Shown here one piece after another: positions 1 through 35,438 of a DNA stretch of 35,438 nucleotides. The position numbers and the translations under genes are program-made. The DNA is from Chloroflexota bacterium (GTDB lineage: Bacteria; Chloroflexota; UBA6077; SHYK01): contig JACQOR010000035.1 in assembly GCA_016202435.1 (NCBI GenBank), forward strand, positions 1 to 35,438, in the 5' to 3' direction. The notes under the pieces were generated by a model that did not search any database, was not told the origin of the DNA, and saw only the letters and a list, made by a program, of their open reading frames with translations. Within the stretch, counting starts at the first letter, position 1, and every line of letters starts with the position of its first letter.

Positions 1-77
1 CCGGGCGTTTCGCCTCGGTCGCCGTGACAATCTGCTCCCAATGGAGGGGTGAGCTAGCTGCGCCTGCCGGAGGCCCG

Positions 78-872
78 TCACGTCCGGACCGGGGTAAGGG
101 CGAATCCTAGAGTTGGAGACGCAGTGAGTGGGCGGGTCGTCGCGTCGGGAGTTCGGGTCAGAAGCACCGTTCCCCTCGGAGTTGCCGGAGAGGCGGCCAG
201 CGTGGGCGCCACGGTTGGCGTGGGCGTGGGCGTGGCGGTGGGAGTAACGAGGGTCCAAATGTTGAGTGGCGCCGCTCGAGCCGCCGCTTCCGCGCGCTCG
301 AGCCCAGCCTGATACCGCAGGTTCGACCCGAGCGGAGCCAACTTCCCCAGGCCTTCCCGGAGCAGCATCTCGTTCACCATTACGCCGTCAACGTATACGT
401 AGCGGAGCAAGAAACCAGCCGAGTCGAGGTCCGAAACATCCGACTGGATCTCGACCCGCTTGCGTTCAACCAGGGCTACGTTGCGCTCCGCTGCCTGACG
501 CCCGAATGGCTCTAGGGAACGGCCGAACATTCCCGCTCCCGGGGTATCGACGCCTATATAGCGGATCGTTGCTCCTCCTTCGATCAGCACCGTATTCCCG
601 TCCCAGACCCGCAGGACCTGCGCAAAATCACGCCCAGGTCTGGGCGTGGCCGTGGGTATCGGAGTTGCGGCAGGCGTCGGGGGGACCTCGGTTGCGGCCA
701 GCGAAGGCGCCGCGGTGCTCGTGAGGGGCGGAGGGACTGGAAGCACTCGGCCGCCCCCGCTGGGGCCATACGAGCAGCCCCAGGTGAGGAGCGCCACCAA
801 GGCAAGGGACTGGTGAGCAAGAACTCTCCGGCTGCGCGGCGTTCGGCTGGCCGCGCTCACGCTCACCCTCAA
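78..872 (-). CDS. Lipoprotein with degenerate staphylococcal-nuclease-like domain
   Basis: A 264-residue protein starting at TTG. A signal sequence ends in a lipobox-like LTWGC (Cys33), so it is probably a surface-anchored lipoprotein. Two Pro/Thr-rich linkers (about residues 45-80 and 210-235) flank an SNase-like fold at about residues 81-207. The fold is recognisable from RVWDGNTVLI, IRYIGVDTP, YVYVDGVMVNEMLLREGL and a closing PLNIW. Compared with staphylococcal nuclease, Arg35 (R104) and Asp40 (D109) are kept. Asp21 is Asn (N93), Glu43 is Gly (G112), and Arg87 aligns with Phe (F154), so nuclease activity is doubtful. The C-terminal linker is encoded by short GTGGGC-like repeats near 216-243. 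It starts 25 nt after nrdR on the same strand and is probably co-transcribed. GTG codons at positions 3 and 5 are alternative starts. The fold call is firm; the function is unknown. Confidence 0.8.
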   Translation of the reverse strand: MRVSVSAASRTPRSRRVLAHQSLALVALLTWGCSYGPSGGGRVLPVPPPLTSTAAPSLAATEVPPTPAATPIPTATPRPGRDFAQVLRVWDGNTVLIEGGATIRYIGVDTPGAGMFGRSLEPFGRQAAERNVALVERKRVEIQSDVSDLDSAGFLLRYVYVDGVMVNEMLLREGLGKLAPLGSNLRYQAGLERAEAAARAAPLNIWTLVTPTATPTPTPTVAPTLAASPATPRGTVLLTRTPDATTRPLTASPTLGFALTPVRT

Positions 873-897
873 CCCGGTGGGAGATGGGCCAAACCGA

Positions 898-1386
898 TTA
901 GCTACTGGTTCGACCAGAGACAGTTCCGACCCGATCCGGGTTCAACACACGCTGAATCTCATCCTGGAACGACGAGAGGTCGGCAAAGGCCCGATAGACG
1001 GAGGCAAACCGAATGTACGCCACGTTGTCGAGCACTCTGAGCTTATCCATCACCAGTTCACCCACAAGCTGATTGCTCACTTCGGAGCCTTCGCTGCGGC
1101 GAAGCTCCGCCTCCACCTCGTTCACGAGTTGTTCGATGGCTTCGGCACTTACTGGTCGCTTGGCGCAGGCCTTCATCACTCCGGAGCGCAGCTTCTGACG
1201 GCTGAACAGCTCGCGCCGGCCATCTTTCTTTACCACCATCACATCGGCCACTTCGGATCGCTCGTAGGTGGTGAACCTCCCGCCACAGGCAGAGCAGCGG
1301 CGACGACGACGCGTCACCGTACGATCTTCCGAGTCGCGCTTGTCGATGACCTTCGTGGTCAAAGCGGAACAATAGGGGCACCGCAC
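898..1386 (-). CDS. nrdR: Transcriptional repressor NrdR
   Basis: A 162-residue protein of typical NrdR length. The N-terminus is a zinc ribbon with two CxxC pairs (MRCPYC and CSACGGRF), joined by the Arg-rich segment TRRRRRC seen in this family. It is followed by an ATP-cone domain (about residues 47-137, starting VMVVKKDGRRELFSRQKL). NrdR proteins sense ATP/dATP and repress ribonucleotide reductase genes by binding paired NrdR boxes. No ribonucleotide reductase gene and no obvious NrdR box is visible here, so its targets lie elsewhere. The start is GTG, with an ATGGAGG Shine-Dalgarno region about 10 nt upstream. The gene is divergent from RNase J and precedes the nuclease-like lipoprotein by 25 nt. 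Confidence 0.95.
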   Translation of the reverse strand: MRCPYCSALTTKVIDKRDSEDRTVTRRRRRCSACGGRFTTYERSEVADVMVVKKDGRRELFSRQKLRSGVMKACAKRPVSAEAIEQLVNEVEAELRRSEGSEVSNQLVGELVMDKLRVLDNVAYIRFASVYRAFADLSSFQDEIQRVLNPDRVGTVSGRTSS

Positions 1387-1583
1387 TCTAGGGACCGGCC
1401 TCCATCAGCAGATAGACAGATAGTAGGGGTTATGCCATGAACCGGGACGGAGCGGTACAGTTTCGCTCGGTGATGTCGATAATTCCGCACCCACCAGGAT
1501 AGCTGGCCACAAAACAGGAGGCGCGTTAGCGCTCTTCCACGTGGCAAGGACACGCGGGCACGCCCCCGGATAAAGGAGAAGCT
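1387..1583. promoter_or_regulatory. Divergent intergenic region nrdR / rnj
   Basis: A 197-nt region between two outward-facing genes, so it must hold promoters for both. Visible elements are a tandem pair CAGATAG at 1409-1415 and 1417-1423, lying in the nrdR leader. A GATAAT (1478-1483) could be a -10 for rnj, but no good -35 lies upstream. The AAAGGAGAA Shine-Dalgarno site of rnj is at 1572-1580. No NrdR box was recognised. Confidence 0.4.
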
Positions 1584-3266
1584 TTGGTCGTCGGACCTCT
1601 TCGCATTGCACCACTTGGCGGCGTCGGCGAGTTCGGCAAGAACTCCACTCTGTACGAATATGCTGGCAGCTCACTGCTCGTCGACGCCGGCCTCAAGTTC
1701 CCCGAGGATGAGATGCTCGGAGTCGACCTCGTCATCCCCAGCTATGAGTACGTTTTGCAGCGAGCCGATCAATTGCGCGTCGTGCTGCTCACACACGCGC
1801 ATGAGGACCACATCGGTTCGCTGCCGTTTCTGGTTCGGCAGCTCCCTGCTGCCCAGCCCCTCGTGGTCGCCGGTGCGCCATTGACGCTCGGGCTCGTCGA
1901 CACCAAGCTTCATGAATACGGGGTCCGAGACCGCGTGATCTATGAGGAGATCCGTCCAGGGGAAGTGCATCAGTTCGGCCCGTTTGGGGTCGAGTTCATC
2001 CACGTGACGCACAGTGTGCCGGACGCGGTGGCGCTCGCCATCCGCTGCGACGAGTACATCTGCGTTCACACCGGCGACTTCAAGTTCGACCCGACCCCAC
2101 TGGACGAGAAACCGGCTGACATCCAGCGGCTGGTTCAACTGGGCGATGAGGGGGTGCTCGTTCTCCTCTGCGACACAACTCGCATCGATGAGCCTGGGCG
2201 CACACCTACCGAGCAGTTGGTCGCGGATTCGCTTGCCCGGATCATGCGGCAAGCCCCCGGACGAGTGATTGTGACGATGTTCGCGTCGAACATCACCAGA
2301 CTCCGGCAGGTAGTTCAGACTGCCCAGGCGATGGGCCGTTCAGTGGGCATCGTGGGCCGGAGCCTCGTCAAGAACGTCGACGTAGCGCATTCCATGGGCT
2401 ACATGCCGGAGGCATCGGGCGTGGCGACTGACCTTGGGGCGCTCCGGGGGCTGGCTCCGGAATCCACCGTGCTGCTCACCACGGGAAGCCAGGGGGAGCC
2501 GACGTCTGCTCTCGCCCGCATGGCGGCGGACGACCACCCGGGCATCAAGATCATAAGCGGAGACACCGTCGTGCTCTCAGCCAGTCCGGTGCCGGGCAAT
2601 GAGATCACCGTGTCCCGGACCATCAATAACTTGTACCGGCGCGGCGCCCACGTCATTGCGCGTCGCGCTGGGACGGACGCGGAGCACGTGCACGTGTCCG
2701 GCCATGGGAGCCGTGAGGAAATCCGTGACATGCTTCGGTTCGTCCGGCCAAAGTACTGCGTCCCGCTTCACGGCGAGTATCGGAACCTTTCGGAGTTCCG
2801 GACGCTGGCGAAGGAAATCGGCATCTCCGAGGACCGGGTGATCCTGACGGACATCGGGGACGTGGTGGAGTTCGACGAGACGGGCGTGCGGCGAGCGGGC
2901 GCGATCCCGTCCGGAGCGGTGTTCGTCGACGGCCTGACCCTCGGAGTAAGCAACGTCGTGTTACGAGACCGACGCCGGCTTGGCGACGACGGGGTCCTCG
3001 TGGTCACGATAACGCTGGACGCGGAAACTGGAGAGCTGATCGGTCGGCCGGAGTTCATCTCAAGAGGCCTGTTTGACAATGACAGCCCGCACTTGGAGGA
3101 TCTCGTGCATGAGGGTGAAAGGCGACTCCGCCGAGCCATATCCCGTCTCAGTGGGCCGCCAGAACCGAGCGTGATTGAGTCCAAGACCCGGGAGATCCTG
3201 GAAGGCTACCTGTCCTATCACACGCGCCGCCGCCCGCTGATCCTCCCGATTGTGACCCAGGGGTAG
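1584..3266 (+). CDS. rnj: Ribonuclease J
   Basis: A 560-residue metallo-beta-lactamase / beta-CASP ribonuclease, close to the usual ~555 residues for RNase J. The protein opens with LGGVGEFGKNSTLYEY. It carries the zinc motif HAHEDHIG (residues 71-78), further metal-binding segments HVTHSVPD and HTGDFKFD, and the beta-CASP motif HVHVSGHGS. A C-terminal domain follows (about residues 450-560). RNase J acts in the cytoplasm as a 5'-to-3' exonuclease and endonuclease in mRNA decay and rRNA maturation. The start is TTG, chosen because AAAGGAGAA sits a few nucleotides upstream and the conserved N-terminus begins right after it. It ends 46 nt from the convergent fabZ stop. Whether it is J1 or J2 cannot be told, since only one copy is visible. 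Confidence 0.96.
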   Translation: MVVGPLRIAPLGGVGEFGKNSTLYEYAGSSLLVDAGLKFPEDEMLGVDLVIPSYEYVLQRADQLRVVLLTHAHEDHIGSLPFLVRQLPAAQPLVVAGAPLTLGLVDTKLHEYGVRDRVIYEEIRPGEVHQFGPFGVEFIHVTHSVPDAVALAIRCDEYICVHTGDFKFDPTPLDEKPADIQRLVQLGDEGVLVLLCDTTRIDEPGRTPTEQLVADSLARIMRQAPGRVIVTMFASNITRLRQVVQTAQAMGRSVGIVGRSLVKNVDVAHSMGYMPEASGVATDLGALRGLAPESTVLLTTGSQGEPTSALARMAADDHPGIKIISGDTVVLSASPVPGNEITVSRTINNLYRRGAHVIARRAGTDAEHVHVSGHGSREEIRDMLRFVRPKYCVPLHGEYRNLSEFRTLAKEIGISEDRVILTDIGDVVEFDETGVRRAGAIPSGAVFVDGLTLGVSNVVLRDRRRLGDDGVLVVTITLDAETGELIGRPEFISRGLFDNDSPHLEDLVHEGERRLRRAISRLSGPPEPSVIESKTREILEGYLSYHTRRRPLILPIVTQG

Positions 3267-3312
3267 GCACATCAACTTGCCCGGATCTCGTAGGGTACCG
3301 GCAGACGCCCCT

Positions 3313-3780
3313 CTACCCAAGCTCTGCGGGTCGGTCGACGATCGCGAAGGAAAGCTCGCCTTCGGCGAGCAGTTGGCCCTCACTAGTGGCGGTGCCGCGA
3401 GCTTTGCCGTAGCTCGCGCGCTGGGCGGTCACAGCAACCTCGAGCCGCACTTCGTGACCAGGAAACACGGGTTTCCGGAAGCGCCATCCGTCCAAGCCCG
3501 TGAGCATGGCGATCTTTCCCCGATTCTGGGGTAGACCGAGCGCGGCGACCGCTCCTACTTCAGCCAGAGCTTCGGCAATGAGCACTCCGGGCATTACCGG
3601 AAATCCGGGAAAGTGCCCGGATAGGACGTCGGAGAACTCAGCGACGTCATGGATGACGCCTACGGCTCGTTTCCCAAGATCCAGCTCGACGATTTCGTCA
3701 ACGAAGATAAAAGGCGCCCGGTGCGGAATGATGGCCTCGATCTCCCTTCTGCTGAGATGCCCTTCTCTTCCCGACGACAT
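3313..3780 (-). CDS. fabZ: 3-hydroxyacyl-ACP dehydratase FabZ
   Basis: A 155-residue hot-dog-fold protein of the usual FabZ size. The N-terminal IIPHRAPFIFVDEI and the central helix motif GHFPGFPVMPGVLIAEALAE are diagnostic. The His in GHFPG and the Glu in IAEALA are the catalytic pair. FabZ dehydrates 3-hydroxyacyl-ACP to trans-2-enoyl-ACP in fatty acid elongation. The ATG start lies 2 nt after the stop of the upstream secreted protein gene, so the two are likely one transcription unit. That pairing is unusual because no other fab genes are nearby. Assignment to FabZ rather than FabA rests on length and the PHR/VDEI motif. Confidence 0.93.
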   Translation of the reverse strand: MSSGREGHLSRREIEAIIPHRAPFIFVDEIVELDLGKRAVGVIHDVAEFSDVLSGHFPGFPVMPGVLIAEALAEVGAVAALGLPQNRGKIAMLTGLDGWRFRKPVFPGHEVRLEVAVTAQRASYGKARGTATSEGQLLAEGELSFAIVDRPAELG

Positions 3781-3782
3781 TC

Positions 3783-5819
3783 TTAGAAGTCTGCCAGGTC
3801 TGTCGGCGGTTCAGCCGTCGGCGCCGTCACCGAGACCGCGGCCAGTTCTTGAACGTGCCCGGTCCCCTCGTAGAGCGAGAAGTAGTACGTATCTCCGGGG
3901 GTAAGCCCCGGCACATCCCTGGTTCCGACGGGTCCCTGCGCGTAAAGCTCCTCCGGTCCCTGACCTTCGGAAACGTAAAGCTGTCCCGTCAGTCCGGTGC
4001 CCGTATCCCAGGTGATCGACAGGACGGTTGGGTCGTCGGCGTCCAGCGCTGGCGCCACCCGCGCGGTCAAACTGGCCCGAGTGGAGTCCGACGCGGGCAC
4101 TCGGATCGGGCTCTGTGGGTGGCCGACTACCCTAAGGGTCTGGAGACGAGTCAACCCCTGGTACAGCCGAAACTCGTAGGCCCAGCCTGGTCGGAGCCAG
4201 GAAATGCTGGCAAACCCGTTGGAGCCCTGGCTGAAAGGCACTTCAGAACCACCAGGTTGCCATACGAAGACCTGGCCCACACCGCCATTTCCGGTGCTCC
4301 AGCTGACCAGCGACCCGCCGGCCCCATCAGGTGCAGCGGCAATCCAGGGAGGATCAAACAGCATGGCATACGTGCTGCCGTCCGAAGGCGAGCCCGGCGC
4401 CGGAATACCCTCGCCACCGGTATTCCAAGGCGGCAGCGCAGGCGCGGGGGTTGGGATCGCAGTCTGCCTCGAATGGCTCCCAGTTACCGTGAGCGTCCGC
4501 AACCGTTTGGCCTTCGTCATCCCCTGGTACAGTCGAAACTCGTAGGTCCAGCCTGGGGTGATCCAGGACGCCTCCGCCGAACCCTTGGCACCCTGGCCGA
4601 AAGGCACCTCGCCGCCCCCCTGTTGCCACACAAAGACCTGGCCGAACGATCCGTCGCCGGTATTCCAGCTGATGTTGGTAATCCCTCGCCCGCTCCCGGC
4701 GGGGACGGGGTTCGGACTCGCGGCCAGCGTCGCGCTGCCACTCGCCGCCGGGGGCGGCGGCGCCAAAATGATCGGAGCGCCCGATTCAGAAGCCGGCGCG
4801 CTTCGGGGAGTAACCAGCGGGGTTGTCCGGGCCGGCGGCGAAGCCGCATCGAGCCAGAGGAACGTCACCCTGATCCAATCGTTCGAGGTCATTTGGAGAT
4901 CATCCCAGAAAGTGCCGTCGGCAAGGTCAATAGAGGTCGGAATGGTCACGTACCGTCCAAACTCGTCTCGGCCGCCGTTGTAGTCGCGAAAAAAGGCGGC
5001 CTCTGCCGCCGGAGTCCATCGGGGGAGATCGCCAAAGGACTCGCGCCTCTCGTTCCAGTAGTCGTCCCGGATGTTCCACGGCCCAACGTCCCAAACTGGC
5101 GCCTCGACGGTCCTGCCCCGATATTCGAGCCGAACTACGTAGTCACTCCGGTCCAGGGCGTTGAGCGCCCGGCGCGACGGCAGCGCCACGAAGCGGTCAC
5201 GTTCCACTATGACGTGACCGTTAGCTGTGGTCCCCCCTACCAACCCCTCGCGGGTCGCCCACAGGGTCGCTGTAGGTGGACCGAATTGGGCTGCGAGATT
5301 CTCCGCATGGAACCTCGCCTCCATGGGCCGGACCCATCCGTACACGCCTCGCACTCTCGGAGACTGGCCACTCGGGCTGGAGAGGAGGGTAACCCGTGCC
5401 TGCAGCGATGACGCTCCGGCGAGCGCATCGAGCGCATCCGTCAGCTCCCAGAGGCCCCAATGCCCTTCAAACCACCCTCGGGCCTCGAGCAGGACATCAG
5501 TGCCTCGAGGCAGCTCCGCGTCAAGGATCAGGTCATCGACAACCGATGGCCAATCAAACTGTACCGCTAGCGACTGGGCCGTCCCAAACTTGGAATGCGG
5601 ATCGTAGGCGGGCGAGTAACGGGCGTCGGCACCCAACACCAGATCGCCTTCGCGCAGATCGAGACCGGTTCCCGAGCCCTCGAACAGCTGCGACCCCGAG
5701 ATCCAAAAGCTCATGCCAGCTCCGAAGCTCTCAGCTCGAAGCGGGGCGGGGTGAGAAAGAAGCGGGAAGAGGACGCTCGCCAAGAGCGCTGCCCGTCCCC
5801 ACAGGGGACCCATAAGCAT
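3783..5819 (-). CDS. Secreted modular protein: barrel-like domain plus three beta repeats
   Basis: A 678-residue protein with a cleavable-looking signal peptide (about residues 1-29, ending APLRA-ES). An N-terminal beta-rich region (about 35-165) is followed by a segment resembling a double-psi beta-barrel/RlpA-type domain (about 186-312: GGTTANGHVIV, PVWDVGPWN, IDLADGTFWDDL). A Pro/Ala-rich linker follows, then three copies of a roughly 90-residue module. The module signature is W-x-TG-x-G-x-x-GQ-V/L, then an acidic residue, F/YxQG, and YEFRLYQG or YYFSLYEG near the end. The repeats look like immunoglobulin/FN3-type beta sandwiches. Export and cell-surface or glycan binding is an inference. 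The DPBB-like part has an insertion between its halves, so catalysis cannot be assumed. A second ATG lies two codons downstream. It is the first gene of a pair with fabZ. Confidence 0.75.
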   Translation of the reverse strand: MLMGPLWGRAALLASVLFPLLSHPAPLRAESFGAGMSFWISGSQLFEGSGTGLDLREGDLVLGADARYSPAYDPHSKFGTAQSLAVQFDWPSVVDDLILDAELPRGTDVLLEARGWFEGHWGLWELTDALDALAGASSLQARVTLLSSPSGQSPRVRGVYGWVRPMEARFHAENLAAQFGPPTATLWATREGLVGGTTANGHVIVERDRFVALPSRRALNALDRSDYVVRLEYRGRTVEAPVWDVGPWNIRDDYWNERRESFGDLPRWTPAAEAAFFRDYNGGRDEFGRYVTIPTSIDLADGTFWDDLQMTSNDWIRVTFLWLDAASPPARTTPLVTPRSAPASESGAPIILAPPPPAASGSATLAASPNPVPAGSGRGITNISWNTGDGSFGQVFVWQQGGGEVPFGQGAKGSAEASWITPGWTYEFRLYQGMTKAKRLRTLTVTGSHSRQTAIPTPAPALPPWNTGGEGIPAPGSPSDGSTYAMLFDPPWIAAAPDGAGGSLVSWSTGNGGVGQVFVWQPGGSEVPFSQGSNGFASISWLRPGWAYEFRLYQGLTRLQTLRVVGHPQSPIRVPASDSTRASLTARVAPALDADDPTVLSITWDTGTGLTGQLYVSEGQGPEELYAQGPVGTRDVPGLTPGDTYYFSLYEGTGHVQELAAVSVTAPTAEPPTDLADF

Positions 5820-6120
5820 CGACGAGTAGCGCTGCTCCTGAAGGGCTTGTCACGTGCCCGTCTGTCATCGGGCCCGGAGGATTGTAGGGTTTCGTCGATG
5901 CAGCGCCGCGGCGGTCAGGCAGGCAGCCCCGTGGCCCGTGAGTCTTCTGTGATGAGGCCCTCACTGTGTCATGCCCAGGGTTCATGGTTGCGGCCCGTCC
6001 CGAGCCTACTTAAAGCGCTGTCATCCCGCAGGCGAAACCCCATCCCGGGCTTTCCCGAAGAATTGGGCGCCCTGGGGAACTGCTTCGCGTCGCTCAAGGA
6101 CAGGGCTATACTCGGAACCC
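5820..6120. other. Divergent intergenic region, 301 nt
   Basis: No convincing gene. The region must contain promoters for the minus-strand secreted protein and the plus-strand glycosyltransferase. On the minus strand a TACAAT (5881-5886 read backward) has no matching -35. On the plus strand a TATACT lies directly before the GTG start of the glycosyltransferase. The stretch 6019-6104 carries weakly complementary ends (CTGTC ... GACAG) and looks a little like a decayed palindromic repeat, but the match is poor. Confidence 0.4.
6107..6112 (+). promoter_or_regulatory. -10 element for a probable leaderless transcript
   Basis: TATACT ends 8 nt before the GTG of the downstream glycosyltransferase. 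Transcription starting about 7 nt after a -10 box would begin at, or within 1-2 nt of, the start codon. No Shine-Dalgarno site is present in between. The same 10-mer CTATACTCGG occurs before secD. The candidate -35 (TTCGCG, 17 nt upstream) is weak. Confidence 0.5.
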
Positions 6121-6948
6121 GTGAACGTCTGGATTGTCCTCCCAACCTACAACGAGGCCGAAAATCTCGAAGCGATGGTCGAGACCTTGCTCGACAAGCT
6201 CGACTGGATGGCCGGTTCCTCTCCCCCGTCACCGAAGCTTGTTCCCGAAGCGGTTGGCGTCAGTTCGTCGACGAGTCTCCTGCGCGCCAGACCACCGGCA
6301 CCTCGAGGTTGGCTCGAGGTGCCGCCCAACGTCTCAGTGTTGGTGGTGGACGACGCATCGCCGGACGGCACGGGCAGGATCGCTGATCGCCTATCGCGCG
6401 AGAGGGATGGCCGGGTCAGAGTTCTGCACCGCGCGGGCAAGCTCGGGCTGGGTAGCGCCTACATCGCCGGTTTTTCCCTTGCTCTCGAATGGGGCGCCGA
6501 CATCGTATTCGAGATGGACGCTGACTTCTCACATTCGCCAAGTTACCTACCGGAAATGCTCCGTCTCCTTGAGAACCACGATGTCGTCGTCGGCTCTCGG
6601 TGGGCGCCTGGCGGGAAACTAGATGAACGCTGGGAGATGTGGCGTTATCTGCTCAGCAAGTACGCCAACCTCTACGCACGCTGGGTCACGGGGCTCAGGG
6701 TTTACGACACGACAGCGGGGTTCAAAGCCTGGCGTGGCGATGCGCTCCGCAAATTGCCCCTGCACCGCGTCCGCTCTGACGGCTACGCTTTTCAGATCGA
6801 GATGGCAGTCGCATCCCAGCAGCTCAAACTTCGCGTCACTGAGTTGCCAATCTACTTCGGCGAGCGCGAGCGCGGGCAGTCCAAGATGTCCTGGCGAATT
6901 ATCACCGAGGCGACCTGGCGCGTCTGGCAGATCCGTTCTCGCTGGTAA
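6121..6948 (+). CDS. Polyprenol-phosphate mannosyltransferase-like family 2 glycosyltransferase
   Basis: A 275-residue GT2 enzyme. It begins VNVWIVLPTYNEAENLEAM, has VLVVDDASPDGTG for nucleotide binding and EMDADFSHSP for the metal-binding acidic motif, and ends SKMSWRIITEATWRVWQIR as in Dpm1/Ppm1 enzymes. No C-terminal membrane segment is visible. Such enzymes transfer mannose (or a related sugar) from GDP-mannose to a polyprenyl phosphate at the inner membrane face. The ORF runs open to 5971, but family alignment puts the start at GTG 6121. About 40 residues (roughly 29-68, Pro/Ser-rich) are inserted between the first helix and the VVDD strand; the family usually has a few residues there. 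It lies 262 nt before the YfhO-flippase fusion on the same strand, suggesting surface glycan work. The substrate sugar is inferred. Confidence 0.88.
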   Translation: MNVWIVLPTYNEAENLEAMVETLLDKLDWMAGSSPPSPKLVPEAVGVSSSTSLLRARPPAPRGWLEVPPNVSVLVVDDASPDGTGRIADRLSRERDGRVRVLHRAGKLGLGSAYIAGFSLALEWGADIVFEMDADFSHSPSYLPEMLRLLENHDVVVGSRWAPGGKLDERWEMWRYLLSKYANLYARWVTGLRVYDTTAGFKAWRGDALRKLPLHRVRSDGYAFQIEMAVASQQLKLRVTELPIYFGERERGQSKMSWRIITEATWRVWQIRSRW

Positions 6949-6986
6949 GGGGGAGGCCCGGTCGCCGCGAGCCGCCCGATAAGGCT

Positions 6987-7002
6987 GGGGGCTGCCGCCC
7001 CC
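6987..7002 (+). terminator. GC-rich hairpin after the glycosyltransferase
   Basis: GGGGGC-TGCC-GCCCCC forms a perfect 6-bp stem about 40 nt after the stop codon. It lacks a U-tract, so intrinsic termination is uncertain; it could instead stabilise the 3' end. Confidence 0.35.
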
Positions 7003-7133
7003 CAAACCCCGTGGCCCTTGCGGGCCTTGGGCGCGCGATGGGAGCGTGGCTCACAGAGTCCCGCCCGGTGTCCGGTAATGCTCGCTTGTCATCCCGTCGC
7101 CAATTGGACGCGACAATCTGTCCCTCGGGTGAC

Positions 7134-7156
7134 CGGAGGGGTGCGGCCCCCCTCCG
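7134..7156 (+). other. Strong hairpin upstream of the YfhO-flippase fusion
   Basis: CGGAGGGG (7134-7141) pairs perfectly with CCCCTCCG (7149-7156) across a 7-nt loop. It ends 54 nt before the ATG of the fusion gene. There is no U-tract, so it may be an attenuator, a transcript-end structure or an mRNA stabiliser; sequence alone does not decide. Confidence 0.4.
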
Positions 7157-7210
7157 CGGCTCAATTCGCCGTTGGCCACCGGCCTCACAAGTTTGGCTAG
7201 GTTCACGGTC

Positions 7211-10200
7211 ATGAAGCGTATACGCCCAGCACTGATCGCAACGTCCTTCTACGCCGCCGTCGTGACCGCCTTCTACGCTCCTCAACTCCTCACAGACCGC
7301 GTATTGCTGCCTACCGACAACCTGGTCTCCTTTGCTCCCTGGCGAGAGCAGGCTTCGGAGCTGGATCTTACACGGCCAAACAACGCTCTGACCTCGGACG
7401 CGGTCCTCCAAAACGTGGCCTGGCGCCGGTTCGTTCATGAAAGCTGGGCGCGGGGCGAGCCGCCCCTCTGGAACCCCTCGATCCTGGGCGGCCAGGCTTT
7501 CCTCGCCGCAGCACAAAACCAGGCACTCTATCCGCCGGCGCTCGCCCTGGCGTTCCTTCCGGTGACTCAGTGGTACGAGACTTTCATCGCCTTCCATCTG
7601 CTCCTGGCGATGGTCTTCACGCATCTGTTCACACGGGCGCTGGGAGCGACCAGAACGGGGAGTGTTCTGGCTGGGATCACTTTCGGGCTCTGCGGTTTCC
7701 TGGTCGTAAGCACGATGTGGCCGCAGATGATTGCGACCGCGATCTGGTTGCCCCTCTTGCTCTGGGCCATCGAGCGACTTTTTCAGCGGAGCGAGCGAAG
7801 CCTCCGAGGAGAATGGAGGCGACCAGCAGCGGTCCTGGCTGCCGGAACAGGGCTGCAGTTTCTCGCCGGTCACCCGGAGATCAGTTTCTACAACCTGGCA
7901 GCATCGGGCCTCTACGCCGCGATACGTTTGGTTCAGACAGCTTTGAGGAATCGCCAACCCATGGCAGCGTCGATGACGGCGCTAATCGCCCTGGGCAGCG
8001 TCCTGCTCGGGGGGATGCTCGCAAGCGCCCAACTCCTTCCGTTTCGAGACGCGGGTGCGAATAACTTCCGTAGCGGCCAGGTGAGCTACGACGACGTGCG
8101 GAGCTACGCGCTTCCCAAAGAGGGGCTCCTGGCCTTCGTCCTCCCGAACTTCTTTGGCAACCCCACCCACCACGAAATTCTTGACCTCACCACGGGGGAG
8201 TGGCGCTCGGCCGCCCGAGACGGTGACCCGCGCCGGACTACCGAGTGGGGCACGAAGAACTTCGTCGAAGGGACGGCTTACGTTGGCGTCGTCCCACTCT
8301 TCCTCGGCGCGTTCGGTGTGTTCGCGAGCGGTTCACCCCAGCGCTGGCCGCTCGTGATCCTGGCCGGCGTATCCTTGCTGCTAGCTTTCGGGACTCCCCT
8401 GCTCGCACCGCTCTATTTCCTGGTACCCGGGTACGACCAGCTCCACACACCGTTTCGCTGGGTTTTCCTATACGGCTTCGCAGTTGCAGTTCTCGCCGGT
8501 CTCGGTCTATCGACCCTCGGTGCGGCACGGCGGGCAATGCGCGGCGCCGTAGCCGTTCTGTTGGCAGGCGGTCTCCTGCTGCTGCTCACCCTCATGCTGG
8601 GACTGGTGAACCCCACGGCTCCCACGACACTCGCGACCGGTGCCACTGAGCGTTCCGCGCGGCTCGCCCAAGCCTTTCCGGACGGAGCAGCACTTTTCTC
8701 CTACGAGTGGATGAATCTCGCCGTTCTCGCTGTCCTTCTGATCGCGACCGGTGTCGGGCTGAGTTTCCGTGGCCGCGGGGCGGCCCTCTGGCTAGTGGGC
8801 TTGACCGTCATGGATCTTTTCGTGTTCGGCGCCGGCTTCAGCACGGCGGGCGACCCTCGCGTCATAGAAGAGGGTCCGCCTGCGATTCGCGCGTTGCTGG
8901 CGGATGCCACGGCAGGTTCGGGTCCTTTCCGGATAACGGCATTCGGGCCCGACATGCTGCCCGCCAACACCGCGGCGCTTTTTGGGCTCGAAGACATTCG
9001 CGGCTATGACAGCCTCATCCCACGGGATTATGTCCAGTACTTGTCCCTCATCGAGGCTGACAGCGTGCGCACGATGCTGCTCTTCAGCAAGATTGAGTCG
9101 TTCTCTGATCCCAAGAGCCTGTCCTCGCCGTTGCTGGACCCATTGGGTGTCCGGTATGTGCTGAGCGTGGCGCCGCTGAGCGGGCCGGGCCTGACTCTAG
9201 TTCTTGACGGGCCTACGAAAATCTACCGCCGCGAGAGCGCCCTTCCAAGAGCGATGCTGGTCGGTGACGCCGAGTATTTTGCATCCCAGGACGATGCGCT
9301 GGCGCGGCTGAACGGCCTCGACTTACGCTCGACTGCGACAGTCGAGAGGCCCGATGGAATTCGCACCGAGCGACGCAGCCCCGGCACCGCGTCTGTCCAG
9401 AGTCACGGAAACACAGAGGTCCGGATTCTCGTCTCTTCGCCCGGAGGTGGCTACGTCGTTCTCTTCGACTACTTCGCTTCGGGCTGGCGCGCATTCGTTG
9501 ACGGCGCTGAGCATCCGATCTACCGAGCGGACGGCATCTTTCGTGCCGTAGAAGTTTCCGCCGGCGAACACGTCGTTACCTTTGTCTATCGACCGTTCTC
9601 GTGGGTTCTCGGTGCGCTGCTCTCGGCCGTTGGACTGTTGCTCCTGCTCACCCTCATCGGGCTTGGCGCCTGGCAGCGATTCCTGGCTAGAGTCTCGGGC
9701 CGTTCGACGCTTTCTCGAGTTCTCAAGAATGCGCTCGTGCCAATGGCCGCGGGCACGATCAACAAAGCTCTCGACCTCGGCCTCGCGGTAGTGATGCTGC
9801 GAATACTCGGGCCGGCTGACGTCGGGCGCTATACGTGGGCCGTCCTGGTTGTGGGCTACCTCGATATCCTCGCGAACTTCGGCTTGGGCGTCCTTTTGAC
9901 GAGGGACATTGCGCGCGACCCCTTGGCCCGCGACCGCTACCTCGGCGCCGCAGCCCTTGCCCGCTCAGTCCTTTCCGGGCTTTGCCTGCTGATCGCGTTC
10001 GCAATTGCCGGGCCCCTCGCCCCGCTTCTGGACGTGACCCCTGAGATGGCGCTTGCGCTCGTCCTCCTCGCCACTGGAATGGCCGTATCCAACCTGTCGG
10101 GGCTGGTGACCGCCATCTTCAACGCGCGAGAGCGAATGGAGTACCCCGCCTACGTCGGAACAATAACGGCGATCTTGAAACTGGTGGGGGGAATCGCCGT

Positions 10201-11170
10201 ACTCACCCTGGGTTTCGGCATCGTCGGCCTCGCCGCCCTCTCGATCGCCGTGAATGTCGTATCCGCTGCTGCTCTCGTCGGTCTGTTGCTGAGCCTGGAG
10301 GGCCGCCCCGGACTGGTATTCAGCCCGGGGCTATCGATGCGACTGATCGCTGCCTCTTATCCCCTCATGCTGAACAATCTACTCGCGAGCCTCTTTTTTA
10401 GAGTGGACGGTTTGATTCTAAGACCATTCTGGGGAGACGCGGTCCTCGGCTGGTACGGCGCTGCCTACAAATTCATCGATGGCCTGAACGTCATCCCATC
10501 CCAGTTGACGCTCGCGCTGTTCCCCGTATTCTCGCGGTACGCCGCGTCAGGGGGCGGCACTCTAGTCCACTCCGTAGAGCTGGCCATGAAGGCACTTCTC
10601 ACGCTCGCGGTGCCCATCGCCGTCGGAACGATGCTGTTGGCCGAACCGATCGTTCGACTGGTGGCCGGCGACGCCTATGTGCCGCATTCCGTCGTGGCCC
10701 TCCAAATCCTTATCTGGTTTCTGCCGTTCAGCTTCGTGAATGGCCTGCTCCAGTACGTGCTCATCGCGGTTGATCAACAGCGCTTCATCACGAGGAGCTT
10801 CCTGCTAGCCGCCGCCTTCAACATCTCTGGGAATCTCCTGCTGATCCCACACCTGGCATACGTCGGAGCGGCCCTCATCACAATTGGCTCCGAAGTGGTC
10901 CTGCTCGGGCCGTTCTGGTACGCGGTACGACGTCATGTCGGCCCCGTGAAGCTCCTCGCCCTAGCGTGGCGGCCGGCGCTCGCCGCCGGTGCCATGGGTG
11001 CAACTACGTGGGCACTCGCAAGCGGGCCAATGCTGGCAACGATCGCTATCTCAGCGGCGGTCTATGCTCTTGCCCTGGTCATCATCGGCGGGATTGGTCC
11101 CGAGGAGCGAGCGATCTTGCGCCAGACATTCTCCGCTCGTGGAGATCGCTTCCCAAAGACGGCCCTGTAG
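7211..11170 (+). CDS. YfhO-like membrane protein fused to a Wzx-type flippase
   Basis: A 1319-residue polytopic membrane protein. Residues 1 to about 825 match the YfhO family of large membrane glycosyltransferase-like proteins. They show LLPTDNLVSFAPWR after the first helix, PPLWNPSILGGQAFLAAAQN, multiple membrane helices, and an external C-terminal domain ending GWRAFVDGAEHPIYRADGIFRAVEVSAGEHVVTFVYRP followed by a helix. From about 832 (TLSRVLKNALVPMAAGTINKALDL) to the end it matches polysaccharide/lipid-linked oligosaccharide flippases (RfbX/Wzx in the MOP superfamily), with about 12-14 helices. These are normally separate proteins. The reading frame is continuous with no stop or frameshift at the junction. 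ATG 7211 was chosen over TTG 7172 because MKRIRPALIATSFYAAVV begins the first helix. A clear Shine-Dalgarno site is lacking. Coupling sugar addition and flipping is an inference. Confidence 0.88.
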   Translation: MKRIRPALIATSFYAAVVTAFYAPQLLTDRVLLPTDNLVSFAPWREQASELDLTRPNNALTSDAVLQNVAWRRFVHESWARGEPPLWNPSILGGQAFLAAAQNQALYPPALALAFLPVTQWYETFIAFHLLLAMVFTHLFTRALGATRTGSVLAGITFGLCGFLVVSTMWPQMIATAIWLPLLLWAIERLFQRSERSLRGEWRRPAAVLAAGTGLQFLAGHPEISFYNLAASGLYAAIRLVQTALRNRQPMAASMTALIALGSVLLGGMLASAQLLPFRDAGANNFRSGQVSYDDVRSYALPKEGLLAFVLPNFFGNPTHHEILDLTTGEWRSAARDGDPRRTTEWGTKNFVEGTAYVGVVPLFLGAFGVFASGSPQRWPLVILAGVSLLLAFGTPLLAPLYFLVPGYDQLHTPFRWVFLYGFAVAVLAGLGLSTLGAARRAMRGAVAVLLAGGLLLLLTLMLGLVNPTAPTTLATGATERSARLAQAFPDGAALFSYEWMNLAVLAVLLIATGVGLSFRGRGAALWLVGLTVMDLFVFGAGFSTAGDPRVIEEGPPAIRALLADATAGSGPFRITAFGPDMLPANTAALFGLEDIRGYDSLIPRDYVQYLSLIEADSVRTMLLFSKIESFSDPKSLSSPLLDPLGVRYVLSVAPLSGPGLTLVLDGPTKIYRRESALPRAMLVGDAEYFASQDDALARLNGLDLRSTATVERPDGIRTERRSPGTASVQSHGNTEVRILVSSPGGGYVVLFDYFASGWRAFVDGAEHPIYRADGIFRAVEVSAGEHVVTFVYRPFSWVLGALLSAVGLLLLLTLIGLGAWQRFLARVSGRSTLSRVLKNALVPMAAGTINKALDLGLAVVMLRILGPADVGRYTWAVLVVGYLDILANFGLGVLLTRDIARDPLARDRYLGAAALARSVLSGLCLLIAFAIAGPLAPLLDVTPEMALALVLLATGMAVSNLSGLVTAIFNARERMEYPAYVGTITAILKLVGGIAVLTLGFGIVGLAALSIAVNVVSAAALVGLLLSLEGRPGLVFSPGLSMRLIAASYPLMLNNLLASLFFRVDGLILRPFWGDAVLGWYGAAYKFIDGLNVIPSQLTLALFPVFSRYAASGGGTLVHSVELAMKALLTLAVPIAVGTMLLAEPIVRLVAGDAYVPHSVVALQILIWFLPFSFVNGLLQYVLIAVDQQRFITRSFLLAAAFNISGNLLLIPHLAYVGAALITIGSEVVLLGPFWYAVRRHVGPVKLLALAWRPALAAGAMGATTWALASGPMLATIAISAAVYALALVIIGGIGPEERAILRQTFSARGDRFPKTAL

Positions 11171-11217
11171 GACCATTTCCATTGGGGCCGGCACCGCGCT
11201 GACTCCGCGGACCCTGC

Positions 11218-11745
11218 CTAACCCTTGGCCATCGGAGGATCGTGATCGACGGTTGTGCCGCGGATGAGCTCCACGGCGTGGGCCAACACCGGCCGGAGCA
11301 CCTCGAGGCACTCAGCGACGGCCCTCGGACTACCGGGCAGGTTGACGATCAAAGTTCGACCGCGGACGCCTACGACCTGACGCGACAGCATCCCGAAGGG
11401 AGTCTTCTGGATGCCGTACGCTCGCATCGCCTCGGCCATGCCGAGCGCCTGGTAGTCCACGACCTCAGCCGTCACATCGGGGGTCACATCGCGAGGCGCC
11501 AACCCGGTGCCGCCGGTGGTCAGTATCAAGTCCACGCGGGACTCGTCGGCCAGGCGGCACAAATGGCGTCGAATCTGGTCTCGGTCATCCGGTATCAGCA
11601 CCCGGTCCACGACATCGGCGTGCATGTCGCCGAGAAACTCCGCGATCCGATCCCCGCTCGTATCTGCACGCTTGCCCCGAGAGCCGGTGTCGCTCATCGT
11701 CATGATGGCCGCGCGCATCGGACGTTCGCTCGTTTCGGACGTCAC
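11218..11745 (-). CDS. Molybdopterin adenylyltransferase-type protein (MogA/MoaB)
   Basis: A 175-residue protein of the MoaB/Mog family. Motifs are [21 protein letters not shown] at the start, [20 protein letters not shown] for nucleotide/molybdopterin binding, and [19 protein letters not shown]. Family members adenylate molybdopterin before molybdenum insertion in Moco synthesis. MogA and MoaB cannot be told apart securely from sequence alone, so no symbol is given. The GTG start overlaps the moaC stop by 4 nt (GTGA), so translation is probably coupled. It ends 47 nt from the convergent YfhO-flippase gene. Confidence 0.9.
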
Positions 11746-12230
11746 TCAGCCTCCCGGACAAACTCTCCCGATTTCCCCCCGCTCTTGTGCACCAGGCGCA
11801 CCTCTCCGATAACCATCGCTCGATCGACCGCCTTGCACATGTCATAGATGGTGAGCGCCGCCAGCGACACCGCGACCATCGCTTCCATTTCCACGCCCGT
11901 CTTCCCAACCACCGTCGCGGTTGCCTCGATGTCGATTGCCGACTGGGCACGATCGATATCGAAGCGAACGTCGACTCCGGTGAGCGGGAGCGGATGGCAC
12001 AGAGGAATCAGCGAGCCGGTTTGCTTGGCGGCCATGATTCCGGCGATCTGCGCTACGCCCAGCACACTTCCTTTTGCCATCTCGCCGCTTTCAATGAGGC
12101 TCAGTGTGGAGGGCGCCATGGAGACGCGGCCACGCGCGGTAGCCCGTCGCATCGTGTCCGCTTTTTCAGATACATCCACCATGTGTGCGGCGCCCGTGTC
12201 ATCCAGATGGCTCAATGCGTTCTCGGTCAC
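11742..12230 (-). CDS. moaC: Cyclic pyranopterin monophosphate synthase MoaC
   Basis: A 162-residue protein close to the standard MoaC length. Family landmarks are [20 protein letters not shown], the active-site loop [40 protein letters not shown] and the C-terminal [10 protein letters not shown]. MoaC, with MoaA, turns GTP into cyclic pyranopterin monophosphate, the first step of molybdenum cofactor synthesis. MoaA is not in this window. The GTG start overlaps the upstream peptidase stop by 4 nt, and its own stop overlaps the next gene by 4 nt. The three genes therefore form a tightly coupled unit. Confidence 0.96.
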
Positions 12231-13696
12231 GTGGCCCCCATCAGGCTACGGATGTCCTCGGCAACGTGGGCGATATCGAGGCCGCCGTAGCCCATGAATC
12301 GCGCGATTTCTTCGACGTTGTACTTCTGGCCTTCCTGCCACAACTCGATAAGGAACTTGCCCGCCTTGGGATTGCGAAACCATTCCTGGTCGAATTGATT
12401 ACGCAAGAAGCGTCGATGCTGGGCCTCGAACATCCAAGCGCGGAGGTATGCGGCGCAGTAGAAGCCATCATCGACGTCGGTCAGGTAGCTCTCGGGCCCG
12501 TGACCGCAGCCGAGGTTGCGACTGAGCAGATTGTCGTACCACTCAGCCGCGTCAGCGGGCTCATCCACCTGGTGCAGTAGCTGCTCATAGATCAGTTTAG
12601 AACCATAACGGCGCAGCATGTACAGGCGATGAAAACCAGCGAGCTGGAAGAACCCGAGTGCATCGGCGCCGGTCGCATACCGAGACAGCCACGAAGGGTC
12701 ATGAATGAGGTACTCCAGCAGGAACGCGTAGCCTTCCGTCACTGAAGCATCACCCAGGTAACGGTACGCGAATGGCTGCGTCCCATCGACATTGCCGTAA
12801 TGCTCGGCGTGTCCCGCCTCGTGGAACAAGGTTTCGTAGTCCTGCTCGCCGCCCGAGGGCTTGACGACCAGCCGCACGTCGTTCGGCACCTGGATGGTGG
12901 CGCAGAATGCCCGCGGCGACTTTAGCGGCCGCACTTCCGCATCCAGACGAATGTTGATCTGGTCTTCGAGCAGGATCCCCATTCCGCGCAGGGTGGAATG
13001 GAGTTTGGCAATCATTGAGTCCTGGGGGAACATGAGATCGTATTGGGGGCCGCGAAAGATTCGAGCAAGGTCGCACCGACGGGCGTCATCACGGAGAATC
13101 CGCAGCTCATGGAGATAGGTGTCCAGCGCGGAGAAATACAGCTCGTCGGTCTCAGCGATGAACCGCTGCATCGTTTCAGCGAGGGTCTGGAGCTTGAAGC
13201 CTCGCAACTCGTCGTACATCGCGACGTAATCCGGATGTCCAAACTGCCGCGCGGCCCGCTGCCGATTCTTTTCCCCCTCTTCGAGAGTAGGATTGAGCCT
13301 AGCCATTACGGCGAGGTAGCGAGCTTCGAGATCGTGCCGACGAACCGGATCCGCCTCCCGCGCGATCAGCGGAGGGACCTGCCGGTAGGGAATGGAGGCT
13401 TCGTCCCACTGAACCGTCGACGCGACCTCAATGGCAGCCGTGCGCTCGGCCGACGCTCGCGACTCTCTGCTGACGTAACCGTGGGCGATAAAGTCCAGCA
13501 GATAACGGACCTCGCGAGGATCAAGATCCCAGGTCTTGGCTTCCGCGAACCGCTCGCCCTCGAAGAGGTGGGAATACTCCCCGTAGATGGGGGAGAGTTC
13601 AAGGGCGGTCTTCAGTCCCGCACGGAAGACGTAGTACTCAGTGTTGAGCGCGCGTGTGAAACCTTCAGCGCCGCGAAGGTACAGGTCTGGATCCAC
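12227..13696 (-). CDS. M3-family zinc metallopeptidase (oligoendopeptidase-like)
   Basis: A 489-residue, mostly helical protein with no signal peptide, so probably cytoplasmic. It carries [15 protein letters not shown], with the HExxH zinc motif at about residues 292-296. The third-ligand Glu is likely in [13 protein letters not shown] about 25 residues later, as in M3 peptidases (thermolysin-like gluzincins). It is shorter than PepF/thimet-type members (~600 residues), mainly in the N-terminal helical part. Its role is presumably hydrolysis of short peptides. The start is GTG. It is the first gene of a coupled unit with moaC and mogA/moaB, with no evident functional reason. The exact substrate is unknown. 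Confidence 0.88.
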
Positions 13697-13935
13697 GCCT
13701 CTTCTCCGGGCTACCCGCGCGGCTCAGGTGGGATCTCGTGGTCAGCTGCCTCGGGGTCAGGCGCCTTGGGAAGGAGCGGGCGGGAAGCAGAATTATACTC
13801 GCGAGGTTCGCACCTCCGATCGCCCTTCTTGGGGGACTGCCCACTACATGTTCTCCCGTGCGGCATCTCACCGGGCATCGTTTTCCCTGGCTTGGGAGGT
13901 CCGGGGTGTACCGCTGCGCTCCGTCGGACCTTTCA
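13697..13935. promoter_or_regulatory. Divergent intergenic region M3 peptidase / lipB
   Basis: A 239-nt region with no supported gene. A central AATTATACT (13791-13799) gives a plus-strand TATACT (13794-13799) for lipB and a minus-strand TATAAT (13798-13793) for the peptidase operon. It may therefore be a shared bidirectional -10. Neither has a good -35 at the right distance. Confidence 0.4.
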
Positions 13936-14622
13936 ATGATTTATCCCCCACGGGAGACGACCAACCTCCACGCTGAATGGGCAGGGATGCTTGCCTATGA
14001 CGATGCGCGAGCTCTCCAGATGCGGGTGAGGGACGCGGTTATCCGGGGAGAGGCAGCCCCCACGCTGTTGCTCATGGAACATGAACCCGTCATTACGTTT
14101 GGCCGCCGCCCTGCCCCAGGCGACCTACTAGTACCGTTCCAGGAACTTACCGCCCACGGAATCGCTTTGCGTCAAGCGGAGCGCGGCGGCCAGGCCACCT
14201 ACCATGGGCCCGGCCAACTCGTGGGCTATTTGATCGCTCCGCTACGTACCTTCGCTCCGAGTTTGCCAGCCCTCGTCGACCAGCTTGAAACCGCGCTCAT
14301 CGAAGTCTGCCACGAGCTCGGCGTGCAGGCTCGGCGAGACCCGCGCCAGCGCGGAGTCTGGTCACGCGCCGCGAAGGTGGGATTCATCGGGCTGGCCATC
14401 ACCCGGGGTGTCTGCTGGCACGGCTTCTCACTGAACGTGAGCGTCGATCTCGATCCGTTCCGGCTCATCCGCCCCTGTGGGCTCGATGATGAGGTGACGT
14501 CGATAGCCCAGTCGGGCGGGATATCGATAGCCCTACCGGACCTCGCGCCCCTGGTTGCCCGCAAGGTATCCCGGGTGCTGGGAATTCACCTCGACATGGC
14601 CCCGTTCACGACGACATCCTAG
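13936..14622 (+). CDS. lipB: Octanoyltransferase LipB
   Basis: A 228-residue LipB. It has TLLLMEHEPVITFGRR, the substrate loop RGGQATYHGPGQLVGYLI, the catalytic Lys147 in RAAKVGFIGLA, HGFSLNV, and the acyl-accepting Cys181 in RPCGLDDEVTS. LipB moves octanoyl from ACP to lipoyl domains; LipA would complete lipoate synthesis but is not here. The ORF is open to 13738, but ATG 13936 fits family length. It is convergent with an MFS gene, and the two stops share the four bases CTAG at 14619-14622. Confidence 0.95.
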   Translation: MIYPPRETTNLHAEWAGMLAYDDARALQMRVRDAVIRGEAAPTLLLMEHEPVITFGRRPAPGDLLVPFQELTAHGIALRQAERGGQATYHGPGQLVGYLIAPLRTFAPSLPALVDQLETALIEVCHELGVQARRDPRQRGVWSRAAKVGFIGLAITRGVCWHGFSLNVSVDLDPFRLIRPCGLDDEVTSIAQSGGISIALPDLAPLVARKVSRVLGIHLDMAPFTTTS

Positions 14623-15920
14623 CCTTCAGTTGGAGCGAAGCGACGGCCAATCAAGCTGATGACCAGCACGATCCCGGCCAGCACGAACATCACCCGCCCC
14701 ACACCCACGAGATCGGCAATGCCGCCGAAGAAGACCAGCGGCACCGCTGAGCAAAGACTTCCCAGCATCAGTTGCACGGCAAATACTCGGCCTCTCGCTT
14801 CTGGTGGAGCCCGGTCTTGCAGCGAGGTCTGCGAGCCGACCATGAGCGCGGTGAACCCAAGCCCTCCGACAAAAGTGGCAAGCATGATGCCGGCGGCAAC
14901 GACCACATCGGCCTGAGTCATCGTGTCAACGGCGACGCCCTGCGGACGGAGAAGTCCCATGGTCCTGGCGACTACCGGAAGGGCCGCAATAGCGGTCAGC
15001 GCCGCGGCCACGACTATGAGTCCACGGCGGATGAGCCGCTGACGATCGCCCCAGGTCCCGATCGACCGGCTCCGGCTTAGCAGTGCAGCTGCCAGGACCG
15101 TACCCAAAAAGGCCGGCCCGACGATGAAAACCGCGTCCTCTGGCGCGATACCCAGCACGTCGACCACAAAGCGGGGAGCGACCATGGCCACCATGAGCGT
15201 GATGCCGACTCCGACCGTCCAATACACCATGGACCAGAGCATGGTCCGATCGACAAGCACGAGATCCAAGACTTCCCTTACTTGCGAAACGACCTCGACT
15301 ACCGCCCTTTTTCCCTGATCCGGCGGCGCTTCTCCGGGTTGACGTGGCAAAGCCCAGACCAGAACGGTACATACCCCATAGAGTGCGGCCGCAAGGAGGA
15401 AAAAAGTCTGCGTCCCGAATAGCTTCACGATGAGGGGCCCCACAAATACCAGCCCCACTGCCTGCGATACCGTGAAGGTCAGGTGAAACAGAGAGGTGGC
15501 TTCCATCAATTTGCGGCGCCCTACAACGGCGGGGATCATCGCGAGCTCAGCGGGCCCGAAGAACTGGCTCACGACCGAGAAAAAGAAACTGACGACGTAC
15601 AGGAGGGCGAGCGTGCCCTGGAGCAGCACATAGCTCGCGACAACGAAGCAGCGTACTAAGTTCGTGGCAATGAGCACGGCACGCTTGTCCCAGCGGTCCA
15701 CGTACACACCGGCTGGCACGCCGAACAGAATCGCGGGCACGACGACCGACAGGATCGTGATGCTGAGCTGGGTAGTCGAGTGGCTTATTTGCTCCACCAG
15801 GACCAGGAGCCCGTACCAAATCGCGTTCTGGGCCGTTTGACTGATGGCCTGGGCAGTCCACAGCCGGACGAAAGGTCCGTTTCTCCAGACCGACCGCTCC
15901 GGATGCGACTCGGAAATCAC
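14619..15920 (-). CDS. MFS transporter, exporter-like
   Basis: A 433-residue protein with about 12 hydrophobic helices. It starts with the [24 protein letters not shown] type of N-terminus of the MFS_3/DHA3 drug- or siderophore-exporter group. The loop between helices 2 and 3 reads [10 protein letters not shown], matching the MFS motif A. The C-terminal half has [22 protein letters not shown]. It sits in the inner membrane; the substrate cannot be predicted. The start is GTG, overlapping the DUF951 stop by 4 nt (GTGA), so it is the last gene of the operon that begins with the small membrane protein and pyrF. Confidence 0.88.
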
Positions 15921-16177
15921 TCCGCGCCTGAAGGGTCTGGCGCCTCCAAACCCTGGAGAGCCTCAGCCCCCGCGAAGGGCTCGCGATGCTCCGGCCGGGC
16001 CACGAAGCTCTTGAGGCGCCGCTCGACCACGCTTCGGGAGAGGAGCACTCGGCGCCCACAGGTGACACAGCGGAGCCCTATGTCCGCGCCGATACGGACG
16101 ACCGTCCAGTCAGAGCCGCCGCAGGGATGCGGCTTTCGGAGCCTGATCACATCCCCAATGTGAAAATCGACCGGCAT
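15917..16177 (-). CDS. DUF951 zinc-ribbon-like small protein
   Basis: An 86-residue protein from ATG 16177 (91 residues if TTG 16192 is used, which would overlap the pyrF stop by 4 nt). The core [54 protein letters not shown] matches the DUF951 family. Its three cysteines (HPCGG and RCVTCGR) plus His could bind zinc. A roughly 30-residue tail is added after the conserved core. DUF951 has no established function. The tight position between pyrF and an MFS transporter suggests co-expression only. No Shine-Dalgarno site is obvious for either start. Confidence 0.85.
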
Positions 16178-16188
16178 GTTGGGGACCG

Positions 16189-17034
16189 TCAACCGGGGAC
16201 CGTGGTTGAAGGGACTCGGAGCGAGTCAAGAAGCGTGAGTGCTTCCTGACGAGCGGCTGACGCCCAATCGGAACCGCTCGACGCATAGAGAACTTGCCGA
16301 CTCACGCTCACCACAGCCAGCGCTCCATCGGCCGCCCCATAGCGCATGGCCTCCGAAGCTTCCCCACCCTGCGCGCCCACGCCCGGAACCAGGATAGGCA
16401 GATCGGTCGCAATCGCCCTGATACGCCCGAGATCCTCGGGGAATGTCACTCCCACCACGAGTCCAACGTTCCCAAGGCTGTTCCACTCCACGGCCTTCCG
16501 GGCGACGACCTCGTGGAGCGGCAGATAGTCTCCGCCATACTGGCAAACCAGATCCTGGAAATCCCGACTTCCCGGGTTGGAGGTCTTGCATAGCACGAAC
16601 GCACCGCGCCCCGCATCCCGCAGGTACGGCTCCACGCTGTCGGTCCCCTGGTAGGGATTCACGGTGGCGGCGTCGAATCCGAAGACCTCGAACAATGCGG
16701 TGGCATATCGCTCCGCGGTGCTGCTGATGTCTCCCCGCTTGCCGTCCCCGATCGAGAGAATCCCGTCCGGTATCGCGTCTAGCGTCGAGCGGATGAGCGG
16801 CGGACCATCACTGCCCAAGGCCTCGAAGAACGCGAGATTCGGCTTGTAGGCGCATACCAGGTCTGCGGTCGCATCGATGATTCCTCGAATGAAGCTCTCG
16901 ACCCCTGAAGCGCTCCGGCTGAAGCCATCAGGGAGCCGGTCTGGATCCACGTCAATGCCCACGCACAAAGCGCTTCTGGCGCGACGTTGGGCGTCCCTCA
17001 GCCGAGCCGTGAAAGACTGACGCGGTGCGCTCAC
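16189..17034 (-). CDS. pyrF: Orotidine 5'-phosphate decarboxylase
   Basis: A 281-residue enzyme of the longer OMP decarboxylase subgroup. It has [27 protein letters not shown], the catalytic [15 protein letters not shown] (usually DAKRGDI), [29 protein letters not shown] and [10 protein letters not shown] for phosphate binding. It decarboxylates OMP to UMP, the last step of de novo UMP synthesis. The start is GTG, 1 nt after the TGA of the small membrane protein gene, so the two are surely co-transcribed. Other pyr genes of UMP synthesis are not in the window. Confidence 0.95.
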
Positions 17035-17035
17035 G

Positions 17036-17410
17036 TCAACCGGCCCGATCTTCGGCAGCGCGGAACAGGTACTCCAGGAACAAGTACGTCACCATCAAAA
17101 GCGCGACATAGACGGGGGTCAGCATGCGAAGCGACTGCAGCCAGAGGCCGAACTCGACCGCGAAGGCGAAACGCATCCCGCTTCCCAGAAAGTGAATCGC
17201 GGTACGGCGAGACTCTGATCCTTCCGAGACCCGCCGGACGACGTAGAGCTCGCGGAGAAGTGCCCAAGAGCCTGATAGCGCAGCGAACCCGGCCGAATAG
17301 AGAAGCGCCTGAGCCGTGGGGCTCACAGGCAAGACCAGGACGACAAAGCCGGCGACGGCCCACCCGCCCAGTGCCAGCGCGATAACCAGTCCCCGACCGT
17401 AGCCGCCCAG
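17036..17410 (-). CDS. Small four-helix membrane protein with a probable CTG start
   Basis: The ORF track gives 98 residues from TTG 17332, but the frame stays open upstream and encodes another clear membrane helix (GLVIALALGGWAVAGFVVLVLP). The only good ribosome site for that longer form is AGGAGGT (17422-17416), 5 nt before a CTG at 17410. That yields 124 residues with four predicted helices and an Arg-rich loop between helices 2 and 3. A TATACT -10 lies just upstream. I do not recognise a family. It ends 1 nt before pyrF and is divergent from secD. Coding status is supported by hydrophobicity and tight spacing; the CTG start is an inference. Confidence 0.65.
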   Translation of the reverse strand: MGGYGRGLVIALALGGWAVAGFVVLVLPVSPTAQALLYSAGFAALSGSWALLRELYVVRRVSEGSESRRTAIHFLGSGMRFAFAVEFGLWLQSLRMLTPVYVALLMVTYLFLEYLFRAAEDRAG

Positions 17411-17415
17411 GAGCG

Positions 17416-17436
17416 ACCTCCTCGGCCGGGAGTATA
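17416..17436 (-). promoter_or_regulatory. -10 box and Shine-Dalgarno of the small-membrane-protein/pyrF operon
   Basis: Read on the minus strand, TATACT (17436-17431) is followed by AGGAGGT (17422-17416), then 5 nt and CTG. The spacing predicts a short leader. No clear -35 hexamer is present. Confidence 0.55.
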
Positions 17437-17510
17437 GGCGAGTGATACGCCCGACGACCCGTCTTCTTTTGACTCGCGGGCTGCCTACCTAGGAGCGTTT
17501 CCCAATCCCC

Positions 17511-17546
17511 TATACTCGGCTGACGGCACGCCTGACGCCCAAGGAG
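17511..17546 (+). promoter_or_regulatory. -10 box and Shine-Dalgarno of secD
   Basis: TATACT at 17511-17516, within the 10-mer CTATACTCGG also seen before the GT2 gene. AAGGAG follows at 17541-17546. The -35 is not evident. The Shine-Dalgarno site is 6 nt from an in-frame ACG at 17553. Confidence 0.5.
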
Positions 17547-17552
17547 ACGCAT

Positions 17553-18950
17553 ACGAACGACCGCCACAACAACCTTTTCTTGCTGTTTGTCGCGGTCCTG
17601 GGAGTCTCGTCGATTCTGGTCATCTGGCCGCAGAACCCCTCGACGTATTTTCCGGGCTGGCTGAATCTCCCTGGCAGTGCGGGGATTCACGTTGACTTCT
17701 TCGGATTCAGGTTCGATCGGCAGGGCTTCCGCCTAGGTCTCGATCTCCAGGGCGGCACACACATCGTGCTGCAGGCGGATACGAGTCGTGTTCCGGCGGA
17801 TGGCGACCGCAACGCAGCCGTTGAGGGCGTCAAGACCATCATCGAGCGGCGAATCAACGCCTATGGTGTGGCGGAGCCTATCGTGCAGCGCCAGGGAAGC
17901 GAACGCATCATTGTCGAGCTGCCTGGCGTCCGAAACATCGAGGAGGCCAAAAACCTGATTGGGAAGACAGCCCAACTGGATTTCCGCGAACAGAAACTTG
18001 TTGACGGAGAGGAACAGTGGGTGGTGGCCACGGCGCCTCTCGAAGGTGAGCAAAAGGAGCTGACCGGGGCCTACTTCAAGAAGGCAGAGCTCGGCTTCGA
18101 CCAGGGTAATAAGCCCGAAATCCTCTTCGAGTTCAACGGCGATGGCGCGAAGCTATTCGAGCAGATTACGACTCGTCTCAAGGGTAAGCGGCTAGGGATC
18201 TTTCTCGACAACGAGCCGCTGACAACTCCCACCGTCCAGGAGACCATTCGGGACCGTGGTCGCATCACCGGCACGTTTACCCTCGACGAGGCGCGGAACC
18301 TTGTCATCCAGTTCAATGCAGGCGCCCTTCCCCTACCGGTGACAATTCAGGAGGAGCGGACGGTAGACGCCACCCTCGGCGCGGACTCAGTGCGCAAGAG
18401 TGTCGTCGCTGGCGAGATCGCCCTGGTGGTAGTAGCCCTTTTCATGATCACGTACTACCGCATGCTCGGGGCAGTCGCGGTGAGCGCGCTGCTCGTCTAC
18501 ACGCTGGTCCTGCTCGCAGTCTTCAAACTGGTGCCTGTGACACTCACGCTGGCAGGCATCGCCGGATTCATCCTCTCAATCGGCATGGCGGTGGATGCCA
18601 ACGTGCTGATCTTCGAGCGAATGAAGGAAGAGCTCCGAACGGGCAAACCGGTCGCCTCGGCCATCGAGACGGGTTTCGGGCGGGCTTGGACTGCGATTCG
18701 AGACTCGAACGTCTCGGCTCTGATCACCTGTGCGGTGCTGTACTGGTTCGGATCCAACTTTGGCGCCAGCATTATCATGGGCTTTGCCTTCACCCTGGCA
18801 ATAGGCATCATGCTGAGCATGTTCAGCGCTGTCGCCGTATCCAAGAGCTTGCTTCGCGGGTTGATCGGCAGGCAGGCGACCCTGAACCCCGCGCTTTTCG
18901 GGTTGCCGGTACCCGCGCGGCGGCCGCAGCCCGCCGAGATGGGCTCCTAG
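17553..18950 (+). CDS. secD: Protein translocase subunit SecD
   Basis: SecD, 465 residues from ACG 17553 or 456 from TTG 17580. It has an N-terminal helix, then FRLGLDLQGGTHIVLQAD, the periplasmic P1 region with GVKTIIERRINAYGVAEPIVQRQG, and LPLPVTIQEERTVDATLGADSV. Six membrane helices in total are expected, including the conserved SIGMAVDANVLIFERMKEEL and GFGRAWTAIRDSNVSALIT. With SecF it uses the proton gradient to help release and pull exported proteins through SecYEG. Start choice: the only Shine-Dalgarno site (AAGGAG) serves ACG 17553, giving TNDRHNNLFLLFVAVLG, a natural SecD N-terminus; TTG 17580 has no such site and shortens the helix. Either ACG is used or a base differs from an original ATG. 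Confidence 0.95.
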   Translation, partial: TNDRHNNLFLLFVAVLGVSSILVIWPQNPSTYFPGWLNLPGSAGIHVDFFGFRFDRQGFRLGLDLQGGTHIVLQADTSRVPADGDRNAAVEGVKTIIERRINAYGVAEPIVQRQGSERIIVELPGVRNIEEAKNLIGKTAQLDFREQKLVDGEEQWVVATAPLEGEQKELTGAYFKKAELGFDQGNKPEILFEFNGDGAKLFEQITTRLKGKRLGIFLDNEPLTTPTVQETIRDRGRITGTFTLDEARNLVIQFNAGALPLPVTIQEERTVDATLGADSVRKSVVAGEIALVVVALFMITYYRMLGAVAVSALLVYTLVLLAVFKLVPVTLTLAGIAGFILSIGMAVDANVLIFERMKEELRTGKPVASAIETGFGRAWTAIRDSNVSALITCAVLYWFGSNFGASIIMGFAFTLAIGIMLSMFSAVAVSKSLLRGLIGRQATLNPALFGLPVPARRPQPAEMGS

Positions 18951-18953
18951 TCA

Positions 18954-19910
18954 GTGCCCTACGACCTCGTTGGCAAGCGGTTCGCGTTCCTACTGATCTC
19001 CCTGCTCATGGTCCTCCCAGGGATCTTCTCGCTCATCCTTCCCGGGGGACTCCGTCCCGGAATCGATTTCACCAGTGGCTCCATCATGACCGTTCGTTTC
19101 CAGCGCGACGTCGATCAGCCCTCGGTCCGACAGGTATACGCCGAGATCGGGCTCGACGAGGCCGTCATCCAGAGGGCGGAGGATGGCACCTACATTGTGC
19201 GAACAAAACCGCTGGAAGCGGAGATCGAGGGCAGCGGCCAGGGCGTATCGGGTCGGCAGCGCGTGGAAGACGAATTGACTCGCCGCTTGGGCGCCCTCAC
19301 CGTGCTGAGCTTCGATCAGGTCTCGCCCATCGTCGCCGCCGAGATCGTGCGCAACGCGATCCTCGCCGTGCTGGCCGCCTGCTTGGGCATTCTGCTCTAC
19401 CTCTGGTGGGCGTTCCGTCGAGTCGCCGACGCCTGGCGCTACGGGTTCTGTTCGGCGGTCGCACTCATACATGTAGCCCTCGTGGTCGTCGGGGTCTTCT
19501 CGCTCCTGGGCCGCATCTTCGCGATCGAGCTGGATGCCCTCTTCATCACCGCCATCCTCACTGTGATCGGCTATTCGGTGAATGACACGATCGTAGTATT
19601 CGATCGCGTGCGCGAGAACTCGATCAGGCGGCAGGGAGAAGCGTTTGAAGATATCGTCAACCACGCTCTCATGGAGACGATGGTCCGCTCGCTCAACACC
19701 GGTGTGGCCGTAATGCTGACCATGTTCACTCTGTGGCTCTTCGGCGGCGTCACCCTCAGGAATTTCATGCTCGCGTTGCTCCTGGGCGTGATTGTGGGCT
19801 CCTGGTCCAGCCACTTCTACGCGACGATGCTGCTCGTGGTCTGGGAGAACGGCGAGCTGGGCCGGCTCTTCGGCCGCCGCGCCGCACGGCCGGCTCTCAG
19901 GCGAGCCTAG
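18954..19910 (+). CDS. secF: Protein translocase subunit SecF
   Basis: A 318-residue SecF. It has FLLISLLMVLPGIFSLI, GLRPGIDFTSGSIM, the P1-like domain with VEDELTRRLG, then FDQVSPIVAAEIVRNAILAVLAA. Membrane helices follow with VIGYSVNDTIVVFDRVREN and RSLNTGVAVMLTMFTLWLFGG. It pairs with SecD in the inner membrane. The GTG start lies 3 nt after the secD stop, a standard secDF operon. It is convergent with the guanylyltransferase gene, and the two stop codons share CTAG at 19907-19910. Confidence 0.97.
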   Translation: MPYDLVGKRFAFLLISLLMVLPGIFSLILPGGLRPGIDFTSGSIMTVRFQRDVDQPSVRQVYAEIGLDEAVIQRAEDGTYIVRTKPLEAEIEGSGQGVSGRQRVEDELTRRLGALTVLSFDQVSPIVAAEIVRNAILAVLAACLGILLYLWWAFRRVADAWRYGFCSAVALIHVALVVVGVFSLLGRIFAIELDALFITAILTVIGYSVNDTIVVFDRVRENSIRRQGEAFEDIVNHALMETMVRSLNTGVAVMLTMFTLWLFGGVTLRNFMLALLLGVIVGSWSSHFYATMLLVVWENGELGRLFGRRAARPALRRA

Positions 19911-20983
19911 AGCAGCTTCGCCCGCTTCGGATCCGCCTGCAGACGTTCTATGAGCACCTTGAGCTGCTCTGCCTGGGCGCGCGAGCAGACGAGCAGAGCG
20001 TCCGGCAAGTCGACGATCACCAGGTCCTCGACCCCCAGCGTAAAGATCGGCCGATCTGACCCCCACACCAGGGAGCGCGCCGTCTGGAGAGCCAGCGCGT
20101 CCCCGCGGACTACGTTATCCCCGTCTCCCTTGACGGAGATCTCCCAGACCTCACCCCAGCCACCAATGTCGTTCCAGCCGAAGTCGGCAGGGATCGTCGC
20201 AATCCGGTCCGCTCGCTCCATGATCCCGTAGTCGATTGACTCGACCCGGAGCTGAGGATACTCGCGCACCAGCGCCGCCTCTGCGTCTGCGCCACCAAGG
20301 GCTTCGCCGATGGCAGCCAGATGCGTCTGCATGTCTGGCAATAGCGTCTCGAATGCCTTGCGAATGACGTCAACCCGCCAGATGAAATACCCCGGATTCC
20401 AGACGTAGCCCTGCGCCAAGAACTCCTCCGCGGTGACTCGGTCAGGCTTCTCAACGAAGCGGATGGCACGATGCGCTCGTAGTCCCCTGAATACGCCGAT
20501 CGGGGCACCCACTTGGATGTAGCCTAGCCCCGTGTGCGGTGACGACGGACGGATGCCGAGCGTAACCAGCCAGTCGCCGGAACGCGCCACTTCGAACGCC
20601 GCTGAGAGGCATCGGCGGAAGTCCTCCTCGTCCCCCACTGCGTGGTCAGAGTGAAGCGATGCCATAGTTGCGGATGGGTCGCGGTGGGTGATCCACTGCA
20701 CTGCCAGGCCGATGGCCGCCGCGGTTCCCCGTCGAACCGGTTCCACCAGGATGTTTCCCCTCGGCAGTTCGGGGAGTTGTTCGCGCAGTTGATCCGCATG
20801 GCTCGCCTCGGTCACTATGACAATCCGCTCGTGGGGAACGAGAGGCAGAACTCTGTCCACGGTCGCTTGTACGAGGGATCGGCTGCCCACGAGCTGCAAT
20901 AGCTGCTTGGGTCGATGCGAACGGCTAAGTGGCCAAAGCCGCGTGCCGCTCCCGCCAGCCAAGATGGCAACGTACTCGCTCAA
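19907..20983 (-). CDS. manC: Mannose-1-phosphate guanylyltransferase
   Basis: A 358-residue GDP-mannose pyrophosphorylase without the C-terminal isomerase half of bifunctional enzymes. Motifs are VAILAGGSGTRLWPLSRSHRPKQLL for nucleotide binding, EPVRRGTAAAIGLA, FVEKPDRVTAEEFLAQGYVWNPGYFIWR for sugar binding, and GWNDIGGWGEVWEI. It makes GDP-mannose from mannose-1-phosphate and GTP. TTG is the only possible start, because a TGA lies two codons upstream in frame. It begins 13 nt after the epimerase stop. The product would feed the GT2 at 6.1 kb (inference). The symbol follows the ManC/RfbM family. Confidence 0.92.
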   Translation of the reverse strand: MSEYVAILAGGSGTRLWPLSRSHRPKQLLQLVGSRSLVQATVDRVLPLVPHERIVIVTEASHADQLREQLPELPRGNILVEPVRRGTAAAIGLAVQWITHRDPSATMASLHSDHAVGDEEDFRRCLSAAFEVARSGDWLVTLGIRPSSPHTGLGYIQVGAPIGVFRGLRAHRAIRFVEKPDRVTAEEFLAQGYVWNPGYFIWRVDVIRKAFETLLPDMQTHLAAIGEALGGADAEAALVREYPQLRVESIDYGIMERADRIATIPADFGWNDIGGWGEVWEISVKGDGDNVVRGDALALQTARSLVWGSDRPIFTLGVEDLVIVDLPDALLVCSRAQAEQLKVLIERLQADPKRAKLL

Positions 20984-20996
20984 ACGTCATCCAAAC

Positions 20997-22040
20997 TTAG
21001 CCGCCCCCGGAACGAGCGGACGAATCGGCGGGCCTTTCGGGCGGGGCCGTCGCGCTGGGAATTGGCTGCGAAGCGATCCAGTCCACCGTCGCCCTTAGAC
21101 CGTCGTCAAGAGCGGTTTCCGCGCGCCAGCCAAGCTCCGCCTGCGCACGTCCCGCGTCCAGGGCAATGCGATAGACCTCACCCGGGCGCGCCGGTGCATA
21201 GTTCGGCGCATCCTCGAACCCCGTCAGCACCTGGAGCCTTTCGTATACCTGGTTGACTGTCACCCAGGCTCCTGTGCCAAGGTTCAGCACCTGACCGCTT
21301 CCCCGGTCCAGAGCGGACATATTGGCGTGCGCGACGTCCCTGACGAAAACGAAGTCTCGGGCCTGATCGCCGTCACCGAAAATCGTCGGCTGCCGACCAG
21401 CCAGCATCATCCTCGCGAAGAGCGCTATGACCTGGCCTTCCTCCGTATAGGGGTGCTGCCGAGGCCCGTAGACGTTGGGGTACCTCAAGATCGTGTATTC
21501 GAGACCGTAGGTTCGCCCGAACATTCGCAGGTATTCCTCGCCCGCCAGCTTTGATGCGGCGTATGGGCTGACCGGGCGAGCGGGATCATCTTCGCGGCAG
21601 GGCGTGTGCTCCGGATCGCCATAAATCGCGCCACCACTCGAGATGAAAATGACCTTGCGGACCTTTGCTCTCACCGCCGCGTCCAGCAGCGCGACGGTTC
21701 CCATGACGTTGGTGCGGGCGTCCCTCACGGGATCGCGCACCGACTCAAAGACATCCGCGTGCGCCGCGTGATGATCGATCAGTTCCGGATGGAAGTCAGC
21801 GACAAACTGCGCGACGGACGGGTCCAAAAGATCGGCCTCGACGAGGTGGGCGCCTTCTGGGACGTTCCGACGCTGGCCGGTAGAGAAATTATCGACGACG
21901 GCGACCTCATGGCCGGCGCTCAGAAAGGCGTCAGCGACATGCGACCCAATGAAGCCGGCACCGCCAGTGACCAGAATCCTCAAGGTCAGCCCACCGGGCC
22001 CATCTGGATGGGCGGAAACGATCGGCCCCTGGTCCACCAT
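20997..22040 (-). CDS. NAD-dependent sugar-nucleotide epimerase (GalE-like SDR)
   Basis: A 347-residue extended short-chain dehydrogenase. The Rossmann motif is ILVTGGAGFIGSHVADAF. HHAAHADVFESVRDP and the catalytic SSGGAIYG followed by SPYAASKLAGEEYL (Ser, Tyr, Lys) are all present. PNVYGPRQHPYTEEGQVIALFARMMLAG and FGDGDQARDFVFVRDVA match UDP-glucose 4-epimerase/UDP-glucuronate-type enzymes. The exact substrate is not resolved. ATG 22040 gives about 20 residues before the conserved start; TTG 21983 (RILVTGG) is an alternative. The Ser/Pro/Gly-rich tail after residue 325 is unstructured. It lies directly before manC, supporting a role in surface sugar precursors. Confidence 0.9.
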   Translation of the reverse strand: MVDQGPIVSAHPDGPGGLTLRILVTGGAGFIGSHVADAFLSAGHEVAVVDNFSTGQRRNVPEGAHLVEADLLDPSVAQFVADFHPELIDHHAAHADVFESVRDPVRDARTNVMGTVALLDAAVRAKVRKVIFISSGGAIYGDPEHTPCREDDPARPVSPYAASKLAGEEYLRMFGRTYGLEYTILRYPNVYGPRQHPYTEEGQVIALFARMMLAGRQPTIFGDGDQARDFVFVRDVAHANMSALDRGSGQVLNLGTGAWVTVNQVYERLQVLTGFEDAPNYAPARPGEVYRIALDAGRAQAELGWRAETALDDGLRATVDWIASQPIPSATAPPERPADSSARSGGG

Positions 22041-22159
22041 GGGTCACCAGATTCGCGGTGCCCCTCCAGATGGCGGTTCACGCTGAGGCCGCTTCAGGCA
22101 GACGACGCATTTGCGACCCCGAGTTGCCTGCCCTTCACCTCATTCAGGATGGCCAGGCC

Positions 22160-23815
22160 TTAGCTGCTGGCGCGTGTTTCGGAGCCGATCGCCGGAGCTG
22201 GATCCAGGCACGCACCAACAAACCCCAGGAACAGCGGGTGAGGTCGGTGGGGCCGGGATCGAAACTCGGGATGGAACTGACTTCCCAGCATCCAGGGGTG
22301 GCCCTCCACCTCCGCGATCTCCACGAGCCTTCCGTCAGGGGAGAGTCCGCTAAGGCGCATTCCCGCCCGCTCGAAGGCGAGACGATATTCGTTGTTGAAC
22401 TCGTAGCGGTGGCGGTGGCGCTCGAACAGTATGTGCTCGCCATATGCCTCGATGGCACGCGTCCCAGGCTGGAGTTGGCATGGGTACAGGCCCAACCGCA
22501 TCGTCCCCCCTTTGTCCGGCAGGTCCCGCTGCTCGGGAAGGAGGTCAATCACCGGATGCGGGCTAAACATACTGAACTCCGTGCTGTTCGCGTCCTCCAG
22601 TCCCAGCACATGTCTTGCGAACTCAATGACCATGATCTGCATGCCCAGGCAGAGGCCCAGGTAGGGAACGCTCCGCTCCCGAGCGAACTGCGCCGCCTTG
22701 ATCATGCCTTCAATGCCACGACCGCCAAATCCTCCAGGCACAAGGATTCCTTGGAGACCTTCCAGCAGCGCCTCACCGCCCTCGGCTTCCAAAGCCTGAG
22801 AATCGATCCACTCGATTTCGACTTTCCGGTGATGGGCCCAGCCCGCATGGTACAGGGCCTCCCGGACGCTGATATAAGCGTCGCGAAGCTCGACGTACTT
22901 ACCGACCAGGCCGACGCGGACCGTCTCCGAGGATCCCTGGATACGTCCCACCATCTCTCGCCACTCATCGAGGTCGGGCTCTTCGGCTGCCAGGTGGAGA
23001 CGCTCCACAACGTAGTTGCCGAATTCGGCATCTTCAAACACTAGCGGCACCTGGTAGATGCTGCTCACCGTGTGTAGCGGCACCACAGCGCGGCGATCTA
23101 CGTCGCAGAAGAGGGCGATCTTGTCGATCAACTCAGGCGGGACCGGCTGGTCGGACCGGCACACGATCGCGTCCGGCTGGATGCCGATGCTCCGCAACTC
23201 TTTGACACTGTGCTGGGTTGGCTTGGTCTTCAATTCGTCTGAGGCCGCGATGTAGGGCAGTAGCGTCACGTGAATGTAAAACGTGTTCTCCCTGCCCAGA
23301 TCGAGGTGCATCTGGCGTACGGCCTCTAGAAAAGGGAGACACTCGATGTCGCCCACCGTGCCGCCCACTTCCACGATGACCACCTCTGCACCGCTCTGGC
23401 GCCCTGCTCGCCCAATACGGTCCTTGATCTCGTTAGTAATGTGGGGAATGACCTGGATGGTGCCTCCCAGGAAATCCCCATGACGCTCGCGGGCGATCAC
23501 CGCGGAGTAAACTTGGCCGGTCGTCACGCTCGAGACCCGTGAGAGATTCACGTCAATGAACCGCTCATAGTGGCCGAGATCCATGTCCGTCTCCGCACCG
23601 TCGTCGGTCACGAAAACTTCTCCGTGCTGGTAAGGGTTCATCGTTCCGGGATCCACGTTGATGTACGGGTCCAGCTTGATGACGGACACCCGAATGCCAC
23701 GGCCCTTCAAGAGTCTTCCAATCGACGCCGCCGTAATGCCTTTTCCGATACCCGATACGACCCCGCCGCTAACGAATATGTGCTTGGCCAAGTCCTTATC
23801 CAATCCTTTGCCCAA
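22160..23815 (-). CDS. pyrG: CTP synthase
   Basis: A 551-residue CTP synthase of standard length. The synthetase half starts [23 protein letters not shown] (P-loop), with [40 protein letters not shown]. The C-terminal class I glutamine amidotransferase half has [11 protein letters not shown], the nucleophile Cys in GLCLGMQ, and the His/Glu of HPEF. It converts UTP to CTP using glutamine and ATP. Start is uncertain: TTG 23815 overlaps DUF554 by 20 nt, while TTG 23803 and TTG 23791 would both still leave the conserved region intact. The start of this gene overlaps or abuts the DUF554 stop, so they are co-transcribed. Confidence 0.97.
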
Positions 23816-24542
23816 AGAGGGCTGTCAGCGCCGGCGCCAGAATCAGAGCCGGCAACAAATTCTCAACAGAGATCCTTGTTACCTGAAGGATATTCAATCC
23901 GAGACCCAGAATCAGCAGCCCACCCACCGCGGTCATTTCGCCGATCATCTCATCGGTCAGCAACTCTCCCGCGAGCCCTGCACCCAAGGTGAGCGTTCCC
24001 TGGAACACGAGAACAGTTCCGGCCGCAAAGATGACACCCCAGCCGAGTGTCGACGCCAAAACGGCTGACATTACCCCGTCCAATGTTGCCTTGATCGCCA
24101 GCGTTTCATAAGCGCCCGTCAGCCCGTCCTGAATCGATCCAAGGATGGTCAGCGGTCCGACGCAGAAGATGAGGCTGGCAGTGACGAATCCTCGGCTGAT
24201 CGATGACCCGTCACGATCGGCATTCCGAAGCTCGTCGGTCGGGACTCGGTCAGCCATCCAGCGACTAACGGCGGCTCCCAGGCCTTGCACTGCTGTTTCG
24301 ATCCGCAGCGTCTCCCCGAGGACGGCGCCCAGCACGACGCTCCCGAGAAGGACGAGGACATTGGCCGTGTCTATGGCGCCCTGCAGGCCAATCACGATGG
24401 TGACCAGCCCGATCGTCTGGAGAAGCAGCGACCGAATGCGAGCCGGGAACCGCGGGCCAACAACTGCCCCGATAGTTGCGCCGAGCAGCACCGTACCGGT
24501 GTTGATCAGCGTCCCCGTCAAAGGTCCTCCGCCTGGCACCAA
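23796..24542 (-). CDS. DUF554 family membrane protein
   Basis: A 248-residue protein with about seven hydrophobic helices. [22 protein letters not shown] at the N-terminus and [32 protein letters not shown] and [15 protein letters not shown] match DUF554 (YdfK-like) inner-membrane proteins of unknown function. TTG 24521 (LTGTLINTG) has GGAGG just upstream and is a better match to the family start than TTG 24542; the spacing is short, so both are possible. It lies between tmk and pyrG on the same strand. No transport substrate can be assigned. Confidence 0.88.
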
Positions 24543-24651
24543 GCTCGGGCCGATTGTAGCAACCGCCTATCTCCTGGACGCTCGCTCTGACCGCCTGGGT
24601 GTCACCCTGGGCGCCGAGCGGACCGCCGACTCTTGGGGCCCGCCCGCTCCC

Positions 24652-25326
24652 TCAGCGTTCTCTCACGAGCGCAGTTTCAACCACCGACCAAAGCTCCGCT
24701 GCCACCTCTTCGCTCGATCTTGTCGCGTCCACAACCACCCATCGCTCCGGTTCTGCCCTGGCCATGCGCCCATATGCCTCCCGGACCCGTCCATGGAAAG
24801 CGATTGCCTCGTCCTCGAACCGGTTCCAGTCCTGGCTCAGATGGAGCTCCTCAAAGAAGCTCGTCTGTCCAGCCACCGCCGCGGCTCCTGCCGCGCGGTT
24901 GCGATGGATTCCGACTTCTGGCGGGACATCGAGGAGCATGGTGAGGTCCGGTCGCAGGCCCCCGGTGGCGATGGCAATCAACGTCTGAAGCTGCGCCTCC
25001 GGAAGGCCCCGGCCCGCGCCCTGGTATGCGAGGGTGGAATCGGCGAAACGATCGGCCACGACGACGACGCCCCTGGATAGAGCCGGACGGATTACCTCGG
25101 TGACTAGTTGGGCCCGACAGGCGGAAAAAAGCAGTGCCTCTGCCCAAGGATCAATGGACGTCCAGCCACGGCCCACCAAGAGCGCGCGAACATGCACCCC
25201 GAGGTCTGTCCCGCCGGGCTCGTGGACCAAGAGGGCATCGCGCCCCGCTTCCTTGAGTCGTCGCAGGAGCTGCTCAGCCTGTGTCGTCTTGCCGCCGCCA
25301 TCCGGGCCCTCGAGACTCACGAACAC
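24652..25326 (-). CDS. tmk: Thymidylate kinase
   Basis: A 224-residue dTMP kinase. It has FVSLEGPDGGGKTTQAEQL (P-loop), VHEPGGTDLG for dTMP contact, DRFADSTLAYQGAGRGL (the DR[FY] motif), and LTMLLDVPPEVGIHRNR before the lid region. It phosphorylates dTMP to dTDP. The start is GTG with AAAGGAG 7 nt upstream, a strong ribosome site. It is the first gene of the run tmk-DUF554-pyrG; the 109-nt gap before DUF554 contains no clear terminator. Confidence 0.96.
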   Translation of the reverse strand: MFVSLEGPDGGGKTTQAEQLLRRLKEAGRDALLVHEPGGTDLGVHVRALLVGRGWTSIDPWAEALLFSACRAQLVTEVIRPALSRGVVVVADRFADSTLAYQGAGRGLPEAQLQTLIAIATGGLRPDLTMLLDVPPEVGIHRNRAAGAAAVAGQTSFFEELHLSQDWNRFEDEAIAFHGRVREAYGRMARAEPERWVVVDATRSSEEVAAELWSVVETALVRER

Positions 25327-25475
25327 AGACTAGCTCCTTTGGAAGCGTTTCTCCCCGGAGATGCCCTCTCCGTTTTTGGGCGCAATCAGTGGGGTAGCGC
25401 GCCGATTCCCACCCGCACGGCGCGGATACGATCCGGAGCGAAGCCCGTCGGGGCTCGCACGTAGCAGCCTCAGCA

Positions 25476-25501
25476 AGATAGGCAGGGGGGCGGGCCTACC
25501 T
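25476..25501 (-). terminator. Hairpin after the R3H ATPase gene
   Basis: Read on the minus strand, AGGTAGGC pairs with GCCTATCT (8 bp with one G-U) across a 10-nt C-rich loop, 14 nt after the TAG. The 3' side lacks a U-run, so termination is plausible but not proven. Together with a second weak hairpin near 25437-25460 it fills the 189-nt gap before tmk. Confidence 0.4.
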
Positions 25502-25515
25502 TCACCCATTCTCAG

Positions 25516-27264
25516 CTATGCGTCAGCCGTTGGAAGAATCGTCACCCGGCGATGGGGCTCCTGGCCAACGCTTCGAGAGCCCAGGTTATACCGGTCGGCT
25601 ATTTGATGTTGGAGCCTTCTCAGGTAGGCATTCTGAGGCGCCAGCTCAACGGATTCCTCTTCCTGGTTGAGCACGCGATTCGCGGCGTCCTCCGCCTCCT
25701 GCAGGGCTTCGTTGGCTATTTCGGAGCGCGGCGTCCGAGAGGCTTTGTTGATCCCCTCGTCAATCTGGGCACCCGTGTTGCTGCGCAGGACGTAGATTGG
25801 AATACCGCGAGCCTCCGCATCCAAGAGCGGCTGCGGTTTGCGTCGATAATAGTTCTTTACCGTCATAACAACGTCAGCCTGGTCCACGTCCAATACCACC
25901 ATCGCCGGCGCTCGCTGTTGACGGATGGCGTGCTCCAGCCGCGTTCGATTGACCCCGTAGGCAAACACCCGTACGGGACGACGGCGCTCTTCCTGACCAG
26001 CTTCGTGCGACCCCAACTCCCTGTGTTCGACCTTTTCACGGGCTACTTGCGGCAGCGGAACGGGCGCGTCGAGGTCGCGCTCGTACTCGCGGGGTGCGTA
26101 CCCGAGCGAAAACGCGGGCGACGGAAAAGAGGATAGCTCGTTGTCAAAGCCCCAGATGGGCGCTGTGCGCCGACCACGATCGGTCGGCCGACCCATTGAG
26201 ACGTGGTCGGCACCGGAAGAAACCATCGAAAAGCGCTGGGGCGCGCCACGGGCGACGCGTATTTCGCCGTTGCTGTCGCGATAGCGCAGGGTAGGTGTTA
26301 CCGTTTCTCCTCGGAGACTGGCATCCACAACTCGCGCCACGTTCTCATGGACGGCCACACGCTCCCAGTCCTGAATCTCGACCAGAACGTCGAACGTGGG
26401 AGGCGCCTTCCGCTCGAGGACGGATTTTTGCGTTCCTCGCCGCCGTGCCTCCTCGTCGCCCAGAGTCACGGTCTGAATTCCGCCGATCAGGTCTGCCAGG
26501 GTCGGATTCATCATCAAGTTCTCAAGTGTGTTTCCGTGCGCCGTGGCAACTAACTGCACGCCGCGCTCGGCGATAGTGCGCGCAGCCGCCGCCTCGAGCT
26601 CAGTCCCGATCTCATCGATCACGATGACTTCCGGCATGTGGTTCTCCACCGCTTCGATCATCACCTGGTGCTGTTGGCTCGGGGTGCGTACCTGCATGCG
26701 GCGCGCCTTACCAATGGCTGGATGTGGAATGTCACCGTCGCCCGCGATCTCGTTGGAGGTGTCCACGACGATCACCCGTTTGCCCAAGTCGTCGGCCAGC
26801 ACGCGCGCCGTCTCCCGCAGCATGGTGGTCTTTCCAACACCCGGCCGGCCCAACAGCAAGATGCTGTGCCCGCTCTCAACAATGTCACGGATGATTGCAA
26901 CGGTCCCAAAAACCGCCCTCCCAACACGGACGGTGAGTCCTACGATACGGCCCGCGCGGTTCCGGATCGCCGAGATGCGGTGCAGCGTCCGCTCAATCCC
27001 AGCTCGGTTGTCGTCACCAAAGCTCCCCACCCGGGTGACAACGTATTGCAGGTCTTCATCCGTGACCGGCTGGTCACTCAGGACCTTTTCGCTGCTGGGG
27101 AAACGGGCCTCTGGCTCTCTGCCTAGGTCGAGAATCACCTCGAGCAAGTCCGGACCGCAGACTTCTCTGATGAGTGTGTCCCGGATGCGGGGAGGCAAAT
27201 CGTCCAGCAAGACGGTGAGATCGTCGACAACGATCTGCTCGCCTGGTCTCTCAACGAATGCCAT
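25516..27264 (-). CDS. R3H-domain AAA ATPase (Ycf45/SpoIIIAA-like)
   Basis: A 582-residue protein from ATG 27264. An N-terminal helical region leads into a secretion-type AAA ATPase core. This has [58 protein letters not shown], Walker [15 protein letters not shown], and [18 protein letters not shown] middle linker (about 335-430) is followed by a segment on nucleic-acid processing lines ([17 protein letters not shown] ... [18 protein letters not shown]). A C-terminal R3H-like module ends [24 protein letters not shown]3H domains bind single-stranded nucleic acid; the molecular role of this family is not established. ATG 27264 was preferred over ATG 27285 because GGAGGT lies just upstream. It is the last gene of a run with pdxS, pdxT and a GNAT-like gene. 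Confidence 0.9.
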
Positions 27265-27316
27265 GCCACCTCCAAGCGTAGTCATTCAAGAACCGCCAGG
27301 CCTCGGCATGTTCCTT

Positions 27317-27340
27317 CAATCCTGCACGCAATCCTGCACG
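27317..27340. repeat. Perfect 12-bp tandem duplication
   Basis: CAATCCTGCACG occurs twice in a row in the short gap between the GNAT-like gene and the R3H ATPase gene. It may be replication slippage or a paired protein-binding site. Confidence 0.8.
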
Positions 27341-27353
27341 TGGGCCGTACTCG

Positions 27354-28316
27354 TCACGCTAGCGCGCTCGGCTGTGCCCGCACGGATGCCGCAGACGTCT
27401 CGGGCAGGCGTTGCGCCAACTGACGCACCCAGACCACGTAATCGTGGCCTTTACTGAAACCGAGGTTCTCAAGCCCACTTTGCAGGACGGTCTGGTATTC
27501 GCGAACGTCTACCAATACCGGCACCTTGTTGCTCAGTTGGCCGAGCGCGTCTTTGAGCATCCGATCGACGAAAGCATCTGACTGGGGATGGATCAGGATC
27601 GTCAGGTATTGGGCTCGCTCTCCGTAGATAAGATGCATCCAGCCCACTGCCTTCGATCCCATTTCCCATACGTAATCTTGCCCACCCAAGAGCGAGGGCG
27701 ACCAGGCTTTCCGACCACGATGCAGAGCGGCCCACTCCTCGTAGTTCAGCGCTTCAGCGGCCCTGACTGGCGCAGGTACGACCGCCGTGTAGAGTTGAAA
27801 GAGCGCCTGCTCGTCGGAACGCAGTCTTGGCCGGGCTGGCACTGCGTCGGTGCGGTCCACCGCGAATCCCGACGGCAGGGCGTACATGGAACCTCGGGTG
27901 CAGATTTCGAATCCGGCTCGGCTCGCCCCTTCGAAGCCCGGACCATCCTCGGCAGTTTCCACAAAGACTCGACGGGCTCCTGCCTCAAGGGCGCGATTGC
28001 ACGCCCAGTGAAGCATTTCCACAACATGATCCGACGACCTGCCAGCCACGAGATGCTCGAGATCCCACACCAGCCCCAGGGACCTCTGACGAGCGACTAC
28101 CAGACCTTGCACGCCATCCTTGCCAACTGCGAGACCGACGGACGATTTTGTTATCTGGGGCAGGAGGCTCGCCCCAAGCAGGCCAATGGGACCAGGCAGC
28201 CGGTTCTCTGGAGGAGTCTTGGGCCAATTTGGCGCGGTCAGCTCCGTGACGCCGTCGCTGCCCCGAATTAACGAGCGGACCGTCAATGCATCGGCGATGC
28301 GGATGGGACGAATCAA
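27354..28316 (-). CDS. GNAT-like acetyltransferase-fold protein
   Basis: A 320-residue protein starting TTG (IRPIRIADALTVRSLIRG), a common opening of GNAT proteins. Two halves look related. The first has GLVVARQRSLGLVWDLEHLVAG followed by ALEAGARRVFVETAEDGPGFEGASRAGFEICTRGSMYAL. The second has YVWEMGSKAVGWMHLIYGERAQYLTILIHPQSDAFVDRMLKDAL and LENLGFSKGHDYVVWVRQL. This suggests a tandem or degenerate double GNAT fold. The usual acetyl-CoA loop (R/QxxGxG/A) is not evident, so activity is uncertain. It lies 4 nt after pdxT. Function unknown; cytoplasmic. Confidence 0.7.
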   Translation of the reverse strand: MIRPIRIADALTVRSLIRGSDGVTELTAPNWPKTPPENRLPGPIGLLGASLLPQITKSSVGLAVGKDGVQGLVVARQRSLGLVWDLEHLVAGRSSDHVVEMLHWACNRALEAGARRVFVETAEDGPGFEGASRAGFEICTRGSMYALPSGFAVDRTDAVPARPRLRSDEQALFQLYTAVVPAPVRAAEALNYEEWAALHRGRKAWSPSLLGGQDYVWEMGSKAVGWMHLIYGERAQYLTILIHPQSDAFVDRMLKDALGQLSNKVPVLVDVREYQTVLQSGLENLGFSKGHDYVVWVRQLAQRLPETSAASVRAQPSALA

Positions 28317-28320
28317 AGGC

Positions 28321-28926
28321 TTAGTTCGAATGTGCGGCTGATGGCACCTGCGCCCTTTCAGTTACCAGCCGAAGGAAGTATCTATGGATGCGGTCGTCAA
28401 CCGTAAGCTCGGGATGAAACGCTATGCCGATAACGTTCCCCTGCTGAACCGCGACGATCCGGCCGTCCGGCAAGGTTGCGAGCACCCTGACTTGCGGCTC
28501 CGCAGACTTCACGACCGGAGCGCGGATGAACACCGCATGGAACGGATGGTCGCCGATGGCGGGTACTGGCAGGTCTGTCTCGAAACTATCCACCTGGCGA
28601 CCGAAGGCGTTCCGGGACACATCGATGTCCAGACCACCGAGGCCCGGCAGCGGCTCGCCGTCGACTCGTTGCGCCGAGACGATCATCCCTGCGCACGTTG
28701 CGAGGACCGGCAGGCCGGAAGCCACCAACGACGCGAGCGGTCCCAGTAGACCGTATTCAGTCATCAGTTGGCGAATAGTAGTGCTCTCACCACCAGGGAC
28801 CACGATTCCGTCGAGCCCGTCCAGATCTCGCGGCAGCCGAACTTCGATAGGTTCCGCACCCAGGCGTTGGAGAGCCTGGGCATGCTCGCGAAACGCGCCC
28901 TGAAGGGCGACGACGCCGATCCGCAC
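28321..28926 (-). CDS. pdxT: Pyridoxal 5'-phosphate synthase glutaminase subunit PdxT
   Basis: A 201-residue class I glutamine amidotransferase. It starts RIGVVALQGAFREHAQAL and has VVPGGESTTI. The nucleophile is Cys78 in LATCAGM, and the His/Glu pair is in IAFHPEL. It supplies ammonia to PdxS for direct synthesis of pyridoxal 5'-phosphate from a pentose and a triose phosphate. The start is GTG, 3 nt after the pdxS stop, as expected for the two-subunit enzyme. Confidence 0.97.
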   Translation of the reverse strand: MRIGVVALQGAFREHAQALQRLGAEPIEVRLPRDLDGLDGIVVPGGESTTIRQLMTEYGLLGPLASLVASGLPVLATCAGMIVSAQRVDGEPLPGLGGLDIDVSRNAFGRQVDSFETDLPVPAIGDHPFHAVFIRAPVVKSAEPQVRVLATLPDGRIVAVQQGNVIGIAFHPELTVDDRIHRYFLRLVTERAQVPSAAHSN

Positions 28927-28929
28927 GCT

Positions 28930-29826
28930 CTACCAACCTCTTGTGGCGAGAATTTCCTCCGGTCGGAGAGTAGCGAGGTCGATACCCCGCATGGGCTCGC
29001 CCAGGCCACGGGACACTTCGAGCAGCACGTCCGGGTCCTCATAAAAGGTCACTGCCCGGACCACCGCCCGGCCGCGGGCTACCGGATCTTCCGACTTGAA
29101 AATGCCAGAGCCGACAAAAACGCCCTCGGAGCCCAGGAGCATCATTAGTGCCGCATCGGCCGGCGTGGCAACACCGCCGGCGGCAAAATTCACGACTGGA
29201 AGCTTCCCTGTGCGAGCCACCTCGCGTACCAGGTCCAGGGGTGCGCCCATCTCCTTCGCTTCTGCCACCAGCTCTTCATCGCCAAGGCTATGCAACCTCT
29301 TGATGCTGGCCACCACGGTGCGCACGTGCCGCACCGCCTCGACGATGTTCCCAGTCCCTGCTTCGCCCTTGGTACGGATCATGGCCGCGCCCTCGCCGAT
29401 CCGGCGCAGCGCTTCGCCGAGGTCGCGAGCGCCACAAACAAACGGGACGGTGAATTCATGCTTGTTTATGTGGTACCGCTCGTCGGCCGGGGTGAGCACT
29501 TCACTTTCATCGACGTAGTCGACGCCGATGGCCTGGAGGATCTGGGCCTCAGCGATGTGTCCGATCCGGCACTTCGCCATCACCGGGATGGTCACCGCCT
29601 CCATGATGCTCTCTATGATTTTCGGATCGGCCATTCGGGCTACACCGCCCGTGGCTCGAATATCTGATGGAACTCGCTCCAGCGCCATCACGGCGCATGC
29701 GCCTGCGTCTTCGGCGATCCGGGCCTGCTCGGCGTTGATTACGTCCATGATGACGCCGCCCTTAAGCATTTCGGCGTGGCCGGCTTTCACGGTCAGTGTC
29801 CCACGTTCCACTTTTGCGAACCTCAC
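28930..29826 (-). CDS. pdxS: Pyridoxal 5'-phosphate synthase subunit PdxS
   Basis: A 298-residue TIM-barrel enzyme highly typical of PdxS. It has [41 protein letters not shown], the first catalytic Lys in [10 protein letters not shown], the second in [20 protein letters not shown], and [17 protein letters not shown]. It builds pyridoxal 5'-phosphate with PdxT. The start is GTG with no clear Shine-Dalgarno site. The upstream gap to the MFS gene is only 29 nt, so the five minus-strand genes may be one operon. Confidence 0.98.
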
Positions 29827-29855
29827 ACAATTAGCGGCGAGAAGTCGCTAGTATT

Positions 29856-31112
29856 CTAGCCCGCCACGGTGCGCGCTGGTTGGGGCTTCTGGACCAAAGT
29901 TTCTTCGGCAAACACTGCAAAACAGACGCCCATGAGGATGACCAGCAAGCCGTTTCCTACTACGGCGACGCCCAGGCTGGACGAACTGCTGGCCACAGCG
30001 CCCAGGATCAACGGCGCGAGTACACCGGCCAGATCCCCAAAGGTCCGATACCCACCCATCGCCAGACCCCGAAGATGGGTGGGCGCCACGTCCGCCAAGT
30101 AGGCACCCGGTGACGGCCCCTGAATGCCCGCCGCAAGCGCGTAGAAGCCGGCTGCCACGAAGAACCACTCTCGAGTCGGTGCCATTCCGTAGAACACCAG
30201 CGCCAGTCCGGTCAGGATCGTGCTCGGAACGATCAGTACCTTTCGGCCAAAGCGATCGGCAAGAACGCCAGCCACGGGCAACAAGAGAGCGCTCACGCCC
30301 GCGACCGCTGTCGCCATCAGCCCGAACTGGCCCAAGGTCAAGCCAATTCGGTCGCTGTACGCGACCAGAGGGAGGAGGAGAAACAGCGTACCGAAACGCG
30401 TGAAGAAAGTCCCGAATGCGAGCAACGTGATCATCACATAGTTCCTGTTGCGCAGTAGCGTGTTCACGCCACTCTGGAAGCCTACGCGCACACCTTCCGA
30501 ACGACCGCCGGGCGCACAAGGCAGCGAAACCCCGCGACCTCCCGTCTCTGGCAGGCGGACCAAGGCCCAGACCACCAATCCGAGGGTCAGGCTTGCGACG
30601 ACGTAGAAAGGCATTCGCAGGCCGGCGGCCTCGGCGATGATCCCCCCAACTCCCGGCCCGAGGGCCGTACCGGTCTGTATGACTCCCTCATTGAAGCTCA
30701 TGAGCCGCCCGCGGTTCTGCGCCGTGGAAAGATCCGCGATGATCGTCATCTGAGCGACAATGGCAATCGCGCCACCGGCTCCGGTGATAAAGCGCATGAC
30801 CACCAGCGCAGGGAAATCCACGACCAAACCGGAGCCCAGAGAACCCGAGGCGGTGAGCATGCCACCCGCCAACAAGAGGGACTTGCGGCCAATTCGATCG
30901 ATCAATACCCCCGCGGGGAAATTCAGACAGATGCGCGCGGCTGTGAACGCGCTAATCAGCAGCCCCGCCGCCGCGAGCGTGACCCCAAACTCCATCGCGT
31001 AGAGGGGGAGCACCCCGAGCACAAGATGCCAGTTCAGGAAGATGCACATCTGGAAGAATGCACAAATGAGCAGGGGTTCGTAGCGGCGCGAAAGATCCAG
31101 GGCACGACTCAT
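29856..31112 (-). CDS. MFS transporter
   Basis: A 418-residue protein with about 12 hydrophobic helices. Motif A appears as GVLIDRIGRKSLLLAGG between helices 2 and 3 and as GVLADRFGRKVLIV in the second half, both unusually well kept. MRFITGAGGAIAIVAQMTIIADLS follows. It is a drug:H+ antiporter-like permease; the substrate is unknown. The ATG lies about 11 nt after GGAGA. Its own promoter candidate is divergent from that of the UspA gene. It precedes pdxS by 29 nt. Confidence 0.9.
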   Translation of the reverse strand: MSRALDLSRRYEPLLICAFFQMCIFLNWHLVLGVLPLYAMEFGVTLAAAGLLISAFTAARICLNFPAGVLIDRIGRKSLLLAGGMLTASGSLGSGLVVDFPALVVMRFITGAGGAIAIVAQMTIIADLSTAQNRGRLMSFNEGVIQTGTALGPGVGGIIAEAAGLRMPFYVVASLTLGLVVWALVRLPETGGRGVSLPCAPGGRSEGVRVGFQSGVNTLLRNRNYVMITLLAFGTFFTRFGTLFLLLPLVAYSDRIGLTLGQFGLMATAVAGVSALLLPVAGVLADRFGRKVLIVPSTILTGLALVFYGMAPTREWFFVAAGFYALAAGIQGPSPGAYLADVAPTHLRGLAMGGYRTFGDLAGVLAPLILGAVASSSSSLGVAVVGNGLLVILMGVCFAVFAEETLVQKPQPARTVAG

Positions 31113-31166
31113 CTAGAGCATGGTCTCCAGGGATTTGGGCAAGCGGCCAAGAACGGCAAAGGCGTC

Positions 31167-31196
31167 ATGCTACCTCTGACGACCATCCGGTGGCAA
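31167..31196 (-). promoter_or_regulatory. Promoter candidate for the MFS-pdxST operon
   Basis: On the minus strand, TTGCCA (31196-31191), an 18-nt spacer and TAGCAT (31172-31167), about 55 nt before the MFS ATG. It lies back to back with the uspA-type promoter. Confidence 0.5.
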
Positions 31197-31202
31197 TTCT
31201 CG

Positions 31203-31231
31203 TTGACAGCCTCCGGACCCAAGCGTAGAAT
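31203..31231 (+). promoter_or_regulatory. Sigma-70-type promoter for the uspA-trkA cluster
   Basis: A perfect TTGACA (31203-31208), a 17-nt spacer and TAGAAT (31226-31231) match the housekeeping consensus closely. Transcription would start near 31238, giving a leader of about 70 nt before ATG 31309. It is the clearest promoter in the window. Confidence 0.75.
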
Positions 31232-31308
31232 GGCGCCTTGGTTTCGTTCCGAGAGTAGGAAGGCCGCGTGCCGCGCTCCCGCGCAGGTTGAGCGGGGACT
31301 CTTGAGAA

Positions 31309-31755
31309 ATGCTTGATCCCAAGAAGATCCTTGTGCCGGTTAATGGTGGGCCGGTTGACGCCACGGTCGTCGCTCTGGCCTCTCAGCTGGCGAAACCGGC
31401 CAAAAGCCGGGTTTACGCCATATACGTCATTGAGGTTCGCCGCACTCTTCCGCTCGACGCGGACATGCCCACCGAGCGTCACGAGGCAGACGTCGTGCTC
31501 GATCAGGTTGAACACACGGCGGGGGAACTGGACCAGGAGATCGAGACCGAGATACTGCAGGCGCGCGACATCGGAACGGCTATCGTTGAGGAAGCGGTGG
31601 AGGCCAACGTGGATCTCATCTTGATGGGGATTCCCTACCGTCGGAAGTTTGGCGAGTTCGACCTGGGACGCACGGTGCCTTATGTTCTGAAGAACGCCCC
31701 TTGCGAAGTCTGGGTTTGCAGAGAAGCGTTGGGCGGCCGAAACTCCACCAAGTAG
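31309..31755 (+). CDS. UspA-family universal stress protein
   Basis: A 148-residue single-domain Usp protein. It starts KKILVPVNGGPVDATVVALASQLAKPAKSRVYAIYVIEV and ends GRTVPYVLKNAPCEVWVCR, both standard for the fold. The ATP-binding motif G-2x-G-9x-G-S/T is broken: GIPY-(RRKFGEFDL)-GR has Tyr in place of the second Gly and Arg in place of Ser/Thr, so it is probably a non-ATP-binding member. It lies 37 nt before two TrkA genes, a context seen for potassium-transport regulation in other bacteria; the link is inferred. Confidence 0.85.
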   Translation: MLDPKKILVPVNGGPVDATVVALASQLAKPAKSRVYAIYVIEVRRTLPLDADMPTERHEADVVLDQVEHTAGELDQEIETEILQARDIGTAIVEEAVEANVDLILMGIPYRRKFGEFDLGRTVPYVLKNAPCEVWVCREALGGRNSTK

Positions 31756-31792
31756 CTCAACCAGGTCCCAAAATGTTTCCGGAGAATCGACT

Positions 31793-32218
31793 GTGTTTGT
31801 CATCGTAATGGGCTGCGGACGAGTCGGCGCTCGCGTCGCGGCGCAGCTGTCGCGGTCGGGCCATGAGGTGACGGTCCTCGACATCAACCCCGATGCCTTT
31901 GCCAGGCTGGACACGGATTTCGCGGGGACGACTCTCGCAGGTAACGGCATCGATACCGACACGCTGCGGCGCGCAGGCATTGAGCGTGCCGACGCCTTCA
32001 TCGCCTGTACGCAAGGAGACAACCGGAACATCATGGCCTCGCAGATCTCTCAGCACCTTTTTGGTGTCAGTAAGGTAGTGACGCGCATCTACGACCCCCT
32101 GCGGAAGGACACCTTCCAGGCGCTTGGCCTCGAAGCCATCAGTCCCACGGTCATCGCCGCGGACCATCTCATCCGGGCGCTCGGGCCAGAGTTCGCCAGT
32201 GACGAGGGTCCGGCCTGA
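31793..32218 (+). CDS. TrkA-N (RCK) NAD-binding protein, single-domain
   Basis: A 141-residue protein with one RCK/TrkA-N Rossmann domain. It has FVIVMGCGRVGARVAAQLSRSGHEVTVLDINP, LAGNGIDTDTLRRAGIERADAFIACTQGDNRNIMASQIS and VSKVVTRIYDPLR. It lacks the TrkA-C domain that normally follows. TrkA/KtrA proteins gate Trk/Ktr potassium channels in response to nucleotides. The GTG start has GGAG 8 nt upstream. It is probably translated with the second trkA. No TrkH/KtrB membrane subunit is in the window. Confidence 0.9.
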   Translation: MFVIVMGCGRVGARVAAQLSRSGHEVTVLDINPDAFARLDTDFAGTTLAGNGIDTDTLRRAGIERADAFIACTQGDNRNIMASQISQHLFGVSKVVTRIYDPLRKDTFQALGLEAISPTVIAADHLIRALGPEFASDEGPA

Positions 32219-32276
32219 TGCCGCGAAAGCTGCTTCCCGGCGTGAACGGGCTTCCGCCTCGGACCCGGAGCGCTCC

Positions 32277-32939
32277 GTGTATGTGATCGTAGCGGGGGGT
32301 GGAAAAGTTGGGTTCTACCTTGCGAAGGAGCTCATTGAGCACGGACATGAGGTCCTGGTTGTGGAGAGCAACAGTCGGCGCGCGGCCGAGATTGAGGCTG
32401 AGCTCGGGAGCATCGTGATGTTTGGTGCCGCTGATGAGGCTCGTGTGCTTCGCGAAGCTGGTGCGGAACGGGCCGACCTGGTCTGCGCCGTAACCGGAGA
32501 CGACGAAGACAACCTGGTGATCTGCCAGGTGGCCAAGGCCCGCTTCCACACCGGTCGGGTCATCGCACGGATCAACAACCCGAAGAACGCCGAAATTTTC
32601 CACCGCCTCGGTATCGACGATACCGTGAGTGCAACCGAGGTCGTTCTTTCAGTTATCGAGCAGGAGCTACCGCGGCAACATCTGATCCCGCTCCTGCACC
32701 TGCGCCACACCGATGTCGAGGTCGTTGAGGCCATCGTCGAGGAAGGGTCCAACGTCGCCGGGAGACGGCTTCGCGACATCGCGTTGCCCAGGGAATGCAC
32801 CGTAGCGGTAATCCTCCGGGATGAAGCGGCCATCTTTCCTCAGCCGGACACACCCGTCCTGGTGGGCGACGCCCTCATCGCCTTCACCACATCTGGGAAT
32901 GAGGCCGCGCTCCGCGATGCTCTCCTGGGGGCCGACTGA
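32277..32939 (+). CDS. TrkA-type K+ uptake regulator, RCK-N plus RCK-C
   Basis: A 220-residue protein with TrkA-N (VYVIVAGGGKVGFYLAKELIEHGHEVLVVESNSRR) followed by a TrkA-C domain (about 135-216: LRHTDVEVVEAIVEEGSNVAGRRLRDIALPRECTVAVILRDEAAIFPQPDTPVLVGDALIAFT). GTG 32277 was chosen over the longer ORF start 32124: GGAG sits 7 nt upstream and conserved sequence begins immediately. It starts 58 nt after the first trkA gene. The pair could work as a heteromeric RCK ring for a Ktr/Trk channel encoded elsewhere (inference). Confidence 0.92.
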   Translation: MYVIVAGGGKVGFYLAKELIEHGHEVLVVESNSRRAAEIEAELGSIVMFGAADEARVLREAGAERADLVCAVTGDDEDNLVICQVAKARFHTGRVIARINNPKNAEIFHRLGIDDTVSATEVVLSVIEQELPRQHLIPLLHLRHTDVEVVEAIVEEGSNVAGRRLRDIALPRECTVAVILRDEAAIFPQPDTPVLVGDALIAFTTSGNEAALRDALLGAD

Positions 32940-32999
32940 GCGGGCTCCGCTCAAGAAAACTCGTAATCTCAAACGTTCTTGCCGCGTCTGCCCCGGTGC

Positions 33000-33005
33000 T
33001 ATGAT
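33000..33005 (+). promoter_or_regulatory. -10 element of tRNA-Val
   Basis: TATGAT, 10 nt before the tRNA. Candidate -35 elements are TTGCCG (15-nt spacer) or TTCTTG (18-nt spacer). No other promoter is obvious between here and the T-box leader. Confidence 0.5.
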
Positions 33006-33015
33006 TCTTTCTCGC

Positions 33016-33089
33016 GGGCAAGTAGCTCAGCTGGTTAGAGCGCCACGTTGACATCGTGGAGGCCAGGGGTTCGAGTCCCTTCTTGCCCA
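33016..33089 (+). tRNA. tRNA-Val (GAC)
   Basis: A complete 74-nt cloverleaf. The acceptor stem is GGGCAAG/CTTGCCC, the D stem GCTC/GAGC with loop AGCTGGTTA, the anticodon stem CCACG/CGTGG with loop TTGACAT, and the T stem AGGGG/CCCTT with loop TTCGAGT. Anticodon GAC reads GUC/GUU. The discriminator is A; the genome follows with CCC, so CCA is not encoded. It is followed 18 nt later by the thrS T-box leader. Confidence 0.97.
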
Positions 33090-33218
33090 CCCAATAGGTA
33101 ACGGCTGCGACAAGGAAAGTAGTCGAGTATCGAGCTGCCAGAGAGGTGGCGTCACCGCTGCGAGCGCCGCCAGCCGCGACTCGGCGAAAACCACCTTCGA
33201 GCTGACCCGCGAACGAAT

Positions 33219-33295
33219 CTTGTCGTTCTGAGGTCGCGACCGAAGAATCCGCAACCCCGCGAGGGACGGATCCTTCATACGCTCAGGATGGCAAG
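33219..33295 (+). repeat. 77-nt palindromic repeat inside the T-box leader
   Basis: The arms CTTGTCGTTCTGAG (33219-33232) and CTCAGGATGGCAAG (33282-33295) pair over all 14 positions, with three G-U pairs in RNA. Inner arms GAAGAATCC and GGATCCTTC pair with one mismatch, and CCC-CGCGA-GGG closes the tip. This sequence resembles a family of dispersed bacterial palindromic repeats with ends such as TTCTGAG ... CTCAGGATG. Only one clear copy is in this window. Confidence 0.75.
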
Positions 33296-33390
33296 GAGCA
33301 AGTAGCGGCGCCCCAATGGCCTCGGTTAAAGGGCTCAAACGAGGAGTTCCGACCTGAGGGTCGGGGAACCTGGGTGGAAGCGCGAGCTGA

Positions 33391-33426
33391 CCTCTCGTCC
33401 CAGGACGAGGGGTCTTCTTGTTTGAT
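33391..33426 (+). terminator. Intrinsic terminator of the thrS T-box
   Basis: CCTCTCGTC (33391-33399) and GACGAGGGG (33404-33412) form a 9-bp stem with loop CCAG, followed by TCTTCTTGTTTG. Its 5' arm also forms part of the T-box antiterminator, so the two are alternatives. Confidence 0.8.
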
Positions 33427-33445
33427 TGAAGGGAGCCCGAACGGA

Positions 33446-35233
33446 ATGGCTGAACACCAGTCGGATCTCGACACGATGCGCCACAGCGCGGCCCACGTGA
33501 TGGCAGCGGCCGTCCTCCGGCTCTTCCCAGGCACGAAGCTCGGCGTTGGCCCGGCTATCGAGAACCGCTTCTACTACGACATGGAGATCCCGGGGGGGAT
33601 CACCCCTGACGATCTCCCAAGGATCGAAGAGGAGATGCGGCGGATCGTCGCGGAGAACCACCCGTTCGAACGTGACGAGATCTCGATCGACGACGCCATC
33701 GAACGATTCCGTCAAATGGACCAGGACTACAAGGTCGAGCTGCTTAGAGATCTTAAGGAGCGGGGCACGACACGAGTGGGCAGCTTCGAGGACGTGGACG
33801 TCGACCCGAGCAACTCCACGACGGCGAGCCTGTACAAGACGGGCGAGTTCCTGGACCTCTGTCGCGGCCCACACGTCGCGAGCAGCACTGACATCGGAGC
33901 CTTCAAGCTGTTGGACATTTCGGGCGCGTATTGGAGGGGCGATCAGAAACGCCCCCAGTTGCAGCGAATTTACGGAACGACCTGGCCGAGCCAAGCAGAC
34001 CTCGACCAGTACCTCTGGCGACTCGAAGAAGCGGGGAAGCGAGATCACCGCCGATTGGGCCGAGAACTCGATCTGTTCAGTGTTTCGGAGGACGTCGGAC
34101 CCGGACTGGTGCTTTGGCATCCCAAAGGAGCCATGGTTCGCCTGATAGTCGAGGAGTTCAGCCGGGCGGCCCACCTGCGGAATGGCTACGAATGGGTCTT
34201 CTCCCCCCACATCGGAAGGGCGCATCTCTGGGAGACTTCAGGCCATCTCGATTTCTACAAGGAAAGCATGTACGCACCCATGGACATCGATGGCGAGGAC
34301 TATTACGTCAAACCGATGAACTGCCCATTCCACATCCAGATCTTTCGGAGCCACCTCCGTTCATACCGCGACCTTCCAAAACGGTACGCGGAGTTTGGAA
34401 CCGTCTATCGTTATGAACTGAGCGGCGTCTTGCACGGGCTTACGCGTGTCCGCGGATTTACTCAGGACGACGCGCACATCTTCTGCCGACCGGACCAAGC
34501 GAGCGAGGAAATCAATCAGGCCCTGGACTTCTCCCTGTTCGTGTTGAGGTCGTTCGGTCTCACGGACTTCCACGCGTACCTAGCTACCCGGCCGACGGAA
34601 AAGTCCGTGGGCGAGGACGAAGACTGGGCGCGGGCGATTGATGCGCTTCGCCGCGCGGTCGAGGCTCACCAAATTCCCTACGATGTGGACGAGGGTGGCG
34701 GGGCCTTTTATGGCCCGAAGATCGATCTCAAAGTCTCCGATGCATTGGGCCGAGAGTGGCAGCTCAGCACCATCCAGTTCGATTTCAATCTCCCGGCTCG
34801 CTTTGGCCTGGAGTTTATCGGCGAAGACGGTCGAGCGCATCAGCCCTACATGGTTCACCGCGCACTTCTCGGAAGCATGGAGCGCTTCCTTGGCGTACTC
34901 ATTGAGCACTACGCAGGAGCCTTCCCTTTCTGGATGTCGCCCGTCCAAGCGGTCGTTCTCCCGATCGCGGATCGACACGCCGAATTCGCGGGAAGAGTCG
35001 TCCAACGGCTTACGGACACCGGTTTTCGGGTTCACCTCGATGCCCGCCGCGAGAACCTCAATCACAAGATCCGGGATGCCCAACTCCAGAAGATCCCATA
35101 CATGCTCGTCGTAGGGGACCGGGAGGCCGAAAGCGGGAGTGTCGCCGTCCGGACCCGCGCCGGTGAGAACCTCGGGGCAATCGCGATGACAGACCTGCTC
35201 ACGCGCTTCCGAGACGAACTTCCGGAAGGCTGA
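33446..35233 (+). CDS. thrS: Threonyl-tRNA synthetase lacking the TGS domain
   Basis: A 595-residue ThrS from ATG 33446. It begins directly at the editing domain (MRHSAAHVMAAAV with HxxxH; LCRGPHV with CxxxH), so the usual N-terminal TGS domain of about 60 residues is absent. The class II catalytic core has motif 2 (YRYELSGVLHGLTRVRGFTQDDAHIF), zinc ligands in KPMNCPFHIQ and the later His residues, and motif 3 MVHRALLGSMERFLG. A C-terminal anticodon-binding domain follows (about 495-595, QAVVLPIADRHAEFAGRVVQ). It charges tRNA-Thr and is controlled by the T-box upstream. GGGAG about 11 nt before ATG supports this start over GTG 33374, which would lie inside the T-box. Confidence 0.97.
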   Translation: MAEHQSDLDTMRHSAAHVMAAAVLRLFPGTKLGVGPAIENRFYYDMEIPGGITPDDLPRIEEEMRRIVAENHPFERDEISIDDAIERFRQMDQDYKVELLRDLKERGTTRVGSFEDVDVDPSNSTTASLYKTGEFLDLCRGPHVASSTDIGAFKLLDISGAYWRGDQKRPQLQRIYGTTWPSQADLDQYLWRLEEAGKRDHRRLGRELDLFSVSEDVGPGLVLWHPKGAMVRLIVEEFSRAAHLRNGYEWVFSPHIGRAHLWETSGHLDFYKESMYAPMDIDGEDYYVKPMNCPFHIQIFRSHLRSYRDLPKRYAEFGTVYRYELSGVLHGLTRVRGFTQDDAHIFCRPDQASEEINQALDFSLFVLRSFGLTDFHAYLATRPTEKSVGEDEDWARAIDALRRAVEAHQIPYDVDEGGGAFYGPKIDLKVSDALGREWQLSTIQFDFNLPARFGLEFIGEDGRAHQPYMVHRALLGSMERFLGVLIEHYAGAFPFWMSPVQAVVLPIADRHAEFAGRVVQRLTDTGFRVHLDARRENLNHKIRDAQLQKIPYMLVVGDREAESGSVAVRTRAGENLGAIAMTDLLTRFRDELPEG

Positions 35234-35361
35234 AAAGGATCCGTGCCCTACGTGTCGAGCTGTACTCTGTTGAGTTGGGGCCCAGTTCGGAAGGCAAGAT
35301 CCGGCCCGGGCGCGACGGAACTGTCCCGATTTAGTCGGTGCTGACTGATCGGCCAAAAAGA

Positions 35362-35423
35362 AGGCCGAGAGGCCTCGTAGTTTGGTGGGAACTGGAAATC
35401 TCACCCAAACGGAGGTCTCTCGG
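35362..35423 (+). promoter_or_regulatory. Hairpin sequestering a Shine-Dalgarno site
   Basis: CCGAGAGGCCTC (35365-35376) pairs over 12 positions (one G-U) with GAGGTCTCTCGG (35412-35423), which covers the ribosome site GGAGGT. Nested inside, TTTGGTGGGA (35381-35390) pairs with TCTCACCCAAA (35399-35409, one bulge). A competing local hairpin AGGCC-GAGA-GGCCT (35362-35375) uses the same 5' arm. The arrangement looks like a translational on/off switch. Confidence 0.6.
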
Positions 35424-35438
35424 TGGACGAAAGTGTAG
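35423..35438 (+). CDS. 5' end of a truncated gene downstream of thrS
   Basis: GTG GAC GAA AGT GTA (VDESV) starts 6 nt after GGAGGT (35411-35416) and runs off the window. thrS is often followed by infC with a structured leader, so translation initiation factor IF-3 is one candidate. A transposase with a sequestered start is another. Five codons are too few to decide. Confidence 0.35.

Follow-up and report, generated by a model that had tools for sequence, protein, structure and literature searches.

A dispersed palindromic repeat in the predicted Stem II terminal loop of a Chloroflexota thrS T-box leader

The available text of one review of T-boxes describes curious insertions, of unknown structure and function, in every T-box domain, and a Stem II that is remarkably diverse (PMC7583486). 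The same text places an S-turn midway along Stem II, where it steadies the specifier-anticodon duplex, together with a K-turn that positions Stem II and a pseudoknot that stacks coaxially with it (PMC7583486). In Streptococcus pneumoniae, a BOX element separates two trp T-boxes (PMC3049150). Our literature search, with most subscription papers outside its scope, found no account of a dispersed repeat inside a T-box. The leader described here lies in a window of 35,438 nucleotides (the whole stretch of DNA that was analysed) from the genome of a Chloroflexota bacterium; this genome is a 1.76-Mb draft, 77%-complete and in 105 contigs, and the repeat site is read from the assembly.

All of the features discussed are on the forward strand of the window. 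The thrS gene, encoding threonine--tRNA ligase, occupies positions 33446-35233 (TIGR00418, 698.7 bits against a cut-off of 383.65), and is preceded at 33098-33405 by a T-box leader of the transcription-attenuation type (RF00230, 69.7 bits, E 3.8e-15). The RF00230 match covers 1-219 and scores below the 93-bit gathering score, as do the T-boxes of several relatives. Stem I was located at 33103-33203 from the Rfam alignment and from helix covariation in orthologues; its base is GGCT (33103-33106) paired with AGCT (33200-33203), followed by a K-turn strand at about 33107-33111. Above this, the helix AAGG (33112-33115) with CCTT (33194-33197) covaries in orthologues, where its counterparts are GAGG/CCTC, CAGG/CCTG and CCGG/CCGG; in the underlying table of NNGG/CCNN helices the rows for the window, which has a one-nucleotide deletion, and for L154 and L032 are misread. 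The specifier ACC (33190-33192) encodes Thr, in agreement with the downstream thrS. The Stem IIA/B pseudoknot region was placed at 33309-33333, with approximate limits, from the AGTA spacing and the Rfam alignment, and includes GGTTA at 33324-33328. The antiterminator (CCTGGG ... CCCAGG) extends over 33369-33404 with a T-box bulge of UGGAAGC at 33375-33381, and an intrinsic terminator hairpin, recognized from sequence and fold, spans 33389-33414 and is followed by TTCTTGTTT. Outside the switch, 8 nt 5' of the leader, is a tRNA-Val (GAC) gene (33016-33089; Rfam 71.8 bits, ARAGORN). A tRNA-Val also precedes thrS in four other genomes (G001, G003, G004 and G013), and the order tRNA-Val, T-box, thrS is maintained in several relatives (also in L133, L137 and L138).

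The initial annotation had marked positions 33219-33295 as a palindromic repeat built into the T-box, and this is borne out by folding. The segment is a palindrome with arms of 14 bp, including G-U pairs, at 33219-33232 and 33282-33295 (the right arm assigned from the fold and pairing probabilities). When 33216-33300 is folded, the hairpin has a minimum free energy of -35.5 kcal/mol (z = -3.31), and 0 of 200 shuffled sequences were equally stable. The 71-nt repeat core (GTC...GGC, 33222-33292) is flanked by CTT, which with the core makes up the left arm, and by AAG; the two flanks lengthen the repeat stem. The consensus of the core in relatives, read by eye from the copies, is GTCATYCTGAGCGnAGCGAAGGATC...GGATCCTTCGCTnCGCTCAGGATGAC.

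Sequence-related copies at multiple unrelated loci identify the repeat as a member of a dispersed family. The motif GTCRTTCTGAG occurs nine times in the 1.76-Mb draft genome, although not every one of these sites is a full copy, against no occurrences of the reversed control. A BLASTN search of the same genome, the check that had been suggested for copies elsewhere, returned two further copies, on contigs C82 and C30, that match at 79% over 52-56 nt, and E-values of the window repeat against other copies are 1e-5 to 3e-5. Five copies could be aligned over their length and were used to build a covariance model, R1, which they match by construction. At E <= 0.1, R1 gives up to 13 matches in the source genome and, in relatives, up to 86 (G004), 79 (G001), 56 (G002) and 49 (G008); as one palindrome can be matched on both strands, these counts are upper bounds on the number of sites. 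The window copy, which itself helped to build the model, scores 87.1 bits. A GTCATTCTGAG core was also seen near thrS at position 4596 of a Nitrospira sp. record (L017) and position 1774 of a Candidatus Omnitrophica record (L051); repeats of this type may thus not be confined to one phylum. A literature search for the repeat sequence found no description of it; the titles returned were unrelated.

Folding and spacing place the repeat beyond the S-turn, in the loop that caps Stem II, with the switch core untouched. Stem II (33207-33308) is closed by CCGC (33207-33210) and GCGG (33305-33308), the sides of the S-turn are GAA(CGA) at 33211-33216 and AGTA at 33301-33304, and the terminal loop (33214-33300) is 87 nt long. 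With 33203-33312 folded alone and the insert present, Stem II has pairing probabilities of 0.98-1.0 and the repeat arms mostly of 0.84-1.0; the unconstrained fold also gives the CCGC/GCGG stem. The Rfam alignment misplaces Stem II in the window because of the insert, and in L148 and L162 it places inserts in the Stem II loop. Loop lengths were surveyed with an anchor-based finder. Since this missegments some leaders (in several long cases it took a GAA from the specifier region, or upstream sequence), the statistics were restricted to 73 unique leaders with an AGTA-GTTA spacing of 19-27 nt, a few of which are still doubtful. Among these the spacing itself is 21-25 nt (23 nt in the window), and the Stem II loop ranges from 2 to 112 nt with a median of 18; the loop in the window is the second longest because it holds the dispersed repeat. 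The spacing of Stem III also varies widely among the anchored T-boxes.

Comparison with orthologous thrS leaders, likewise proposed at the outset, indicates that the window repeat is an insertion. The class sample comprises 29 genomes, 26 of them with thrS, and 19 thrS leaders with a T-box motif, the window included. A scan with R1 found the window-type repeat in none of the other 18 T-box-bearing thrS leaders of the class, and it is on their lack of the repeat that its reading as an insertion rests; no second T-box with a family member was found among those scanned, a set without L264-L296. The Stem II loop of the G004 thrS leader is 16 nt (CGCGCAGCAGAGCGCC, between GAA and AGTA); the window loop less its 71-nt core is 16 nt, and the resulting fold keeps the same Stem II. 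The suggestion that a dispersed repeat had landed in the leader thus agrees with both the copies elsewhere in the genome and the leaders that lack it.

Dispersed palindromes of other kinds were found in the Stem II loops of two further T-boxes. A thrS T-box in G022, found in the survey of orthologues, carries GTAGGGGCAGGCCCCCGTGCCTGCCCCTA in a loop that matches 57 places in its own genome, itself included (E <= 0.01), and an ilvB-like T-box in G300 carries GTCGTCCTGAGCTTGTCGAAGGACGA, with 24 matching places in its own genome, itself included. The repeats of the window, G022 and G300 are mutually unrelated in sequence. The G300 case emerged when 400 genomes of the phylum were searched by pattern for a repeat core lying 90-150 nt ahead of a T-box motif; of the four matches, two (L160 and L161) turned out not to be T-boxes. 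A concentration of dispersed repeats at the tip of Stem II is suggestive rather than measured, as this distance range favours the region from Stem II to Stem III. Separately, the second T-box of the source genome (L099, about 1600-1710; G000:C90) has a Stem II loop of about 81 nt of unrelated sequence, Stem II insertions of 50-84 nt and of differing sequence occur in L133, L100 (G003), L109, L111 (G004) and L015, and a long Stem II loop is present in G002.

The initial annotation had also held that the left arm of the repeat closes Stem I, by pairing of CTTGTCG (33219-33225) with CGACAAG (33108-33114), and that the repeat hairpin and Stem I are mutually exclusive. The two 7-nt segments are exactly complementary; however, 33108-33114 comprises the K-turn strand and the first three nucleotides of the AAGG helix, and the base of Stem I is GGCT/AGCT. 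Shuffled repeats yield a 7-nt complement to Stem I 39% of the time, which puts the observed match at chance level. Forcing the pairing gives -131.7 kcal/mol, against -138.0 for canonical Stem I with the repeat hairpin, a cost of 6.3 kcal/mol in a comparison that leaves the K-turn, pseudoknot and tRNA uncredited. The free minimum of -141.2 is neither the canonical nor the forced fold, and folding the whole leader gives the canonical helices at the base of Stem I no more than moderate probability; for a pseudoknotted RNA of 336 nt, nearest-neighbour folding serves only as a guide. In the complete leader the probability of the CGACAAG/CTTGTCG pairing is near 0. The pairing is absent from relatives, an outcome that the initial annotation had itself named as refuting its proposal, and most relatives' copies of the repeat have GTCA rather than GTCG at the pairing site. 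We therefore do not retain the shared arm; with the insertion located in the loop that caps Stem II, the repeat hairpin can coexist with Stem I.

Of the proposed role for the repeat as a modulator of the switch, all that survives is a transient pairing that would precede synthesis of the right arm; stable pairing is not upheld. Nascent leaders ending at 33226-33232 favour CGACAAG/CTTGTCG at equilibrium, with probabilities of about 0.95-0.98 and then about 0.8, in a calculation that ignores the tertiary energy of the K-turn and the tRNA. This dominance, with the exact complement, would fit a left arm that alternates between its own hairpin and CGACAAG and so modulates tRNA sensing, perhaps solely as an intermediate during transcription. 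We regard such alternation as quite improbable: the pairing has fallen to a probability of 0.007 by 33250 and to 0 once the whole repeat or leader is transcribed, the energy cost and the frequency of chance matches given above count against it, and the 33108-33114 strand differs in orthologues. Highly improbable is a combination in which Stem II tips are a recurrent landing site for repeats and the left arm here also holds the K-turn strand transiently. If that combination were true, synthesis of the right arm would free the K-turn strand, and the repeat would time both the folding of Stem I and the capture of tRNA. A leader that had always possessed a long Stem II merely resembling the repeat, with no insertion, is very improbable. 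Long structured loops of other sequence in G003, G004 and the second T-box of the source genome are consistent with such an ancestral Stem II, but the strong family membership of the window repeat (the BLAST E-values, and the R1 score of a copy that contributed to the model) and the failure to find related sequence in orthologues argue against it.

A further explanation is that the T-box is decaying, with the repeat insertion and a substitution in the bulge both marking relaxed selection. In the fetched sample, UGGNACC was present at 207 of 213 matched sites, UGGTAGC at two and UGGAAGC at one; the bulge in the window keeps UGGN, with ACC replaced by AGC. In addition, GGAAAGTA is shorter by one nucleotide than the usual GGACGAGTA. 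The bulge and this shortened element suggest that the switch in the window may be impaired or weakened. In G001, from the same family, tRNA-Val is directly followed by an antiterminator/terminator remnant (CCTGGGTGGATTGCGAATG...CTCGTCCCAGGGCGAGAGG TTTTTT; L135 1313-1445) and then by thrS; the T-box has apparently lost its sensing portion through deletion. This remnant, the UGGAAGC bulge and the several members of the class without a T-box motif are in keeping with decay. Against it, the window retains the specifier, the AG bulge region and the S-turn, a constant AGTA-GTTA spacing, the antiterminator helices and the terminator, and the two other repeat-bearing T-boxes, in G022 and G300, have intact UGGNACC; decay is an unlikely, though not negligible, account of the leader.

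We consider it likely that the repeat was inserted into the Stem II terminal loop of a leader that is still a tRNA-Thr attenuator, with an enlarged and mostly passive Stem II. On this reading, a dispersed palindromic repeat would have moved as DNA into the site of the Stem II loop, and in the RNA it would form a long hairpin beyond the S-turn. The reviewed layout of Stem II implies that material past the S-turn should project away from the tRNA contacts and be tolerated, and the repeat hairpin is accordingly modelled as pointing away from the tRNA-reading parts. Stem I and its K-turn, the ACC specifier, the S-turn, Stem IIA/B and the antiterminator/terminator would retain their normal layout, from which it follows that the leader most likely still works by sensing tRNA-Thr. 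The insert is probably a tolerated extension of Stem II that is neutral with respect to regulation.

Three leaders from three genomes, with three unrelated repeats at the tip of Stem II, would give T-box insertions a concrete source, and dispersed repeats may be one origin of the lineage-specific insertions. They also point to a simple rule, applicable to any well-studied T-box, that hairpins extending Stem II past the S-turn are tolerated.

These observations can be set beside several known systems. The window shares with the Stem II-containing transcriptional class of RF00230 the specifier ACC, K-turn strand, S-turn, IIA/B spacing, antiterminator, terminator and downstream thrS, and differs from it in the 87-nt Stem II terminal loop and the UGGAAGC bulge. 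The repeat resembles short intergenic palindromes of the REP/MITE kind in its length of ~70-80 bp, its near-perfect palindrome and its many degenerate copies per genome; the GTCATYCTGAG type, however, matched no named family in our literature search. While the available text of the review names no origin for lineage-specific T-box insertions (PMC7583486), three are here traced to dispersed palindromes. A further likeness is to the BOX element of S. pneumoniae, a dispersed repeat that is co-transcribed with T-boxes which appear still functional (PMC3049150); however, BOX is a separate fold between two T-boxes, whereas the repeat in the window forms part of a single T-box, whose Stem II carries it at the tip.
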